Below, piece by piece: positions 1-64,000 of a DNA stretch of 64,000 nucleotides. The stretch comes from an uncultured Paracoccaceae bacterium (GTDB lineage: Bacteria; Pseudomonadota; Alphaproteobacteria; Rhodobacterales; Rhodobacteraceae). Every line of letters begins with the position of its first letter. Position 1 is the stretch's first letter. The position numbers were made by a program, and so were the translations under genes. Where the stretch lies: contig CALLAF010000038.1 of assembly GCA_938002605.1 (NCBI GenBank), forward strand, positions 1 to 64,000, in the 5' to 3' direction. The notes under the pieces are model-generated. The model searched no databases and had not been told where the DNA came from. It was given only the letters and a program-made list of their open reading frames with translations.

Positions 1-49
1 ATCGCGTCTGATCCGCGCGGCCTTGAAGCTCTTGGCCCCAAAAGAGTAG
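1..49 (+). CDS. ruvA: Holliday junction branch migration protein RuvA, C-terminal end only
   Basis: Only the last 15 codons lie in the window, reading SRLIRAALKLLAPKE and a TAG at 47-49. This tail matches the end of RuvA domain III, the three-helix domain that contacts RuvB and regulates its ATPase. The identification rests on this short peptide plus its position 9 bases upstream of ruvB, the usual ruvAB arrangement. Confidence 0.75.
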   Translation, partial: SRLIRAALKLLAPKE

Positions 50-58
50 AGATGGCCT

Positions 59-1078
59 ATGAATGAGCCAGACCCGACATTGCGCGCAGCCCCCCAGCCC
101 GAAGATGCGGATCGCGCGCTGCGTCCGCAGGTGCTGGATGAATTTATTGGGCAAGCGGATGCGCGTGCAAATCTAAAAATCTTTATCGAAAGCGCGCGCC
201 GTCGAGGCGAAGCGATGGATCACACGTTGTTTCATGGCCCGCCGGGATTGGGGAAAACGACGCTTGCACAGATCATGGCCCGCGAGTTGGGGGTGAATTT
301 CCGCATGACATCTGGCCCTGTGCTGGCCAAAGCAGGTGATCTGGCTGCAATCTTGACCAACCTAGAAGCACGCGATGTTTTGTTTATCGACGAAATCCAT
401 CGGCTGAACCCGGCTGTTGAAGAGGTTCTTTATCCTGCGCTCGAAGATTTTGAGCTGGATCTGGTGATCGGCGAAGGCCCGGCGGCCCGTACTGTGCGTA
501 TTGAACTGCAGCCCTTTACACTTGTTGGGGCGACCACGCGAATGGGGTTGCTGACGACGCCTTTGCGCGACCGGTTTGGAATTCCAACACGGCTTGAGTT
601 TTATACCGAAGACGAGCTGCATCAGATCGTGACGCGCGGTGCGCGATTGATGGGGACGCCGGCATCCGACGGGGGGGCGCGTGAAATCGCGCGTCGTGCG
701 CGCGGTACGCCACGAATTGCGGGCCGATTGCTGCGCCGTGTTGTAGATTTTGCGATTGTTGAAGGCGATGGCACAGTCACACAGCAAATTGCTGATCGCG
801 CGTTGACCCGGCTTGGTGTTGATCATCTGGGTTTGGACAATGCCGACCGGCGCTATTTGCGGTTGATTGCAGAAAGCTATGGTGGCGGCCCCGTTGGGAT
901 TGAAACGATGTCAGCGGCCCTGTCCGAAAGCCGTGACAGCTTGGAAGATGTGATTGAGCCCTATTTGCTGCAAAAGGGGCTTATTCAACGCACCCCACGC
1001 GGGCGGATGCTTGCACAGGCGGCTTGGGCACATTTGGGACTAGAAAAACCGAAATCGCAGACGGATTTATTTGGCTGA
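59..1078 (+). CDS. ruvB: Holliday junction branch migration ATPase RuvB
   Basis: RuvB is the hexameric AAA+ motor that, with RuvA, drives branch migration of Holliday junctions in recombinational repair. The 339-residue product has the full family length. Walker [10 protein letters not shown] is at residues 60-68, Walker B VLFIDE at 107-112, the sensor-1 segment GATTR at 157-161, and the arginine-finger region LRDRFG near 169-174. The C-terminal third is the winged-helix DNA-binding domain. An earlier ATG at 52 runs into a stop after four codons, so the start is the ATG at 59. The gene directly follows ruvA and is probably cotranscribed with it. Confidence 0.98.
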
Positions 1079-1085
1079 AGGTGCA

Positions 1086-1136
1086 GATCAAATTTCAAGA
1101 AATTTGATCGCCTCCGGCGGGAGTATTTGGAGCAAG
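1086..1136 (+). repeat. Palindrome plus GC-rich hairpin between ruvB and the next gene
   Basis: Just after the ruvB stop there is a perfect 11-bp inverted repeat, GATCAAATTTC at 1086-1096 and GAAATTTGATC at 1099-1109. A short GC-rich hairpin, CCTCCGGCGGGAG, follows and then a TATTTGGAGCAAG stretch running into the start at 1137. I recall similar strings recurring between genes in other Rhodobacteraceae, but only one copy is visible here. It may act as a partial terminator, an RNA-stability hairpin or part of a translation start region. Confidence 0.5.
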
Positions 1137-1748
1137 ATGATGTATGATGTCGCGCCTTTGTTCACGCGGTCTGACGGTGACTATGTGTTCGCACGTTGGG
1201 GGCGCCCGATTGTACCAGTGGTGTTTGGTGTCGATGATGCGACGCTGGCGGTTTTTAAGGGCGCGATTGAAGCCGTCGTGACATTGGCCGGTCACAAAAT
1301 GGACGAGACTGACATGGAATTAGGTGCAAACCTGATGATGTTTTTCTGCAAAGATTGGGATGAGCTGTTGGAGGTGCCGCACTTGGATAAGATGTTGCCC
1401 GAGCTTGACCCTTTGGTGGCGCGATTGAAAGGCGTGGACGCCAACCAGTATCGTATTTTCCGTTTCGATGACGCGGGCGCAATTCAAGCGGCATTCGTGT
1501 TTATGCGGATGGATGACCAAATGTCGCAGGCCCCAGCCGATACTCTGGCCCTGTCGCAAGCGGTGCAGATTGTCCTTTTGTGGTCTGACACTGCCTTTGA
1601 TGACATGCCACCGCTTGCGATGATCGACGGGGTTGTTGCCCTGCGCCCCGAGATTGGTGACGTTATACGCGCGGCCTATGATCCGGTGATGCCTGTTGCC
1701 GCGCGTGATGCAAGCCACGCCATGCGTATCGGCGCGCGCATGCCATGA
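1137..1748 (+). CDS. Conserved-looking hypothetical protein between ruvB and ybgC
   Basis: The product is 203 residues of unknown function. It looks soluble: no signal peptide or membrane segment is visible, it is acidic, and it mixes helix- and strand-forming stretches such as a PVVFGVDDATLAVF segment near residue 25. The open frame reaches back to a TTG at 1071, inside ruvB. That start would place the palindromic element inside the protein, so the tandem ATGs at 1137 and 1140 are preferred. The stop overlaps the ybgC start by 4 bases, so translation is probably coupled. Similar unknown genes sit at this position in related genomes as far as I recall. Confidence 0.75.
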   Translation: MMYDVAPLFTRSDGDYVFARWGRPIVPVVFGVDDATLAVFKGAIEAVVTLAGHKMDETDMELGANLMMFFCKDWDELLEVPHLDKMLPELDPLVARLKGVDANQYRIFRFDDAGAIQAAFVFMRMDDQMSQAPADTLALSQAVQIVLLWSDTAFDDMPPLAMIDGVVALRPEIGDVIRAAYDPVMPVAARDASHAMRIGARMP

Positions 1749-2131
1749 CCCATCAGTTCCCCGTCCGCGTCTATTACGAAGATACCGATCTTGCCGGGAT
1801 CGTCTACTATGCCAATTACCTAAAATTCATTGAGCGTGCCCGATCGGAATGGGTCCGCGAGATGGGTATTGATCAGGTCGCGATGAAGGCCGCAGGTTTG
1901 GTTTTTGCTGTGCGCCGGGTCGAGGCTGACTACCTATCGCCGGCCCGGTTTGACGATAAGTTGATTGTTGAAACCTCTGTCAGCAATAGCACCGGCGTGC
2001 GTCTGAGCGTGGCGCAAGCCATCAAGCGCGATGAAACACTTATTTTTCGTGCGATAGTGACGATTATTTGCATGGATGAAACGGGGGCTGTGGGCCGACT
2101 TCCGGCGCAGATCCGCCAATCCACGTGTTAG
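1745..2131 (+). CDS. ybgC: Tol-Pal associated acyl-CoA thioesterase YbgC
   Basis: YbgC is a hot-dog-fold thioesterase that hydrolyses acyl-CoA and is encoded with the Tol-Pal envelope system in most proteobacteria. The 128-residue protein carries the 4HBT signature near its N terminus: EDTDLAG at residues 12-18, with Asp15 as the likely catalytic acid, then VYYANYLKFIERAR at 20-33. The start overlaps the upstream stop as ATGA. It is followed by tolQ after a 113-base gap that may hold a promoter. Substrate in this organism is not evident. Confidence 0.93.
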   Translation: MTHQFPVRVYYEDTDLAGIVYYANYLKFIERARSEWVREMGIDQVAMKAAGLVFAVRRVEADYLSPARFDDKLIVETSVSNSTGVRLSVAQAIKRDETLIFRAIVTIICMDETGAVGRLPAQIRQSTC

Positions 2132-2186
2132 TTTGTGTGGGTTTCAGCCTTGTAATACGGGTTTGATTGGCTTTTCGATTTCGAAT

Positions 2187-2200
2187 GCGTTATGTAACGC
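2187..2200. promoter_or_regulatory. Small palindrome in the tolQ upstream region
   Basis: GCGTTA and TAACGC form perfect 6-bp arms around TG, 45 bases before the tolQ start in the only sizeable gap between ybgC and tolQ. It could be an operator or a short leader hairpin. No matching regulator is identifiable. Confidence 0.25.
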
Positions 2201-2244
2201 CTTAATCAGAGCCCAAAACCGGGCCTACAGGCAGAGCAGGCACA

Positions 2245-2919
2245 ATGGAAGCAGCAACCGACTTCACGATGTGGGCGCTATTCGCGCGCGCAACAATTAC
2301 CGTAAAACTTGTCATGATCTTACTTATGGCCGCATCCGTTTGGTGCTGGGCCGTGATCGTGGACAAAATCGTGCAATACCGAAATGCCCGGACAGAGGCA
2401 GATATATTTGATCAACAGTTTTGGTCTGGCGAGCCGCTGGATGCGTTGTTTGACCAAATCGGAGCGGACCCGCAGGGCGCCAGCCAAAAGATATTTGCGG
2501 CAGGTATGTTGGAGTGGCGCAGATCGCACCGCCAAGATGGTGGCCTGATCGCGGGTGCTACCGCGCGCATTGACCGATCTATGGACGTCGCCATCGCCAA
2601 AGAGGCCGCGCGTCTGCAAAAGGGATTGCCTGTTTTGGCCACCGTCGGATCGACGGCACCGTTTGTCGGCCTGTTCGGGACCGTTTGGGGTATCATGAAC
2701 GCGTTTATTGAAATCGCTGAAGCCCAAAATACCAACCTTGCTGTTGTCGCCCCGGGGATCGCCGAAGCACTTTTGGCGACAGGTTTGGGCCTTTTGGCCG
2801 CGATTCCTGCGGTGATATTCTATAACAAACTGTCTGCAGATAGTGATCGTATCATCGCAGGCTACGAAGCATTTGCGGACGAATTCGCGACCATCCTTAG
2901 TCGCCAGCTGGATAGCTAA
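2245..2919 (+). CDS. tolQ: Tol-Pal system proton channel subunit TolQ
   Basis: TolQ forms with TolR the inner-membrane proton channel that energises TolA and helps constrict the outer membrane at division. The 224-residue protein shows the MotA/TolQ/ExbB pattern. A first transmembrane helix lies at about residues 15-35, and a long cytoplasmic loop follows. Two close helices come after that, containing LPVLATVGSTAPFVGLFGTVWGIM and the GIAEALLATGLGLLAAIPAV segment. Length is normal for the family. tolR follows after two bases and tolA after tolR, so the three are one operon. Confidence 0.96.
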   Translation: MEAATDFTMWALFARATITVKLVMILLMAASVWCWAVIVDKIVQYRNARTEADIFDQQFWSGEPLDALFDQIGADPQGASQKIFAAGMLEWRRSHRQDGGLIAGATARIDRSMDVAIAKEAARLQKGLPVLATVGSTAPFVGLFGTVWGIMNAFIEIAEAQNTNLAVVAPGIAEALLATGLGLLAAIPAVIFYNKLSADSDRIIAGYEAFADEFATILSRQLDS

Positions 2920-2921
2920 TT

Positions 2922-3401
2922 ATGGGCGCAGGTGTAACCAAATCAGGTGGCGGCGGCGGACGGCGTAGACGGCGGCGTAGTGGCGGCGGCACGCAGCCGA
3001 TGGCCGAAATCAACATCACGCCGTTTGTGGACGTGATGCTGGTGCTTTTGATTATCTTTATGGTGGCAGCCCCGTTGATGACGGTGGGTGTGCCAGTGGA
3101 TCTGCCAAAAACTGCCGCTGATGCACTGCCCGGTGATGACGAAGAACCGCTAACGGTGACGATCACCGCCGAAGGTATCGTGATGATCCAAGAGACAGAA
3201 ACATCGCCCGATGAACTGGTCGCGAAATTGCAGGCTATCGCTGCAGAACGCACGTCTGACCGCATTTTCTTGCGCGCCGATGGTGCAAATCAGTGGAACG
3301 CTGTGGCTGAAATCATGGGCGCGTTGAACGCAGGTGGGTTTTCCAACATTGGCCTTGTGACTGATGTTGGCGGTCCGTCCTTTGCGGGGTCGGACGGGTA
3401 G
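2922..3401 (+). CDS. tolR: Tol-Pal system protein TolR
   Basis: TolR is the single-pass partner of TolQ in the proton-driven motor. The 159-residue protein has a glycine- and arginine-rich cytoplasmic tail, including six consecutive arginines at residues 14-19. A transmembrane helix follows at about 36-53, with the essential aspartate Asp37 in FVDVMLVLL. The rest is a periplasmic ExbD/TolR domain. It starts 2 bases after tolQ and ends 3 bases before tolA. The arginine run is stronger than in enterobacterial TolR and may help membrane topology. Confidence 0.95.
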   Translation: MGAGVTKSGGGGGRRRRRRSGGGTQPMAEINITPFVDVMLVLLIIFMVAAPLMTVGVPVDLPKTAADALPGDDEEPLTVTITAEGIVMIQETETSPDELVAKLQAIAAERTSDRIFLRADGANQWNAVAEIMGALNAGGFSNIGLVTDVGGPSFAGSDG

Positions 3402-3404
3402 GTC

Positions 3405-4517
3405 ATGCGTACGCCGGGCACGTATATTTCTGCCACAGGCCATGTTGCTTTGATTGGCTGGCTGTTCTTTGGCTGGGGGTTCAATGCGGACCCGCTGGAT
3501 TTTGACGCGATGGATGTATCCGTCATTAGTGGCGAAGCCTTTGAAGAATTGATTGCTGCCCGCACCCCAGAACCTACCGATGCGAACCCGACCGCTCCCG
3601 TGCAGCCTGAAATCGACGACACCCCGCCACCACCGCCTGCCGTCGAAGACCCTGCTGAGCACACCCCGCCGCCTGATCCGGTTGATCCGCCCGATAACGA
3701 GCTTCCGCCGCCACCTGCACCCGAGGTTCTTGTGACCGAGGCAGAAGATACGCCACCCGAGACGCTGGACGTACCTGCGGCACCGCCACCGTCGCCGAAT
3801 GTTGATCTGAATACGCCGCCCGCACCGACACAGGCCGCCCGCGTTGCATCGACCCCAACCGCGCCGCCACCGCCGGACGCGCAGGTTGATGATATTGTCC
3901 GCGAAGAAGTCGTTCCCGATGAAACCGCGACCGCCGAAGTCGTTACAGAAGATACCACCCCAACCGCGCCCGAAGAAACCGCAACCGAAATCGCGATTGA
4001 GGATAAAAAACCGTCTGGTCTGGTCGAAACTTCATTGCGCCCCGTTTCGCGGCCTAGCCGCCCAACACCACCAGCGCCGGAACCTGATGCGCCGACGGAA
4101 ACGGTAGAGGCACCGACCGAGGTGGAAACCCCCAGCGATGACGCTGTCGAGGCAGCCCTCGCAGCGGCTTTGGCTGTTGAAGCACCAGCGGTTGCTGCTG
4201 GGCCGCCTATGACGGGTGCCGAACGCGATAGTTTTCGGATTTCAGTCAATCGCTGTTGGAACGTTGATCCCGGGTCAGTCGCGGCACGTGTGACCGTCGA
4301 AGTCGCCTTTGAGCTAGATCGCAATGGTTTGGTGGTTGGCCAGCCGCGTCTCGTTGCATCGGATGGTGATCAAAGTGCGACAAATATCGCCTTTGAGGCT
4401 GCACGCCGCGCGATTTTGCGCTGTCAATCTGGCGGATATGCATTACCCGCCGATAAGTATGAGCAATGGAAAGAGGTCGTTTTCACATTTGACCCAAGCG
4501 GAATGCGGCTACGGTAA
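3405..4517 (+). CDS. tolA: Tol-Pal system protein TolA, Pro/Glu-rich type
   Basis: TolA links the TolQR motor to TolB and Pal across the periplasm. The 370-residue protein has an N-terminal membrane anchor at about residues 10-27. A long domain from about 45 to 265 follows, dominated by Pro, Glu, Thr, Asp and Ala. The C-terminal TonB-like domain, about residues 275-370, has Cys near its beginning (NRCW) and in its second half (LRCQSG), possibly a disulfide. The middle domain differs from the Ala/Lys helical rod of E. coli TolA. The reverse strand is open over about 1 kb here, which is a codon-bias shadow. Confidence 0.9.
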   Translation: MRTPGTYISATGHVALIGWLFFGWGFNADPLDFDAMDVSVISGEAFEELIAARTPEPTDANPTAPVQPEIDDTPPPPPAVEDPAEHTPPPDPVDPPDNELPPPPAPEVLVTEAEDTPPETLDVPAAPPPSPNVDLNTPPAPTQAARVASTPTAPPPPDAQVDDIVREEVVPDETATAEVVTEDTTPTAPEETATEIAIEDKKPSGLVETSLRPVSRPSRPTPPAPEPDAPTETVEAPTEVETPSDDAVEAALAAALAVEAPAVAAGPPMTGAERDSFRISVNRCWNVDPGSVAARVTVEVAFELDRNGLVVGQPRLVASDGDQSATNIAFEAARRAILRCQSGGYALPADKYEQWKEVVFTFDPSGMRLR

Positions 4518-4623
4518 AAAAGAACACGCGTAGGTGAGGTGAAATGGTTTCATCCATCTGCTAAGAAGACAAAGAAAGATGCGGATTAGGGGTAACCTGA
4601 CGATGCGAAATGAGGCGAAGAAG

Positions 4624-5937
4624 ATGAAAAAAATTCTGACACTTTTGGTGGCCCTGCTGTTGGCCGGACCCGTCGCAGCCCAAAACGGCCCGTTGCGACT
4701 GACCATCACCGATGGGGTGATTGAACCGATCACCTTTGCTGCGCCCGTATTTGAGGCCGAAAATGCCGAAGCCGCGCAGGTTGTGAACAACCTTAATCGT
4801 CTGGTCGCCCAAGACCTGTCCGGCACCGGGTTGTTCCGCGAAATTCCGGCGAATGCGTATATCTCGCAGATCACGTCATTCGCGCAGCCGATTGCCTTTG
4901 CCGATTGGCGCGCGATCAACGCGCAGGCTTTGGTCACGGGTGCGGTTGCGGTGAATGGCAATCAAATGACTGTGAAATTCCGGCTGTATGATATCTATTC
5001 AGGCCAGGAATTAGGCGGCGGTTTGCAGCTTGCAGGTACCACCGCTGGCTGGCGGCGCATGGGCCATAAGGTTGCGGATGCGGTCTATAGCCGGATCACG
5101 GGCGAGGGTGGCTATTTCGATAGCCGTGTTGTTTATGTCGCCGAAAGCGGCCCCAAGGATAACCGCCAAATGCGTTTGGCCGTAATGGATTTTGACGGCG
5201 AGAACACACAATATTTGACTGATAGCAGTGCCATTGTGCTGGCACCACGGTTTTCGCCAACAGGCGACCGGATACTTTATACTAGCTACGAAAGTGGTTT
5301 TCCGCGGATCAACCTTTTGAACGTCGCCAATGTCGGGCGTCAGCAGTTGCAGACGGCCCCCGGCGAAATGGCCTTTAGCCCCCGGTTTTCACGTGATGGC
5401 GGATCTGTGATTTATAGTCTCTCGAACGGCGGGAACACGGATATTTTCCGTTCTGATCTTGCATCGGGGCAATATACCCGGTTGACCTCCGCGCCCTCAA
5501 TTGAAACCGCACCAAGCCTGTCGCCTGATGGCACGCAGATCGTTTTTGAAAGCGACCGTTCAGGCACGCAGCAGCTGTACATTATGTCCGCAAATGGCGG
5601 AGAGGCGCGCCGGATTTCCTTTGGCGAGGGGCGGTATTCAACGCCGGTTTGGTCGCCTCGGGGGGATTTGGTTGCCTTTACCAAACAAAACGCGGGCCGG
5701 TTTCATATCGGCGTGATGCGCACGGATGGATCAGAAGAGCGTTTGCTGACGGCGTCGTTCTTGGACGAAGGCCCAACATGGTCCCCGAATGGCCGCGTGA
5801 TCATGTTTAGCCGTGAAACCCAAGGGGAAAGCGGCACATCATCGCTGTATTCCATCGATATTTCGGGCCGTAACCTGAAGGCTGTTCCAGTCCAAGGGGC
5901 CGGATCCGACCCGTCATGGGGCCCCTTGCAGCCTTAG
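4624..5937 (+). CDS. tolB: Tol-Pal system periplasmic beta-propeller protein TolB
   Basis: TolB is the periplasmic propeller that binds Pal and TolA. From the ATG at 4624 the protein is 437 residues, starting with a clean signal peptide ([20 protein letters not shown], cleavage after about residue 19). In-frame ATGs at 4579 and 4603 lie upstream, but the 4624 start has a GAGG 8 bases before it and gives the proper signal peptide. An N-terminal domain to about residue 160 precedes repeated propeller blades of the form DGxxIxFxSxxSGxxxLY. It lies 106 bases after tolA and before pal. Confidence 0.95.
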
Positions 5938-6011
5938 TCAAAGTACATTCCCAGAACCATTCAGCCATGCTATGCTGATGGAAACGAGCAGATAAAAACA
6001 GGATTGAACCA

Positions 6012-6530
6012 ATGAATATGATGACAAAAGCGACGATGCTGCTTTTGGTGCTGGGCACGGCAGCTTGTACCAACCCCGACCGCTTAGGTGGTACCGGTGG
6101 CGCAGGGGCAGGTGGTGCCAGCGCTGGCGGTGGTCTGGCAGGATCAGCCAGCGACCCGACCAGCCCTGCATATTTCAATCAGGCGATTGGCGACCGCGTG
6201 TTGTTTGCGGTGGATACATCGACGCTTACCCCTGAAGGGCAACGCATTTTGGATGGGCAGGCGCAATGGCTATTAACTAATGCGGATTACCGCGCGGTGA
6301 TCGAAGGTCACGCGGATGAGCAGGGCACACGCGAATATAACATCGCACTGGGTGCACGCCGCGCCAATGCTGTACGCGAATATTTGGTGTCACGCGGGGT
6401 TCCAACGGCCCGGCTTGAGGTGATCAGCTACGGCAAATTGCGCCCGATTGAGGTCTGTTCAAACGAGGCCTGTTATTCGCAAAACCGACGTGCAGTAACT
6501 GTTCTTTCATTCTCAGCTGTTACAAGCTAA
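6012..6530 (+). CDS. pal: Peptidoglycan-associated lipoprotein Pal
   Basis: Pal anchors the outer membrane to peptidoglycan and is the endpoint of the Tol machine. The 172-residue precursor has a lipoprotein signal with lipobox LGTAAC and the lipidated cysteine at residue 19. A Gly/Ala-rich linker of about 30 residues follows, and then an OmpA-family domain containing the peptidoglycan-binding segment VIEGHADEQGTREYN and ALGARRANAVREYL. Length is typical. It is in the tol operon between tolB and cpoB. Met3 or Met4 could also serve as the start. Confidence 0.96.
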   Translation: MNMMTKATMLLLVLGTAACTNPDRLGGTGGAGAGGASAGGGLAGSASDPTSPAYFNQAIGDRVLFAVDTSTLTPEGQRILDGQAQWLLTNADYRAVIEGHADEQGTREYNIALGARRANAVREYLVSRGVPTARLEVISYGKLRPIEVCSNEACYSQNRRAVTVLSFSAVTS

Positions 6531-6550
6531 CCCAGCCCAAAGGACCTCCT

Positions 6551-7369
6551 ATGTTGCACCGTATTGTCGTTCTTTGCGCGATTTTGTTGTCACCACTGCC
6601 GGCCGTTGCCCAAGAGGAAACGCTCGCCGATATTCGACAGCAATTGACCGGGCTATATGGCGATGTGCAGCAATTGCGCCGCGAACTATCCACCACTGGC
6701 GGGTTGAATAGTGGGATCGCGGGCAATACGCCGCTTGACCGGCTCAATGCGATTGAAGCTGAATTGCAACGCCTGACATCAAAGACTGAACAACTTGAAT
6801 TTCGGGTGAATCGGATCACGGTGGATGGCACTAACCGTGTGGGCGATCTCGAATTCCGGCTGTGTGAACTTGAGGCCCATTGTGACATTGCCCAGCTTGG
6901 CGACACACCTAGCCTTGGTGGGGTGGACAATGGGGCTGATGTGCCCGCGCCAAACCTTCCCCCCGCAACAGGTGGCCCTGCACTCGCCATTGGTGAACAG
7001 ACAGATTTTGAGCGGGCGCGGGAGGCGCTCGCGAACCGTGACTTTCGCGGCGCCTTGGACCAGCTTGAGACCTTTGGCGAGACCTACCCGGGAAGCCCGC
7101 TAGCGGCACAAGTTAATTACATGCGCGGTGAGGCGCTTGAAGGGCTTGGTCAGCAAACAGATGCCGCGCGTGCCTATTTGGAAGCGTTTTCTGCGGATGC
7201 GACAGGCACACATGCCCCTGCATCACTGTATAAGTTGGGTGCGTCTTTGGGCGCGATCGGGCAAACCCAAGACGCATGTCTGACGCTGGCCGAGGTTAAT
7301 GTGCGTTTTCCGGGTAACCCGGCAGTCAATGACGCGCAGTTGGCAATGCAGAATTTGGGATGCCAGTAG
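6551..7369 (+). CDS. cpoB: Cell division coordinator CpoB (YbgF), periplasmic TPR protein
   Basis: CpoB is the periplasmic TPR protein of the Tol-Pal locus that coordinates outer-membrane constriction with peptidoglycan synthesis. The 272-residue precursor has a signal peptide cleaved after about Ala20. A coiled-coil region follows at about 22-95 (LADIRQQLTGLYGDVQQLRREL and related heptads). A variable linker leads to a C-terminal TPR domain from about residue 150, with FERAREALANRDFRGALDQL and later repeats. A GGACC ribosome site lies close to the start at 6551. Its last 10 bases overlap the tilS start. Confidence 0.92.
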   Translation: MLHRIVVLCAILLSPLPAVAQEETLADIRQQLTGLYGDVQQLRRELSTTGGLNSGIAGNTPLDRLNAIEAELQRLTSKTEQLEFRVNRITVDGTNRVGDLEFRLCELEAHCDIAQLGDTPSLGGVDNGADVPAPNLPPATGGPALAIGEQTDFERAREALANRDFRGALDQLETFGETYPGSPLAAQVNYMRGEALEGLGQQTDAARAYLEAFSADATGTHAPASLYKLGASLGAIGQTQDACLTLAEVNVRFPGNPAVNDAQLAMQNLGCQ

Positions 7370-8640
7370 CGGCGCGCTCATCTGATCTTACCGAACAGTT
7401 TACCCGCGCGCTTCACGAACTTGGTGTTGTCACGCCACAGGCGGTGATCGGGCTGGCTGTATCTGGCGGCGGCGATTCAATTGCGATGATGCATTTGGCA
7501 GCGCGGGCGGTTGACCCTAATCGATTGCGGGCTGTCTCCGTTGATCATGGCCTGCGCCCTGAGGCGCGCAGCGAAATCGCACTGGTCGCGAACCAAGCCA
7601 AAGACCTTGGGATCGAGCATATCGCTCTTGGTTGGGATTGGGACCGTAAAGGCAATCTGCAAGGGGCTGCGCGACAAGGACGCTGGGCGGCGATGCATGA
7701 ATGGGCGGGGCAGGCTGGCGTTGATGCGATCCTGATGGGGCACACTGAAGATGACCAGCTTGAGACGCTGTTAATGCGGCTTGCGCGCGGATCGGGCATT
7801 GATGGGCTGACGGCGATGGGCCGTGTCGATTTACGCGATGGGCTACGCGTGGGGCGGCCGCTGTTAGGGATATCACGCGATGATTTGCGGGGGTGGTTAC
7901 GCACCGAGCAGATTTCGTGGTGTGAAGACCCCAGCAATGATGACCCGCGCTATGACCGGGTACGTGCACGCAAAATGTATGCGCAGCTCGAAACCCTAGG
8001 GCTTACCCGCAAACGTCTTTTGCAAACAGTCGATCATATGCAGGCTGCGCAGCGATCCTTGCGGCGGGCCGCGCGTGATTTTGCACGCTTGCATGTACGA
8101 CAAGACGCTGGAGATTTGATTTTTGATCCTGTCGCGCTCGACCTTAGCAATGACGATGCACCACGTCGGGTGATGGCCGCCGCGATTTCTTGGGTGGCGA
8201 GCCGCAGCTATCGGCCGCGGTTTGAAAGCCTGATCGCGCGTGTCGATCAGCTGCGCAAAGGGCACAAGGTGACCTTGGCCGGGTGTGTCTTGCTGCCGCT
8301 GCCCGGTGGTGGGGCGCGCATCCTGCGCGAGGCGGCGGCAACGACCCCATATACACGCCCCCATGGATTGGACATCGCGGCGACGGGGCTGCGCTGGGAT
8401 CAACGCTGGCATCTGGATGGGCCCGTTCGGGATGGGTTGCGGGTGCAGGCATTGGGTGAAGGGCTGCGCGACTGCCCTGACTGGCGGCAGGCGTCGATGC
8501 CGCAAGTGTCGCTTTTGGCGTCGCCTTCGGTCTGGTCGGGCGACACACTGATTGCGGCGCCGCTGGCAGGCCTGTCGAACGGCTGGTCTGCACAGATTGT
8601 CGCGGATTTCCATTCTGGGGCGTTTGGCATTGAAGATTGA
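7360..8640 (+). CDS. tilS: tRNA(Ile)-lysidine synthetase TilS
   Basis: TilS converts C34 of tRNA-Ile(CAU) to lysidine with ATP and lysine, which switches codon reading from AUG to AUA; it is essential. The 426-residue product has the PP-loop motif SGGGDS at residues 35-40 and a DHGLRPEA segment typical of the N-type ATPase. Its HTEDDQLETLLMRLARGSG region is diagnostic of TilS. The C-terminal half is the less conserved substrate domain. The start lies inside the cpoB end in another frame (10-base overlap), suggesting coupled translation in the order cpoB-tilS-ftsH. Confidence 0.95.
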   Translation: MPVAARSSDLTEQFTRALHELGVVTPQAVIGLAVSGGGDSIAMMHLAARAVDPNRLRAVSVDHGLRPEARSEIALVANQAKDLGIEHIALGWDWDRKGNLQGAARQGRWAAMHEWAGQAGVDAILMGHTEDDQLETLLMRLARGSGIDGLTAMGRVDLRDGLRVGRPLLGISRDDLRGWLRTEQISWCEDPSNDDPRYDRVRARKMYAQLETLGLTRKRLLQTVDHMQAAQRSLRRAARDFARLHVRQDAGDLIFDPVALDLSNDDAPRRVMAAAISWVASRSYRPRFESLIARVDQLRKGHKVTLAGCVLLPLPGGGARILREAAATTPYTRPHGLDIAATGLRWDQRWHLDGPVRDGLRVQALGEGLRDCPDWRQASMPQVSLLASPSVWSGDTLIAAPLAGLSNGWSAQIVADFHSGAFGIED

Positions 8641-8667
8641 GCAATAGGCTCTATTTTAGATGAAACG

Positions 8668-8697
8668 CTTGAAACGACTCTGTCGCTTTCATTCCCC
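8668..8697 (+). promoter_or_regulatory. Possible heat-shock type promoter before ftsH
   Basis: CTTGAAA at 8668-8674 resembles the -35 box of sigma-32 (RpoH) promoters, and a C-rich ATTCCCC at 8691-8697 lies about 16 bases further on. The -10 match is poor. The idea is prompted by ftsH being a heat-shock gene in many proteobacteria, so this is an inference only. Confidence 0.25.
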
Positions 8698-8716
8698 GAC
8701 TTCAAAGGAGCTCCCC

Positions 8717-10633
8717 TTGGGCAACGCGCGAAATATGGTCTTTTGGATCGTCTTGTTTTTGATGGTTCTTGGACTTTTCCAAATCTTTAGCGGCACACCG
8801 CCGTCGGCACGTGGAAACAGCCAAAGTTACACACAATTTGTCGAGGCTGTCGAAGCTGGACAAGTGACCGATGTGACAATCGACGGCGAGAACGTGCGTT
8901 ACACCGCGAGCGGTGCGAGCTATGCGACCATTAAGCCAGAAGATGCTGAAATCACAGAGCTTTTGGTCGAAGCAGACGTGCCTGTCACGGCGATCAGCCA
9001 AGAAACTTCGCTGTTGCAATCCTTCTTGATTAGCTTGCTGCCCTTCGTCCTGCTGATTGGCGTTTGGGTCTATTTCATGAACCGGATGCAAGGCGGAGGC
9101 AAAGGCGGTGCGATGGGCTTTGGTAAATCAAAGGCCAAGCTGCTGACTGAAAAAAATGGGCGCGTAACGTTTGACGACGTTGCAGGCATCGATGAAGCTA
9201 AAGAAGAGCTGGAAGAAATTGTCGAGTTTTTACGCAACCCGCAAAAATTTAGCCGTCTTGGCGGGAAAATCCCAAAAGGTGCGTTGCTTGTTGGCCCCCC
9301 CGGTACGGGTAAAACCTTGCTTGCGCGCGCGATCGCTGGCGAGGCGGGCGTGCCATTTTTCACAATTTCAGGGTCTGATTTTGTTGAAATGTTTGTCGGT
9401 GTAGGGGCGTCACGTGTGCGTGACATGTTCGAACAGGCGAAAAAGAACGCACCTTGTATCGTCTTTATCGATGAAATCGATGCTGTTGGACGTGCCCGTG
9501 GTGCGGGCCACGGCGGTGGTAACGACGAACGCGAACAGACATTGAACCAATTGCTGGTTGAAATGGACGGGTTTGAAGCCAATGAAGGCGTGATCATCGT
9601 GGCGGCAACCAACCGCCGTGACGTGCTTGACCCAGCCCTATTGCGCCCAGGTCGCTTTGACCGTCAGGTCACCGTGCCGAATCCAGATATCAAAGGCCGC
9701 GAGAAAATTTTGGGCGTGCATGCGCGTAAAATCCCATTGGGTCCAGATGTTGATCTGCGCATCATCGCACGCGGTTCCCCGGGGTTTTCCGGCGCAGACC
9801 TTGCGAATCTTGTGAATGAGGCGGCGTTGATGGCTGCCCGCGTTGGACGTCGTTTCGTGACAATGGTCGACTTTGAAAGCGCGAAGGACAAGGTCATGAT
9901 GGGCGCGGAGCGCCGGTCAATGGTGATGACTGCCGAGCAAAAAGAAATGACCGCTTATCATGAGGCGGGCCACGCGATCGTGGGCATCAGCCTGCCGAAA
10001 TGTGATCCGGTTTATAAGGCAACCATCATTCCACGCGGCGGGGCATTGGGTATGGTGATGAGCCTGCCTGAAATGGACCGCTTGAACATGTTCAAAGACG
10101 AATGCCATCAGCGCCTTGCGATGACAATGGCTGGGAAAGCCGCTGAAATCATCAAATATGGTGAAGATCAGGTGTCTAACGGCCCCGCAGGCGATATTCA
10201 GCAGGCTAGCCAATTGGCGCGCGCGATGATCCTGCGGTGGGGGATGTCAGATAAGGTCGGGAATATCGACTATTCTGAAGCCCACGAAGGCTATCAAGGT
10301 AATACGGCGGGCCTGTCCGTGTCTGCCCATACCAAAGAGCTGATCGAAGAAGAAGTCCGCGAGTTTATCCAAAATGGATATGAGCGCGCACGTGAAATCT
10401 TGATCGAGAAAAACGACGAGTTTGAACGTCTTGCACAGGGCTTGCTCGAATATGAAACGCTGACAGGTGCTGAGATTAAGCGCGTGATGGCAGGTGAACC
10501 ACCCCACGCGGGCGAAGATGATGATAGCGATGCCGCTAAATCTGACACACCATCTGTCACGGCGATCCCCAAGACCAAGCCGAAAAAGCCCAAAACGCCG
10601 GATGCCGGGCTAGAACCGGAACCATCTGCATAA
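8717..10633 (+). CDS. ftsH: ATP-dependent zinc metalloprotease FtsH
   Basis: FtsH is the membrane-bound AAA+ protease that degrades misfolded membrane proteins and regulators such as RpoH and LpxC. The chosen start is TTG at 8717, preceded by AAAGGAG at 8704-8710 with ideal spacing. It gives a 638-residue protein beginning MGNARN, the usual N terminus; an ATG at 8660 would add 19 atypical residues. Two N-terminal membrane helices lie near residues 6-24 and 99-120. Walker A GPPGTGKT is at 193-200, and the second region of homology ends in LLRPGRFDR. The zinc motif HEAGH is at 415-419. The C-terminal tail is rich in Lys and Pro. Confidence 0.96.
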
Positions 10634-10639
10634 TTCAAG

Positions 10640-10670
10640 AAAACGCCGTCCCACTTGGGGCGGCGTTTTT
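10640..10670 (+). terminator. Rho-independent terminator after ftsH
   Basis: AAAACGCCGTCCCA pairs with TGGGGCGGCGTTTT (one G-T pair) around a 3-base loop and runs into five T residues, six bases after the ftsH stop. It closes the ruvB-tol-pal-ftsH block. Confidence 0.9.
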
Positions 10671-10734
10671 GCTTGAACCCAATCGTTACACATGCTGCAT
10701 TTGCTGCAAAGCTGCCCGATAATAGGATCCTAAG

Positions 10735-11313
10735 ATGCCAGCACTTGTTCCGACCGAAATCACAGGCGAAGTTGTATGGATCGGTCATGTACCAGATCGC
10801 GATGCCTCGCTCGCAGCGACCAGTCAGACGGCCGCTGATTTGACATTCGCAGGCATCCCTGGAGAGGCCCATGGCGGCGAATTGCGCCCGTCATGTTCGC
10901 GGGTGATCAGCCAGTACCCACGCGGTACCGAAATCCGCAATGTGCGGCAGTTGACTGTTCTTTCGGCAGAGGAATTGGCATTGATCGCTGCTGAGTGCGG
11001 GCTTGACCAGCTAGATCCCACAGATGTTGGCGCATCGATGGTGGTCAAGGGCATTCCTGATTTTACGCACCTCCCACCATCATCGCGGCTGCAGTTCCCG
11101 GATGGATCGGCCATTGTGGTGGATATGGAAAATCGCCCCTGCCATCTGCCCGCAAAAGTCATCGCAGAAGATAACCCTGACGCCGGGCGCAAGTTTAAGG
11201 CGGCGGCCAAAGACAAACGTGGGGTGACAGCTTGGGTTGAGCGTGAAGGTAAGGTCAAGGTTGGCGACGCTGTGCGCCTGCACGTGCCAGATCAACGCGC
11301 ATGGCAGCCATAG
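10735..11313 (+). CDS. MOSC domain-containing protein
   Basis: MOSC domains are molybdenum-cofactor sulfur-carrier or binding domains also found in YiiM- and YcbX-type enzymes. The 192-residue protein is essentially one MOSC domain. The signature segment VVDMENRPCHLP places the conserved cysteine at residue 136, which is the usual sulfur or Moco ligand. It ends with the strand-rich GVTAWVEREGKVKVGDAV motif. An additional cysteine lies at residue 54 (RPSCSR). It stands alone between the ftsH terminator and folD. The substrate is not evident; a role in reducing N-hydroxylated compounds or in sulfur transfer is possible. Confidence 0.88.
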   Translation: MPALVPTEITGEVVWIGHVPDRDASLAATSQTAADLTFAGIPGEAHGGELRPSCSRVISQYPRGTEIRNVRQLTVLSAEELALIAAECGLDQLDPTDVGASMVVKGIPDFTHLPPSSRLQFPDGSAIVVDMENRPCHLPAKVIAEDNPDAGRKFKAAAKDKRGVTAWVEREGKVKVGDAVRLHVPDQRAWQP

Positions 11314-11496
11314 GTTTCTGATCCGAAACGCGGGGCATACCCGGTGCCGAAAATCAGCGAATTTAAGTCGGATTAGGGGATTACATCCTATTTTGCGTGG
11401 ATAAGTTGACGCCATTGAGGCCGTGTAATTGCGCACCGTTAGAAACGGCGGTAGGGCAGCGGGGCCTTCATATGCAACCAACGCTGGGGATACACA

Positions 11497-12390
11497 ATGA
11501 CAGCTACAGTAATTGACGGAAAAGCCTTTGCCGCGAAAGTGCGCACGAAAGTCGCCGAACATGTCACGCGTCTGAAAGAAGTGCATGGGGTTACACCGGG
11601 GCTTGCCGTGGTATTGTTGGGCGAAGACCCTGCCAGTCAAGTTTACGTGCGTTCAAAGGGCAAAATGACCGTCGAAGTTGGCATGAACAGCTTTGAACAC
11701 AAGTTGGATGCGGAAACCTCGGAAGAGGATTTACTTGCACTGATCGCCCAACTGAACGCGGACCCGGAGGTCCACGGCATTCTGGTGCAACTGCCGCTGC
11801 CCGGACATTTAGACAGTGACTTGGTCATCAATAGCATCGATCCGGCTAAGGATGTGGATGGGTTTCATATCTCAAATGTAGGACTGCTGGGAACGGGACA
11901 AAAAAGCATGGTCCCCTGCACCCCGCTTGGTTGTCTGATGATGTTGCGCGATCATCATGGTTCGCTTTCTGGCATGAATGCTGTCGTTGTTGGTCGCTCG
12001 AATATTGTTGGTAAACCGATGGCGCAACTGTTGCTTGGTGATAGCTGTACGGTGACCATCGCGCACAGCCGCACCAAAGACCTGCCTGCAGTGGTCCGCC
12101 AAGCTGATATTGTGGTCGCAGCCGTGGGCCGCCCGCAGATGATCCCCGGCGATTGGATTAAACCTGGTGCGACGGTGATTGATGTGGGTATCAACCGCAT
12201 TGATAAGCCAGAGGGCGGCACCCGGCTCGTGGGTGACGCCGATTACGACAGCTGCGCCGCGGTGGCCGGGGCGATTACCCCGGTACCGGGTGGTGTTGGG
12301 CCGATGACCATTGCTTGCGTTCTGGCGAACACAGTCACCGCCTGTTGCCGCGCCAACGGGTTGAAAGAACCCGGCGGTCTTACAGCTTAG
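11497..12390 (+). CDS. folD: Bifunctional methylenetetrahydrofolate dehydrogenase/cyclohydrolase FolD
   Basis: FolD interconverts 5,10-methylene-THF, methenyl-THF and 10-formyl-THF in one-carbon metabolism. The 297-residue protein has the catalytic Tyr50 and Lys54 in QVYVRSKGK. It also carries the conserved VPCTPLG segment, the nucleotide-binding [11 protein letters not shown], and the C-terminal [18 protein letters not shown]. Length is standard. The 183-base region upstream has no gene and probably contains its promoter. Downstream it converges with an oxidoreductase gene, with a short palindrome between the two stops. Confidence 0.97.
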
Positions 12391-12399
12391 TTTAGGTGG

Positions 12400-12417
12400 G
12401 GTGGATCAAGATCCACC
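12400..12417. repeat. Dispersed 18-bp palindrome, copy 1
   Basis: GGTGGATCAAGATCCACC is an 8-bp perfect inverted repeat around AA, followed by TTACG. It lies exactly between the convergent stops of folD and the downstream oxidoreductase. Three more copies lie near 35.05, 35.08 and 37.71 kb. It could serve here as a bidirectional hairpin, although no T tract is present. Confidence 0.75.
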
Positions 12418-13203
12418 TTACGATTTGCCGCGCGGTTTAAGCTGCCTGATTGCCCTTTGCACTGCTTCGGGCAGCGCGGTGTTGCCGTCAGGCGCGATAT
12501 CGAGTGCTGCGCCGACATCTTTGGCCAAAATCCCAATACTATTGTCGTCGCTGAACCCGTCGCGGGCGAATTCGATGTCATCAAAGCCCGAGGCCAGCCA
12601 ATTTTGGCCCGAGGCGCTTGCGATCAACGCGAGCAACTTGTCCTCATCCACGCCCTGTGCATCTCCCCAGTCAAGCACCAGCCGGGTCATTGCCGTATGC
12701 GACGCGGCCAGCATATTATTCAGCACCTTGCCGGTCATCCCAGCACCGAAGTCGCCCATCGGGTGGATCGCATCGCCCATCGCCTGCAACAGTGGCATAA
12801 TGGGTGCTGGATCGCCACCGACCATAAAGGTCAACGTGCCTGCGCGGGCACGTACTTGTGCGCCGGACATCGGCGCATCAATGATGGCGATATTGGTTGG
12901 AATGCGTGCGCGTAGGGATTTGACGTAATTGGGAGAAAGGGTTGAGCTGATCACAATCGTCTGCAACGCGCGGGCGTTGGCGACGACATTCTGATCATCA
13001 AAGAGTAACGCATCGGTCTCTGCCGCGTCGCGTACGACCGTGACAAGCGTCGTCAGCCCTTCGCAAAAGGCATCAACATCTGTGCCAACCCCGGCAGAGG
13101 CACGCGGATCATAGCCACGGGCATCAAACCCAGCCGATTGTAGGTTGGCCAACATTGGCCCGCCCATGCGGCCGCATCCAGCCACACCAATAATTTCTGT
13201 CAT
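12418..13203 (-). CDS. NAD(P)-dependent oxidoreductase, 3-hydroxyisobutyrate dehydrogenase family
   Basis: This is a 261-residue member of the beta-hydroxyacid dehydrogenase family. The N-terminal Rossmann motif is GCGRMG at residues 9-14. A DAPMSGAQVRARAGTLTFMVGG segment matches the substrate-binding signature, and FGAGMTGKVLNNML contains the catalytic lysine. The substrate (hydroxyisobutyrate, tartronate semialdehyde or another) cannot be told from motifs. An ATG five codons earlier is possible, but the chosen start has GGGGGGT about 8 bases upstream. It is transcribed separately from the upstream ATPase gene, with a strong terminator between them. Confidence 0.88.
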   Translation of the reverse strand: MTEIIGVAGCGRMGGPMLANLQSAGFDARGYDPRASAGVGTDVDAFCEGLTTLVTVVRDAAETDALLFDDQNVVANARALQTIVISSTLSPNYVKSLRARIPTNIAIIDAPMSGAQVRARAGTLTFMVGGDPAPIMPLLQAMGDAIHPMGDFGAGMTGKVLNNMLAASHTAMTRLVLDWGDAQGVDEDKLLALIASASGQNWLASGFDDIEFARDGFSDDNSIGILAKDVGAALDIAPDGNTALPEAVQRAIRQLKPRGKS

Positions 13204-13216
13204 ATCTGTACCCCCC

Positions 13217-13251
13217 AAAGAAAAAGACTTCCCTTTGGGTAAAGGGAAGTC
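13217..13251 (-). terminator. Rho-independent terminator after the tad-linked ATPase
   Basis: Read on the minus strand, GACTTCCCTTT and AAAGGGAAGTC form a perfect 11-bp stem with a 4-base loop, followed by TTTTTCTTT. It lies 25 bases after the ATPase stop and separates that gene from the oxidoreductase. Confidence 0.92.
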
Positions 13252-13275
13252 AGTTGCTTGGGAATTAAAATGTCA

Positions 13276-14586
13276 CTAGTGAATGATTTCTTCTTCTTTC
13301 ACGAACATGTTGGCCCATGCGCGATCAATCAGATCTGGTGTCATTTGATAGGGGATGCCTTCGAATTCACAGATCGAGATCATTTGGTCGATCAAGAAAA
13401 TTGGCTGATAGTTGGCGTAGACATTGTCGATTTCAGGGTAGCGCGTGTTCAACAGGTGAACCAACGTATCCTCATCAAGTGGCATTTTACGTTTGCGGGC
13501 CACCATTGCGAAAATCTTAAGGAAGTCTTCTTGGTGTGGGCCGTCGATTTTAATTTTATAGAAAATCCGGCGCAAAGCCGCCTTATCGAAGATCGCGTTT
13601 GGGTGGAAGTTGGTTGAGAAGATAACAAGCGTGTCAAAGGGAACTTCGAATTTTTCACCCGATTGCAGTGCAAGAATATCTTTGTTTTCTTCGAGCGGAA
13701 CAATCCAACGGTTGACCAACGTCTGCGGTGGTTCTGACTGACGGCCAAGGTCGTCCACGATGAAGATGCCGCCAGTTGATTTCAACTGCAAGGGCGCCTG
13801 ATAGGTCCGCGCGGTGGGGTTATAGACAAGGTCAAGCATCGACAGCGACAATTCACCGCCGGTAATCACGGTTGGACGTTCGCAGCGCACATAGCGCGTA
13901 TCAAACCGGCCAGAGGTCCGGCGCAAGCTGTTGGGGTCGTCCACATCGTCTTCGGCGGCGGAATGCACAATCGGATCGTAAACGGTAATTACCTGACCGG
14001 AATATTCAATTGCACGTGGGACATAGATTTTATCGCCCAATGCATCACGGATACCGTTTGAGATCGACGATTTCCCGTTGCCCGGTGGGCCATACATGAG
14101 GATCGAACGGCCTGCGCTGATGGCAGGGCCAAGGTTTGATAGCAGGTCTGGTGGCAATACAAGGTGGCCCATAGCGGTTGATAGCTGCTCGCGCGTGATC
14201 TGGATATTCCGGATCGACTGACGTTCAATCTGTTCGCGGTAGATATCAAGCGGGACGGGCATCGCACCGTAGTATTCAGATTGGCTCAGCGCATCCAATG
14301 CGCGTGCGCGCCCGGCGTCGGTCAGTTGATACCCCATCTCATTACCGCTGTTGGCGTTCAGCGTGCCGCGCGCCTCTAGCAATAGCTGGCTGCGGGCCAT
14401 GTCAACCAATTCTTGTGTGACGGGGACGGGCAGGCAAATGGCGCGGCTGATTGTTGATACCTGATCAAGGTTCATCCGGAACATCGTTTTGATTAAAATA
14501 TCGCGCATCATCGACATAGGCAGCAGCATGCCTTCAAGACTACGCGGCGCCGGGGGGGCCATTACACCAGAGGATTGCACGTTCAT
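13276..14586 (-). CDS. AAA+ family ATPase next to the tad pilus locus
   Basis: This 436-residue ATPase has no assigned role. After about 150 N-terminal residues of mostly helical sequence comes an AAA+ core. Walker A GPPGNGKS is at residues 166-173 and Walker B IFIVDD at 274-279. Sensor-1 FSTN lies at about 323-326, and an arginine-finger-like ALRRIFYK near 337. There is no signal peptide, transmembrane helix or secretion-ATPase domain, so it is distinct from CpaF. It sits at the downstream edge of the tad genes with its own leader and a strong terminator. Its position suggests pilus assembly or regulation, but this is inference. Confidence 0.8.
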   Translation of the reverse strand: MNVQSSGVMAPPAPRSLEGMLLPMSMMRDILIKTMFRMNLDQVSTISRAICLPVPVTQELVDMARSQLLLEARGTLNANSGNEMGYQLTDAGRARALDALSQSEYYGAMPVPLDIYREQIERQSIRNIQITREQLSTAMGHLVLPPDLLSNLGPAISAGRSILMYGPPGNGKSSISNGIRDALGDKIYVPRAIEYSGQVITVYDPIVHSAAEDDVDDPNSLRRTSGRFDTRYVRCERPTVITGGELSLSMLDLVYNPTARTYQAPLQLKSTGGIFIVDDLGRQSEPPQTLVNRWIVPLEENKDILALQSGEKFEVPFDTLVIFSTNFHPNAIFDKAALRRIFYKIKIDGPHQEDFLKIFAMVARKRKMPLDEDTLVHLLNTRYPEIDNVYANYQPIFLIDQMISICEFEGIPYQMTPDLIDRAWANMFVKEEEIIH

Positions 14587-14619
14587 GACATTTTTGCCTA
14601 TCGTAAAAAGATTCGAATT

Positions 14620-14634
14620 CCGCAGAATCTGCGG
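14620..14634. promoter_or_regulatory. Inverted repeat upstream of the ATPase gene
   Basis: CCGCAG and CTGCGG flank AAT, 34 bases upstream of the ATPase start on the minus strand, within the 133-base gap after cpaA. It could be an operator or leader hairpin. No regulator is identifiable. Confidence 0.3.
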
Positions 14635-14719
14635 CGGTTTTAACTAAGATTACAGCCTATTGTGGCGAAATAGTGAACAAACAAATGCCCGTAAAAGGTA
14701 CGGCCTATATTGTGCTTTT

Positions 14720-15208
14720 TTAACGGGTTATCGCAACAACTAGTAGATAAAACAAAAGCGTTCCGCTTAGCGCGAGCCCTTTTGGAAAACGGTCGTTGTT
14801 CCAGCTAAGCCAGTCAGGCGCAATTTTACGCAGCGGGCTATGCTTTGCCAAGCGATGTGTGACTAAGGCGGCCAATAGGCAGGATGCGTAGATCAACATA
14901 AACATGCGCAGATCGGCGACAGCAACCATGGGGGCTGCCGCAGCCATAAATTTTACATCGCCACCGCCAATGACCCCAGACATCCAAAATAGGATTCCCA
15001 CTGCAAGCACCACAGCAAAATGTGTCCAGTGCCACAGGTAGGTGACAAAAGGCAGGGCAAAGATCCCAAGAACCGCAAAGCTAAGCAACAGCGCGCCCGA
15101 CGCAAGATTGGGAATCTTCATCACCCGCATGTCATTCCATGCCACGAAAACTGCGATTGGGATAACCGCAGGCAAGAACCAGAACGCTGCGTATGCCGTT
15201 AGTCCCAT
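14720..15208 (-). CDS. cpaA: Type IV prepilin peptidase CpaA/TadV
   Basis: CpaA is the membrane aspartyl protease that removes leader peptides from Flp prepilins. The 162-residue protein is highly hydrophobic with about five or six transmembrane helices. It contains both expected catalytic aspartates: Asp26 in WNDMR and Asp84 in the GGGDVKF motif of the A24 family. It lacks the methyltransferase domain of larger PilD enzymes, as is normal for Tad systems. It is the last gene of the minus-strand unit that begins with cpaE and follows the TPR lipoprotein gene after 2 bases. Confidence 0.92.
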   Translation of the reverse strand: MGLTAYAAFWFLPAVIPIAVFVAWNDMRVMKIPNLASGALLLSFAVLGIFALPFVTYLWHWTHFAVVLAVGILFWMSGVIGGGDVKFMAAAAPMVAVADLRMFMLIYASCLLAALVTHRLAKHSPLRKIAPDWLSWNNDRFPKGLALSGTLLFYLLVVAITR

Positions 15209-15210
15209 AG

Positions 15211-16065
15211 CTAGTTTGTCGCGTTGTTTTCAAGTGCCTGCAATGCACGCACGGCTTCTTCAAAGTGACGCGGGTGGGTTTCGATCGCGTCGGCTAACAG
15301 TGATTTACCAATCGAGACGTCATTTTGTTTAATTGCCGCAAGCGCGAGAGTGTAAAGCAGCTGCGCGCGCTCAACTTGGTTCATTTCTACGACGGGCAGC
15401 GCATAGTTACGCTGTGCCCCGCGCGCAAGAACAAGGTTGTTTTTGGCGGTAAACAGGGTTTCATCATGGCGCAAAGCATCGAGGAACAGCCGTTCGGCAC
15501 CACGGTAATCACCGCGGGTTAGCTTGGAATATCCCCAGTTATTATAGACCGAGGCCGGGCGCGTCGTGAGGCCCGCAGCTGTTTGATAGAAACTGTCCGC
15601 CTTGTCCCATTGTTGACGGCTATCGGCGACCATGGCTTCAAACCGGTAGCGTTTAAACGTTTCAAAGGTCGGCGGGACTGTGTTCAGCGTGGCGGCAGCA
15701 TCATCCCAAGCACTAGCCCGGATATGGGCGCCTGCAAGTTCAACGCGATCTTCACTCGTGCTTTCTGGATGTGCAACGACCGTATTCCATGCTGCAATCC
15801 CTTCGGGAATACGGCTCGCGCGGACCAGTGATGTCGCGAGGCCACGCTGAAGGTTGATATCGTCTGGGTTTGCGGCAAGCGAGGCTGAGAAATGTTGGAC
15901 CGCTTCATTGGGGTCGCCCATTGTCATCATGAGTTCGTTGACGTTTTGCGCGTCGCTGGCATTGATGTCGCTGATGGCCTCTTGGATTTGTTCTTCTGTG
16001 GATTTGGCACAGGCCGACAGGGTAAGCGTTGCTAGGCAAAGCGAAAGAATTATTGGGTGGCGCAT
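15211..16065 (-). CDS. tadD: TadD-like TPR lipoprotein
   Basis: TadD proteins are TPR lipoproteins needed for Flp pilus assembly, probably aiding secretin placement. The 284-residue precursor has a lipoprotein signal with the cysteine at residue 19 (LTLSAC). Several TPR-like helix pairs follow, with recognisable units near residues 50-85, 160-185 and 190-210 (YNNWGYSKLTRGDYRGAERLF). It lies between a second, shorter TPR lipoprotein and cpaA. Which of the two is the strict tadD orthologue is uncertain. Confidence 0.85.
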   Translation of the reverse strand: MRHPIILSLCLATLTLSACAKSTEEQIQEAISDINASDAQNVNELMMTMGDPNEAVQHFSASLAANPDDINLQRGLATSLVRASRIPEGIAAWNTVVAHPESTSEDRVELAGAHIRASAWDDAAATLNTVPPTFETFKRYRFEAMVADSRQQWDKADSFYQTAAGLTTRPASVYNNWGYSKLTRGDYRGAERLFLDALRHDETLFTAKNNLVLARGAQRNYALPVVEMNQVERAQLLYTLALAAIKQNDVSIGKSLLADAIETHPRHFEEAVRALQALENNATN

Positions 16066-16090
16066 TTTAGCGTCCTTTTGCTGCTCATAC

Positions 16091-16651
16091 TCAGAGATCA
16101 GACATCAGCACGAAATCACCTGCGCCGCGTCGGATCAAATTGAAGTTCTGGTAATCTTGTACCACAGTATTGTCGTTGTTTTCCAACATTGCGAGCGCTA
16201 ACCGTAAATTGTCGCGGATTTCGTCCGAATTTCCGTTGTCTGCGGCATATGCGCGTCGGAAAACTTCGCTTGCTTCGGCAATTTTGCCGCGCTCCATCAA
16301 AACGACGCCAAGATTGTTCCACGCGGGTGGAAAGCTCGCATCTAATTCAACGGCATCACGCAGCCAACGTTCAGCCTGACCAAGTCGCCCGATATGCAGG
16401 TTTGCAGACCCAATCGCCGAGAGCGTGTCGACATTGAGCCCGTGTTGGATGGCCGCACGCTGATAGGCTTTGAGAGCGAGCTCATATTCGCCCGCCGCCA
16501 TCAAGCGATGCCCAACTATCAAACCGTCAACGTCACCTTCACCAGAGACACCGGGCGCAAATACCCCGTCGCCCGAATTATCCAGCCCGTCGTTGGCACA
16601 GGCGATCAACGCGGTGAAAACGATCCCCAGAAGGGCGAGCCGAGGTTTCAT
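16091..16651 (-). CDS. Second TadD-like TPR lipoprotein
   Basis: This 186-residue precursor starts at an ATG giving a lipoprotein signal that ends in LIAC with Cys18. An upstream ATG adds 16 non-signal residues and is disfavoured. Residues 45-160 hold TPR units, including LMAAGEYELALKAYQRAA and FPPAWNNLGVVLMERGKIAEA. It follows tadC by 7 bases and precedes the other TPR lipoprotein by 25 bases. It is probably a tad pilus assembly factor, duplicated and diverged from its neighbour. Confidence 0.83.
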   Translation of the reverse strand: MKPRLALLGIVFTALIACANDGLDNSGDGVFAPGVSGEGDVDGLIVGHRLMAAGEYELALKAYQRAAIQHGLNVDTLSAIGSANLHIGRLGQAERWLRDAVELDASFPPAWNNLGVVLMERGKIAEASEVFRRAYAADNGNSDEIRDNLRLALAMLENNDNTVVQDYQNFNLIRRGAGDFVLMSDL

Positions 16652-16658
16652 TTTTTGA

Positions 16659-17621
16659 TCAGCCCAAGTTTTGGGCGATCGCATAGATCGATGGGCCAAT
16701 CAAAATCGCCATAAGTGGCGGCACAGTCAGCATCATGGTGGCCAGTGTCATTTTTGTAGGCAGTTTGTTGGCTTTTTCTTCGGCGCGCATGACGCGTTTG
16801 TCGCGCATTTCAAGAGAATAGACACGTAACGCGTCTGAAATCGATGTACCAAATTGCTGCGACTGGACCAGCACAGTGACAAAGCTGGTGATGTCCTGCA
16901 CGCCACAGCGTTCGGCCATATCTTTCAGCACGGTTGTTTTGTCTTTACCCGCCTTGGTTTCTTGCCCAACCATTTCAAATTCGTCCGAAATATCAGGAAA
17001 GCCAGAGCGCAGCTCTTTGGATACGCGCATGATGGATTGGTCCAGAGATTGCCCCGCTTCAACGCAGACCAGCATCAAGTCAAGCGCGTCGGGAAAGCCG
17101 TTTGTGATGGCTTCTTGGCGAACGGCTTGTCGGCGAGTTACCCAATACTTGGGTAGAAAGTAGCCCGTCCCAGCAGGCACCAAGATCATAAGCGCAAGAT
17201 CTTGCGATGAAACTTCGCCTTGGGACATTTTGAAAACAGCATACATGCCACCAAGTGCCAGCCCGAAGATCCCCAGCGTGAGCTGCAAGAAGTTATATGT
17301 ACGCACGGCGGTTTTGCCACGGTAGCCTGCTTGCAATAGCTTTAGCTTGACTGCGGAGTATTCATCTTCGTTTTGCGGCTCGAGGAAGCTCGAGTATTTC
17401 TCGAGCTTATCTGTGCTAGAGGCCGTACGCAGTTTTTCGCCCTTCGCGGTTTTCTTATCTGCGCTGTGTGCACTCGCCTTGAGGCGGTTAAGTGGATCGT
17501 CGTCTTTCTTGAGCAGAACTGGCAGGGTTACCAAAACCAAAAAGAAGCCAATAAGACCGACAAGGATGATCAGCGCGTTTGGTCCAAGAAGTTCGGTAAG
17601 CTGTGCTTGAATGTTTTCCAT
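16659..17621 (-). CDS. tadC: Tad pilus inner-membrane assembly protein TadC
   Basis: TadC is one of two GspF-like platform proteins of the Tad machine. The 320-residue protein has an N-terminal membrane helix at about residues 17-37. A charged cytoplasmic stretch and further helices follow, and then a type II secretion F domain (FPDALDLMLVCVEAGQSLDQSIMRV, later QQFGTSISDALRVYSLEMR). Two hydrophobic segments close the protein near its C terminus. It follows tadB by 10 bases. Confidence 0.93.
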   Translation of the reverse strand: MENIQAQLTELLGPNALIILVGLIGFFLVLVTLPVLLKKDDDPLNRLKASAHSADKKTAKGEKLRTASSTDKLEKYSSFLEPQNEDEYSAVKLKLLQAGYRGKTAVRTYNFLQLTLGIFGLALGGMYAVFKMSQGEVSSQDLALMILVPAGTGYFLPKYWVTRRQAVRQEAITNGFPDALDLMLVCVEAGQSLDQSIMRVSKELRSGFPDISDEFEMVGQETKAGKDKTTVLKDMAERCGVQDITSFVTVLVQSQQFGTSISDALRVYSLEMRDKRVMRAEEKANKLPTKMTLATMMLTVPPLMAILIGPSIYAIAQNLG

Positions 17622-17631
17622 GGTGCCCCCC

Positions 17632-18597
17632 TTAGACTTTAATGTTCACAAGCGAACGCATGACGATCACGTTCAATACGAGAAAGGCACTGATGACAAA
17701 ACATGCCGGAATGAAGACAGAGCTTTCCATGACTTCATCGAAATAGTCGGGTTTCACCAAAGTGATCAGGATCAATGCAAGAACTGGAAAGACTGACAAT
17801 AGGTTGCCAGACCATTTCGCTTCCGCAGTAATTGCGCTAACACGCCGGAACAGGCGGAAGCGGGCCCGGATAACCTTGGCAAGGCCATCCAAAATTTCGG
17901 CCAAGTTACCACCGGATGTCTGTTGAATACTAACGGCAACGGCCAGGAAGCGCATATCTTGGTTATCCAAGCGTTCGGCCATTGCCTTAAGCGTTTCCCC
18001 CATATCGCGCCCATATGCAGCCTCGTCCGAGATCATCCCGAATTCGGTGCCCAGCGGATCGGCAATCTCGGTTGAAACAATCTGGAGAGAGTTTGAAAAC
18101 GGGTGCCCCACGCGCAAAGAGCGGACCATAAGTTCAACAGCCTCTGGAAGCTGCTCTGCAATCATAGACATCCGTTTGTTTGCCTTGCGGCTGATCCAAA
18201 CATATACGCCGCCAACGCCCATCAAAACCGCGACAGCTGCACGCACTGGCACACCAAGCTGGGTCAGGACGGTCAGCATCATAAAGGCAACAAAACTGAT
18301 GACGCCCATCAGCATGATGATTTGTGGCGGGGTAAACACGATGTTCGCCATCTGCGCTTTATTCGCCAAAATCGAATAGATCGGAATGCTCTGCGATCGC
18401 ATATGCTGCGACATTTCTTTGCGGAGCTGATCAAGAACCTGTTCGCGGTTCCCGCCTTTATCAAGCATCTCAAGACGGCGGTTAACCTTCCCGTCCATGC
18501 TGATCGATTTGCCGAAAATCACAAGGTAGACACCCTGAACCATCGCCACGACGGCGACAAAGATCAGGATATATATAACTGGGGCAGCCGAAATCAT
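17632..18597 (-). CDS. tadB: Tad pilus inner-membrane assembly protein TadB
   Basis: TadB is the partner of TadC in the Tad platform. The 321-residue protein opens with a hydrophobic segment (VIYILIFVAVVAMVQGVYLVIFG). It has a central pair of helices around residues 90-135, and an F domain with LPEAVELMVRSLRVGHPFSNSL and IQQTSGGNLAEILDGLAKVIR. A C-terminal helix pair follows. The segment lengths match the TadB family. It starts 6 bases after the cpaF stop, in the same operon. Confidence 0.93.
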   Translation of the reverse strand: MISAAPVIYILIFVAVVAMVQGVYLVIFGKSISMDGKVNRRLEMLDKGGNREQVLDQLRKEMSQHMRSQSIPIYSILANKAQMANIVFTPPQIIMLMGVISFVAFMMLTVLTQLGVPVRAAVAVLMGVGGVYVWISRKANKRMSMIAEQLPEAVELMVRSLRVGHPFSNSLQIVSTEIADPLGTEFGMISDEAAYGRDMGETLKAMAERLDNQDMRFLAVAVSIQQTSGGNLAEILDGLAKVIRARFRLFRRVSAITAEAKWSGNLLSVFPVLALILITLVKPDYFDEVMESSVFIPACFVISAFLVLNVIVMRSLVNIKV

Positions 18598-18603
18598 GCG
18601 TTG

Positions 18604-20058
18604 TTACTCCGCAACCATTGGTTCAAAGATAGCAGGCGGCAAATCATACCCCCACAACTTAAAGCGGTCAGAATAGTGACTACGCACGCCTGTCGCTGTA
18701 AAATGCCCGATAATCTTGTTGTCGGGAGTTAGGCCGACACGCTGATATCGGAAAATTTCTTGCATCGAAATAACGTCGCCTTCCATCCCGGTGATTTCGG
18801 TGATTGACGTCATGCGGCGCGACCCGTCTTGCAGACGAGAAGCCTGCACGATCAGGTTCACAGCGGATGAAATCTGGCTCCGCATTGCCTTCAACGGCAT
18901 TTCGATCCCGGCCATTGCGATCATGTTTTCCAAACGTGATACGCCGTCACGTGCAGAGTTGGCGTGAATGGTGGTCATTGATCCATCGTGGCCGGTGTTC
19001 ATAGCTTGCAGCATGTCGATAACTTCTTCGCCACGCGTCTCCCCCACGATGATGCGATCTGGACGCATCCGCAGGGCGTTTTTTAGACAGTCGCGCTGTG
19101 ACACGCCGCCTCTGCCTTCGACGTTGGGTGGACGGCTTTCCATCCGACCAACGTGCGTTTGTTGGAGTTGAAGTTCGGCCGTATCCTCGATCGTCAAGAT
19201 ACGCTCTGCATCGTCAATAAAACCCGAAAGCGCGTTCAGCGTGGTCGTTTTACCAGAACCCGTACCACCTGAAACGATCACGTTCAGACGGGTCGACACG
19301 GCGGCCTGAAGATAGGCGGCCATTTCTTCGGTGAAGGCACCGAATTTGACCAGCTCTTCAATGCCGAGCTTATCTTTCTTAAACTTACGAATAGAAACCA
19401 GTGACCCGTCGACCGCGATAGGCGGCACCATGGCGTTAAAACGCGAGCCGTCTGCAAGGCGCGCATCGACGTAAGGGTTACTTTCATCAACCCGACGTCC
19501 AACGGCGGAAACGATTTTATCGATGATCCGCAGCAGGTGTTTTTCATCTTTAAACGTAATATCAGTGAGCTGAAGCTTACCGTCACGCTCCACAAAGATC
19601 TGCTGCGGGCCGTTCACGAGAATATCGTTCACGGATGGGTCTTTGAGCAATGTCTCAAGCGGGCCAAGGCCGGTGACTTCAAAGAACAAATCTTGGCTAA
19701 GCGCTTGCCGTTCGTCACGGTTCAGGACGATGCCCATTTCCTCAAGCGATTCATTCGCGATCGAGTTAATCTCGTTACGCAGCTCGGCCTCTGACGCAGA
19801 TTCCAATGCGGCGAGGTTCAAATTGTCGAGCAGTGATTTGTGCAATTCGAGCTTGATCTCACTCAAACGTTCTTTGCGACGCTTGTCTTTATCAACTGGA
19901 CCAGCTTCTGCAGCCCGCTTTTCGGGCATTGCCTTCATCAGCGATTTGCGTGCTTCATCCACTTTTGGGGCAGCCGCCGGAGTGACACTTACCTTTGGAC
20001 GGCCCGCCGCGGCAGGGGCATCTTTTGGGGCGTTAGGTTTTTTATATTTCGAAAACAT
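18604..20058 (-). CDS. cpaF: Tad pilus assembly ATPase CpaF/TadA
   Basis: CpaF is the hexameric secretion ATPase that powers Flp pilus assembly. The 484-residue protein has a variable Lys- and Ala-rich N terminus of about 60 residues. A helical N domain precedes the GspE-type ATPase core. Walker A GGTGSGKT is at residues 264-271, Walker B lies within the [14 protein letters not shown] segment, and a conserved MTTIHANS follows. It starts 11 bases after cpaE and precedes tadB. Length and motifs are normal. Confidence 0.96.
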
Positions 20059-20069
20059 ATTATTGCCTC

Positions 20070-21311
20070 TTAAGCTCTCGCGTCAGCTTCAGCTTGGTTG
20101 ACGTCATGCAGTGATTTCGCAAACTTAGTGATTTCTTTGCGCAATGGGTTCTTGGGGATACCGACAGCCATGGGGGATCCGTGGTCAGAGCTTTGCATGA
20201 CAGGCTTGCCGCCGTCAGGCATCAGCACGTCGATTGAAATCCCCAAACTATCCGCGAGGCGTTTGACACGGCTTTTGCCGTTCATATCGGTAAATCCAGG
20301 CGCGCGGTTGAGAATGAACCGGATTTTGTCGAAGGGCAGGTCTTCTGACTGCAGCGCGCGCTTTAGGCGCAACGTATTTTGTGCAGATCGCATATCCAAT
20401 TCGATCATCGCAAGATAGATATGCGCAGTTTCAAGAACAGTTTGCGACCATTCGATCATCGTCGTGGGCATGTCGATGATGACGTAGTCAAAATTGACCC
20501 GTGCGACTTCGATCAGACGCGCGATATCTTCGGGCGTAATCATGTCCAACGGAATCATATCTGTTGGTGAAGTCAGCACGTGCAGCTTGTCTTCATAGGT
20601 CAGCATGGATTGCAAAAAGGCTTCGGAATCCATCGATTCTGTGTCGGTCAGCATTTCCAACACGGCCTCGCGGCGAGGCAGGTCAAGATATGTCGATACC
20701 GATCCGAACTGAAAGTCGAGATCAAGCAAGCAGACTTTGGGTGGGTCTTCCTTGTCTATGTTGGCAAGCTCCCAAGCAAGGTTGACAGCAAACATTGTCG
20801 CACCGGTGCCGCCCGCAATGCCGTGGATTGGCACAACAACGCCAGAATGATTCCCCGTCGCGCTAAAGCCTTTGGTGCCTTCAGCGGGTTCTTCAGGTTC
20901 TTGGGCCGTCAGGACACGTTCGATCGCGCGCGCGAGTTCGTTTTCGGGGAGCGGGTAGGGGACAAATTCATCGCCGCCTTCGCGAAGCAATTGGTGCAGC
21001 GCGGTAGGGCTCACATCTTCTGCGATAAGGATAACTTTGATCTTGGCGGCTTTAGCCACAGCAATCACTTCTGAAACCAACGGCAAGTTGTCTTCGTCAT
21101 TCACATCCATCGCGATGGTGACAAACTGGAGGCTGCGCGCCTCTTTTTGTCCCAAAAATGCGACAGCGTCCTCAAAACTCAGGTCGCCCCAAGCATCGCC
21201 AAGTGCTGCTTCCATGTCTTCGATTAACAGATCAAAAATCTGCACATCGCGGCTGATGGTGCACGCTACAATTGGGGGCGCATCGTGCTGTACGGCCGTA
21301 GTATCAGTCAT
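20070..21311 (-). CDS. cpaE: Tad pilus localisation protein CpaE/TadZ, P-loop without lysine
   Basis: CpaE/TadZ is a MinD/ParA-like protein that places the pilus machine, usually at a cell pole. The 413-residue protein has an atypical receiver-like domain to about residue 135 and then a ParA-type domain. The deviant P-loop reads AGGTGAT at about 166-172, so the catalytic lysine of GKT is replaced by alanine and the signature lysine is also absent. The LLDLDFQFGSVSTYLDLPRR segment is preserved. It is the first gene of its unit, with a 245-base upstream region containing the terminator of the preceding gene. Confidence 0.92.
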   Translation of the reverse strand: MTDTTAVQHDAPPIVACTISRDVQIFDLLIEDMEAALGDAWGDLSFEDAVAFLGQKEARSLQFVTIAMDVNDEDNLPLVSEVIAVAKAAKIKVILIAEDVSPTALHQLLREGGDEFVPYPLPENELARAIERVLTAQEPEEPAEGTKGFSATGNHSGVVVPIHGIAGGTGATMFAVNLAWELANIDKEDPPKVCLLDLDFQFGSVSTYLDLPRREAVLEMLTDTESMDSEAFLQSMLTYEDKLHVLTSPTDMIPLDMITPEDIARLIEVARVNFDYVIIDMPTTMIEWSQTVLETAHIYLAMIELDMRSAQNTLRLKRALQSEDLPFDKIRFILNRAPGFTDMNGKSRVKRLADSLGISIDVLMPDGGKPVMQSSDHGSPMAVGIPKNPLRKEITKFAKSLHDVNQAEADARA

Positions 21312-21498
21312 TCTTTGTCGTCCTCATCGGTGTTGTGATTCCATCTTAGTCCATCAGCAAGTGTAAGCGCTAGAGCGATAGAATATAAGGCGCGGCCGCG
21401 TTGCCGTGGCGCACAGTGTCCGGAGTCATTTGGGGGGCAATCGTGTCGAATTTTGGACCAAAGACCCATATTTCGGGTCAGTGTTGCAAAAAATGTAA

Positions 21499-21543
21499 CT
21501 AAAAAAGAGAATGTCCACGCCAAACTGCGTTCGGCGTGGACAT
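21499..21543 (-). terminator. Rho-independent terminator between the OmpA-like gene and cpaE
   Basis: On the minus strand ATGTCCACGCC and GGCGTGGACAT form a perfect 11-bp stem with an 11-base loop, followed by TCTCTTTTTT. It lies 14 bases after the OmpA-like stop, so cpaE and the genes beyond it probably have their own promoter in 21312-21498. Confidence 0.88.
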
Positions 21544-21556
21544 AATTGGTAGGCTG

Positions 21557-22204
21557 TTATTCGCTAGCGATGTTTGTACCACCGAGGGCCGCACCCGGCA
21601 CCGCGCGTTCGATATACGAGCGGTAAATAACCTGCGCATATTTTCCATCAAGCACCAATGGATCGGTTTCGACGAACCCTGAAACTTCAGTAACGGTCCG
21701 ACGATTGCGGCGCTCACGATCATTTGTCGCAATCAATGGCTGCGTTTCGCCGAAGGAAGCAACCGCTTCGAGGCGATCCCGTCCAATACCTTGCGAGGTC
21801 AGATAAGCAACAACTGCTTGTGCACGGCGTAGGCCGAGGCGGCGGTTGTAAGCTTGGCTACCGACAAGATCGGTGTGGCCGTAAACCCGGAATTTGACCT
21901 CTGGGAACTGACGGATCCAATCTGCTTGGCGTGCAAGGATACGCTGGGCATCTGCATCAAGAACAGTCGAGTTAAACTCGAATGTAACTGTTGAATCAAT
22001 CTCGGACGCGAAACGGCGTGCTAGATTGACGCGGTAGTCTTCTTGCGCAGACTGAACCATCACGTTGTTCATCGTCGCGTTGCCAAAGCCACCGCCGTCA
22101 ACGACTGCCCCTGCTTCATATTGAAGCTGTGGGAAGTCATCAGTGGTCGTGTCGCAGCCCGCAAGGAGCGCAGCGGCCATCGCTGTTGTCATAAGTTTTT
22201 TCAT
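21557..22204 (-). CDS. OmpA-family lipoprotein of the tad locus
   Basis: The 215-residue precursor has a lipoprotein signal with Cys17 (LLAGC). After about 60 linker residues comes an OmpA-like peptidoglycan-binding domain containing VTFEFNSTVLDADAQRIL, FRVYGHTDLVGSQAYNRRLG and the NDRERRNRRTV end. About 35 further residues follow the domain. In roseobacter tad loci such a protein commonly follows the secretin and may anchor it to the cell wall; that role is inferred from position. It starts 16 bases after the cpaC stop. Confidence 0.88.
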   Translation of the reverse strand: MKKLMTTAMAAALLAGCDTTTDDFPQLQYEAGAVVDGGGFGNATMNNVMVQSAQEDYRVNLARRFASEIDSTVTFEFNSTVLDADAQRILARQADWIRQFPEVKFRVYGHTDLVGSQAYNRRLGLRRAQAVVAYLTSQGIGRDRLEAVASFGETQPLIATNDRERRNRRTVTEVSGFVETDPLVLDGKYAQVIYRSYIERAVPGAALGGTNIASE

Positions 22205-22220
22205 TGACCTGTGCTCCTAT

Positions 22221-23597
22221 TCATTCGTCCATGACGTAGCCGTAAGACCCGCTAAAGTCCTGACGTGCTACTTCACCGGCTGCGCCGGGGATTTGAGTGC
22301 CGGCAGATGTTTTGCCGAGCAAGAACAGATCGGCTTCGCTTGGCAGCTGCACACGATCAGTTGGAAGCGACAAAGCAGCGCCGCGAGTTGGTGATACCAA
22401 GTGCGGAGTAACGATGATCACAAGCTCAGTTTGCTCGCGCTCATAGGCCGCACTCCGGAACAAAGCGCCCAAAACAGGCACATCGCCGATCCACGGCACC
22501 GATTCGGTGAGATCGTTAAAGTCGTCTTGTAGCAAACCTGCAATCGCAAAGCTTTCGCCATCGCGCATTTCGACTGTTGTGCTGGTTTCGCGGCGTGAAA
22601 ACGCGTTAATTGTGAATTCACCGGCCGTAAACGCATTTGTCGTGTCGATCGACGATACCGCGGCTTCAAGCTCAATGTTGATAATATCACCATCCACGAC
22701 GGTTGGGATAAAGTTCAACTCAACGCCGAACGGCTTGAATACGACTGAAATAGCCTCGTCGCTCTGAGCCGTGGGAACAGGGTATTCTCCCCCCGCCAAG
22801 AACGACGCTTCTTGACCGCTGAGTGCTGTAAGGTTTGGTTCAGCGAGTGTCCGTACAAGGCCGCGCGATTCAAGCGCTTCAAGTGTTAGGCTTACGTCCA
22901 TTGCGCCGGCGCCGAAACCAAAGGTAACTGCACCGTTATTCCCGGCCCCTGCGGCTGTAGCCGTGCCACCGTCAACGCTCAGTCCATTCGATGTTCCGAG
23001 TACCGAGAAGTTGGTGCCAAACGATTTACTTACAGAGCGGTTCATTTCTGAGAACCGGACCTGCAGCATCACCTGCTGTGTACCGCCGACAACCATTAGG
23101 TTTGATACCCGATCTGGCGCGTAACGGTTCGCCAATTCAAGAGCACGTTCAAGACGCGCGATTGAGCTGACCTGTCCAGAAAGTACGATGCCATCATTGG
23201 CTGTGCGTACTTCGATGTTTTCACCTGGAAGGATTTGAGCCAGGCGTTCTTTGAACTCGCCCATATCAGGTGAGACATGGATCTCAACGTTGGTAATCAG
23301 ACGCCCATCAGCGCCCAACAAGGTTAGGGTAGTGCGACCCGGCTCTTTTCCCAAAACGTACAATGTACGTTCTGAAAGCGAAGAAATATCCGCAATACCC
23401 GGGTTGGCGATTGAAACGTTCGAGTAAGGAACGTCACTTTCAACCACGACGGCCCGGTTCATCGGGACGCTTAATGCACTGGATGCCGCGCCGCGCAAGA
23501 CGCGCAACGTTTCAGCCGGTGCCATTGTTGGTGCCGTCGCGGTAAGCGACAACGTTAAGCCAGTAAGTGCGGCTTTGATAAATCTGTCATACTTCAT
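22221..23597 (-). CDS. cpaC: Tad pilus outer-membrane secretin CpaC/RcpA
   Basis: CpaC/RcpA forms the outer-membrane secretin through which the Flp pilus leaves the cell. From the ATG at 23597 the protein is 458 residues with a signal peptide (cleavage near Ala28). A longer frame to 23723 exists, but its N terminus is not signal-like. An N-terminal pilus-secretin domain with a BON-like region precedes the C-terminal secretin domain. That domain contains VMLQVRFSEMNRSVSKSFG and the late VPWIGDVPVLGALFRS motif typical of the family. It is followed by the OmpA-like lipoprotein. Confidence 0.94.
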   Translation of the reverse strand: MKYDRFIKAALTGLTLSLTATAPTMAPAETLRVLRGAASSALSVPMNRAVVVESDVPYSNVSIANPGIADISSLSERTLYVLGKEPGRTTLTLLGADGRLITNVEIHVSPDMGEFKERLAQILPGENIEVRTANDGIVLSGQVSSIARLERALELANRYAPDRVSNLMVVGGTQQVMLQVRFSEMNRSVSKSFGTNFSVLGTSNGLSVDGGTATAAGAGNNGAVTFGFGAGAMDVSLTLEALESRGLVRTLAEPNLTALSGQEASFLAGGEYPVPTAQSDEAISVVFKPFGVELNFIPTVVDGDIINIELEAAVSSIDTTNAFTAGEFTINAFSRRETSTTVEMRDGESFAIAGLLQDDFNDLTESVPWIGDVPVLGALFRSAAYEREQTELVIIVTPHLVSPTRGAALSLPTDRVQLPSEADLFLLGKTSAGTQIPGAAGEVARQDFSGSYGYVMDE

Positions 23598-23746
23598 AAG
23601 TGACCTGCCTCTCCGATCACGCCTCGTTGCTAGGGTCTTAATGCCCATGATGGGGTGACCATGCGGCAAGCGCACATTTATTGCAATAATCAATAGGTTG
23701 TAAGGCAAAGCGAATGTGGACATCGCGCAACACTATTTTACAGAAC

Positions 23747-23778
23747 AAAAAAACGCCCGGGGCTAACCGGGCGCTTTT
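23747..23778. terminator. Bidirectional terminator between cpaB and cpaC
   Basis: CGCCCGG at 23754-23760 and CCGGGCG at 23767-23773 form a 7-bp GC stem. Seven A residues lie to the left, giving a T tract for minus-strand transcripts, and CTTTTTC lies to the right. For the minus-strand tad genes it comes after cpaB and before cpaC, so it should end or attenuate the pilin-cpaB transcript. Confidence 0.85.
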
Positions 23779-23791
23779 TCTTAATTTTTTA

Positions 23792-23805
23792 AAGCGCTAG
23801 CGCTT
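23792..23805. other. 14-bp perfect palindrome at the end of cpaB
   Basis: AAGCGCTAGCGCTT is self-complementary and overlaps the cpaB stop codon, just before the bidirectional terminator. It could add to the RNA 3' end structure or bind a protein as a duplex. A single copy is visible. Confidence 0.4.
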
Positions 23806-24622
23806 ATTCGCAAGGAACTTCAGTTCGCGTTTGTTCAGTGCCGCGAAGAACAGTTTGGTAGCAAACTTCTTCTTCCACCTCTTCCTCTTCGATGATTTCG
23901 CCGGTCACTGATAGGTTATCAGCAGAAATGTTTTCAGTGATTGTGGCGGAATCGCCAGAACCTACGAGCGAGATCGTGAGCGAACCGCTTGACTGCGCTT
24001 GCGTTAGCTCGGCGACTTCTTGCGGGGTGATTTGAACGATGACCTGATCAATCCCGTTTGAGCGATCCTCGTTAGGGGCTGCGATAATCTCCAGCCCTGA
24101 TTTTAAGAGGTTAGTTACGCGACGCCCAGACTGCAGTTCGCCGCTCCAGTAGAGGTCGATGCGGTCGTCCGGGCGCAAAGTGCCAAAACTACCCGTTACC
24201 CGACCTTGAATGGGGAATGCACGCATGCCAGGTTCAAGGAGTGCGGTCAGGCCGCGCGTCGCGCCTGGGGCTGCAAGGCGGCTCTGCGTCAATGGCTCGT
24301 TCGGAATAATGGGCAGGATTACCACGCGTGATTTAGCGGCATATTCAGGGGGAAACAGAATCTCTTCTTCTTGCAATATACCTTCGGGAAGCGATTCGCG
24401 TGCGTATTTCATCAAGACGACATCGTCTGCCGTCAAGACTTCTCCATACGTAAATGCTTTGTTGACGGTGTAAACGTCAACAGTTTGTACAGCGCCGTCG
24501 CGTTGTGCTTGCGCGCGCGCAAGTTCACTTTCTGTTTGTTCGATTTGTTGGTTTACCATATAGACAGCAAAGCCAGCGAGGCCCATGCCGACCAATAAAA
24601 CGAGTCCAAAAACTCCACGCAT
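23804..24622 (-). CDS. cpaB: Tad pilus assembly protein CpaB/RcpC
   Basis: CpaB/RcpC is an inner-membrane-anchored periplasmic protein of the Tad system, thought to stabilise or gate the secretin. The 272-residue product starts at the ATG with AAAGGA 7 bases upstream; a frame open to 24682 is disfavoured. A membrane anchor lies at residues 5-22, then a short coiled coil (QQIEQTESELARAQAQ). A SAF domain follows, containing YGEVLTADDVVL and LTALLEPGMRAFPI, and then the RcpC domain. The C-terminal end is acidic and has two cysteines that may pair. Confidence 0.92.
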   Translation of the reverse strand: MRGVFGLVLLVGMGLAGFAVYMVNQQIEQTESELARAQAQRDGAVQTVDVYTVNKAFTYGEVLTADDVVLMKYARESLPEGILQEEEILFPPEYAAKSRVVILPIIPNEPLTQSRLAAPGATRGLTALLEPGMRAFPIQGRVTGSFGTLRPDDRIDLYWSGELQSGRRVTNLLKSGLEIIAAPNEDRSNGIDQVIVQITPQEVAELTQAQSSGSLTISLVGSGDSATITENISADNLSVTGEIIEEEEVEEEVCYQTVLRGTEQTRTEVPCE

Positions 24623-24845
24623 TATCGCATCCTTTGATTTTTGAGCCGCCATCGGGTGTTGTGACTGGCACTGTAGCCCCAAACCGTGACAAGCTATTAG
24701 CTTTGCCGCGTTTTAGACCATTTAGAAAGGGGATTTCAATGCACGGTATGCACGCTTCGAGAAACAGTGTTCATTTGACACAGTATTCTATCAACAACCA
24801 CTCGTATATGGACGCCAGTCCGTCAGCGTGCCGAGGGGGTTTGAT

Positions 24846-25031
24846 TTAGTTCTGGCTGGGGTTTATATTATCAAGAGACGTTTCAATTTCATCCGCAAGC
24901 CCAGTTGTTCCGGATGAAAATGTGGTAACGACAACGAGACCAAGTGTAGTAATTGAAGCTGTTAACACTACAAAATCAACGGTCACAGCGCCACTTTCCT
25001 CGATAGCAAAGCGTTTCAGAATTTTTTTCAT
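24846..25031 (-). CDS. Flp-family pilin, second copy
   Basis: This is a 61-residue Flp/Fap prepilin. A short basic leader (MKKILKRF) is followed by the cleavage region ESG/AVTVDF, and then a single hydrophobic helix of about 20 residues and a polar tail. The canonical Glu-Tyr of Flp after the cleavage site is replaced by Asp-Phe, as in the first pilin. AGGA lies 6-7 bases before the ATG. It is separated from the first pilin by a terminator-like hairpin and is probably expressed at a lower level. It could be a minor pilin. Confidence 0.88.
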   Translation of the reverse strand: MKKILKRFAIEESGAVTVDFVVLTASITTLGLVVVTTFSSGTTGLADEIETSLDNINPSQN

Positions 25032-25065
25032 TTTATATCCTGTCCGTTTTAACTCTCTAACTAGG

Positions 25066-25103
25066 CAAAAAGGGGCAAGCCACAAAACAGTAGCCTGCCC
25101 CTT
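25066..25103 (-). terminator. Hairpin terminator or attenuator between the two flp genes
   Basis: On the minus strand AAGGGGCA pairs with TGCCCCTT, extended by a few more pairs around the loop, and runs straight into TTTTTGCC. It lies downstream of the first pilin stop. Such a hairpin would stabilise and end most transcripts of the first pilin while allowing limited read-through to the second. Confidence 0.8.
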
Positions 25104-25145
25104 GCTTTGGCAGAAATCACTGCGCAATGCTAGTGATTGCTGGAC

Positions 25146-25337
25146 TTAGGTGCCGGCTTGACCAGCGTTCATTTCGTTGAGTGAGGTTTCGATTTCGTTG
25201 GCCAGGCCTTTTGCGCCGTTAGAAACAGCTGTACCAACAGCCAGACCAAGAACAACGATCGCAGCAGTCAGAACTACGAAGTCAACTGTTACAGCACCGT
25301 CTTCGTCGTTGCGGAAGTTTTTGATAAAGTTAAGCAT
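25146..25337 (-). CDS. flp: Flp-family major pilin
   Basis: This is a 63-residue Flp prepilin and the first gene of the tad locus. The leader MLNFIKNFRNDEDG is cut by CpaA before AVTVDF, giving a mature protein of about 49 residues. That consists of one hydrophobic helix and a tail ending in NEMNAGQAGT. Asp-Phe stands where classical Flp has Glu-Tyr. A very strong ribosome site (AGGAGGGA, spacing about 5) and an adjacent terminator suggest high expression, so this is the likely major pilin. Confidence 0.92.
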   Translation of the reverse strand: MLNFIKNFRNDEDGAVTVDFVVLTAAIVVLGLAVGTAVSNGAKGLANEIETSLNEMNAGQAGT

Positions 25338-25686
25338 TGAATTCCCTCCTCAGGGTATCATTAAGGTTCATTTCGTTCCTCGCCAGGTCAGCGTTACTAG
25401 GTGTTTAGCAAAGCCCCTGTCTTGGATGACCCTATATAGCCTGTAGAATGGGGCGGGAGTTTGACGCCTTTCATTTTTTTTGGGGTAGGGCAAAATTTTT
25501 TCAATAAAAGTTGTTAACCAATTGTATTTGTTGTATTAATTAGTTTAATTTGTGCTATGGTGTGCGGGCGCCCGTTGCTAAAAGGTCGGCAATAGGGCCT
25601 AAAAGACATAATTGTTTTCGGGAATCTGGCGTTTTGGCGGTTTTCTGCCATGATTAGGGTAATAAAAACGACGAGCAGGACAGATC
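25338..25686. promoter_or_regulatory. Divergent promoter region between flp and a lytic transglycosylase
   Basis: No gene is visible in these 349 bases. The part from 25475 to 25560 is unusually AT-rich, with A and T runs. On the minus strand a TATATA at about 25432-25437 could be a -10 element for flp, leaving a leader of roughly 90 bases before the strong ribosome site. On the plus strand I could not settle on a promoter for the transglycosylase. The AT tract may bind a nucleoid protein or a regulator. Confidence 0.5.
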
Positions 25687-26520
25687 ATGAATCGTAAGAT
25701 TCCTTTTTTAGTAGCGTTGACCCTGTCGGTCGGCAGTTCCATCGCCACCGCAGAAGTGGAGCGGCTACAACCGGATTTCACATTTCGGATGGTTTCAGTG
25801 CCACAGGCAGGGGCTACGGGGCTGATTGACGTACAGATTGATCCGAACGCGCCACGGCTGGGCCCTGTCTATTCAGAAGAACCTGAGACAGAAGAAGTGT
25901 CCGCCGCGATTCCCGTGCCGCAATCTGCAGGAACTGACTGGTTTTGGAATAACGTATCTTACGGGATAAACGATTCTTCTCCGGCACGGCTTGAAGATGC
26001 GCTGAAGCAAATCAATAATCCACCCGCAGGCGAAGGGGTTTCCGCGCCGCGGCTACAAAGTCTCCAAGATATTGCCAATGCACATGGTCTCGCGATTTTG
26101 ACCGAAACTGTTGGCACGGATGTTTCACCGGCATTGGTGCTGGCTGTAATTTCGGTGGAAAGCGCGGGACGCACTGATGCAGTGAGCCGTGCTGGGGCGA
26201 CGGGATTGATGCAATTGATGCCTGCGACGGCCGCGCGCTTTGGCGTGACCGACAGTACAGATGGGGCTCAGAACATTAAGGGCGGCGTTGCCTACCTTGG
26301 TTGGCTGCTCAATGAATTCGGAAATGATCCGGTTTTGGCGCTTGCAGGGTATAATGCGGGTGAAGGTAATGTCATGCGTCACGCAGGCGTGCCGCCGTTC
26401 GCGGAAACACGCGCCTATGTGCCAAAAGTATTGGCCGCGTGGCAGGTTGCGAAGGGGCTTTGCGCCACTCCACCCGAATTGATCACTGATGGCTGCGTGT
26501 TCAACGTGAACGGCATATAA
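25687..26520 (+). CDS. Periplasmic lytic transglycosylase (SLT domain)
   Basis: Lytic transglycosylases cut peptidoglycan strands, often to open space for envelope machines. The 277-residue precursor has a signal peptide cleaved after about Ala22, then about 100 linker residues. An SLT domain from about residue 125 follows, with the catalytic Glu158 in ISVESAGR. The motifs ATGLMQLMPATAARFGV and LAGYNAGEGNV come next. It diverges from the flp pilin gene and shares its promoter region, so a role in tad pilus insertion is plausible but inferred. Confidence 0.9.
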   Translation: MNRKIPFLVALTLSVGSSIATAEVERLQPDFTFRMVSVPQAGATGLIDVQIDPNAPRLGPVYSEEPETEEVSAAIPVPQSAGTDWFWNNVSYGINDSSPARLEDALKQINNPPAGEGVSAPRLQSLQDIANAHGLAILTETVGTDVSPALVLAVISVESAGRTDAVSRAGATGLMQLMPATAARFGVTDSTDGAQNIKGGVAYLGWLLNEFGNDPVLALAGYNAGEGNVMRHAGVPPFAETRAYVPKVLAAWQVAKGLCATPPELITDGCVFNVNGI

Positions 26521-26525
26521 AGATC

Positions 26526-26554
26526 GGGCGACATTCTATTATATAGTGTCGCCC
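26526..26554. terminator. Hairpin between convergent transglycosylase and scoB genes
   Basis: GGGCGACA at 26526-26533 and TGTCGCCC at 26547-26554 form a perfect 8-bp stem with a 13-base AT-rich loop, placed between the two converging stops. The flanks are AT-rich without a strict T tract, so a bidirectional terminator is likely. Confidence 0.75.
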
Positions 26555-26561
26555 AATTTAA

Positions 26562-27188
26562 TTAGATGATGGTCGCTTCGGTTGCGGCGCGCAGTTCTTC
26601 TTCGGTGACGCCGTCAGCGCATTCGACAATTTGCAGCCCGCCTTCAACAACATCAAGCACACCAAGATTCGTGATGATACGGTCAACAACCCCTTTCCCA
26701 GTCAGTGGTAGGGTGCAGGATTTCAACAATTTACTGTCACCGTGTTTGGATGTGTGATCCATCACAACAACAACACGGCCGACGCCAGCCACAAGATCCA
26801 TCGCGCCGCCCATGCCTTTGACAAGCTTGCCGGGAATCATCCAATTTGCGAGATCGCCGTTCTCGGCGACTTCCATCGCGCCCAAAATCGCCATCGCGAT
26901 CTTGCCGCCGCGGATCATGCCGAAAGATTGTGCACTGTCGAAATACGCGGTTTGGGGCAGTTCGGTGATGGTTTGCTTGCCTGCGTTGATCAGGTCAGCG
27001 TCGATATCTTCTTCGGTCGGAAACGGACCCATGCCAAGCATACCGTTTTCCGACTGCAATGTGACCTCGACGCCCTCGGGGATATAGTTGGAAACCAGCG
27101 TCGGGATACCGATTCCGAGGTTTACATAGGTGCCATCCTGAAGTTCTTGCGCCGCGCGTGCGGCCATTTGGTTGCGATCCCAAGCCAT
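26562..27188 (-). CDS. scoB: 3-oxoacid CoA-transferase subunit B
   Basis: This is the B subunit of succinyl-CoA:3-ketoacid CoA-transferase, which activates acetoacetate using succinyl-CoA. The 208-residue protein has the subunit B signature [13 protein letters not shown] with the catalytic Glu47. It also has the [17 protein letters not shown] segment near the N terminus and the [11 protein letters not shown] motif. Length is normal. It lies downstream of scoA, but a 77-residue gene is inserted between the two, which is unusual. Acetate or butyrate CoA-transferases are close relatives, so the exact acyl group is not certain. Confidence 0.93.
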
Positions 27189-27191
27189 GAT

Positions 27192-27425
27192 TTAATCCTT
27201 CCCAGAGTTAAGAGAGGTCTTGATCTCTGCAAGACTTGTTTTGATTTCGCTCAGCTGATGTTCCAGCATGAGACTATGTGCGGTGCTCAGCGTCATGCGC
27301 TGTAATTCGGTGTCATCACCAACAAAGGTATCGTGGACCATTGCGCGGGCAATCACGATCCAATGATGGAAATCGCGCAATATCTCTCGATCTTGTTCGG
27401 CCTTAGAGGAGTTATGATCTGACAT
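27192..27425 (-). CDS. Small protein encoded between scoA and scoB
   Basis: This is a 77-residue hydrophilic protein with no family that I recognise. It starts at an ATG with AAGGGA six bases upstream, ends 3 bases before scoB, and lies 9 bases after scoA, so it is part of the operon. The C-terminal third contains a tandem heptad repeat, SEIKTSLAEIKTSL, predicting a short coiled coil. The rest is helix-prone (EQDREILRDFHHWIVIARAM). It could be an assembly or regulatory subunit of the CoA-transferase, or an unrelated passenger. Confidence 0.7.
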   Translation of the reverse strand: MSDHNSSKAEQDREILRDFHHWIVIARAMVHDTFVGDDTELQRMTLSTAHSLMLEHQLSEIKTSLAEIKTSLNSGKD

Positions 27426-27434
27426 GCTTTTCCC

Positions 27435-28133
27435 TTAGGCTGCAGGGCGCGTTGTGCGTTGTTCAATCCGTTTTTCATGGTCGCCTTGAATAATACGATG
27501 CACATAGATGCCGGGCAGGTGGATGTGATCCGGATCAAGGCTACCAGTTGGAACGATTTCTTCGACCTCAACAATACAGGTTTTGCCACACATTGCGGCT
27601 GGCGGATTAAAGTTGCGGGCGGTTTTGCGGAAAATCAGGTTACCTGTCTCATCGGCTTTCCACGCCTTCACGATGGCCAGATCAGCAAAGATGCCTTCTT
27701 CCATGATGTAGGTTTCGCCGTTGAAGTCTTTGTGGTCTTTGCCTTCGGCAATCACTGTGCCGACGCCGGTTTTGGTATAGAAACCAGGGATGCCACAGCC
27801 GCCGGCGCGCATGCGTTCGGCCAATGTGCCTTGGGGGTTGAATTCCAGTTCCAGCTCTCCTGACAGGTATTGGCGCATAAATTCCGCGTTTTCACCCACA
27901 TAAGAACTGATCATTTTCTTGACCTGACGGGTCTGCAGCAAAATACCGATGCCAAAATCGTCGACGCCCGCATTGTTGGATGCAAACGTAAGATCTTTGG
28001 TGCCTGCGTCTTTGATTGCGCCAAGCAGCAATTCAGGGATGCCGCATAGACCAAAGCCCCCGGCGGCAATGAACATACCGTCAAACAACAACCCATCAAG
28101 GGCCGCGGCGGCATTCGGATAAATTTTCTGCAT
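27435..28133 (-). CDS. scoA: 3-oxoacid CoA-transferase subunit A
   Basis: This is the A subunit of the CoA-transferase, which forms a heterotetramer with ScoB. From the ATG at 28133 the protein is 232 residues. A frame open to 28217 is disfavoured because the start [12 protein letters not shown] matches the usual N terminus and has GGGGGAG upstream. The CoA-binding glycine motif [10 protein letters not shown] is near residue 27, and the [16 protein letters not shown] segment is conserved. It is first in the scoA-orf-scoB operon and follows topA. Confidence 0.93.
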
Positions 28134-28220
28134 TGATGGATGCTCCCCCGTTTCGCAATCGGCCAGAGCCTGACCCGCGAAACAGGGAAAGTCAACGCGT
28201 ATGCTGCGATGCAGCACATG

Positions 28221-30845
28221 CTACTTTTTGATAGCAGGTTTCTTTTTTGCTGCAGGCTTCTTGGCTGCGGGCTTTTTCGCGGCAGGCTTTTTTACTGGGG
28301 CCTTTTTCTTGGCGGCGGGTTTCTTCTTACCAGACTTCGCGGCACGCTCGTCAATCAGATGCACGGCTTGCGCCATTGTTAGCTCGGCAGGGGGAATATC
28401 TTCTGGGATTGTCGCGTTGATCTTTTCCCATTTGACGTAGGGGCCGTATTTGCCGTCAAAAACGTTCACCGGTCCGCCTGCCTCTGGGTGTTCGCCCAAT
28501 TCATGGATCGGCACGGCCGCTTTGCCACGTTGGCCACGGCTCGCAACTTTTTCTGCAAGCAATTGCACAGCGTGGTTCATGCCCACGGTCCAAACATCCT
28601 CGATGCTTTCAAGGTTGGCGTTTGTACCGCCCTTAAACGACGTGTTTTCAGCGTGTTTAAGATACGGACCATAGCGACCAAGATTGGCCCACACATTCAC
28701 ACCGTCTTCAGGATGGGTGCCGATCAAACGCGGCAATTCAAGCAACCGCAACGCGTCGGGCAAACCAATTTCTTCGGGGTTCCAACCTTCGGGAACACCT
28801 TGGCGAGGGGGCTTTTTATTGTCTTCGGTCACTTCGCCACGCTGCACATAAGGGCCAAAACGGCCCTTGAATACGCGAATCGGATCACCAGCATCTTCGC
28901 CAAGCAGCTTGCCCTCGGGCGGAATGGCGGATGCTTCGGCCTCTGGGTTTGGTGGACCAAAGGGGCGCGTGTAGCGGCATTCTGGGTAATTTGAACAGCC
29001 AATAAATGCCCCACCAGAGCGGGCAGTGCGCATCGACAAACGCCCTGTGCCGCAGTTGGGGCAAATGCGTGGATCACTGCCATCTTCCGTTGGTGGGAAG
29101 AGATGCGGCTCAAGCACTTCGTTAATTTTTTCAAGCACTTCGGTGATCCGCAGATCCGCCGTTTCCGCAATCGCAGCTGAAAAATCACGCCAAAACCGTT
29201 CAAGTACTTTTTTGTATTCAGCGTCGCCTGCACTGACCTCATCAAGTTGGTTTTCCAGATCCGCAGTGAAATCGTAACCGATGTATTTGCGGAAGTAGTT
29301 GGTCAAGAACGCGGTAACCAAACGGCCTTTATCCTGCGGGATCAGACGGTTTTTGTCTTTTTCGACATAGCCGCGATCCTGAATCGTGGTCACGATAGAC
29401 GCATAGGTTGATGGGCGGCCGATGCCCAATTCTTCCATGCGCTTGACGAGCGTGGCTTCGGTGTAGCGGGGCGGCGGTTGGGTAAAGTGCTGCTCTGGCG
29501 CGACCGATTGCTTTGCGGCATCTTCGCCCTCAGCCAGCTGTGGCAGACGCTTGTCGTCATCATCAACGACGGCGTCATCTTTACCCTCTTCATAGATCGC
29601 AATAAAGCCGTCAAAGACCATGACCTGACCGTTGGCGCGCAAGATCACCTGTTCGTCGGCGCTGGCGATATCAACGGTGGTCCGTTCAAAACGCGCGGCA
29701 GACATTTGACTGGCAAGGGTGCGCTTGTAGATCAAATCATAAAGTTTGCGTTGATCGGCGTCTTTAATATTCGCCTCATCTGCACCCAGCATCAAATCTG
29801 TCGGTCGCACACATTCGTGGGCTTCTTGGGCGTTCTTTGCCTTGTTTTTGTAGACGCGCGGCGATTCGGGCATGTATTTTTCGCCAAATTTCGCTTTGAT
29901 TGCATCGCGTGCGCCGGTCACAGCCTCTGGCGCCATGTCGATGCCGTCGGTCCGCATATAGGTGATCAGCCCGGCCTCGTACAAACGCTGGGCGACGCTC
30001 ATTGTTTGGCGCGCGCCCATGCCGAACTTGCGGCTTGCCTCTTGCTGAAGGGTCGACGTCATGAATGGCGGTGATGGGTTGCGGGTGCCGGGCTTTGCTT
30101 CAACAGATTTGATGGTCAAATCGCGCGAATTGATCGCCTGAACGGCCATTTCGGCCTGTGTCTCATTTCCCAAATCAAATTTATCAAGCTTCTTGCCTGC
30201 CAGCGTCGTCAGACGTGCTTCAAATGTTTGGCCGCGGGCTGAGGTTAACAGCGCCTTAATGGTCCAGTATTCTTGGTTGCGGAAGGCTTCGATTTCCATC
30301 TCGCGTTCGCAAATCAAGCGTAGCGTCACCGATTGCACCCGACCTGCGGATTTTGCGCCGGGCAGTTTGCGCCAAAGGACGGGCGACAGGTTGAAGCCTA
30401 CCAAATAATCGAGCGCACGCCGCGCAAGGTAGGCTTCGACCAGTGGGGCGTCGACCTGGCGCGGGTGTTTCATCGCATCAAGAATCGCGGTTTTGGTGAT
30501 CGCGTTGAACACGACCCGGCTGACGGGCGTATCTTTTTTGATCGCTTTGCGCGCGGTCAAAGCTTCGGTCAGGTGCCAGCTAATGGCTTCGCCTTCGCGG
30601 TCGGGGTCGGTCGCGAGAATCAGTTCGTTGTCGTTTTTCAAAGCGTCGATAATTGCTTTGATGTGCTTTTTGCTGTCGCTTGCGACCTCCCATTTCATGT
30701 CGAAATCGTCGTCAGGTAGGACTGATCCGTTCTTGGGCGGCAGGTCGCGGACGTGGCCGTAGGATGCCAAAACGGTATAACCTTTTCCAAGGTAACCTTC
30801 AATTTTCTTGGCTTTGGCCGGTGATTCGACGACGACAACTGGCAT
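28221..30845 (-). CDS. topA: DNA topoisomerase I TopA
   Basis: TopA relaxes negative supercoils. From the ATG at 30845 (AAAGGA six bases upstream) the protein is 874 residues. The N-terminal Toprim domain starts at residue 2 and has DPDREGEAISWHL at about 80-92. The active tyrosine is about residue 296 in GLITYMRTDG. One four-cysteine zinc finger follows the core (CPNCG with GCSNYPEC). After it come Topo C-terminal repeats (GRFGPYVQRGEV, GRYGPYLKHAE, GKYGPYVKWE) and a tail of Lys/Ala/Pro repeats (KKPAAKKPAAKK) likely to bind DNA. Confidence 0.97.
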   Translation of the reverse strand: MPVVVVESPAKAKKIEGYLGKGYTVLASYGHVRDLPPKNGSVLPDDDFDMKWEVASDSKKHIKAIIDALKNDNELILATDPDREGEAISWHLTEALTARKAIKKDTPVSRVVFNAITKTAILDAMKHPRQVDAPLVEAYLARRALDYLVGFNLSPVLWRKLPGAKSAGRVQSVTLRLICEREMEIEAFRNQEYWTIKALLTSARGQTFEARLTTLAGKKLDKFDLGNETQAEMAVQAINSRDLTIKSVEAKPGTRNPSPPFMTSTLQQEASRKFGMGARQTMSVAQRLYEAGLITYMRTDGIDMAPEAVTGARDAIKAKFGEKYMPESPRVYKNKAKNAQEAHECVRPTDLMLGADEANIKDADQRKLYDLIYKRTLASQMSAARFERTTVDIASADEQVILRANGQVMVFDGFIAIYEEGKDDAVVDDDDKRLPQLAEGEDAAKQSVAPEQHFTQPPPRYTEATLVKRMEELGIGRPSTYASIVTTIQDRGYVEKDKNRLIPQDKGRLVTAFLTNYFRKYIGYDFTADLENQLDEVSAGDAEYKKVLERFWRDFSAAIAETADLRITEVLEKINEVLEPHLFPPTEDGSDPRICPNCGTGRLSMRTARSGGAFIGCSNYPECRYTRPFGPPNPEAEASAIPPEGKLLGEDAGDPIRVFKGRFGPYVQRGEVTEDNKKPPRQGVPEGWNPEEIGLPDALRLLELPRLIGTHPEDGVNVWANLGRYGPYLKHAENTSFKGGTNANLESIEDVWTVGMNHAVQLLAEKVASRGQRGKAAVPIHELGEHPEAGGPVNVFDGKYGPYVKWEKINATIPEDIPPAELTMAQAVHLIDERAAKSGKKKPAAKKKAPVKKPAAKKPAAKKPAAKKKPAIKK

Positions 30846-30968
30846 GAGAATCCTTTGGGCGGATGAGGAGCAATTTAGGTGCGCAAGATGTGGTGTGTCG
30901 CGCCGGATTGTCAATGCGCCCATTACGGGAGGGTCATTTTCGTCTAATTGTTGCGCGTTAATGTGCCG

Positions 30969-32102
30969 CTAGCTGACGACCGCGGCCCATAGCCCACCGG
31001 GTTGGCGTGCGATCCTGCCGTCGAGTTCCAAATCGACCAAAACCGGGGCCACCGTTGCAGCGGGCGAATTTACATCGCGCAGCAATTGGTCTTCGGCAAT
31101 GGGGTTTGGGCCGAGCCGCGCCAAGATTTCATCGTGCAGGGCGGCTGTTTGCTGCAACGGTCGTGGCGCGGGGGGCGGTGTGAGGTCCAGTTCGGGGGCT
31201 TCGGGCAGGACCGGTGAAATAGCTTCGATCACATCAGACGCGTTGCGGATCAGCGTTGCACCGTCGCGCAAAAGCATATTGCACCCAGCCGCGCGGGCAT
31301 CAAACGGGTGGCCGGGAACCGCGAAAACGTCGCGGGCCTGATCCAATGCATTTCGCGCGGTGATCAAGCTGCCTGATTTTGCGGCGGCTTCGACCACGAT
31401 CACGGCCTGTGCCATGCCGGATATGATACGGTTGCGGGCCGGAAAATGCCGGGCTTGCGGTTGCATTCCCATCGGCATCTCGGACAGGCGCACGCCCTGT
31501 TTGGCAATGTCATGCGCAAGCTGGGTATTTTCAACAGGATAGATCGTATCGACCCCGCCGGCTTGCACGGCCGCTGTCCCGCCGGGAAGTGCTGCGATAT
31601 GTGCAGCGGTGTCGATCCCGCGGGCAAGGCCAGACACAACAACAAACCCCGAATCGGTCAGATCCGCAGCCAGCTTTTTTGCCATGCGGGTGCCGAGCGA
31701 TGAAGCATTTCGCGCGCCAACCAATGCAATCATCGGACGGGCCAAAAGTGCGAGATCACCCAAGGCCCACAATAGTGGCGGGGCGTCTGCAATATCGCAC
31801 AGATTCGCTGGATAGCGCGGATCGTCATCTGTCATTAGCACCGCGCCAGCGGCGTGACCCGCGTCAAGTTCTGCGCGCGCCACGCCAATGGGGCATGTTT
31901 CATACCCTTTTACGCCCGCTTCACGGGCAATGTCCGGCAGTGCATCCAACGCGTTTTGCGCGCTGCCATGTTCCGCCATCAGCCGCCGGTAGGTCGCAAT
32001 GCCAACCCGGCGTGAACGCAATAGACGAAGCCGGTCAACCAGATCACCTTCCGTGGTGGGTAGGAGTGGGGGGTGATTGGAAGTTTTGCGTTTTCCGGTC
32101 AT
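30969..32102 (-). CDS. dprA: DNA processing protein DprA
   Basis: DprA protects incoming single-stranded DNA during transformation and loads RecA. The 377-residue protein has an N-terminal helical domain to about residue 80. A Rossmann-like core follows with VGARNASSLGTRMA, VVSGLARGIDTAAHIAAL, HFPARNRIISGMA and VFAVPGHPFDARAAGCNMLLRDGA. A C-terminal winged-helix domain lies at about 310-377. Gene order topA-dprA on the same strand is common in alphaproteobacteria. Its presence is consistent with competence but does not prove it. Confidence 0.95.
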   Translation of the reverse strand: MTGKRKTSNHPPLLPTTEGDLVDRLRLLRSRRVGIATYRRLMAEHGSAQNALDALPDIAREAGVKGYETCPIGVARAELDAGHAAGAVLMTDDDPRYPANLCDIADAPPLLWALGDLALLARPMIALVGARNASSLGTRMAKKLAADLTDSGFVVVSGLARGIDTAAHIAALPGGTAAVQAGGVDTIYPVENTQLAHDIAKQGVRLSEMPMGMQPQARHFPARNRIISGMAQAVIVVEAAAKSGSLITARNALDQARDVFAVPGHPFDARAAGCNMLLRDGATLIRNASDVIEAISPVLPEAPELDLTPPPAPRPLQQTAALHDEILARLGPNPIAEDQLLRDVNSPAATVAPVLVDLELDGRIARQPGGLWAAVVS

Positions 32103-32180
32103 CCTGATTCTCCGCCTATTGCGTAGTCAGTTTTAGGCCTACGCAGTTAACGAGATGTGAATCGTTGCATGTTTTGCCGA

Positions 32181-32639
32181 TCAAAGGTTTTGCTTTGGCC
32201 GCGCAAGTTGCGCGCAGAACCAAAGCGCCCCGGCAAAGCCAACGCCGGGCAATGAAGTCATTACGACGAAGCTGAAGTCATACGCGGCTTCCTTTAGGCC
32301 CAAAAGCACAAGAAACGCTGCGTGGCTAACAATCCCGCCCAATACAAAGCCAACGGCCCATCCGCCAATACCAGTCATAAGCAGAGCCACAGCGACCGGC
32401 ACAATCAGCAAGGTTGTCACAAACGCAAAAATAAACAGATTAAAAACAAACGCGCTTGTATGCCAAAAATACCCAAAGCTATCGGTCAGCGTTGGCGTAT
32501 ACGTTACTGCGGCCCAAACGGTGAGCAGCAGTGCCGGAAGTATGAGCTCAACGATAAGTATCGCAATCCCAATCATCTTGAGCGCATCACGCAATCGGAC
32601 TGGCGCGGAGAGAAACAAACTACGCCGCGGCTCCGCCAA
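32181..32639 (-). CDS. Small integral membrane protein, unknown function
   Basis: This is a 152-residue protein with a short N-terminal cytoplasmic stretch and about four transmembrane segments, at about residues 21-44, 62-88, 92-113 and 124-143. No family motif was recognised. Its start lies inside the last 20 bases of tldD in another frame, so it is probably co-translated with tldD. Charged residues are few between helices. A structural or accessory membrane role is possible, but nothing specific supports one. Confidence 0.72.
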   Translation of the reverse strand: MAEPRRSLFLSAPVRLRDALKMIGIAILIVELILPALLLTVWAAVTYTPTLTDSFGYFWHTSAFVFNLFIFAFVTTLLIVPVAVALLMTGIGGWAVGFVLGGIVSHAAFLVLLGLKEAAYDFSFVVMTSLPGVGFAGALWFCAQLARPKQNL

Positions 32640-34041
32640 TCGTTAGCCCGCCAATCAGCAGGCTGGGTTGTCCGACGCCGACGGGCACCCATTGCCCGGC
32701 TTTACCGCAATTGCCGATCCCGGGATCAAGTTGCATGTCATTGCCGATCCCGCGAATTTGTTTCAACGCGGTTGCGCCATCCCCGATCAGCGTGGCGCCT
32801 TTGACTGGCGCGCCGACGATACCGTTTTTGACGCGGTAGGCTTCGGTGCAGGAAAACACAAATTTGCCGTTGGTGATGTCTACCTGACCGCCACCAAACC
32901 CAACCGCATAAATCCCGTCCTTCAGGTCGGCGACGAGGCTTTCGGGGGCCGCGTCACCGCCCAACATATAGGTGTTGGTCATACGCGGCATCGGTGCATG
33001 GGCATAGCTTTCGCGGCGTCCGTTGCCTGTTGGGGCGACGCCCATCAAGCGCGCGTTTTGGCGGTCTTGCATGTAGCCGACCAGCACGCCGTCTTCGATC
33101 AATGTGTTCTTGGCGCTGGGCGTACCTTCGTCGTCGACGGTGATAGAGCCGCGCCGATCAGGAATCGTACCGTCGTCCAATACTGTCACGCCCTTCGCGG
33201 CGATTTGCTGGCCCATCAGCCCCGCAAAGGCGGATGATCCTTTGCGGTTGAAATCACCTTCAAGCCCATGGCCAATTGCCTCGTGCAGCAAAATGCCCGG
33301 CCATCCGGGGCCAAGCACCACATCCATCACGCCTGCGGGCGCGGGTTCGGCGTCAAGATTTACAAGTGCGATGCGCAGGGCCTCGCGGACGACGGGTTCC
33401 CAGTGATCGCGCCCGATCAATCCGATCAATCCGGCCCGCCCGCCGCCGCCCATTGATCCGCTTTCGCGCTTGCCGTTTTCTTCGACAATCACGCTGATGT
33501 TCAGCCGCGACATCGGGCGGGTATCGGTCACAAGTGCGCCTTCGGGGCGCAGGATGAGCACCTCTTGGTGCGAAGCGGCCAGAGTGGCCGACACCTGCAC
33601 CACCCGCGAATCAAGTGCACGTGCAAAGGCATCGATTTCGCGCAAAACGTCGATTTTGGCCGGGAACGTCGCCTGTAGCATCGGATCAGCGTCCGTATAA
33701 AGCTTTTGGTTTGTGCCTACCGGGGCGGGGGCCATAGTGCCGCCGCCGTCACCCACGGCAAGGCGCGCGGTGGCCACGGCCCGCTTAAGCGCATGTTCAT
33801 CAATGGTTGTCGAATGGGCATAGCCTGCCGTTTCGCCATGCACGGCGCGCAGGCCGAAACCCTCGGATGCATCATAGCTGGCTGTCTTCACGCGGCCATC
33901 GTCAAACGACAGAACTTCTGATTTGCGACGCTCTAGGAAAAGTTCACCGTCATCAGCCCCTTGGGTCGCGTCGCGCAGCAAAGTGAGCGCGCGGTCTTGG
34001 TCAAGATTGGTTTCAAAGGGGCGAAATGGATCAGTGGCCAT
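32620..34041 (-). CDS. tldD: Metalloprotease TldD
   Basis: TldD, with TldE/PmbA, forms a zinc protease that processes ribosomally made peptides and degrades unfolded peptides. From the ATG at 34041 (AAGGA upstream) the protein is 473 residues. The zinc motif HEAIGH is at residues 253-258 with the third ligand region EGDF just after. A glycine-rich segment (SGSMGGGGRAG) precedes it, and the C-terminal domain contains GGQVDITNGKFVFSCTEAYRV. No pmbA is adjacent. It diverges from the cytochrome oxidase genes. Confidence 0.95.
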   Translation of the reverse strand: MATDPFRPFETNLDQDRALTLLRDATQGADDGELFLERRKSEVLSFDDGRVKTASYDASEGFGLRAVHGETAGYAHSTTIDEHALKRAVATARLAVGDGGGTMAPAPVGTNQKLYTDADPMLQATFPAKIDVLREIDAFARALDSRVVQVSATLAASHQEVLILRPEGALVTDTRPMSRLNISVIVEENGKRESGSMGGGGRAGLIGLIGRDHWEPVVREALRIALVNLDAEPAPAGVMDVVLGPGWPGILLHEAIGHGLEGDFNRKGSSAFAGLMGQQIAAKGVTVLDDGTIPDRRGSITVDDEGTPSAKNTLIEDGVLVGYMQDRQNARLMGVAPTGNGRRESYAHAPMPRMTNTYMLGGDAAPESLVADLKDGIYAVGFGGGQVDITNGKFVFSCTEAYRVKNGIVGAPVKGATLIGDGATALKQIRGIGNDMQLDPGIGNCGKAGQWVPVGVGQPSLLIGGLTIGGAAA

Positions 34042-34209
34042 AAAAAATTCCTTAGGTCTGCGCAAATTATCGACAAAAGCGGCCCTTTGCCGCAACAGCA
34101 GTTCTTGAGTTGTTCATCAAGATATGGGACATGGACGGTCAGATACAACGGGATTCCTTCGGGTGCCTGTTCCAGACGCGCCTGAGGCGCAACGATGTTA
34201 GGGTAGAAT

Positions 34210-35028
34210 ATGCGACTGAAAACCTTTGCGACCTCACTTTTGTCCGGTACCGGCTTGATCATGGCCGGGGCGGCTGCCACAGCGCAAGAAGTCAGCCAAG
34301 AGCTGGAAATAATCGGGATGCCTGTTGATGGCGCGACCGGATTTCAACCAGCAGCCACCGAATTGGCGCGCGATGTGCAGGGGCTTGATCAGCTTTTGCT
34401 GGTCATCATTACTGTGATTACTTTGTTTGTGACCGCGCTGCTTGCTTGGGTTTTGATCCGCTATAATCAAAAGCGCCAACCGACACCTGCAGGGTTTACT
34501 CATAACTCGCCACTCGAAGTGGCTTGGACTGTGCTTCCGATCGTCATTCTCGTGTTCATCGGGTCATTTTCTTTGCCCGTGCTGTTCAAACAACAAGTGA
34601 TCCCAGAAGGCGAGATCAATATTAAGGTCACAGGGTACCAATGGTACTGGGGCTATGAGTATGTTGATGAAGACGTCAGCTTTGATAGTTTTATGCTTGG
34701 CCGTGATGAGCTGGAAGAATATGGCTACAGTCAGGACGAATATCTGCTTGCGACCAACACTTCTGTCGTTGTGCCTGTGAATACAACCGTTGTGATGCAG
34801 CTAACTGGTGCGGATGTAATCCACTCATGGACCGTTCCGGCATTTGGGGTTAAGCAAGACGCTGTTCCGGGCCGTTTGTCACAGCTTTGGTTCTCGGCTG
34901 AGCGCGAAGGTATCTTCTTTGGCCAATGTTCTGAACTTTGTGGCAAAGACCACGCCTATATGCCGATCACTGTAAAAGTCGTAAGCCAAGAAACTTACGA
35001 CGAATGGCTGGCGGCGGCGAAGTCATAA
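34210..35028 (+). CDS. ctaC: Cytochrome c oxidase subunit II
   Basis: Subunit II of the aa3-type oxidase receives electrons from cytochrome c at the CuA centre. The 272-residue precursor has a signal peptide (cleavage after about Ala25) and two transmembrane helices at about 60-84 and 104-126. The periplasmic domain carries CuA ligands His205, Cys240, Cys244, His248 and Met251 (CSELCGKDHAYMP). The electron-entry aromatic stretch is YQWYWGYEY. AGGGTAGA lies before the start. It opens the oxidase block; the catalytic subunit ctaD is not in the window. Confidence 0.97.
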   Translation: MRLKTFATSLLSGTGLIMAGAAATAQEVSQELEIIGMPVDGATGFQPAATELARDVQGLDQLLLVIITVITLFVTALLAWVLIRYNQKRQPTPAGFTHNSPLEVAWTVLPIVILVFIGSFSLPVLFKQQVIPEGEINIKVTGYQWYWGYEYVDEDVSFDSFMLGRDELEEYGYSQDEYLLATNTSVVVPVNTTVVMQLTGADVIHSWTVPAFGVKQDAVPGRLSQLWFSAEREGIFFGQCSELCGKDHAYMPITVKVVSQETYDEWLAAAKS

Positions 35029-35035
35029 GCGGGGC

Positions 35036-35053
35036 GGTGGATCAAGATCCACC
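35036..35053. repeat. Dispersed 18-bp palindrome, copy 2
   Basis: GGTGGATCAAGATCCACC followed by CTACG, eight bases after the ctaC stop. It is the same element as at 12400. Confidence 0.8.
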
Positions 35054-35075
35054 CTACGCTAAAGTAACCCTGTAA

Positions 35076-35093
35076 GGTGGATCTTGATCCACC
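35076..35093. repeat. Dispersed 18-bp palindrome, copy 3
   Basis: GGTGGATCTTGATCCACC, the reverse-complement form (TT centre) of the same element, 22 bases after copy 2 and 20 bases before the ctaB start. The two copies together could form alternative long or short hairpins in the ctaC-ctaB transcript. The GTG inside it is in frame with ctaB but is not its likely start. Confidence 0.8.
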
Positions 35094-35112
35094 CGTCGTG
35101 GAAAGACCCGAT

Positions 35113-36045
35113 ATGAGTGACATCAGCATGCAAGACAGCAGCTATGAGGCAAACATGGGCGACTATTTCGCCCTGCTGAAGCCGCGCGTCATGTCATTGG
35201 TGGTGTTTACCGCTTTGGTTGGGTTGCTGGTTGCGCCTGTTCCTGTTCATCCGTTTATCGGGTTCGTGGGCATTTTGTGTATCGCTGTCGGGGCAGGGGC
35301 CTCTGGTGCGCTAAACATGTGGTGGGACGCTGATATTGACCAATTGATGAAGCGGACTGCAACACGTCCAATCCCGTCGGGGCGTGTTGAACCGGGTGAA
35401 GCACTAGGCATCGGGTTGGCCCTTTCAGGCTTCGCGATTGTGCTTCTAGCGCTCGCGACGAATTTCTTGGCAGCATCCTTGCTGGCCTTCACGATCTTTT
35501 TCTACGCGGTCGTCTATTCGATGTATCTCAAACGTTCGACACCACATAACATCGTGATCGGTGGGGCCGCCGGGGCATTTCCACCGATGATCGGCTGGGC
35601 GGTTGCGACCGGGGGCGTGAGCATTGAAAGCGTGCTGATGTTCGCGTTGATCTTTATGTGGACGCCACCGCATTTTTGGGCGCTGGCGCTTTTTGTGAAG
35701 TCTGACTATGGCCGGGCAGGTGTGCCAATGCTCACCGAAACGCATGGGCGCGACACAACCCGACGGCATGTATTGATCTATACGATTGCGCTGGTGCCAG
35801 TCGCGCTTGGGCTTGGGCTGACATCCATTGGTGGCCCTTTCTACATGGCTGTTGCCGTGGTAATGAACCTTTGGTTTCTCAAGGGGGCCATTGATATTTC
35901 GCGCCGCGACGATGCCGCCTGCGAAGCGGATAAGCACAAAGTCGAAATCAACGTCTTTAAGGTGTCGCTCTACTACCTCTTTGCCCATTTCCTCGCACTT
36001 TTGTTTGAGGCCGCTCTGCGCCAGTACGGGCTGGGGGGCTGGTGA
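35113..36045 (+). CDS. ctaB: Protoheme IX farnesyltransferase (heme O synthase)
   Basis: CtaB/CyoE adds farnesyl to heme B to give heme O, the precursor of heme A for the oxidase. From the ATG at 35113 the protein is 310 residues with about nine transmembrane helices. The first prenyl-diphosphate motif is NMWWDADIDQLMKRT, and the second aspartate region is near KSDYGRAGVPML. A frame open to a GTG at 35077 lies in the repeat and would add 12 unlikely residues. It ends in a TGATG overlap with the next gene. Confidence 0.95.
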   Translation: MSDISMQDSSYEANMGDYFALLKPRVMSLVVFTALVGLLVAPVPVHPFIGFVGILCIAVGAGASGALNMWWDADIDQLMKRTATRPIPSGRVEPGEALGIGLALSGFAIVLLALATNFLAASLLAFTIFFYAVVYSMYLKRSTPHNIVIGGAAGAFPPMIGWAVATGGVSIESVLMFALIFMWTPPHFWALALFVKSDYGRAGVPMLTETHGRDTTRRHVLIYTIALVPVALGLGLTSIGGPFYMAVAVVMNLWFLKGAIDISRRDDAACEADKHKVEINVFKVSLYYLFAHFLALLFEAALRQYGLGGW

Positions 36046-36245
36046 TGGCGATGAAAGTCGAACATGAGGTGCACGGCCGCCGCAAGAACCGCAACTACGG
36101 TGTTTTGATCTTGTTGCTATGTTTTGTTGGGATTGTCTTAGGGTTGACCGTTGTAAAGGTTATCCAGCTTGGCGATGCACGTAAATTCGAAGCCACCGAT
36201 CATGTTGCGCGCCCTCAGATCATTCCGGAGGAGGGCAACGAATGA
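36045..36245 (+). CDS. Small membrane protein in the oxidase operon (CoxF-like position)
   Basis: This is a 66-residue protein with a basic N terminus (HGRRKNRN), one transmembrane helix at about residues 18-40 and a polar tail. It overlaps the ctaB stop (TGATG) and the ctaG start (ATGA), so it is translationally coupled to both. Short single-pass proteins at this position between ctaB and ctaG in alphaproteobacteria are called CoxF. The name is given by position, not by motif. Confidence 0.8.
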   Translation: MAMKVEHEVHGRRKNRNYGVLILLLCFVGIVLGLTVVKVIQLGDARKFEATDHVARPQIIPEEGNE

Positions 36246-36856
36246 AGCTTTTTCCAAACCTTTCAGGCCCGCACCGAACTGCGCTTATGGCAAGCGCGGT
36301 TGTGGTGACGATGGGCGGTTTGGCTTATGCGTCAGTGCCGTTTTATGACTGGTTCTGCCGGGTGACCGGATTCGGAGGGATCACAAATGTTGCCGAGGCG
36401 GGTAGCGATGTGGTGTTGGATCAAACGATCACCGTGCGCTTTGATGCCTCGCTTGACCGCGATATGCCGTGGACCTTTAAACCCGAAGTGCGCGAAATGG
36501 AATTGCGGATCGGGGAAACCGGGCTTGCCTATTACGAGGCGCACAATCCGCTCGATGTACCGATTGCGGGTCAAGCCGCATATAACGTCACCCCCTACGA
36601 GGCTGGTGCGTTTTTCGACAAGATTGAGTGTTTTTGTTTCACCGAACAAGTGCTGCAACCGGGCGAAACTGTGATGATGCCGGTGAGCTTTTTTGTTGAC
36701 CCAGCGATTGTTGACGATCGGGAAGGGAAACACGTGCACACAATCACGCTCAGCTATACTTTCTACCAAATCGACCTGCCAGAGGACGTGGTGCAAGCAG
36801 TGCTTGCGCCCGCGACTTTGACAACGGCGTCACAAAACGCCATAGAATTGAACTAA
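36242..36856 (+). CDS. ctaG: Cytochrome c oxidase assembly protein CtaG/Cox11
   Basis: CtaG is the copper chaperone that delivers CuB to subunit I. The 204-residue protein has a single N-terminal transmembrane helix at about 13-31, followed by [16 protein letters not shown]. The periplasmic domain carries the copper-binding pair Cys130 and Cys132 in [10 protein letters not shown]; Cys39 near the membrane is also conserved in the family. Its start overlaps the preceding small gene by 4 bases, and ctaE follows after 25 bases. Confidence 0.96.
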
Positions 36857-36881
36857 CGATCAGCCGATAGGGACGCACCAC

Positions 36882-37688
36882 ATGGCGCATGAAAAAAATC
36901 ACGATTATCACATCCTGCCACCTTCGATTTGGCCTTTCCTGGGAAGCCTTGGTGCATTTATTATGCTTTACGGTGCAGTTCTTTGGATGCCAGCGCAAGG
37001 CGGTGGCCCCTATGTGTTCCTCATCGGGTTGGCGATGGTACTTTACGTCATGTACGCGTGGTGGGCTGAAGTCGTGATCGAAAGCCGGGCCGGTGATCAC
37101 ACGCCCGTTGTGCGCATTGGTCTGCGCTACGGATTTATCATGTTCATTATGTCCGAAGTCATGTTTTTTGCGGCGTGGTTCTGGTCATTCTTTAAACACG
37201 CTATGTACCCAATGGGCCCAATGAGCCCGGCGCAAGACGGCGTTTGGCCACCCGCTGGGATCGAAACATTTGACCCTTGGCACCTGCCGTTGATCAACAC
37301 GTTGATCCTGCTCTGTTCTGGTGCAGCCGCGACGTGGGCGCACCACGCGTTGGTTCATGAAAATAACCGTGAAGACATGAAGTGGGGGCTGATCCTTGCC
37401 GTTGTCTTGGGCGGGATCTTCACCGTCTTCCAGCTTTACGAATATAGCCATGCGGCATTTGGGTTCGGCGGCAACATCTATGGCGCGAACTTCTTTATGG
37501 CGACAGGTTTCCACGGTGTGCACGTCTTTATCGGGACGATCTTCTTGCTGGTCTGCTTGATCCGCCTGCAAAAGGGTGACTTCACCCCTGAAAAACACAT
37601 CGGGTTCGAAGCTGCCGCATGGTACTGGCACTTTGTGGATGTGGTTTGGTTGTTCTTGTTTGCAGCCGTTTACGTCTGGGGCGGCTAA
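36882..37688 (+). CDS. ctaE: Cytochrome c oxidase subunit III
   Basis: Subunit III is a seven-helix membrane protein that stabilises the oxidase core and supports proton uptake. The 268-residue protein shows the expected segments, including HPYHI-like [13 protein letters not shown] at the start, [16 protein letters not shown], and [19 protein letters not shown]. It ends with the [24 protein letters not shown] terminus. AGGGA lies before the ATG. The copy 4 palindrome and a terminator follow. Confidence 0.97.
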
Positions 37689-37699
37689 GCCAAACGTAG

Positions 37700-37717
37700 G
37701 GTGGATCTTGATCCACC
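37700..37717. repeat. Dispersed 18-bp palindrome, copy 4
   Basis: GGTGGATCTTGATCCACC preceded by CGTAG, 11 bases after the ctaE stop. It is the same element as at 12400 and 35036, again at a gene end. Confidence 0.8.
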
Positions 37718-37731
37718 ACCCCTGATCTAAG

Positions 37732-37757
37732 CGCGCGGGGACCACCCGCGCGTTTTT
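37732..37757 (+). terminator. Rho-independent terminator after ctaE
   Basis: CGCGCGGG and CCCGCGCG form an 8-bp GC stem with a 5-base loop and run into TTTTT, 43 bases after the ctaE stop. SURF1 then starts 17 bases later, so the surf1-thrC unit may have its own promoter or depend on read-through. Confidence 0.85.
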
Positions 37758-37774
37758 CCAATTAAGGGCGCAAA

Positions 37775-38455
37775 ATGCTGCGTAAACTGATCTTTCCACT
37801 TCTTCTGGGAATTGCGGGCTGCGGGGTTCTGGTGAGCCTTGGGGTTTGGCAGGTGCAGCGCCTTTCTTGGAAAGAAAATATTCTAGCTGAACTCGATTCG
37901 CGGCTTACCGGTGCGCCGACACCATTTACCCAGAGTGCGACCGAAATTGACGATGAATACACTCGGGTGACATTGGCCGGCGCACCTACCGGAGAAGAGC
38001 TCCATGTGCTGACATCAGGCACTGCTGCTGGGACAGGCTACCGCGTTATTTCTAAATTTATTCTTGATGACGGCACCGCGATCCTTGTCGATCTGGGGCT
38101 GCTGCCCTTAGCGACCAAAGATGCAGCCCCGCTGATTGTGCCGATGCAAATCACGGGCACGTTGCTGTGGCCTGATGATCAAAACAACAGCACCCCTGAT
38201 CCGGATCTTGCTAAAAATATTTGGTTTGCCCGCAACACCGAAATTATGGCCGCAGAACTTACGACAGAGCCGTTTATGATCGTGGCCAGCACCGCTACCC
38301 CGGCCGATCCGCGCCTGACCCCCTTGCCAGTGACAACATCAGGCATCAAGAACGATCACCTTGAATATGCGATCACTTGGTTTTCGCTGGCCTTTGTTTG
38401 GGCTGCTATGACACTTTTTCTTATCTTCCGCACGACCCGCCAAAAGGACGTCTAA
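37775..38455 (+). CDS. SURF1 family cytochrome oxidase assembly protein
   Basis: SURF1 proteins help insert heme A into subunit I. The 226-residue protein has an N-terminal transmembrane helix at about residues 7-25, followed by the family motif GVWQVQRLSWKE. A periplasmic domain comes next, then a C-terminal helix at about 203-219 preceded by NDHLEYAITWFSLAFVW. Sequence between helices is divergent, as is usual. It follows the ctaE terminator and precedes thrC by a single base. Confidence 0.92.
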   Translation: MLRKLIFPLLLGIAGCGVLVSLGVWQVQRLSWKENILAELDSRLTGAPTPFTQSATEIDDEYTRVTLAGAPTGEELHVLTSGTAAGTGYRVISKFILDDGTAILVDLGLLPLATKDAAPLIVPMQITGTLLWPDDQNNSTPDPDLAKNIWFARNTEIMAAELTTEPFMIVASTATPADPRLTPLPVTTSGIKNDHLEYAITWFSLAFVWAAMTLFLIFRTTRQKDV

Positions 38456-38456
38456 A

Positions 38457-39836
38457 ATGCGCTATATCTCAACCCGTGGCACCGCCCCCGCGCTGACCTT
38501 CGAAGAAGCCATGTTGACCGGGCTTGCCCGTGATGGCGGGCTTTATGTGCCCGAAGACATTCCGACGTTGACCCCAACGCAGATCGCCGCAATGGCAGGA
38601 AAATCATACGAAGAGGTTGCGTTCGACGTGATGCGCCCGTTTATCGGCGATACCTTCAGCGATACGCAATTTCAGGAATTGATCGCAAAGGCTTATGCTG
38701 GTTTTGGGCATGCTGCGCGCGCGCCACTCGTACAGTTGGCCCCAAACCATTTCTTGTTGGAATTGTTCCACGGACCAACGTTGGCGTTCAAAGATTTCGC
38801 AATGCAGTTGATCGGCCAAATGTTCCAAGCCGCGCTATCACGCTCGGGCGACCGGGTGACAATTGTTGGCGCAACTTCGGGCGACACGGGATCAGCCGCG
38901 ATCGAAGCCTTCCGGGGCCTGTCCAATGTCGATGTGTTCATCCTTTATCCGCATGGCCGCGTGTCTGAAGTGCAGCGCCGCCAAATGACCACGCCTAGCG
39001 AAGCCAATGTGCATGCATTGGCCGTGGACGGCGATTTTGACGATTGTCAGGCGGCTGTAAAAGACATGTTTAACGATTTCAGCTTCCGCGAGGATGTAAA
39101 ACTCGCCGGTGTGAATTCGATTAACTGGGGCCGCGTTTTGGCGCAGGTGGTCTATTATTTCACCGCTGCAGTGAGCCTTGGCGCACCGCACCGCAAAGTC
39201 AGCTTTACCGTACCAACGGGCAACTTTGGTGACATCTTTGCAGGCTATATCGCTAAAAAAATGGGGCTGCCGATTGCCGATTTGGTCGTTGCGACCAATC
39301 GCAATGATATCTTGCACCGCACCTTGGAAACCGGTGCCTATACCAAAGAAGGCGTCACCCCGACCATCAGCCCGTCAATGGATATTCAGGTCAGCTCAAA
39401 CTTTGAACGGGCATTGTTCTATGCCTATGGCGGAGATGGCGCGACGGTTGCTGCGCAGATGGATGATCTGAAAAACGGCGGCTTTGATATTTCGCAAGGG
39501 GCGTTTCAGATGTTGCAAGACACGTTTAAGTCCGGGCGCGCGTCCGAGGATGACACCAAAGCGATGATCAAATCGTGTCGCGCGGATAGCGGAGAATTGT
39601 TGTGTCCACATAGTGCGGTCGGGGTGCATGTCGCACAGGCGCATTTGGGGGCAACACCGATGATCACCTTGGCGACCGCGCACCCTGCTAAATTCCCGGA
39701 TGCGGTAAAAGAAGCCTCTGGCGAAGCGGCACCACTTCCCCCGCGGATGGCCGACCTATATGAGCGCCCCGAACGGGTCACACGCGTGGCTAATGATTTG
39801 GCGGCATTGCAAGCCGTCATCAAAGAACGGATCTGA
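38457..39836 (+). CDS. thrC: Threonine synthase
   Basis: ThrC converts O-phosphohomoserine to threonine with PLP. The 459-residue protein starts with MRYISTRG. The PLP lysine is Lys112 in PTLAFKDFAMQL, and the phosphate-binding VGATSGDTGSAA follows near residue 140. The length matches the longer threonine synthase class. It is one base from surf1 and two from the M16 peptidase gene, an order widely kept in Rhodobacterales. Confidence 0.96.
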   Translation: MRYISTRGTAPALTFEEAMLTGLARDGGLYVPEDIPTLTPTQIAAMAGKSYEEVAFDVMRPFIGDTFSDTQFQELIAKAYAGFGHAARAPLVQLAPNHFLLELFHGPTLAFKDFAMQLIGQMFQAALSRSGDRVTIVGATSGDTGSAAIEAFRGLSNVDVFILYPHGRVSEVQRRQMTTPSEANVHALAVDGDFDDCQAAVKDMFNDFSFREDVKLAGVNSINWGRVLAQVVYYFTAAVSLGAPHRKVSFTVPTGNFGDIFAGYIAKKMGLPIADLVVATNRNDILHRTLETGAYTKEGVTPTISPSMDIQVSSNFERALFYAYGGDGATVAAQMDDLKNGGFDISQGAFQMLQDTFKSGRASEDDTKAMIKSCRADSGELLCPHSAVGVHVAQAHLGATPMITLATAHPAKFPDAVKEASGEAAPLPPRMADLYERPERVTRVANDLAALQAVIKERI

Positions 39837-39838
39837 CT

Positions 39839-41107
39839 TTGACAATTCAACTGCACACCCTGTCTAACGGTTTTCGGATCGTGACAGAGCATATGCCAAC
39901 GCTGAAATCTGCTAGTATTGGCATTTGGGTCGAAGCGGGCGGGCGACACGAAAAGCCCGCGCAAAACGGTATCGCGCATTTTCTTGAACATATGGCTTTC
40001 AAGGGTACCCAAAAGCGCAGTGCGTTGCAGATCGCCGAATGCATCGAAGATGTGGGCGGCTATATCAATGCTTATACAAGTCGCGAGGCGACCGCCTATT
40101 ACGTGCGCCTGTTGGAAAATGATGTGCCACTTGGGCTGGATGTGATTGCAGATATTCTGCTGAACCCGGTCTTTGCACCTGAAGATATCGAAATTGAGCG
40201 CGGTGTGATCTTGCAAGAAATTGGCATGACCATCGATACCCCTGATGAAATGGTGTTCGATTGGCTGCAAGAAGTGTCCTTTCCCGATCAGGCGCTTGGC
40301 CGCACGATTTTGGGACCGGCCGAACGGGTTAGCGCATTTAACCGCGATGATTTGCAGCAGTTTGTTGGGCAACACTATGGCCCAAACCAGATGATCTTAG
40401 CTGCGGCAGGCGCGGTGGATCATGACGCGATTGTCGCGCAAGCAGAGGCGTTGTTCGGCCATCTGCCCGCGTTGGATCGTGGGGCAGATTTGATTCAGCC
40501 TGCCCGATTTGGCGGTGGTGAAATCCGCAACGTTAAAGACCTTGAGCAGGTGCATTTTGCGCTTGGCCTTGAAGGGCCGAATTACCGTGATCCGCAGATA
40601 TACACCGCACAAATCTATAGTTCGGTCATGGGGGGCGGTGTGTCGTCACGCCTGTTCCAAGAAATTCGCGAAAATCGTGGGCTGTGCTATTCGATCTTTG
40701 CGCAAACGGGTGCTTATGAAGACACCGGGATGACGACCATTTATGCGGGCACCAGCGCCGAACAAATCGCGGAGCTGGCCACTGTCACTATCGATGAAAT
40801 GAAACGTGCCGCAGATGATATGACCGCGTCAGAAGTGGCGCGTGCGCGCGCCCAGATGAAAGCGGGGCTTTTGATGGGATTGGAAAGCCCGTCAAACCGG
40901 GCGGAACGGCTGGCACGGCTGCTGCAAATCTGGGGGCGTATCCCAAGCCTTGATGAAACCATCGCGCAAATTGATGCGGTAACCACAGGTGACGTCAAAT
41001 CCTTTGCAGGTCAAATGGCGGGGCAGACCGGGATGGGGCTTGCGCTTTATGGTCCGACAGATGCCGCACCGACGTTGGACGCGTTGAAAGAACGGCTGGC
41101 CGCGTGA
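39839..41107 (+). CDS. M16 family zinc peptidase
   Basis: This is a pitrilysin-type (M16) peptidase related to mitochondrial processing peptidase beta. The 422-residue protein has the inverted zinc motif HFLEH at residues 47-51. A glutamate ligand lies about 75 residues on in EIERGVILQEI, and the middle GGGVSSRLFQEIRENRGLCYS segment is characteristic. The start is a TTG two bases after the thrC stop; no in-frame ATG lies nearby and the TTG gives the typical MTIQLHTLSNGFRI beginning. No partner M16 subunit is adjacent. Confidence 0.92.
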   Translation: MTIQLHTLSNGFRIVTEHMPTLKSASIGIWVEAGGRHEKPAQNGIAHFLEHMAFKGTQKRSALQIAECIEDVGGYINAYTSREATAYYVRLLENDVPLGLDVIADILLNPVFAPEDIEIERGVILQEIGMTIDTPDEMVFDWLQEVSFPDQALGRTILGPAERVSAFNRDDLQQFVGQHYGPNQMILAAAGAVDHDAIVAQAEALFGHLPALDRGADLIQPARFGGGEIRNVKDLEQVHFALGLEGPNYRDPQIYTAQIYSSVMGGGVSSRLFQEIRENRGLCYSIFAQTGAYEDTGMTTIYAGTSAEQIAELATVTIDEMKRAADDMTASEVARARAQMKAGLLMGLESPSNRAERLARLLQIWGRIPSLDETIAQIDAVTTGDVKSFAGQMAGQTGMGLALYGPTDAAPTLDALKERLAA

Positions 41108-41691
41108 TGCTTGGGGCCAAACGCAAGGTCCGGATCGAAACCGAAAGGTTAGTCCTGCGCCCTCCGACGCATGGTGATTACCGTGCATGGTCGTCTTTGC
41201 GCTATGACAGCGCCGCGTTTTTGACCCCGTGGGAGCCAACATGGGCGACGGATCATCTAACGCGTAAAGCCTTTACCAATCGGGTCTATTGGGCGCAGCG
41301 TTCCATTGCGAACGGGTCCGCCCTGCCGCTATTTTTGGTGCGCCGTGATGACCAGGGGCTGGTCGGGGCGATCACATTAGATAACATCCGGCGTGGACCT
41401 GCGCAGGCGGGAACCACGGGGTATTGGATCGGCGAACCTTTCGCGCGCCAGGGCTATATGCGCGAGGCGTTACAGGCCGTCGTGAACCATGCATTCACCG
41501 CGATGGACCTAAGCCGGGTTGAGGCAGGTTGCCTGCCTGAAAATAACCCATCGCGCCGCCTGCTTGAACAATGCGGCTATAAATATGAAGGCGTCGCGCA
41601 AAGCTATTTGCAGATCAACGGGCGATGGCGCAATCATGTGCTGTACGCCAACTTGCGCCATGACAGGCGCGGAAAAACAGACGTCGGTTAA
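41107..41691 (+). CDS. GNAT family N-acetyltransferase, RimJ/RimL-like
   Basis: This is a 194-residue acetyltransferase. It starts with ETERLVLRPPTHGDYRAW, the usual opening of RimJ-type enzymes. The acetyl-CoA-binding GYWIGEPFARQGYMREALQAVVNHAF comes next, followed by EAGCLPENNPSRRLLEQCGYKYEG. The ATG overlaps the M16 stop as TGATG; a GTG one codon earlier is also possible. Target (ribosomal protein, other protein or small amine) is not evident. Confidence 0.9.
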   Translation: MLGAKRKVRIETERLVLRPPTHGDYRAWSSLRYDSAAFLTPWEPTWATDHLTRKAFTNRVYWAQRSIANGSALPLFLVRRDDQGLVGAITLDNIRRGPAQAGTTGYWIGEPFARQGYMREALQAVVNHAFTAMDLSRVEAGCLPENNPSRRLLEQCGYKYEGVAQSYLQINGRWRNHVLYANLRHDRRGKTDVG

Positions 41692-41708
41692 CGCCAAAGG
41701 ACCAAACT

Positions 41709-43130
41709 ATGCTGAACCCTGTCACACCCGCATTCGAAGACAACCTACGCAGCCTTTTACCTGCGGCGGCATTCAAAGATGACACAGCGCCATATATGTC
41801 CGAACCGCGGGGTCGTTTGTCAGGACATGGGCTTGTGATCGCACCCAGCACAACAGATGAGGTGGCAGCAGTGGTCAAAGCCTGCGCAGATGCCGAGATC
41901 GGGATCATTCCTTATGGCGGGGGAACCGGGCTTGTCGGTGGACAGCTGAGCGACAAATGCCCCAAACCCGTTGTGCTTTCGCTTGAGCGGATGAATAAAA
42001 TCCGCGCCGTATATCCAACAGAAAATGTGCTGGTTTGTGATGCAGGCGTGATTTTGGCTGATGTGCAAAAGGCGGCAGAAAATGTCGACCGGTTATTTCC
42101 CTTATCGCTGGCCGCTGAAGGATCGGCGCGTATCGGTGGGGTGCTGTCAACGAATGCTGGGGGCGTGAATGTTTTGCGATATGGTAACGCGCGCGCCTTG
42201 TGTTTGGGGCTAGAGGTCGTGCGCCCAGACGGCACAATTTGGCACGGGCTCACCCGGCTGCGCAAAGATAACACTGGTTATGACCTGCGTGATCTAATGA
42301 TCGGGGCAGAAGGGACACTGGGGGTCATTACGGGGGCTGCGCTAAAACTCTCGCCCCGTCCGGTCGGTATCGGTGCGGCATTGATGGCGGTGCCATCGCC
42401 ACAGGCCGCGCTTGATCTGCTGGCGCTTGCCGGTGCGCGGATCGGGGACGGGATTTCTGCATTTGAAATTATGCACCGCCAAGGCATGGATTTTCTTGCC
42501 GAAGTTGGGCCAAAACAACGTGAACCGCTTGATGAAATTCCAGAATGGTCTGTGCTGATTGATGTGGGGCTGCCCGAAGGGCTAAGCCCAGAGGCGGCGT
42601 TAGAAGGGCTGTTTGAAGCTGGGTTTGAACAAGAACTTGTAACCGATGGTGTCATCGCCCAAAGCCATACACAGCGCCAAGAACTGTGGGATATTCGCGA
42701 AAACATTCCCGAAGCAAACCGGTTGATTGGATCGATCAGTTCACATGATGTCGCGCTGCCGCTGAGCATGATCCCCGAATTTATCGAAAAGGCAGGCGCG
42801 GCACTGGCCGCCTTGGGTGATTTTCGGATCAATTGTTTCGGGCACCTTGGTGACGGGAACTTGCACTACAACGTGTTTCCGGCAAAAGGGCGCAGCCGCG
42901 ACGAATACGATGGGCTATCCGCAGATGTGAAACGCACCGTGCACGATATTGTCGCGCAACTGGAAGGCTCTGTGAGCGCGGAACACGGGATTGGGCGGAT
43001 CAAGGTCGCGGACCTTGAAAAATATGGCGACCCCGTCAAGCTCGCGATGCTGCGCGCCGTAAAAGATGCGCTAGATCCAAAAGGTATTATGAACCCGGGC
43101 GCGGTGATTGAAGGAAAACGGGACCAATAG
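41709..43130 (+). CDS. FAD-linked oxidase, D-2-hydroxyacid dehydrogenase type
   Basis: This is a 473-residue flavoprotein of the GlcD/D-lactate/D-2-hydroxyglutarate dehydrogenase family. The N-terminal FAD-binding PCMH domain has VIAPSTTDEVAAVVKACADA, IIPYGGGTGLVGGQ and GVLSTNAGGVNVLRYGNAR. The C-terminal FAD oxidase domain has FGHLGDGNLHYNVF and SAEHGIGRIK, where histidines bind the metal or substrate. No glcE or glcF is next to it, so a stand-alone dehydrogenase is more likely than a glycolate oxidase complex. AAAGGA lies before the ATG. Confidence 0.92.
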   Translation: MLNPVTPAFEDNLRSLLPAAAFKDDTAPYMSEPRGRLSGHGLVIAPSTTDEVAAVVKACADAEIGIIPYGGGTGLVGGQLSDKCPKPVVLSLERMNKIRAVYPTENVLVCDAGVILADVQKAAENVDRLFPLSLAAEGSARIGGVLSTNAGGVNVLRYGNARALCLGLEVVRPDGTIWHGLTRLRKDNTGYDLRDLMIGAEGTLGVITGAALKLSPRPVGIGAALMAVPSPQAALDLLALAGARIGDGISAFEIMHRQGMDFLAEVGPKQREPLDEIPEWSVLIDVGLPEGLSPEAALEGLFEAGFEQELVTDGVIAQSHTQRQELWDIRENIPEANRLIGSISSHDVALPLSMIPEFIEKAGAALAALGDFRINCFGHLGDGNLHYNVFPAKGRSRDEYDGLSADVKRTVHDIVAQLEGSVSAEHGIGRIKVADLEKYGDPVKLAMLRAVKDALDPKGIMNPGAVIEGKRDQ

Positions 43131-43259
43131 TAATTTCGCACTGAAAAGCAAATGGTCGCTTTGAGCCCATATTGACCGATGCTGCATGATGATGAACGAA
43201 CGGCTGCTTCAGTCCGACTTGCTGTTGTAATAGGTTTAGTAAAGAGTCATGGTGAAAAG

Positions 43260-43823
43260 ATGAGTTACTACCTTATCGTATATGCAGCCAAGTTGCCTCC
43301 TAACCCCATTCCAGCTTGGATGAAGCGCTTAGATGCATACGACAGGTTGAAATTTGTAATACACCCGAGCGTGAAATTTGAACTTGGTCTTAGTGGCTTT
43401 TGCCCGATCAAGGTAACCGTACCCGGGCGATGGCCTTTTTCTTCATCTCAATCTTACATGTCGGGTTTTGAGATGTCTGTCCGCGATTTTGATTTTGAAA
43501 GCCATTTCGACCTACAAAATGGAGAGGTAGAGGCCAAGCGGGAGCAACTTAGGACAGAAGGTCTGGACTTAGAGCATTGGGAACATTTCAAGTCGCAGGT
43601 CTTCATTTCCTTTAAACCTAGCAACATGTTCGAAGCACGGCTTTCCTTTCTATCCGCAGCTATTTTGACCGAGGAGTTAGTAGGAACTTGCGTTGACCCG
43701 CAAACAGGCGAAACGCTGGATCAAGACCGCGTATTTTCGTGGGCGACTGAGCGGGTGAGACAAAATGATTTGGATACGCAGGGCCAGAATTTGATCTCAC
43801 ACCCCTTTGAGGGTTGGAAGTAG
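43260..43823 (+). CDS. Orphan hypothetical protein with AT-rich coding sequence
   Basis: This is a 187-residue protein with no recognised family and no signal peptide or membrane helix. It contains many aromatic residues and has an acidic middle region (FDFESHFDLQNGEVEAKREQ). The open frame extends back to 43179; the ATG at 43260 gives the more natural start, MSYYLIVYAA. Base composition and codon use look more AT-rich than in the neighbours, and the gene interrupts an otherwise conserved-looking order. Horizontal acquisition is likely. It could be part of a defence or toxin-immunity cargo, but nothing shows this. Confidence 0.7.
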   Translation: MSYYLIVYAAKLPPNPIPAWMKRLDAYDRLKFVIHPSVKFELGLSGFCPIKVTVPGRWPFSSSQSYMSGFEMSVRDFDFESHFDLQNGEVEAKREQLRTEGLDLEHWEHFKSQVFISFKPSNMFEARLSFLSAAILTEELVGTCVDPQTGETLDQDRVFSWATERVRQNDLDTQGQNLISHPFEGWK

Positions 43824-43892
43824 CGCTTCTTAAAGAGCAGACATTAGATGTTCCTCGGCGAATGTCCGCAAAGCCGCCATCCAGCCTATTAT

Positions 43893-44423
43893 TCATTCCC
43901 CCTCAAACGCACACAACGCATGTACGTTCATACCCATCTGCTCTAGTTTCTTGCGCCCTCCAAGATCGGGTAGATCGATGACAAAGGCGCAGCCGATGAC
44001 TTGGGCGCCCATGCGTTCGACCAATTTGATCCCAGCTTCGGCGGTGCCGCCTGTGGCCAGCAGATCATCGACGATCAAGACCTTTTCGCCCGGTTGCAGA
44101 GCGTCGTCATGCACTTCCATCACGGCCTCGCCGTATTCGAGGGTGTAGGATTGTTCAATTGTCTTGCCAGGCAGTTTGCCTTTCTTACGGATAGGCACAA
44201 AGCCTTTGGTCAATTGGTGCGCAATCGCCCCGCCAAGGATAAACCCGCGCGCCTCGAGCCCGACGATCCGGTCAATATCAAGCCCGGCATAGGGGTGAAG
44301 CAATTGATCAATCGCAATCCGAAACCCGCGCGGGTCACTGAATAATGTGGTGACATCGCGGAACATGATCCCTTCGTGTGGAAAATCAGGGATCGTGCGG
44401 ATGTAATCTTGGACGGTTTTCAT
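43893..44423 (-). CDS. apt: Adenine phosphoribosyltransferase
   Basis: Apt makes AMP from adenine and PRPP. The 176-residue protein has the N-terminal [13 protein letters not shown] segment and the PRPP-binding motif [14 protein letters not shown] at residues 115-128. It lies 11 bases after mtnP in the same direction, so the adenine released by MtnP can be recycled by Apt from one operon. Confidence 0.96.
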
Positions 44424-44434
44424 TTGTGGGCTTT

Positions 44435-45301
44435 CTAAAGGATACGGCCAGCGATGGCGTCTAATTTGGCAACCAGTGCCGGGTCGCGTTTGTCGGGGGC
44501 GGTCATGACCGCGTATTCAAGTGCGCGGTCACAGCCGTGCGGGCAGGCATCACGTGTCGCCCCAAGCAGGGCAGGCAGTCGCGCGACAAGATCGCGTGCT
44601 TTGGTCCCATTGCCCTGCAATGTCGCAATAATTTCGGTGATATCAACCGCGCCGTGATCCGGGTGCCAGCTGTCATAATCAGTGATCATCGCGACGGAAG
44701 CATAGCAAATCTCGGCCTCGCGGGCGAGCTTGGCTTCGGGCATATTGGTCATGCCGATCACATCGCACCCCCAAGAACGGTACATCTTGCTTTCGGCGAC
44801 AGAGGAAAACTGCGGCCCTTCCATCGCAAGGTAAGTGCCGCCACGATGGACAGTGATCCCGGCATCGCGTGCAGCCGTTTCGCAAGCGTCCGAAAGGCGA
44901 TCACAGGTTGGGTGGGCAACGCTGACATGTGCGACGCAGCCGGTGCCAAAGAACGACTTTTCACGCGCAAATGTTCGGTCAATGAATTGATCCACGATCA
45001 CAAAATCACCCGGTGCGCGGTCTTCGCGGAATGATCCGCAGGCGCTGACGCTGATGATATCGGTTACGCCCAGTCGTTTCAGCGCATCGATATTTGCGCG
45101 ATATGGCACTGTGGTTGGCGAATGCACATGCCCGCGCCCATGACGCGGCAAAAACGCCATTGCAACCCCATTGAGCGCCCCCGTCAAAATTGCATCTGAC
45201 GGCGTGCCCCATGGGCTGTCGACGGTAACCCACTCTGCATTTTCCAGCCCGTCCATTTCATAGATACCAGAGCCGCCAATAATTCCGATTTTCGTTTGCA
45301 T
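44435..45301 (-). CDS. mtnP: S-methyl-5'-thioadenosine phosphorylase
   Basis: MtnP cleaves methylthioadenosine, a by-product of polyamine and homoserine-lactone synthesis, to adenine and methylthioribose phosphate. From the ATG at 45301 the protein is 288 residues with [12 protein letters not shown] at the start. Phosphate and purine sites follow in [32 protein letters not shown] and the [22 protein letters not shown] segment. An AGGTGA lies upstream; the frame open to 45454 is not used. It is first in an operon with apt. Confidence 0.94.
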
Positions 45302-45476
45302 TTGTGTCACCTGCCTCGAATCCGTTCGCTTTACACTGGCCGGGAACAGCGCAAAAGTGAACCCCGCGCCCGTGCCTCCAACGCACCAATAAAAGGCACT
45401 TGGCGCCCCAAGGGGTGACAATTGCACGTAGGTCGGGTAGGGCAGGCACAACATCCCAATCTTGACAGGAATCCCT

Positions 45477-47093
45477 ATGCCCCGCGCTCTTTTAGCGAGT
45501 TTCGCAGATAGTCTTTCGATCAGCGATCCAAACGCCCCGTTGACCCCAAAGCAGCTGCGTATTGACGTGCTTTCTGGATTGACCGTTGCCTTAGCATTGG
45601 TGCCTGAGGCGGTGGCTTTTGCCTTTGTCGCTGGGGTTCAGCCGTTGGTTGGGCTTTACGCGGCGTTTATTGTCGGCCTGATCACCGCGATTTTTGGTGG
45701 CCGTCCGGGGATGATTTCTGGGGCGACGGGCGCATTGGCCGTTGTGATGGTCAGCCTTGTTGCGTTGCACGGCGTTGAATATCTGTTTGCGACCGTGGTT
45801 TTGATGGGGCTGATCCAGATTTTTGTCGGCATCATGCGTTGGGGGAAATTCATCCGGCTGGTGCCGCATCCGGTTATGCTGGGCTTTGTAAACGGGCTGG
45901 CGATTGTCATTTTCTTGGCGCAACTTGGTCAATTCAAAGTGCCCGGCACCGCTGAAGCATCGGGTCACGGCGTCGGTGGCGGTGAATGGCTATCGGGTGG
46001 CCCAATGGCGTTGATGCTGGCGCTGGTGGCGCTGACGATGGCGATCATCTATTTTATTCCGCGCCTGACCAACGCGATCCCAGCGCCATTGGCTGGGATC
46101 GGGATTGTTGCGGCGATCGTTATTGGTTTAGGGCTTGATGTGCCGGTTGTTGGCGATTTGGCCAGCATCGAAGGTGGCTTGCCGCCGTTCCATATTCCAA
46201 TGGTGCCGTTCACATGGGAAACACTTGAAATCATTGGACCCTATGCGGTGATCCTTGCGGCGATTGGTCTGATCGAAAGCCTGCTGACATTAAACCTAGT
46301 TGGGGAAATGACTGGTAATCGTGGTGGCGCAAGCCAAGAATGCATCGCGCAAGGTGCAGCCAATACCGTAACAGGTTTCTTTGGTGGTATGGGCGGTTGC
46401 GCGATGATCGGGCAATCCATGATCAACGTGAAATCCGGAGGACGGACCCGCGTTGCGGGCATCGCGGCGGCGTTGTTTTTGCTGGCGTTTATCTTGTTCG
46501 CAAGTAGCCTGATCGAACAAATCCCGTTGGCCGCATTGGTTGGGGTGATGTTCATGGTTGTGATCGGGACGTTCGCTTGGAACTCGCTCACGATCTTGCG
46601 CAAGGTGCCACGCACGGACGCGTTTGTGACGATCCTTGTGACCGTTGTCACCGTAGCAACCGATCTGGCCACTGCCGTGGTTGTTGGTGTGATCGTATCC
46701 GCGCTGGCCTATGCGTGGAACAACGCCAGCCGCATCCACGCCAAGACCCATGAAACCCCTGAAGGAGCCAAAGTGTACCAAATTCAAGGACCGCTATTCT
46801 TTGGCTCATCAGATGGGTTCACCGAATTGTTCGATATCAATGCGGATCCCTCATTGGTGATCATCGACTTTGCTGATAGCCGCGTCGTCGATCAATCTGC
46901 GCTACAAGCCATCGAAGCCATTGCCGGAAAATACGAGGCCGCAGGCAAACGTATCCAACTGCGCCATATCAGCCATGATTGTCATCAATTGCTGCGTAAA
47001 GCTGGGCATTTGATTGTCGATAGTGATGATGATCCTGACTATGCACTGGCGGTTAACTACAGCGTAAAAACCGGCATTCTTGGCGATCACTAA
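45477..47093 (+). CDS. SulP family anion transporter with STAS domain
   Basis: This is a 538-residue SLC26/SulP transporter. About 12-14 transmembrane segments span residues 30-410, with the N-terminal signature [27 protein letters not shown] and the [19 protein letters not shown] segment. A cytoplasmic STAS domain from about residue 430 contains [23 protein letters not shown]. Substrate may be sulfate, bicarbonate or another anion. The ATG at 45477 has AGGA 7 bases upstream; a TTG five codons earlier is less likely. A terminator follows. Confidence 0.93.
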
Positions 47094-47099
47094 AATTGC

Positions 47100-47131
47100 G
47101 ACCGGGCCCGTTTTTGTCGGGCTCGGTCTTT
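47100..47131 (+). terminator. Rho-independent terminator after the SulP gene
   Basis: GACCGGGCCCG and CGGGCTCGGTC form an 11-bp stem with one G-T pair and a 7-base loop, followed by TTTG. It begins seven bases after the stop. Confidence 0.88.
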
Positions 47132-47222
47132 GTATCCTATCGATTGCGCGCGCCGCGTGTTTGGGATACAAATACGATGTCACTCGCCGGGTTCACGGCG
47201 GACATCACCGAGAAAAATATAA

Positions 47223-47471
47223 ATGACATTGATGACATTTGCCGCCTACGAGCAGCAATTGAAATGGGTCGCATTTGTGCTGGGCGTTGCCAGTACCATT
47301 TGTGTTGTGCAGGGCTATCATCTGGGGGCGATGCTGTTCAGCTTACCGTTTTGCCTGATCTGGATGTATTGCGCATGGTTGCGCCGGGAACCGCAGTTGA
47401 AATACATCAACATGCTGTTCACAGCGCTGTATATCTACGGGATCGGCAGATATTTCTTAGTAGGAGGCTAG
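47223..47471 (+). CDS. Small hydrophobic protein of unknown function
   Basis: This is an 82-residue protein with two or three short transmembrane segments (about residues 13-30, 34-50 and 62-80) separated by short charged turns such as RREPQLKY. No family was recognised and the ribosome site is weak. Its TAG stop shares the bases CTAG at 47468-47471 with the stop of the opposing flavin reductase gene. It is probably a real gene because its frame ends cleanly against the convergent neighbour and the sequence is consistently membrane-like. Confidence 0.6.
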   Translation: MTLMTFAAYEQQLKWVAFVLGVASTICVVQGYHLGAMLFSLPFCLIWMYCAWLRREPQLKYINMLFTALYIYGIGRYFLVGG

Positions 47472-48070
47472 CCGGGGCGTTTGATCGTAAAGACTTCGCG
47501 CACCACTGCGTAATCCTGATAGCCCATCCGCGCGAGCATCCCAAACTGCGTCACGTCAAATTTGCCGTCGACAAGACAATCGTCGCGCAGATGCACGCCC
47601 GTGACCTCGCCAAAGACCGCGAAATTGGCGGCACCGGGCAGTTGCACGATTTGGGTTAGCTTGCATTCCAATGTCGCAGGTGCTGTCGCGACACGGGCGC
47701 AGGCAATGGTATTGCATTCGGCCTTGGCGATCTGCGCGAGCTCAAACTCATCGGTCTCTTTTTCCCAAGCGCCAGATGTTTGGTTCATCAGGTCTTTGGA
47801 GGCATGATCAACAACATTCACCGCAAACACACCTGTTTCACGGATATGCGCAACTGAATCCTTTGTATCACCGCGGTCAGGCTTGCTGCTGGTGGACGAA
47901 AACATCACCTGCGGCGGCTCATAGGCGACCGCGTTGAAAAAGGAATAGGGCGCAAGGTTATCTTGCCCGTTAGCACCGCGCGTAGAAATCCAGCCGATCG
48001 GGCGCGGGGATACCACAGCGTTAAAAGGGTTATGCGGCAGCCCGTGCCCATTTTCTGGCGTATAAAACAT
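47468..48070 (-). CDS. Flavin reductase-like FMN-binding protein
   Basis: This is a 200-residue protein of the flavin reductase/NADH:FMN oxidoreductase family. The diagnostic N-terminal segment is SPRPIGWIST, where FMN contacts the backbone, and NLAPYSFFNAVAYEPPQVMFS follows. A C-terminal stretch of strands completes the split-barrel fold. It may supply reduced flavin to a monooxygenase, but none is adjacent. It is transcribed divergently from a GNAT gene 69 bases away. Confidence 0.9.
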   Translation of the reverse strand: MFYTPENGHGLPHNPFNAVVSPRPIGWISTRGANGQDNLAPYSFFNAVAYEPPQVMFSSTSSKPDRGDTKDSVAHIRETGVFAVNVVDHASKDLMNQTSGAWEKETDEFELAQIAKAECNTIACARVATAPATLECKLTQIVQLPGAANFAVFGEVTGVHLRDDCLVDGKFDVTQFGMLARMGYQDYAVVREVFTIKRPG

Positions 48071-48139
48071 CGTGTTACCTTTTCCTTAGGTTTGCATAGG
48101 AGTAACTTGCATGGACCAACTTGGCCAGACGAAAGAACG

Positions 48140-48634
48140 ATGCAACAATCCGCACTAACATTGGCCGAGGAAACGGCCCACGATTGGTGGGAGGTCGAAG
48201 CCCTTTACGATCTGTGCTTTGCGCCGGGGCGGTCGGCCTTATCGTCGTATCGATTGCGTGACGGGGTGTCGCCCATTGCGCCACTGTGTATCACGGCGCG
48301 TGATGTTGACGGGACTTTAGCTGGGGCCGTCCGCAACTGGCCTGTTTGTGTTGGCGGGCAAATGGCGGTGCTTTTGGGGCCGATTGCAGTGCATCCAACC
48401 CGTCAAGGTGAAGGCGTTGCTGCGCTACTGATGCGTGAATGTCTTGGGCTGGCGGCGCAGCATGGTTGGGAGCGTATGATGCTTGTCGGTGATGCGCCTT
48501 ACTACGGGCGCTTTGGATTTGAAAAGCTGACAGGCGTTGAAATGCCGCCGCCCACGAACCCGGATCGTGTGCTTGGGTTGGGGGATTGGGGCGGTATCAC
48601 AGGTGCTGTGACTAGGGCGTCGGATTGTAAATAG
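48140..48634 (+). CDS. GNAT family N-acetyltransferase, YhbS-like
   Basis: This is a 164-residue acetyltransferase with a compact GNAT fold. LYDLCFAPGRSALSSYRLRDG lies near the start. The acetyl-CoA-binding IAVHPTRQGEGVAALLMRECL is near residue 90, and MLVGDAPYYGRFGFEKL follows. The frame is open to 47963, but the upstream portion is antisense to the flavin reductase gene, so the ATG at 48140 is preferred. The substrate is unknown. Confidence 0.85.
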   Translation: MQQSALTLAEETAHDWWEVEALYDLCFAPGRSALSSYRLRDGVSPIAPLCITARDVDGTLAGAVRNWPVCVGGQMAVLLGPIAVHPTRQGEGVAALLMRECLGLAAQHGWERMMLVGDAPYYGRFGFEKLTGVEMPPPTNPDRVLGLGDWGGITGAVTRASDCK

Positions 48635-48659
48635 CCCCCCGAACCCCCATCTTAGGTCT

Positions 48660-49451
48660 ATGACCACATCTGACGACCCATTGCTTGCGCCTTTGCCCGC
48701 CGAACCGTTGCTTCCGTTGGATGCGGCGGCAAGCGCCGAAGTGCGGGCGCTGGCACGCAAGCAAAAAAGCGCGCGCGGCGTCTTGATGACTGCGATCACC
48801 TTTGTTGGTGGTCAGGTCGAAGACGGTATGAAATTGCTACCAAAACCTGTGCGTGGCCAAGTAGATGACATCGCGCGCAAAGCGCTTGAGCGCAGTTTTG
48901 ATCTGGCCGCGAAGTCACGCGGCGGAGTAGGGAAAGCGATCGGCTCTGATCGCGCACATAAGGCATTGGGCACGGTTTCAGGCGCGCTGGGCGGGGTCGG
49001 TGGGCTGCCGACGGCATTGGCCGAATTGCCTATTGCAACGACCGTCATTTTTCGCGCCGTTTTACATGTCGCCGAAGACTATGGCGAAGACCCGCATTCG
49101 ATTGAAACCCGCATGGCATGTCTGGCGGTCTTTGGGGCTGGTGGTTCGGGCAGCGAAGATGACGCGGTTGATACCGCGTTTATCGGTGCGCGTTTGGGGC
49201 TGTCAGGGGCTGCAGTGCACGGACTCATTAGCAAGGTCGCGCCAAAGTTTGCAGCTGTGATGACGCAAAAATTGGCCACACAAACCGTGCCAATCTTAGG
49301 GGCCGCAGCCGGGGCAGGGACGAACTATGCGTTCGTTGACTATTACGTGGCGCTTGCCCATGTGCATTTTGGGCTGCGTAAACTCGCGCGTGATCACGGT
49401 GAGACCGCAGTGACAGAGGCGTTTCACGCAGCGCTCGCGGATCAGACCTGA
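48660..49451 (+). CDS. EcsC family protein
   Basis: This is a 263-residue protein resembling the EcsC family, whose Bacillus member is encoded with an ABC transporter implicated in secretion and competence. Features include the amphipathic region near residues 75-115 rich in Gly and Ala (SGALGGVGGLPTALAELPIATTVIFRAVLHVAEDYG). A hydrophobic alanine/glycine stretch lies near residue 195-215 (PILGAAAGAGTNYAFVDYY). Function is poorly known. Its last 10 bases overlap the end of the opposing ptsP gene. Confidence 0.82.
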   Translation: MTTSDDPLLAPLPAEPLLPLDAAASAEVRALARKQKSARGVLMTAITFVGGQVEDGMKLLPKPVRGQVDDIARKALERSFDLAAKSRGGVGKAIGSDRAHKALGTVSGALGGVGGLPTALAELPIATTVIFRAVLHVAEDYGEDPHSIETRMACLAVFGAGGSGSEDDAVDTAFIGARLGLSGAAVHGLISKVAPKFAAVMTQKLATQTVPILGAAAGAGTNYAFVDYYVALAHVHFGLRKLARDHGETAVTEAFHAALADQT

Positions 49452-51685
49452 TAGACCAGCCAATCGGCTACGGCCCGGCGTACGGATTGATCACCGCGTG
49501 CGATGGATTCGTCCATAATTGCGCGCACCTCATTGAGATCGACACGGCGCAATAAATGTTTGACGGGCCCAACAGAGGCTGGGCGCATCGACAAGCTGCG
49601 CAAGCCAAGTGCCGCAAAACACAAGGCCTCGACGGGGCGACCAGCATCTTCGCCACAAAACGACACGGGCGTCCCTGATGCGTCGCAGCGGTCAATCACT
49701 TGGCGCAAGAAGGCCAGAAAGCTCACATTGAGCGTGTCATAGCGTTTACGCACGCGTTCATTTTCGCGGTCAGCCGCGAAGAAAAACTGTTTTAGGTCGT
49801 TGCCACCAATCGAGATGAAATCGACTTCCTGAAAGAATGCATCCGGCGCATAGGCAAGCGATGGGGTTTCGAGCATTGCGCCAACTTCTAGGTGCGAGGG
49901 CAATTTATGTCCAAGTTTCTTTTCGCGCGCCATCGCTTTGTCCATCTCAGACTTGGCGGTGCGGAATTCGTCATGCTGGGCGATAAACGGGTACATGACA
50001 GACAATGGCCCACCATCAGCCGCGCGTATCAGCGCCTGCAACTGCATCCGCAGCACGCCGGGTTTATCCAACCCAACGCGGATTGCGCGCCAGCCCATCG
50101 CGGGGTTGGGTTCATCGTTGGGCTTCATATAGGGCAGCACTTTGTCTGACCCGATATCAAGCGTGCGGAACGCGACGCGTTTCCCATTTGCAGCTTTGAC
50201 AACACGTGAATAAAGCGCAGATAATTCGGCGCGGCGCGGCATTTTATTGCGTACCAAGAATTGCAATTCGGTCCGGAACAGCCCCACGCCTTCGGCGCCT
50301 GACCCTTCGAGCGAGGGCAGATCTGCGATCAATCCGGCGTTCATTTGCAGCGATATCGTGGTGCCGCATTTTGTGGTTGCGGGTAGGTCGCGGATAGACG
50401 CGTAGCGTTCTTGCGCGCGCGTTTGCATCGCAAGCTTATCGCGAAACGCGCTGTGCACGGTTTCGTCAGGGCGCAAATGCGCTATCCCTTGGTCGCCGTC
50501 TACAAGGATCGGGTCGCCATTTAGCGCCTCAGTGGTGACGCCTTTTGCGTTGATCACCAGCGGAATCGCCCATGCGCGCGCGACAATCGCGGCGTGGCTC
50601 CCGACAGAGCCTTCCTCAAGTACGATCCCCTTAAGAACTTTGCCATATTCCAGCAATTCCCCTGGCCCAATATTGCGGGCTACAAGAATCGGGTTTTCGG
50701 GCATGTCGGCACGTGCAGCGGCACCTTGGCCGGTAAGGATACGAAGCAATCGGTTCGAAAGATCATCTAAATCATGCAGCCGTTCGCGCAAATACGGATC
50801 ACCCGCTTGGTTCATCCGGGTCCGTGCGAGCGATTGTTCTTTTTCAACGGCGGCTTCAGCCGATAGGCCGTTGTTCACATCTGCTTCCATTCGGCGCATC
50901 CAGCTCGTGGAATTCGCGAACATGCGATAAGCCTCAAGAACCTCGACCTGATCAGCGTCGTTGGATCGGGCGCCCGACAGCATAGTGTCGACGGAAATAC
51001 GCAAGTTTTCGACACCATCGCGTAGACGCGCAAGTTCGACGTCAGGATCGTCTGAGATTGGGTTGGTCACGACCACGCGCGGTTCGTGCAAAAAGACCAG
51101 CCCCTCGCTTGCACCTTCTTGGGCAACGGACCCACGCAGCAATACATGCTGTTGGTGCCGGGCAGACAGGGCTGCGCCTTCGCCGACAAATGCGCCAAGT
51201 TCGGTCATTTCGGCCAGCACCATGGCGACGATTTCTAGGGCGTAAACTTCGTCTGCGGTGAATTCGCGTGCGGCCTTTGATTGCACGACAAGCACGCCCA
51301 GCGCGTCACCAAGTCGTTGGATAGGGACGCCACAAAATGACGAATACCGTTCTTCGCCAGTTTCCGGCATATAGCGGAACCCTTTGGCGGCGGGGGCATC
51401 GGCGGTATTGATGACGTTACGGCTTTTGGCGGTGCGTCCGACCAGACCTTCGCCAAGGCGCATTCGGGTCTGGTGGACGGCTTCGGCTTGCAAACCTTTG
51501 GTCGCGCAAAGCTCTAGGGTTTCGGCATCGCGGAATAGATAAATTGAACACACCTCGGTCATCATCGAGGTGGCGATCAGGTCCACGACCTCATCAAGCC
51601 GCTCTTGGCCTTCGCTGTCTTCCGCTAAGGCTTCACGCAGGCGGCCAAGCAACTTGCGGCTTTCAGTTTCAATCCGTTCTGGCAT
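49442..51685 (-). CDS. ptsP: PEP-protein phosphotransferase of the nitrogen PTS (EI-Ntr)
   Basis: PtsP phosphorylates NPr from PEP and starts the regulatory nitrogen PTS chain. The 747-residue protein has an N-terminal GAF domain to about residue 165 (VGRTAKSRNVINTADAPAAKGF). The phosphohistidine domain carries His364 in EEGSVGSHAAIVARA, and the C-terminal PEP-binding barrel contains FRTELQFLVRNKMP, FRTLDIGSDK and VSFCGEDAGRPVEALCF. It lies 34 bases downstream of lysC on the same strand, a pairing common in alphaproteobacteria. Confidence 0.96.
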   Translation of the reverse strand: MPERIETESRKLLGRLREALAEDSEGQERLDEVVDLIATSMMTEVCSIYLFRDAETLELCATKGLQAEAVHQTRMRLGEGLVGRTAKSRNVINTADAPAAKGFRYMPETGEERYSSFCGVPIQRLGDALGVLVVQSKAAREFTADEVYALEIVAMVLAEMTELGAFVGEGAALSARHQQHVLLRGSVAQEGASEGLVFLHEPRVVVTNPISDDPDVELARLRDGVENLRISVDTMLSGARSNDADQVEVLEAYRMFANSTSWMRRMEADVNNGLSAEAAVEKEQSLARTRMNQAGDPYLRERLHDLDDLSNRLLRILTGQGAAARADMPENPILVARNIGPGELLEYGKVLKGIVLEEGSVGSHAAIVARAWAIPLVINAKGVTTEALNGDPILVDGDQGIAHLRPDETVHSAFRDKLAMQTRAQERYASIRDLPATTKCGTTISLQMNAGLIADLPSLEGSGAEGVGLFRTELQFLVRNKMPRRAELSALYSRVVKAANGKRVAFRTLDIGSDKVLPYMKPNDEPNPAMGWRAIRVGLDKPGVLRMQLQALIRAADGGPLSVMYPFIAQHDEFRTAKSEMDKAMAREKKLGHKLPSHLEVGAMLETPSLAYAPDAFFQEVDFISIGGNDLKQFFFAADRENERVRKRYDTLNVSFLAFLRQVIDRCDASGTPVSFCGEDAGRPVEALCFAALGLRSLSMRPASVGPVKHLLRRVDLNEVRAIMDESIARGDQSVRRAVADWLVYQV

Positions 51686-51719
51686 TGGTCCCCCAAAATG
51701 ACGGACCGATCAAAATTGA

Positions 51720-52958
51720 TCAGCCCGCCTTTTCCAATTCGAATGCATCATGCAGAGCTTGTACGGCAAGTTCCATGTATTTTCGGTCAACCAGTACGGA
51801 AATTTTTATCTCTGAGGTTGCAATGACCTTAATGTTTACGCCTTCGGCGGATAATACGGCAAACATTTTAGCTGCAACACCTGTATGGCTCCGCATACCG
51901 ATTCCAACCACGGATACTTTTGCGACACCTTCGTCGGCGACCAGATCGTGGTAGTTGATGTCACCGTTATCTTTGGCGTCTTGCATTGCCTTTTCAGCGC
52001 GCGCGACCTGATCAACCGGGCAAGAGAAGGTCATATCCGTACGCCCTTCCTCGGATATGTTTTGCACGATCATATCGACGTTCACGCCAGCCTCGGACAA
52101 TGGTCCAAAGATCGCGGCGGCAATGCCGGGGCGATCGGCAACCGAGATTAGGGTCATTTTTGCTTCGTCACGCGAATAGGCCACACCGGCCACAACATTG
52201 GATTCCATGATTTCTTCCTCATCGCAGACAAGCGTTCCGGCCGCGTCTGATGGTTCTTCAAAAGATGATAGCACGCGCAGGCGTACCTTATAGCGCATCG
52301 CCAATTCTACAGAGCGGGTTTGCAAAACCTTTGCGCCAAGCGATGCCAGTTCCAGCATTTCTTCAAACGAAATTTTGTCGAGCTTGCGGGCCTTATCGGT
52401 GATGCGCGGATCCGTGGTATAGACGCCGTCAACATCGGTATAAATGTCACAGCGTTCTGCGCCAAATGCTGCGGCAAAAGCCACAGCCGTTGTATCTGAT
52501 CCGCCGCGCCCCAACGTCGCGATACGGCCTTCGGGGCTGACCCCTTGGAAACCCGCCACGACGGCCACCTTCATACCTTCGCCGAATTTGGCGTTGATAT
52601 TGTCGGTGGGGATTTCTTCGATGCGCGCGTTCGAATGTGCTGAGGTGGTATTAACTGGAACTTGCCACCCCTGCCAACTGCGCGCGGGGATGTCCATTTC
52701 TTGCAAACGCAAGGCCATCAAACCGGCGGTGACGTTTTCACCTGACGATACAATCGCGTCATATTCGCGCGCGTCATACAGTGGTGACGTTTCATTCACC
52801 CAGCCGACCAATTCATTGGTCTTTCCCGACATCGCCGAAACGATGACGATGACGTCATAGCCGTTGGCAACTTCGACGGCGACGCGTTTCGCCGCGCGTG
52901 CGATCCGGTCCAGATTGGCAACCGAAGTGCCGCCAAATTTCATTACAAGCGTTGGCAT
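51720..52958 (-). CDS. lysC: Aspartate kinase
   Basis: Aspartate kinase makes aspartyl phosphate, the first step to lysine, threonine and methionine. From the ATG at 52958 the protein is 412 residues, opening with MPTLVMKFGGTSVANLDR. The kinase core has GFQGVSPEGRIATLGRGGSDTTA and the EMLELASLGAKVLQTRSVELA segment. Two C-terminal ACT domains sense feedback inhibitors. AAGGGA lies before the start, and a short hairpin lies just upstream of it. The frame is open to 53033, but the extra residues are not typical. Confidence 0.96.
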   Translation of the reverse strand: MPTLVMKFGGTSVANLDRIARAAKRVAVEVANGYDVIVIVSAMSGKTNELVGWVNETSPLYDAREYDAIVSSGENVTAGLMALRLQEMDIPARSWQGWQVPVNTTSAHSNARIEEIPTDNINAKFGEGMKVAVVAGFQGVSPEGRIATLGRGGSDTTAVAFAAAFGAERCDIYTDVDGVYTTDPRITDKARKLDKISFEEMLELASLGAKVLQTRSVELAMRYKVRLRVLSSFEEPSDAAGTLVCDEEEIMESNVVAGVAYSRDEAKMTLISVADRPGIAAAIFGPLSEAGVNVDMIVQNISEEGRTDMTFSCPVDQVARAEKAMQDAKDNGDINYHDLVADEGVAKVSVVGIGMRSHTGVAAKMFAVLSAEGVNIKVIATSEIKISVLVDRKYMELAVQALHDAFELEKAG

Positions 52959-52971
52959 GGTCGTATCCCTT

Positions 52972-52986
52972 GGGGTGTCACACCCC
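52972..52986 (-). promoter_or_regulatory. Short hairpin in the lysC leader
   Basis: GGGGTGT and ACACCCC flank a single base, ending 14 bases before the lysC ATG and next to its ribosome site. It could modulate translation or be part of a longer leader structure. No lysine riboswitch architecture is visible. Confidence 0.3.
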
Positions 52987-53059
52987 TGTATCAATTCCGC
53001 AGGTGTCTTAAAGGCGTGCGCGCCCAAGGGCAATGCGCAACCGACATGAAAGACCTGCG

Positions 53060-53464
53060 CTAATTGGTCTTTTTGCGCGGAATAAACGGCAAAGGCATCA
53101 CAGGAATACCATCATCGACCAATTTTTTGGCCTCTTCCAGTTTTGCCTCGCCGTAAATTGGACGCTCTGGTGTGACGCCATCATGCATGTCGCGGGCTTC
53201 TTTGACGAATTTATCACCCACATAGTCAGACTTGCTTTCGACCTCGTCGCGCAGTTTTTCGATCGGGTTTTCGGCGGCTTTGGGGGCTACGATTTCGGCT
53301 GATGTGCTGACGGCTGGTGCCATGATCGATTTTGTCACATTCGCTGTTCCGCAAGTTTCACAGGTGATCATGCCAGCCCGGCTGAGCTTGTCAAAGGCTT
53401 CGCCGGATTGAAACCAGCTCTCAAAAGCATGGCCTTGGTCACATTTGAGGTGAAAACGGATCAT
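53060..53464 (-). CDS. DUF1178 family protein with zinc-ribbon-like cysteines
   Basis: This is a 134-residue protein matching the DUF1178 pattern. It starts MIRFHLKCDQGHAFESWF and has Cys8, then Cys35 and Cys38 in a CETC pair, suggesting metal binding. The C-terminal half is charged and helical, ending in FIPRKKTN. The frame extends upstream to 53629 but that part overlaps the NUDIX gene; the ATG at 53464 is the family start. Function is unknown. Confidence 0.88.
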   Translation of the reverse strand: MIRFHLKCDQGHAFESWFQSGEAFDKLSRAGMITCETCGTANVTKSIMAPAVSTSAEIVAPKAAENPIEKLRDEVESKSDYVGDKFVKEARDMHDGVTPERPIYGEAKLEEAKKLVDDGIPVMPLPFIPRKKTN

Positions 53465-53505
53465 GGGCTGTAAATAGGCAAATTCCAGCCGCTTGCAAGT
53501 AGCCG

Positions 53506-53979
53506 TTAGTGCAGTAACGCCTTTGGCTTGAAGGTCGCGACGATTTGTTTGAGTTCCGGCTCTTGTAGTTTCTTGGCTGCTTTTTTCGGGCTTAGCCATT
53601 TGCGTTTGCGCTGGCCTTGCTCTGGCCATTTGCGCAGTTCTTTGCGCACGCGCACGGGGTAGACCATTACAATGATCGGCGCGTCGCCAGATTTGAGCGG
53701 TTTGACATAGCTATAGGCACCAAGACAGCGATCAATCGCGTCCCCCGTGATTCCCGCCTCTTCATAGGCTTCGGTTGCCGCGGATTGGGCCGGGGTATGT
53801 TTGTGCATGGGCCAGCCGCGGGGCAAAATCCAGCGGCCTGTCGTGCGTGTTGTCACAATGCAAATTTCGACCTTGCCTTTGCGCATGCGCCAGCAAAGTG
53901 CCGCGAATTGGGCGCGAACGTCTGTTTTGGTCCCTGCGTGTAGGTGAATAGGAAGCTGCTGAAATGCGATTTTTGTCAT
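53506..53979 (-). CDS. NUDIX hydrolase, diphosphoinositol-type
   Basis: This is a 157-residue NUDIX protein of the DIPP-like type often seen in alphaproteobacteria. The NUDIX box region GWPMHKHTPAQSAATEAYEEAGI has the catalytic EEAG pair. The glutamate after the first glycine and the arginine of the REU motif are replaced, so the box is degenerate. A lysine- and arginine-rich C terminus follows. The ATG gives MTKIAFQQLP. It diverges from the deacetylase-like gene. Confidence 0.85.
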   Translation of the reverse strand: MTKIAFQQLPIHLHAGTKTDVRAQFAALCWRMRKGKVEICIVTTRTTGRWILPRGWPMHKHTPAQSAATEAYEEAGITGDAIDRCLGAYSYVKPLKSGDAPIIVMVYPVRVRKELRKWPEQGQRKRKWLSPKKAAKKLQEPELKQIVATFKPKALLH

Positions 53980-54014
53980 GGTTCCGGTCTAAAAATGGGG
54001 ATACCCCCTTGTGT

Positions 54015-55172
54015 ATGGCCGACGATACCCATGCTGCAGATGCACAAGCAAGTGCTTTCCCGCGCTTTATTGGATCCGAGATTTATCGGCATTCAGGCTA
54101 TGGGCCTTGGCATCCGCTGCGGGTGCCGCGCGTTTCAACTGTTATGGATTTGGCACGCGCGCTCGGCTGGTTGCCAGGGACGCAGTATATTACCAGCCCG
54201 CGCGCCAAACCTGCAGCGCTGACCGGGTTTCACACGCCCCGCTATATTGCCGCACTACAGGCTGCTGAAGCCGCCCAAGCCGCGTCAACGGAGGTGCGAA
54301 AGAAGCATGGGCTGGGCACCCCTTCGAACCCGATTTTTACTGAAATGTACCGTCGTCCCGCAACCAGCGCAGGGGCATCGCTGCTCGCGGGTGAGCTGTT
54401 GGCGAAAGGGGGCGTGATTTATTCCCCCGCTGGCGGTACCCACCACGGCATGCCCGACCGCGCAAATGGGTTTTGCTATCTCAATGACCCGGTGCTTGCG
54501 ATCCAATCCTTGCGCCGCTCGGGCGCACAGCGCATCGCCTATGTTGATATTGATGCGCATCATGCGGATGGGGTCGAACATGCGTTTGCAGATGATCCCG
54601 ACACATTGTTGATTTCCGTTCACGAGGCGAACCGATGGCCACGCACCGGTGCGCTGACAGATTGCGGTGTCGGGCAGGTCTATAACCTGCCTGTGGCGGC
54701 AGGGTTGCATGATGGTGATATGGCGCTGATCCGGGATACGCTGATCCTGCCGTTGGTTGCGGATTTTCGCCCAGACGCAGTTGTGTTGCAATGTGGTGCC
54801 GACGCCGTCACCGAAGATCCGCAATCGCGTCTATCGCTGTCGAATAATGCGCATTGGGCGATTGTCGCCGCATTGCGTGGTCTTTCTCCGCGCTACCTGG
54901 TGTTGGGCGGGGGCGGGTATAATCCGTGGTCGGTTGGTCGCTTGTGGACTGGTGTTTGGGCGACGTTGCAAGGTGCAGAGATTCCAGATGACTTGCCCAT
55001 GGTCGGTCAGGATGTTTTGCGTGCGCTCAGATGGGAAACCCCGCAAAAGACGCGCCTTCCAGAGCCTCATTGGATAACGACCTTGCGTGACGCCCCGCGT
55101 GGTGGGCCGATCAGCGAAGACACGCGTAGTGGGGTCCAAAACCTGACGCAGCGTGCGCGTGCATGGGCCTGA
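54015..55172 (+). CDS. Histone deacetylase family hydrolase (AcuC/HdaH-like)
   Basis: This is a class II-type zinc-dependent deacetylase of the arginase-deacetylase fold, acting on acetyl-lysine, acetylpolyamines or related amides. From the ATG at 54015 the protein is 385 residues. Metal and catalytic residues appear in GGTHHGMPD, YVDIDAHHADGVEHAF and CGADAVTEDPQSRL, with LGGGGYNPWSVGRLW supplying the tyrosine. DAHHADG stands in place of the usual DxHHGDG. An ATG at 53964 overlaps the NUDIX start and is less likely. It precedes modABC. Confidence 0.9.
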   Translation: MADDTHAADAQASAFPRFIGSEIYRHSGYGPWHPLRVPRVSTVMDLARALGWLPGTQYITSPRAKPAALTGFHTPRYIAALQAAEAAQAASTEVRKKHGLGTPSNPIFTEMYRRPATSAGASLLAGELLAKGGVIYSPAGGTHHGMPDRANGFCYLNDPVLAIQSLRRSGAQRIAYVDIDAHHADGVEHAFADDPDTLLISVHEANRWPRTGALTDCGVGQVYNLPVAAGLHDGDMALIRDTLILPLVADFRPDAVVLQCGADAVTEDPQSRLSLSNNAHWAIVAALRGLSPRYLVLGGGGYNPWSVGRLWTGVWATLQGAEIPDDLPMVGQDVLRALRWETPQKTRLPEPHWITTLRDAPRGGPISEDTRSGVQNLTQRARAWA

Positions 55173-55214
55173 CGCTTGCGCCGCCTTACGAACGCGTTGA
55201 TAACGGGGCCTATG

Positions 55215-55940
55215 ATGATACGGGTTTTTCTGGTTTGGGTTTTGTTTTCGACGGCTGCGTCCGCGCAGGTCGTGGTTTTTGCATCCGCCAGTCTCAAAGA
55301 ACCAGTGGACCGTATCGCGGCCGAATTTCCTGATGTTTCCGTGTCTTATGCCTCAAGCGGAACGCTTGCACGGCAGGTTGCCCAAGGCGCACCCGCTGAT
55401 GTGATCCTGCTCGCGCATATAGATTGGATGAACTACCTGCGCGACGGTGGTTTTGTGCAGGCTGAAACGGTGGTAGATTTTGCCAGTAATTCCTTGGTCA
55501 TGATCGGGCCGTCAGGGGGCGCTGATGTTGCGTTGACCCAGCCTGCAATTGCGGATGCATTGGGGCAGGGGCGCATCGCAACAGGCCTTACCAGCGCGGT
55601 GCCCGCAGGTATCTACGCTAAAGAGGCGCTAATTCATTTGGGACTGTGGGACGCCTTTGCAGATCATTTGGCCGAAGCGGATAACGTGCGCGCAGCGCTG
55701 GCTTTGGTCGCGCGGGGGCAGGCCCCCATCGGTATTGTCTACGCCACAGATGCACGGGTGACAGATGCGGTAAAGATCATTGCAATGTTTCCCACCGATA
55801 GCCACGCACCCATTCGGTATACGGGCGCGCTGACGGCGCAAGGCGATGAGATTGCTACCGCTTTTTTGAATCAGGTTACCGGAACGCAAGGGCAAATGAT
55901 CTTTGCAGAGGCCGGTTTCTTACCACCGGTGACACGTTGA
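55215..55940 (+). CDS. modA: Molybdate ABC transporter substrate-binding protein ModA
   Basis: ModA is the periplasmic molybdate or tungstate binding protein. The 241-residue precursor has a signal peptide (MIRVFLVWVLFSTAASAQ) and then VVVFASASLKEPVDRIAAEF, the typical ModA opening. The substrate-binding segment GTLARQVAQGAPADVILLAH and the Ala/Pro-rich VPAGIYAKEAL follow. GGGG lies six bases before the ATG at 55215; an ATG one codon earlier is equally possible. The stop overlaps the modB start as TGATG. Confidence 0.93.
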   Translation: MIRVFLVWVLFSTAASAQVVVFASASLKEPVDRIAAEFPDVSVSYASSGTLARQVAQGAPADVILLAHIDWMNYLRDGGFVQAETVVDFASNSLVMIGPSGGADVALTQPAIADALGQGRIATGLTSAVPAGIYAKEALIHLGLWDAFADHLAEADNVRAALALVARGQAPIGIVYATDARVTDAVKIIAMFPTDSHAPIRYTGALTAQGDEIATAFLNQVTGTQGQMIFAEAGFLPPVTR

Positions 55941-56632
55941 TGGGGGCCTTGGGACCCAATGAATGGGCCGCGATATATCTATCGTTGCGCGTTGCTTTGG
56001 TCGCGGTCATCTGCGCCCTGCCGTTTGCGATAGCTGTGGCCTATGTTTTGGCGCGCAAACAATTTTTTGGACGACAAATCTTGAATGTTGTGGTGCATCT
56101 TCCATTGGTCATGCCCCCTGTTGTGACCGGGTATCTCTTGCTGGTGGTCTTTGGTTCCCAAGGGCCCGTTGGTCGGGTGCTCGAACAGGTCTTTGGGCTC
56201 AGCCTTGCATTTCGTTGGACTGGTGCGGCACTGGCGGCAGCGATTATGGCGTTTCCGCTGATGGTGCGGGCGATCCGGTTGGGGATTGAAGCCATTGATC
56301 CGGGGCTAGAAGACGCCGCTGCAACCTTGGGCGCGTCGCGTTGGCGGGTCTTTGGTACAGTGACCTTGCCTCTGGCGCTTCCGAGCATTCTTGCGGGTGT
56401 TGTGCTTGGCTTTGCCAAGGCGCTGGGCGAATTTGGCGCAACCATCACATTTGTCGCGGCGATCCCCGGTCACACGCAGACCATCCCATCCGCGATATAC
56501 GGTCTTTTGCAGGTGCCAAATAGCGGCGCTGCGGTGGTCAGTTTGGTGATTGTGTCGATCGTTTTCGCAATGGGGGCTTTGCTGCTGTCAGAATGGCTGG
56601 CACAGCGTATGGCGCGAAAGGTCGGGCGCTGA
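55940..56632 (+). CDS. modB: Molybdate ABC transporter permease ModB
   Basis: ModB is the membrane subunit of the molybdate importer. The 230-residue protein has about five or six transmembrane segments. The permease signature LEDAAATLGASRWRVFGTVTLPLALPSILAGVVLG includes the EAA-loop that couples to ModC. Translation overlaps both neighbours by TGATG or ATGA, indicating tight coupling in modABC. Confidence 0.95.
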   Translation: MGALGPNEWAAIYLSLRVALVAVICALPFAIAVAYVLARKQFFGRQILNVVVHLPLVMPPVVTGYLLLVVFGSQGPVGRVLEQVFGLSLAFRWTGAALAAAIMAFPLMVRAIRLGIEAIDPGLEDAAATLGASRWRVFGTVTLPLALPSILAGVVLGFAKALGEFGATITFVAAIPGHTQTIPSAIYGLLQVPNSGAAVVSLVIVSIVFAMGALLLSEWLAQRMARKVGR

Positions 56633-57693
56633 TGTTAGAGATCGCGGTGCAAAAACGGATTGGGGACTTCAACCTCGATGTAGCGTTCGAAGCCCCTGAC
56701 GGTGTGACCGCGATATTTGGCAAATCCGGGTCGGGTAAAACGACCTTGGTGAATGCGATAGCGGGGCTGACGCGTCCGGACGCGGGGCGCATTGCAGTGC
56801 ATGAACAGGTGCTTTTTGATCAGGTCGCACGGATCAACATCTCGGTCGCCAAGCGGCGCGTGGGGTATGTATTCCAAGATGCGCGCCTATTTCCGCATAT
56901 GTCTGTGCAGCGCAATCTGACCTATGGGGGTGACCACGACGCAAAGCGAGTCATTGACATGCTTGGGCTTGGCGCGTTGCTTGACCGTCGGCCTGCTGGG
57001 CTGTCCGGTGGGGAACGTCAGCGGGTCGCACTGGGGCGGGCGTTAATGTGTGATCCGCAAATTTTACTGATGGATGAACCGCTTGCGGCACTTGATGCGC
57101 CGCGCAAGGCAGAGATTTTGCCCTATATTGCGCGGTTGCGCGACGAGACTCGCGTGCCGATCATCTATGTCAGTCACGACGTGTCAGAGGTCGCGCGTTT
57201 GGCCACAACGGTTGTGCTGCTTGAGGCAGGGCGCGTGGCTGTCGCAGGACCTGTCGGAAAGGTGTTTTCGCGGCCCGATGTGGTGCCGCTTTTGGGGACC
57301 CGCGCTGCCGGGGCTGTAATAGAGACGCGCGTGGCGGGGCGGTTGCTTGACGATGATTTAACCGAATTGAAATTTTCCGGTGGCCGGCTCTTGATGCCCG
57401 GATATCTGGGCGAATTGGGGCAGGTGCTGCGCCTGCGGATACCGGCCCAAGATGTGATACTTTCGCGTGAAGCACCCAAGGGGATCAGCGCGTTAAATGT
57501 TTTGCCTGTGACGATCACCGATATTGTGGCCGGGCGCGGGCCGGGGGTGGCCGTGGGGCTGCGAGCAGGCGATGATCAACTGTTGGCGCGGGTCACGAAA
57601 CGCAGCGCCGGGCGCATGGAATTGGCCGTGGGGATGCAGATTTTCGCGATCATCAAAGCCACCGCCGTTGATCCCAAAGATATCGGCATCTAA
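56632..57693 (+). CDS. modC: Molybdate ABC transporter ATP-binding protein ModC
   Basis: ModC is the ATPase of the molybdate importer. From the ATG at 56632 the protein is 353 residues. Walker A GKSGSGKT is at residues 30-37, the ABC signature LSGGERQRVALGRA at 124-137, and Walker B LLMDEP at 145-150. The C-terminal 70 residues form a Mop/TOBE molybdate-binding domain (ISALNVLPVTITDI and later). No modE regulator or molybdate-responsive site was identified. Its TAA stop overlaps the opposing Kdo transferase stop by four bases. Confidence 0.95.
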   Translation: MLEIAVQKRIGDFNLDVAFEAPDGVTAIFGKSGSGKTTLVNAIAGLTRPDAGRIAVHEQVLFDQVARINISVAKRRVGYVFQDARLFPHMSVQRNLTYGGDHDAKRVIDMLGLGALLDRRPAGLSGGERQRVALGRALMCDPQILLMDEPLAALDAPRKAEILPYIARLRDETRVPIIYVSHDVSEVARLATTVVLLEAGRVAVAGPVGKVFSRPDVVPLLGTRAAGAVIETRVAGRLLDDDLTELKFSGGRLLMPGYLGELGQVLRLRIPAQDVILSREAPKGISALNVLPVTITDIVAGRGPGVAVGLRAGDDQLLARVTKRSAGRMELAVGMQIFAIIKATAVDPKDIGI

Positions 57694-58973
57694 AGCGCGC
57701 GCGCGATTGCAGCAATCGTGCGATCAACCCCGCCCGCGTGATCATCGTAGAACCGGGTTATCTGCGCATCGCTGACGGGGGCAGGGTGCTGCACGGCTTT
57801 GTGTAAATCATCTGTTGTCTGCACGTTGTCGCAGACACCTGCGGCGATGGCCTCTTGTGCGGGATAGGCAATGGTCCAGATGTGCGGGCCGACGATGACA
57901 GGTTTTTTCAGGGCGAGCGGTTCAATGATATTATGCGCGCCTTTGGGCACAAAACCACCGCCAACGATGGCGCGATCTGCAAGCGTTAGATAAAAATACA
58001 TCTCGCCCATGCTATCTCCCAAAAGCACATCGATTTCAGAGGCGTTAGGTTTCAGGTTCAGATCGGCGTCCAATATGTCTGATCGGCGCGCAAAGCGAAT
58101 GCCCGCTTCGCCCAGCATCTGCGCGACCTCGTCAAACCGTTCGGGCGCGCGCGGCACATAGGTGAAAAACACTCCGGGGGTCTGCCGGATCATGTCGATG
58201 TAAATCGCGTCTTCGCCTTCAACCACCGAAGTCAGCGCAAAGCTGGGGCGCCCTTTGGTAAGTGCCGCACGCGCGGCATTCCCCGCGTCAAGGTGTGCCT
58301 GCGGGATAGGTTGGTCAAACCGTAATTCGCCGGTGATGTGAATGTTGGTCATGCCCGCCGCAGCAAAGCGGGATCGCTGATCGCCGGACTTTACAAATCC
58401 ACCCGCGAACCCTGCCAAAAGCGCGGCGCGTAGCCCCAGCCCTTTGGTGTCTTTGTCAAAACTCTTTTGCGGATATTGCGCATTGCACATGAATAACGGC
58501 ACGCCCAGCTTGCGGCAGGCCATGATCATGTGCGGCCAAATCTCGATCTCCATCACAAGCCCGTATTTGGGCGAAAAGTGGCGGATGAAACGCCGATAGG
58601 CAAAACCAAGCTCGAACGGGACCCAGACGGTTTGGACCTGACCTGATGCGATCTCGGGGCCAAATTCGCGCAAGGCTTCGCGCCGCCCGGCGGGGGTAAA
58701 ATGGGTCGTTAAGATCACTTCACCACGCGCAAGTAGCGCCCGGATCAACGGGGTCGCTGACCGCATTTCGCCCAATGATACGGCATGCACCCAGACCGGT
58801 TGTTTCACGCCTTTCTGATAGCGGCCAAACCGTTCACCGATATGGCGCGCATAATCGGGGTCTTTGGCGCCTCGTTTGCGCAGGTAGAGCAACGCGAATG
58901 GCAGCAGCAGCCACCAAAGCACTTCGTATAGGACCAGCGCAATGCGCAGTTTGGGAGGCGGGAATTCAGACAT
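57690..58973 (-). CDS. waaA: 3-deoxy-D-manno-octulosonic acid transferase (WaaA/KdtA)
   Basis: WaaA attaches Kdo to lipid A precursor on the inner membrane. The 427-residue protein has an N-terminal hydrophobic segment at about 11-31 that anchors it. The HAVSLGE motif at residues 63-69 carries the catalytic Glu69. A C-terminal GT-B half contains LGDSMGEMYFYLTLADRAIVGGGFVPKGAHNIIEP. It is the last gene of a minus-strand group neuC-kdtA2-waaA and overlaps kdtA2 by 8 bases. It resembles canonical WaaA more closely than its upstream paralogue. Confidence 0.93.
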   Translation of the reverse strand: MSEFPPPKLRIALVLYEVLWWLLLPFALLYLRKRGAKDPDYARHIGERFGRYQKGVKQPVWVHAVSLGEMRSATPLIRALLARGEVILTTHFTPAGRREALREFGPEIASGQVQTVWVPFELGFAYRRFIRHFSPKYGLVMEIEIWPHMIMACRKLGVPLFMCNAQYPQKSFDKDTKGLGLRAALLAGFAGGFVKSGDQRSRFAAAGMTNIHITGELRFDQPIPQAHLDAGNAARAALTKGRPSFALTSVVEGEDAIYIDMIRQTPGVFFTYVPRAPERFDEVAQMLGEAGIRFARRSDILDADLNLKPNASEIDVLLGDSMGEMYFYLTLADRAIVGGGFVPKGAHNIIEPLALKKPVIVGPHIWTIAYPAQEAIAAGVCDNVQTTDDLHKAVQHPAPVSDAQITRFYDDHAGGVDRTIAAIARAL

Positions 58974-60219
58974 GAGACTCCCCTAACAGGTTCAGCAGAT
59001 CATTGGCCAGTCGGGCGGTTTGCACATGTGCAGCTTGCACGCAGGTGTCGGCGCGCTGTGTTTGTGCCGTCAATTCGTGGCTTAGAACAAAATCGGCGAG
59101 CTGCGCGGCATTTGCAACCTGTGTCGCGGCTCTTGCCTTTGTCAGTTGCGCGTAATCGGATGCAAAATTGGCGATCTGCGGTCCATGGCAAACTGGCGTA
59201 TGCAGTATCAGCGCTTCCCATGGGCTGTGGCCTTGGGTTGCGTCATTTGTGCCGCCGATCATGACTGATGCAGCAAGACGGTAGATAAGACCAAGATCGC
59301 CAAAGGTATCACAAAGCCAGATTGCATCATCTTGGCCGGGCGATTGTTTCAATGATTTTCGTGGGATATGCGCGGGGAAGGTATCGCGCCGTTCCGGAAA
59401 TCGTGGCGCGACAATCAGTAGCGCATTTTGGTGCGATTTGCGCACGATTTCATGTGCTGCCATAGCCATGTCTTCGTCAGCGGGGTGAGACGGGGCGACG
59501 GCCCAGATTAACCGTCCGGCAAGTGCCGCACGCAATGTTTCAAGCGCGCCTGCATCGCAGATCAGGGCAGGGGCGCTGGGCTTGAGCGATCCGGTCACGC
59601 GGACTTTAGCGCCAAGGCGACCTAAATGTGCGGCGGTGATGTCGTCTTGCGCTGTAATCAGCCGCATGACGCGATACAAATCCCGGTAAAGTTCCTTGGC
59701 TTTGCGGTGCGATTGATAAGATGCTTCGCCCATACGGGCTGAAACTATTGCTTGTGGAATGTCCCTCCTTTGTAAGTCGCTTACAAAACCCGGCCAAATA
59801 TCCTGTTCAGCCCAGATGCACAGATCGGGCCGAAAGTGATCCAAAAACACGCGGCGGTAACGGGGCGCGTCTAGCGGTAAAAATTGATGGATCGTGCGCG
59901 GGGGCATATTGCGGGCAAATACTTCTGCCGAGGCACGGGTGCTAGAGGTCACCAAAAAATGCGCCTCAGGTGCCTGCGCAGCCATCTGCGCGATCAAGCC
60001 GCGCAAAGATAGGACCTCGCCCAAGCCAACAGCGTGTAGCCAAATCAGGGGGCCATCGGGGCGGGGCGCCAAACCGCGCGCTTGCTTTTCAGTCCAGCGG
60101 CTGGCGTGTTCTTTGCCGCGCGCCAGCCGTTTGCGTAAAACACGCGTACTTAGCGGAGTAAGCAAATAGCTGGCCGCAAGATAGGCCCGCAATAGCCCGC
60201 CGCGCCGCATCTTATTCAT
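58966..60219 (-). CDS. Second WaaA-like glycosyltransferase
   Basis: This is a 417-residue paralogue of the Kdo transferase encoded directly upstream of it. The N-terminal motif reads HAVGLGE at 62-68, retaining the catalytic Glu but with Gly for Ser. The C-terminal half has APSHPADEDMAMAAHEI and ASVMIGGTNDATQGHSPWEALILHTPVCHGP instead of the usual ending. An N-terminal hydrophobic stretch near residues 9-23 may associate it with the membrane. It starts inside the end of neuC. It may add a second Kdo or a different ulosonic acid. Confidence 0.85.
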   Translation of the reverse strand: MNKMRRGGLLRAYLAASYLLTPLSTRVLRKRLARGKEHASRWTEKQARGLAPRPDGPLIWLHAVGLGEVLSLRGLIAQMAAQAPEAHFLVTSSTRASAEVFARNMPPRTIHQFLPLDAPRYRRVFLDHFRPDLCIWAEQDIWPGFVSDLQRRDIPQAIVSARMGEASYQSHRKAKELYRDLYRVMRLITAQDDITAAHLGRLGAKVRVTGSLKPSAPALICDAGALETLRAALAGRLIWAVAPSHPADEDMAMAAHEIVRKSHQNALLIVAPRFPERRDTFPAHIPRKSLKQSPGQDDAIWLCDTFGDLGLIYRLAASVMIGGTNDATQGHSPWEALILHTPVCHGPQIANFASDYAQLTKARAATQVANAAQLADFVLSHELTAQTQRADTCVQAAHVQTARLANDLLNLLGESHV

Positions 60220-61327
60220 GGAATGTCTTTTGCAGGTCGCTGGTCCAAAAGGCGTCATCGTTTAGCACCGCTGCAAAGCGATCAGCGGCACTGCCACCCC
60301 CAAATGCATCATGGCGCGCGTAGGATGTTCCCCATACGGCCGTTAAAAAATCAGCGATCTTATCGGTCTCGGCGGCATCAGCAAAAAACACCGACGGTGA
60401 CTTTGCACGATTGGTCTGGCGCGTGCCGATATCAAGCGAAGGGATGCCAATAAACGGGGCCTCACGCACCCCCGCCGACGAATTGCCAACCATCGCGCTG
60501 GCGTTTTTCATCAGCTCTGAAAAATGTGCAAAGCGCATTGATGGCAGAACCCGAAACCGATCCGCAGGAAGCCGATCAATCGCCGCAAAGATCGCAGCAG
60601 ATCCGGGGTCGTTATTCGGGGCGATCACGACGAAATTCTTGCCAGATGCGTCCAGCGCGCTAAACAGCGCGTCCGCCTGCGCACCCATCGTTGCGGCCTC
60701 GGATGTGACCGGGTGGAACACACAGATCCCAAAATCATCAAAGGGCAGACCATAGCGCGCTTTGACATCGGCGATCGAGACACCAGAAGGGGCGGCGTGA
60801 AAATCCAACTCCGGCGATCCGATGGCGTGAATATTCGCGGCGGCCTCGCCGAGCGACATCACACGGCGGGCCGCATCCTCTGAGGACACAAAATGGCTGC
60901 TCGCCAGCTTGCTATTGCAGTGGCGGTATATTTCGTCAATCGTGCCAGATACTTCGCCGCCTTCGATATGAGCACAACGCACGTAATTGGTGGCGCAAAC
61001 CAAGGCGCAAGCCAAGGCCTCAACCCGGTCACCATGGATCACAACCAGATCTGGAGCATGTTCTTTGACGAAGTCTGAAAAGCCGATGACCGTTTTGGCC
61101 AAGATCATATCTTGAGGATCGCCCGCGCGTTGGTTCAAAAATTCGTGCACCTGCACACCGGGGGTACGGTGGACTTCAACCTTGGTCAGCCCGTAGCGAT
61201 CAAGCATGTGCATGCCCGTAACAAAAAACGACACCACAAACCCCGCGTCACGCGCAGCAATCGCGAGCGGCTCCAGCTTACCAAAATCAGCGCGGGTTCC
61301 AGTAACAAATAAAAGCGAGCGCGACAT
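60212..61327 (-). CDS. neuC: UDP-N-acetylglucosamine 2-epimerase, hydrolysing NeuC type
   Basis: NeuC-type enzymes convert UDP-GlcNAc, or a relative, to ManNAc and UDP for sialic or legionaminic acid synthesis. The 371-residue protein begins MSRSLLFVTGTRADFGKL with GTRADFG at residues 10-16. It has HIEGGEVSGTIDEIYRH with the catalytic acid region, FHPVTSEA, and the late NSSAGVREAPFIGIPSLDIGTRQ. This pattern matches NeuC or LegG rather than the non-hydrolysing WecB. No other nonulosonic acid gene is in the window, and the group ends at the tRNA-Cys. Confidence 0.9.
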   Translation of the reverse strand: MSRSLLFVTGTRADFGKLEPLAIAARDAGFVVSFFVTGMHMLDRYGLTKVEVHRTPGVQVHEFLNQRAGDPQDMILAKTVIGFSDFVKEHAPDLVVIHGDRVEALACALVCATNYVRCAHIEGGEVSGTIDEIYRHCNSKLASSHFVSSEDAARRVMSLGEAAANIHAIGSPELDFHAAPSGVSIADVKARYGLPFDDFGICVFHPVTSEAATMGAQADALFSALDASGKNFVVIAPNNDPGSAAIFAAIDRLPADRFRVLPSMRFAHFSELMKNASAMVGNSSAGVREAPFIGIPSLDIGTRQTNRAKSPSVFFADAAETDKIADFLTAVWGTSYARHDAFGGGSAADRFAAVLNDDAFWTSDLQKTFHE

Positions 61328-61456
61328 GTGTCATTCCAAATCAATCTAAACCTGACCTGCAGACTATCGGTGCAAAGGCTGAAAGGAAACGGGCAAGGTC
61401 GCAAGAACGGCTGCGCCACAAAAATACAGGATTTCAACACAAATCCCGTTATCCGC

Positions 61457-61485
61457 TTGACGACGCGACCCGCGATCCTTAGTGA
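61457..61485 (+). promoter_or_regulatory. Putative sigma-70 type promoter of tRNA-Cys
   Basis: TTGACG at 61457-61462 and TAGTGA at 61480-61485 are 17 bases apart and sit 14 bases before the mature tRNA 5' end. The -35 box is good and the -10 box weak, as is common in alphaproteobacteria. Confidence 0.5.
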
Positions 61486-61498
61486 ACCGCCTCAGGTA

Positions 61499-61572
61499 GG
61501 CGAGTTGGTAGAGTGGTTATGCAGCGGATTGCAAATCCGTGTACACCGGTTCGATTCCGGTACTCGCCTCCA
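61499..61572 (+). tRNA. tRNA-Cys (anticodon GCA)
   Basis: This is a 74-base cloverleaf. The acceptor arm GGCGAGT pairs with ACTCGCC and is followed by the discriminator U and an encoded CCA. The anticodon stem CGGAT/ATCCG encloses TTGCAAA, with GCA reading cysteine codons. The T arm CCGG-TTCGATT-CCGG is standard. A tyrosine integrase gene lies 62 bases downstream and faces the tRNA 3' end, so this gene is very likely the attachment site of the element that follows; the 3' half would be the core duplicated at the far end. Confidence 0.95.
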
Positions 61573-61618
61573 TTTAAAAACAATCACTTACATCACTCCT
61601 TGCCGTGCTTGAGGCCCT

Positions 61619-61639
61619 GCGTTTACAGGGGCGTTTACA
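61619..61639. repeat. Tandem GCGTTTACA repeats beside the integration site
   Basis: The 9-mer GCGTTTACA occurs at 61619-61627 and 61631-61639, a 12-base period, between the tRNA-Cys 3' end and the integrase, overlapping the integrase stop. Short direct repeats near the core are typical arm-type binding sites for tyrosine integrases, which is the likely role here. Confidence 0.5.
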
Positions 61640-62711
61640 TTTTTGTGTCTTGAGACAGTGATTTCGCTCGATTGAGCTTGCGCAGAACCGCATCGCTTTC
61701 GTCCGGGCTAACCTGCGCATAATGCTCGATTACCTGCGCCGCGTAGCGAACCGACCACCCCATCAGAACTGCGATTTGGCGCAAAGACAGATCGGCATTC
61801 AGCAATCTTGTCGCCGCTGTCCCGCGCGTATCGGACAAAGTCTTCTCGCGCCCATCGATCCACGGTGGGATCTCCGCTTCGCGCCGCCACTTGGTGATCT
61901 GGTTCGATGCCCAACGGGCCGTCAAAGGCCTGCCAAGCTCTGACACCAGCAGCACATCTTGGCCCTCCGGCGTCTCTGCGATCAGTTTCTCAAGGGCTGA
62001 AGTGGCCGGGATATATGCGATCTGGCCGCGCTTACTGGTCCTGAAACGAAGGCGCTTGCCGTGCGGCGTGTCTTCGAATTGGTCCATTTTGACCTGAACC
62101 AGATCAGCTGCCCGCAAACCGGTTTCGCATCCTGCGGTAAGGATCCTCTGCACCCATTTCGGCGCGTGCTTATTGAACTGCGCTATGTCGCCACTCGTCC
62201 AAATGATCTCAGTCCGGTTCGATTGGTAGAGCTTCTTGAGCTTGTGACAGTGGTGCTCTTTCAGCTTCCCCTCCTCCACCGCCCAATTCAGAACGCGTGT
62301 CGCATGGGTACCCGCCATGTCGTGCTGCTTGGGGGAATGAAGCCACTTCTTGCGCCAATTGTTAACCTCGCCCCGCGAGGCGCGCTCTTCGAACATCGCG
62401 ACAGGATCGGCACCGAACTCCTCGCGAAACAGCTCCAGCCACTTGCGGATATCCGCCTTTGAACGCTCAGCTTTAGGCAGGGACGCACTGGACAGAAAAT
62501 CGTCGACTAAGTGAGTCGTCAGGTATTCGTCCGGGCTCACGGGCGAACCGCACTGCGAAAACGCATGGAAGAATTCGGGTTCCTTTGGGTTTGGGTCCGT
62601 CCCTTCCCAAAATTTGGGGCCACCCCGCCAAGCATAGAAATGGTAGCGAACACCGGACACGACCTTGCGCCGGACACGGTGGACGCCCTTGGGGAAGTTA
62701 CTTCTGGGCAC
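61635..62711 (-). CDS. Tyrosine-type site-specific integrase
   Basis: This recombinase probably integrates the element at tRNA-Cys. The preferred start is the GTG at 62711, with GGAG about 8 bases upstream. It gives 358 residues beginning MPRSNFPKGVHRVRRK, a common opening for this family; the longer frame to 62915 runs over the AlpA gene. An N-terminal SAM-like domain precedes the catalytic domain, with Arg in CETGLRAADL, Lys in RTSKRGQ, and the nucleophile Tyr in IEHYAQVS. The HxxR box reads SDTR, so the histidine appears replaced, and GW stands where GH is common. Confidence 0.92.
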   Translation of the reverse strand: MPRSNFPKGVHRVRRKVVSGVRYHFYAWRGGPKFWEGTDPNPKEPEFFHAFSQCGSPVSPDEYLTTHLVDDFLSSASLPKAERSKADIRKWLELFREEFGADPVAMFEERASRGEVNNWRKKWLHSPKQHDMAGTHATRVLNWAVEEGKLKEHHCHKLKKLYQSNRTEIIWTSGDIAQFNKHAPKWVQRILTAGCETGLRAADLVQVKMDQFEDTPHGKRLRFRTSKRGQIAYIPATSALEKLIAETPEGQDVLLVSELGRPLTARWASNQITKWRREAEIPPWIDGREKTLSDTRGTAATRLLNADLSLRQIAVLMGWSVRYAAQVIEHYAQVSPDESDAVLRKLNRAKSLSQDTKM

Positions 62712-62955
62712 GACGCGCTCTCCGCTGTGCAACGAGGCTCGGTTGCGAAGCGGCCTCGCGTTCTGCCGCGCTGATACCCTGAACAGCATCCAATCGCGCG
62801 CGGATGAGTTTCGGATCATACCACCCGCGCCGACCGGGCACCGGAGCGATACCCGTCCTACGGCAGAAGTCATAGAAGGACGCGCTCGGCTCACTGTAGC
62901 CGAAGAGAAGCGCAAGCTCTGGGGTCGGAATCAGCTGAATATGGCTTGGGCTCAT
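62698..62955 (-). CDS. AlpA/excisionase-like small DNA-binding protein
   Basis: This is an 85-residue protein with a MerR/AlpA-like winged-helix pattern (LIPTPELALLFGYSEPSASFYDFCRRTG, then APVPGRRGWYDPKLIRARLD) and a basic Arg/Ala-rich tail. Such proteins act as excisionases or activators of integrase genes. It overlaps the integrase start by 14 bases and the upstream ribbon-helix-helix stop by four, so the three genes form one operon. The number of residues between helices fits a DNA-binding fold. Confidence 0.8.
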   Translation of the reverse strand: MSPSHIQLIPTPELALLFGYSEPSASFYDFCRRTGIAPVPGRRGWYDPKLIRARLDAVQGISAAEREAASQPSLVAQRRARRAQK

Positions 62956-63113
62956 TTTTCAGCCCTCTCACCCACGGCTTCTTGCCGCGACATGGCTGCC
63001 CGCAAACAAGACACCACCTGAGCGCCCTGTGAGCGTAAGTTCCGCACAGCCTCCTCTTCGAGCCAGGCTTTCACGTCCGCTGGAAGGTTAAGTTTGAACT
63101 GGGTTGTCTTCAT
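62952..63113 (-). CDS. Arc-type ribbon-helix-helix protein, 53 residues
   Basis: This short gene begins at an ATG with GAGGTG five bases upstream and overlaps the AlpA-like gene by ATGA. Its product, 53 residues, has the Arc/CopG pattern: strand TTQFKLNLP, helix ADVKAWLEEEAVRN, turn, and helix AQVVSCLRAAMSR. The QFKLxLP strand would contact DNA. It lies first in the excisionase-integrase operon and diverges from another Arc-type gene, so it probably binds the palindromes between them. The homologous QFK strand in both proteins is notable. Confidence 0.8.
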   Translation of the reverse strand: MKTTQFKLNLPADVKAWLEEEAVRNLRSQGAQVVSCLRAAMSRQEAVGERAEK

Positions 63114-63131
63114 ATTTACACCTCAACAAAA

Positions 63132-63171
63132 GGACATAAAATGTCCATATCATTGAGGACAAATATTGTCC
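63132..63171. promoter_or_regulatory. Twin 15-bp operators in the divergent control region
   Basis: GGACATAAAATGTCC at 63132-63146 and GGACAAATATTGTCC at 63157-63171 are perfect palindromes with shared GGACA and TGTCC arms, 25 bp centre to centre, about 2.4 helical turns. On the minus strand TTGTCC in the second site and TTATGT in the first are 17 bases apart, forming a plausible -35 and -10. On the plus strand TTTACA at 63115-63120 and TAAAAT at 63137-63142 are 16 apart. Bound repressor would cover both promoters. Confidence 0.75.
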
Positions 63172-63488
63172 ATCATGCAATCATGAAAGAAGAAGCCTTG
63201 GTCCAATTCAAACTCTTGCTTCCTGCCGCGCTGAAGAAGCGTCTGGAAACGCATGCCACACTGAACCGGCGCAGCCTGTCGCAGGAAATCGTCGTCGCTC
63301 TTGAGGAGAAGTACCCGGCTGCAGAACCGGATGCGACGTCGGATCCAGCCGCGCGGCTGCTGTTCTGGCTCGCCAAACGCATCCGTCGAAGAAACCCAAA
63401 GCCTGGGACGCCAAGGGACAAGCAAGCCGCCCTGTATGAGCGCATTGCGGGCGATATCGCGGAACGCATGAAAGACATCGGGGAATAG
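63141..63488 (+). CDS. Arc/Mnt-type ribbon-helix-helix regulator
   Basis: This is a DNA-binding protein diverging from the excisionase operon. Two starts are possible. The ATG at 63141 (115 residues) has AAAGGA six bases upstream but lies inside an operator. The ATG at 63183 (101 residues) gives a standard Arc-like N terminus but has no clear ribosome site. The Arc-like segment is VQFKLLLPAALKKRLETHA followed by NRRSLSQEIVVALEEKY, matching strand-helix-helix of Arc and Mnt. About 55 further residues, basic and helical, extend beyond it. It probably represses the element's own operons. Confidence 0.82.
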   Translation: MSISLRTNIVHHAIMKEEALVQFKLLLPAALKKRLETHATLNRRSLSQEIVVALEEKYPAAEPDATSDPAARLLFWLAKRIRRRNPKPGTPRDKQAALYERIAGDIAERMKDIGE

Positions 63489-63490
63489 CC

Positions 63491-64000
63491 CTAGTAGGCC
63501 ACCCACTCATATCCGTGGTTACCTTCGTGATCTTCCCATTCCACGCCAACTCCTCGTCGCCAATTCGATGATGAACAGCGCCGTGACGGCAGAACCCATT
63601 GCGGGGCGGCCGCTGGTGTCGTGCTTTGCCAGCCGAATTCGCCCTGCGTGCCATAGGTCCCGAGGCGCATGTTGTAACTCTCAGAACAATCATCGTCGCG
63701 ACCGCGTTCGCGATGGCTGTAGTGCCGAACATCCCAGACACGAATCGAGCGTACGAAATCGAATTCCAGACCACTGATGTCGATATCGGCACCACCTTCG
63801 ACTACCTGTGCCAGAATGACTTGTGCGAGCTGCTGACCTGATTGGTTGCTGGCCTCCCAGATTTTCGGGGCCGTGCTTTGCAAAGGCACACGCTCAGAAA
63901 CACCCATCGGACAACGCCAGATTTGCAACGGCGGCTCAATCGGCCAGGGCGTGATCCGACGGATAAACACGGCACGGGCATGGGCACATTCTGCTGACGC
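63491..64000 (-). CDS. Hypothetical protein of the mobile element, partial
   Basis: The frame is open to the window end, so the gene may begin beyond it; if complete, GTG at 63970 gives 159 residues. The protein is Trp-rich and polar. It contains FIRRITPWPIEPPLQIWRCP, a possible partner-binding segment IWEASNQSGQQLAQVILAQ, and a C terminus with EWEDHEGNHGYEWVAY. No family is recognised. It converges with the Arc-type regulator, three bases from its stop. Confidence 0.5.
   Translation of the reverse strand, partial: ASAECAHARAVFIRRITPWPIEPPLQIWRCPMGVSERVPLQSTAPKIWEASNQSGQQLAQVILAQVVEGGADIDISGLEFDFVRSIRVWDVRHYSHRERGRDDDCSESYNMRLGTYGTQGEFGWQSTTPAAAPQWVLPSRRCSSSNWRRGVGVEWEDHEGNHGYEWVAY

Follow-up and report, generated by a model that had tools for sequence, protein, structure and literature searches.

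The closest described counterpart of the locus analysed here is the immI region of phage P22 (BK000583), in which mnt lies on the minus strand and arc (53 aa) on the plus strand, followed by ant, and in which the annotated operators Oarc (14798-14818) and Omnt (14822-14844) have centres 25 bp apart. According to the available text of one study, Arc and Mnt both repress one operon, at different stages, and do not oppose each other (PMC7549136). Other described systems share single traits with our locus. Pf prophages of Pseudomonas aeruginosa carry an Arc/Mnt-domain gene near xis, and the likeness is therefore that of an Arc-family gene close to excision genes; the protein is single and larger (145-225 aa), and the accessible part of the source describes neither a paired gene nor twin operators (PMC7549136). 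TprA of the ICE PAPI-1 is an Arc-like ribbon-helix-helix (RHH) regulator that is itself ICE-encoded and controls ICE transfer genes; it binds the pil2 operon promoter, and the portion of the paper at hand does not describe an integrase operon with a divergent RHH pair (PMC8565334). AmrZ of P. aeruginosa, the solved structure closest to the profile of our protein RHH-A (1.6e-8), likewise consists of an RHH domain and a C-terminal domain, which in AmrZ is proposed to oligomerise; it regulates virulence genes, and no divergent RHH partner is described in the excerpted text (PMC3325190). As far as its accessible text goes, the open-licence PMC literature does not describe an integrase that is controlled by a divergent RHH pair.

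The window (the whole stretch of 64,000 nucleotides that we analysed) ends inside a mobile element of marine bacteria that is integrated at a tRNA-Cys gene and that we class as a putative ICE. The features at the locus are as follows.

61499..61572, plus strand: tRNA-Cys(GCA), called by ARAGORN; integration site and left edge of the element
61635..62711, minus strand: integrase of the tyrosine-recombinase type (Pfam PF00589, 1.2e-11; PHROG 1 integrase, 1.8e-20)
62698..62955, minus strand: xis-like small protein, 85 aa, called from its position, its size and its overlaps with adjacent genes
62952..63113, minus strand: RHH-B, Arc-like, 53 aa, strand QFKLNLP, heading the xis-int operon
63115..63142, plus strand: predicted RHH-A promoter, TTTACA-16-TAAAAT, from a consensus scan
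63132..63146, no strand: putative operator 1, GGACATAAAATGTCC, a GGACA-N5-TGTCC palindrome
63157..63171, no strand: putative operator 2, GGACAAATATTGTCC, a GGACA-N5-TGTCC palindrome
63183..63488, plus strand: RHH-A, Mnt-like, 101 aa, strand QFKLLLP with a C-terminal tail, identified by PDB profile matches
63491..64000 and on past the window (2092-2733 of locus L005), minus strand: conserved 213-aa protein, start of the shared ICE body

The integrase probably starts at the GTG at 62711. The xis-like gene overlaps the stop of RHH-B by 4 bp and also overlaps this inferred integrase start, and because the integrase, xis-like and RHH-B frames overlap by a few bases they look like one operon. The 85-aa protein has no match in Pfam or PHROG, and neither has the part of the 213-aa protein inside the window. 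For RHH-A the ATG at 63183 is preferred over a start at 63141, which falls within the first palindrome. The two RHH genes are transcribed divergently, and the 69-bp gap between them holds both palindromes, 25 bp apart centre to centre. A sequence-only reading of 63114..63488 had described exactly this, divergent RHH genes with near-identical strands and two palindromes at this spacing between them, and both observations hold, with RHH-B lying just to the left of that interval. The contig (L005) runs to 67130 and carries, to the right, the remainder of the 213-aa gene, a short XRE-like regulator and a VirB1-type transglycosylase (PF01464, 2e-15), followed by the start of a gene that, read by eye, we take to be VirB2-like. 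Given this transglycosylase and the type IV secretion system found in relatives, a prophage was dropped as the identity of the carrier. One relative, Thalassovita autumnalis CECT 5118 (L069), shows 98-100% identity to the window per 100-base step over the 3.2 kb compared.

With P22 immI the locus shares the divergent RHH genes, the Arc-like 53-aa gene heading the controlled operon, the larger Mnt-type protein on the opposite side and the spacing of the operator centres. It differs in several respects. The operon behind the Arc-type gene encodes an antirepressor in P22 and a xis-like protein and integrase here; the carrier is an ICE instead of a phage; RHH-A has 101 aa against the 82-83 aa of Mnt; and Oarc and Omnt differ in sequence, whereas our two operators share one half-site class, so any division of labour between RHH-A and RHH-B is guessed. 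In P22 the two promoters overlap each other; here the plus promoter overlaps operator 1 and the minus candidates are weak. The suggestion that the arrangement had no published description thus does not survive, since P22 immI has the same layout with a different controlled operon, carrier and operator class; what appears to be new is a P22-type RHH pair placed on the xis-int operon of an ICE. We consider it likely that a double-RHH switch of the P22 immI (Mnt/Arc) type controls the rhhB-xis-int operon of this tRNA-Cys ICE. This reading is built on anatomy, conservation, selection, the linkage of operator to RHH type, the likeness to P22 and relatives that accompany antirepressors, with binding and repression presumed by analogy.

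Both proteins had first been described as Arc-type. RHH-B of the window scores 13.4 bits against the Pfam Arc cut-off of 20.4 and RHH-A has no Pfam Arc match; relatives do match Arc at E<=0.1 (10 of 19 RHH-B members, 21 of 32 RHH-A members). Run on the window's own genome, the Pfam Arc model gave no match, and the pair therefore seems too diverged for that model. Profile comparison against the PDB placed RHH-A, after AmrZ, near Mnt (2.2e-4), two engineered Arc forms (0.0013 and 0.011) and Arc (0.024), and RHH-B near an engineered Arc (8.8e-4), Arc (0.014) and Mnt (0.04). Both profiles belong to the Arc/Mnt/AmrZ branch; of the two P22 proteins, RHH-A resembles Mnt more and RHH-B resembles Arc more, at E-values that are weak. 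Below the Pfam threshold, RHH-B matches a FitA-like RHH best (0.0014), which would fit the two genes being FitA/ParD-like antitoxin remnants of a toxin-antitoxin pair; no toxin gene was recognised beside either gene, however, and the pair is flanked by the xis-like gene and integrase and, on the opposite side in 26/30 loci of the window's type (described below), by the 213-aa gene, which makes this explanation very improbable. Both RHH proteins are under strong purifying selection: the median dN/dS is 0.044 for residues 1-45 of RHH-A (67 usable pairs) and 0.050 for RHH-B (52 usable pairs), out of a total of 91 pairs drawn from 14 chosen type-1 loci.

Exact GGACA-N5-TGTCC occurs at four sites in the 3.0 Mb genome, two of them here, and a reversed control pattern occurs once; any two of four random sites would fall within 100 bp of each other with a chance of ~4e-4. 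The other two exact sites (contigs C24 and C57) were considered as operators and set aside, as they fit chance, with ~3 expected per 3 Mb. Conservation is a stronger test of the palindromes than such statistics. Relatives were found through an RHH-A protein search and not through the operator sequence; among 394 genomes of the family, 27 gave a match, and the window's own is one of these. A scan of named genomes, with alignment, gave 72 loci, of which 30 have the window's RHH pair (type 1). Both palindromes lie at -51 and -26 from the RHH-A start in 28 of these 30. The remaining two, L075 and L122, have one exact site each: L075 has a single operator, as though the 25 bp between repeats had dropped out, and in L122 one of the two sites has a 4-bp centre. 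Loss of the palindromes in relatives had been named at the outset as the observation that would tell against a switch; the comparison instead found sites kept at every type-1 locus. Among 24 distinct upstream sequences (the 28 loci and the window, excluding L075 and L122), 20/20 half-site columns are invariant, while 6/10 centre columns, 10/10 spacer columns and most flanking columns vary. Since no further GGACA site was found in 554,736 bp around the 30 type-1 loci, the switch looks local.

Elsewhere, three GGACA-type sites occur together in exact form at L026 1425-1488 (G234) and in degenerate form at L058 9538-9610 (G088). Operator spacing is not constant among kin, a point against the P22-type reading: it is 35 bp in type 2 (described below) and, taken from best-scoring site pairs, ranges from 15 to 45 bp in the others. 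The motif ATTGCGTCAA (TTGACGCAAT on the minus strand) recurs between the operators of several kin pairs whose operators are otherwise unrelated, for example at L097 9936-9945; it is possibly a -35 element shared by kin and absent from the window.

The predicted RHH-A promoter scores 10/12, with 0.2 expected by shuffling, and its -10 (63137-63142) sits inside operator 1, as the sequence-only reading had proposed; occupancy of that operator should therefore also limit rhhA. The same reading had placed the -35 and -10 boxes of the minus promoter in the two palindromes. Here the consensus scan returned no minus-strand candidate above threshold, but relaxed rules gave three weak candidates at 8/12, one of which (15-bp spacer) does have its -35 in palindrome 2 and its -10 in palindrome 1.

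In the switch that we favour, RHH-A would bind the twin GGACA-N5-TGTCC operators and keep the divergent rhhB-xis-int promoter off, so that the element stays integrated. The operon would fire when RHH-A repression fails or right after entry into a new cell, and RHH-B, as its first product, would bind the same operators and damp its own operon, the outcome being a limited pulse of Xis and Int. RHH-A would then be the maintenance repressor and RHH-B the early autorepressor, after the roles of Mnt and Arc in P22 as given in the available text (PMC7549136). A lambda-type switch had originally been suggested; conservation and gene order give good support to its central element, a two-repressor switch ahead of an integrase, but P22 immI is the nearer model. 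Divergent genes, shared operators and a plus promoter that overlaps operator 1 would also suit bistability of the lambda kind, with each RHH protein maintaining one of two opposite stable states, yet we see no sign of an opposite ranking of sites, and the P22 proteins repress the same operon in the account accessible to us (PMC7549136); we regard bistability as quite unlikely. Somewhat less improbable, though still unlikely, is that the palindromes serve one RHH protein only, through autoregulation, and that the other is an accessory, for example of a recombination complex. RHH proteins are also found among the accessory factors of relaxosomes, one of which, TraY, is matched weakly by the RHH-B profile (0.39), and operators of one sequence class require no second repressor. 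This account sits poorly with the reading strand QFK that type-1 RHH-A and RHH-B share, with the strong purifying selection on both, and with pairs that accompany antirepressors, where no recombination complex is evident.

As background, a search with PF03869 gave 42 matches in the order, in 22 of 196 genomes searched; 34 of the 42 form 17 divergent pairs. Among related pairs, an antirepressor lies in the RHH-B direction at six loci (ORF6N in L134; Rha with ANT in L138, L171, L175, L184 and L058) and another integrase at six (L120, L131, L136, L137, L162 and L176), and the L173 pair has a relative of integrase 2, the type-2 integrase described below, in that direction. At L138, L058 and L136 other ORFs separate RHH-B from the antirepressor or integrase. 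We regard L058 as the most telling kin locus: its RHH-B has the strand QFKLNLP in common with the window and is followed, after one 130-aa ORF, by the Rha/ANT gene. Because kin pairs stand before antirepressors, the switch in the window is best read as an immI module with xis-int in the antirepressor's place. ORFs beside these genes at L058 look by eye like phage structural genes. Some kin do not follow the pattern: at L057, which has three GGACA sites, neither of the two ORFs tested behind RHH-B gave a recognisable gene. L030 was considered as a further pair and not counted, as its RHH-A-like gene faces a Bro-N gene directly and no RHH-B was found; this implies that the pair is not always needed, a point in favour of the one-protein account.

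Another 30 of the 72 loci form a second type, whose RHH-A tail is related and whose ICE body is in most cases the same; its RHH-A N-half has the strand KFIVRLP, its RHH-B has PMQLRLP, its operators are TGGC-N5-GCCA 35 bp apart, and its integrase is different. Cassette typing thus covers 60 of the 72 loci, with L119 (degenerate) and L129-L139 (other subtypes) excluded. GGACA sites lie just upstream of RHH-A in 30/30 type-1 and 0/30 type-2 loci, TGGC-N5-GCCA sites in 30/30 type-2 and 0/30 type-1 loci (at L117 and L126 the latter pattern matched at one site only), and operator type is strictly linked to RHH type at all 60. The surroundings of the type-2 loci contain six GGACA sites in 529,482 bp; all six are the same site, at a distance of ~9.2 kb from RHH-A, in bodies that are nearly identical. 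Integrase 1 (>=87% identity) is present in 26/30 type-1 and 0/30 type-2 loci; integrase 2 (>=90%) is present in 29/30 type-2 loci and as a whole gene in no type-1 locus. A homologue of the xis-like gene (>=74%) occurs in 26/30 type-1 loci, and the 213-aa gene is near RHH-A in 26/30 type-1 and 28/30 type-2 loci, adjoining it in most and lying a few kb off in some. Elements of both types are located at tRNA-Cys, which was called at 20/30 type-1 and 23/30 type-2 loci; at the others the contig ends or none was called.

What differs between the types is a cassette comprising the integrase, the xis-like gene, RHH-B, the operators and the N-half of RHH-A, with a breakpoint in the RHH-A gene after the RHH domain. 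DNA identity between the window and L094 is 35-54% in the compared cassette and 75-100% past the end of the RHH domain; between the window and L088 it is 84-100% through the cassette and falls to 35-51% starting 100 bases into the tail. Each of the four possible pairings of N-half with tail is found (the window, L088, L094 and L124/L126). On a tree of the 213-aa gene (58 rows; a quick method with SH-aLRT in place of bootstrap support) type switched at least eight times, six of these forced by well-supported branches, and the sister pairs L100/L118 and L073/L128 carry opposite cassettes at 100% SH-aLRT. In the type-1 locus L092 (4128-9534) the final 23 residues of integrase 2 recur at 100% identity, ~100 bases from a copy of the tRNA-Cys 3' end. 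The integrase-1 match of this locus extends to residue 311 of 363 and no further, and ~4.3 kb separates the two. The integrase-2 remnant is probably a scar of cassette replacement. L131 has a type-2-like switch ahead of another integrase, at tRNA-Arg, and L132 resembles it by a 25% integrase match, which suggests that the switch can also change partner. In L076 (9620-9931), RHH-B continues in frame into a stretch that by eye resembles an integrase end; this locus has no xis or integrase-1 match, its tRNA-Cys is ~0.5 kb off, and its operators and RHH-A are intact.

The cassette swapping seen here resembles the exchange of immunity regions among lambdoid phages. It is possible, though we advance this tentatively and consider it more doubtful than not, that the cassette is an exchangeable ICE immunity module: a resident RHH-A would silence the xis-int operon of an incoming element of the same type, and bodies would trade cassettes to escape, recombining between the shared tRNA-Cys and the RHH-A tail. 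Co-resident elements give mixed evidence for immunity groups. Types 1 and 2 occur together in two assemblies (L083 with L105, in a metagenome bin, and L073 with L125), and one assembly has a type-2 copy beside a degenerate copy (L117, L119); L130 and L131, in one genome, have near-identical switches (206/211 bases), each at its own tRNA gene, and this is at odds with strict exclusion. If cassettes are immunity groups, ICE heteroimmunity could be tested with two elements of the same body and different cassettes. If the switch operates as proposed, it would show that phages' double-repressor modules can be redeployed, with ICE excision in place of an antirepressor as the controlled function, and paired RHH proteins with matched but differing operators would offer a natural series for reading the RHH recognition code.

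The extent of the carrier was traced in relatives, where the 3' end of the tRNA-Cys (61548-61572) recurs as a direct repeat. In 9 of 16 genomes a further copy lies ~30-54 kb from the tRNA, for example at 49.7 kb in G257, 51.4 kb in G372 and 52.9 kb in G241, and some genomes have third copies. No copy was found in G013, and the window's assembly has a single one because its contig ends early. In 17 stretches beside further copies there was no RHH-A or RHH-B at E<=0.01; six of them contain another integrase. By Pfam, the G257 relative encodes proteins of the VirB4, VirB6, VirB10/TrbI, VirB11/T2SSE and VirD4/TraG types, and its element also encodes an ArdC-type anti-restriction protein. In the conjugation region of the same ICE (L160 3133-6868), a gene for an AAA ATPase (402 aa) adjoins one for a subtilase-family protein (845 aa), a pair that is possibly defence cargo.
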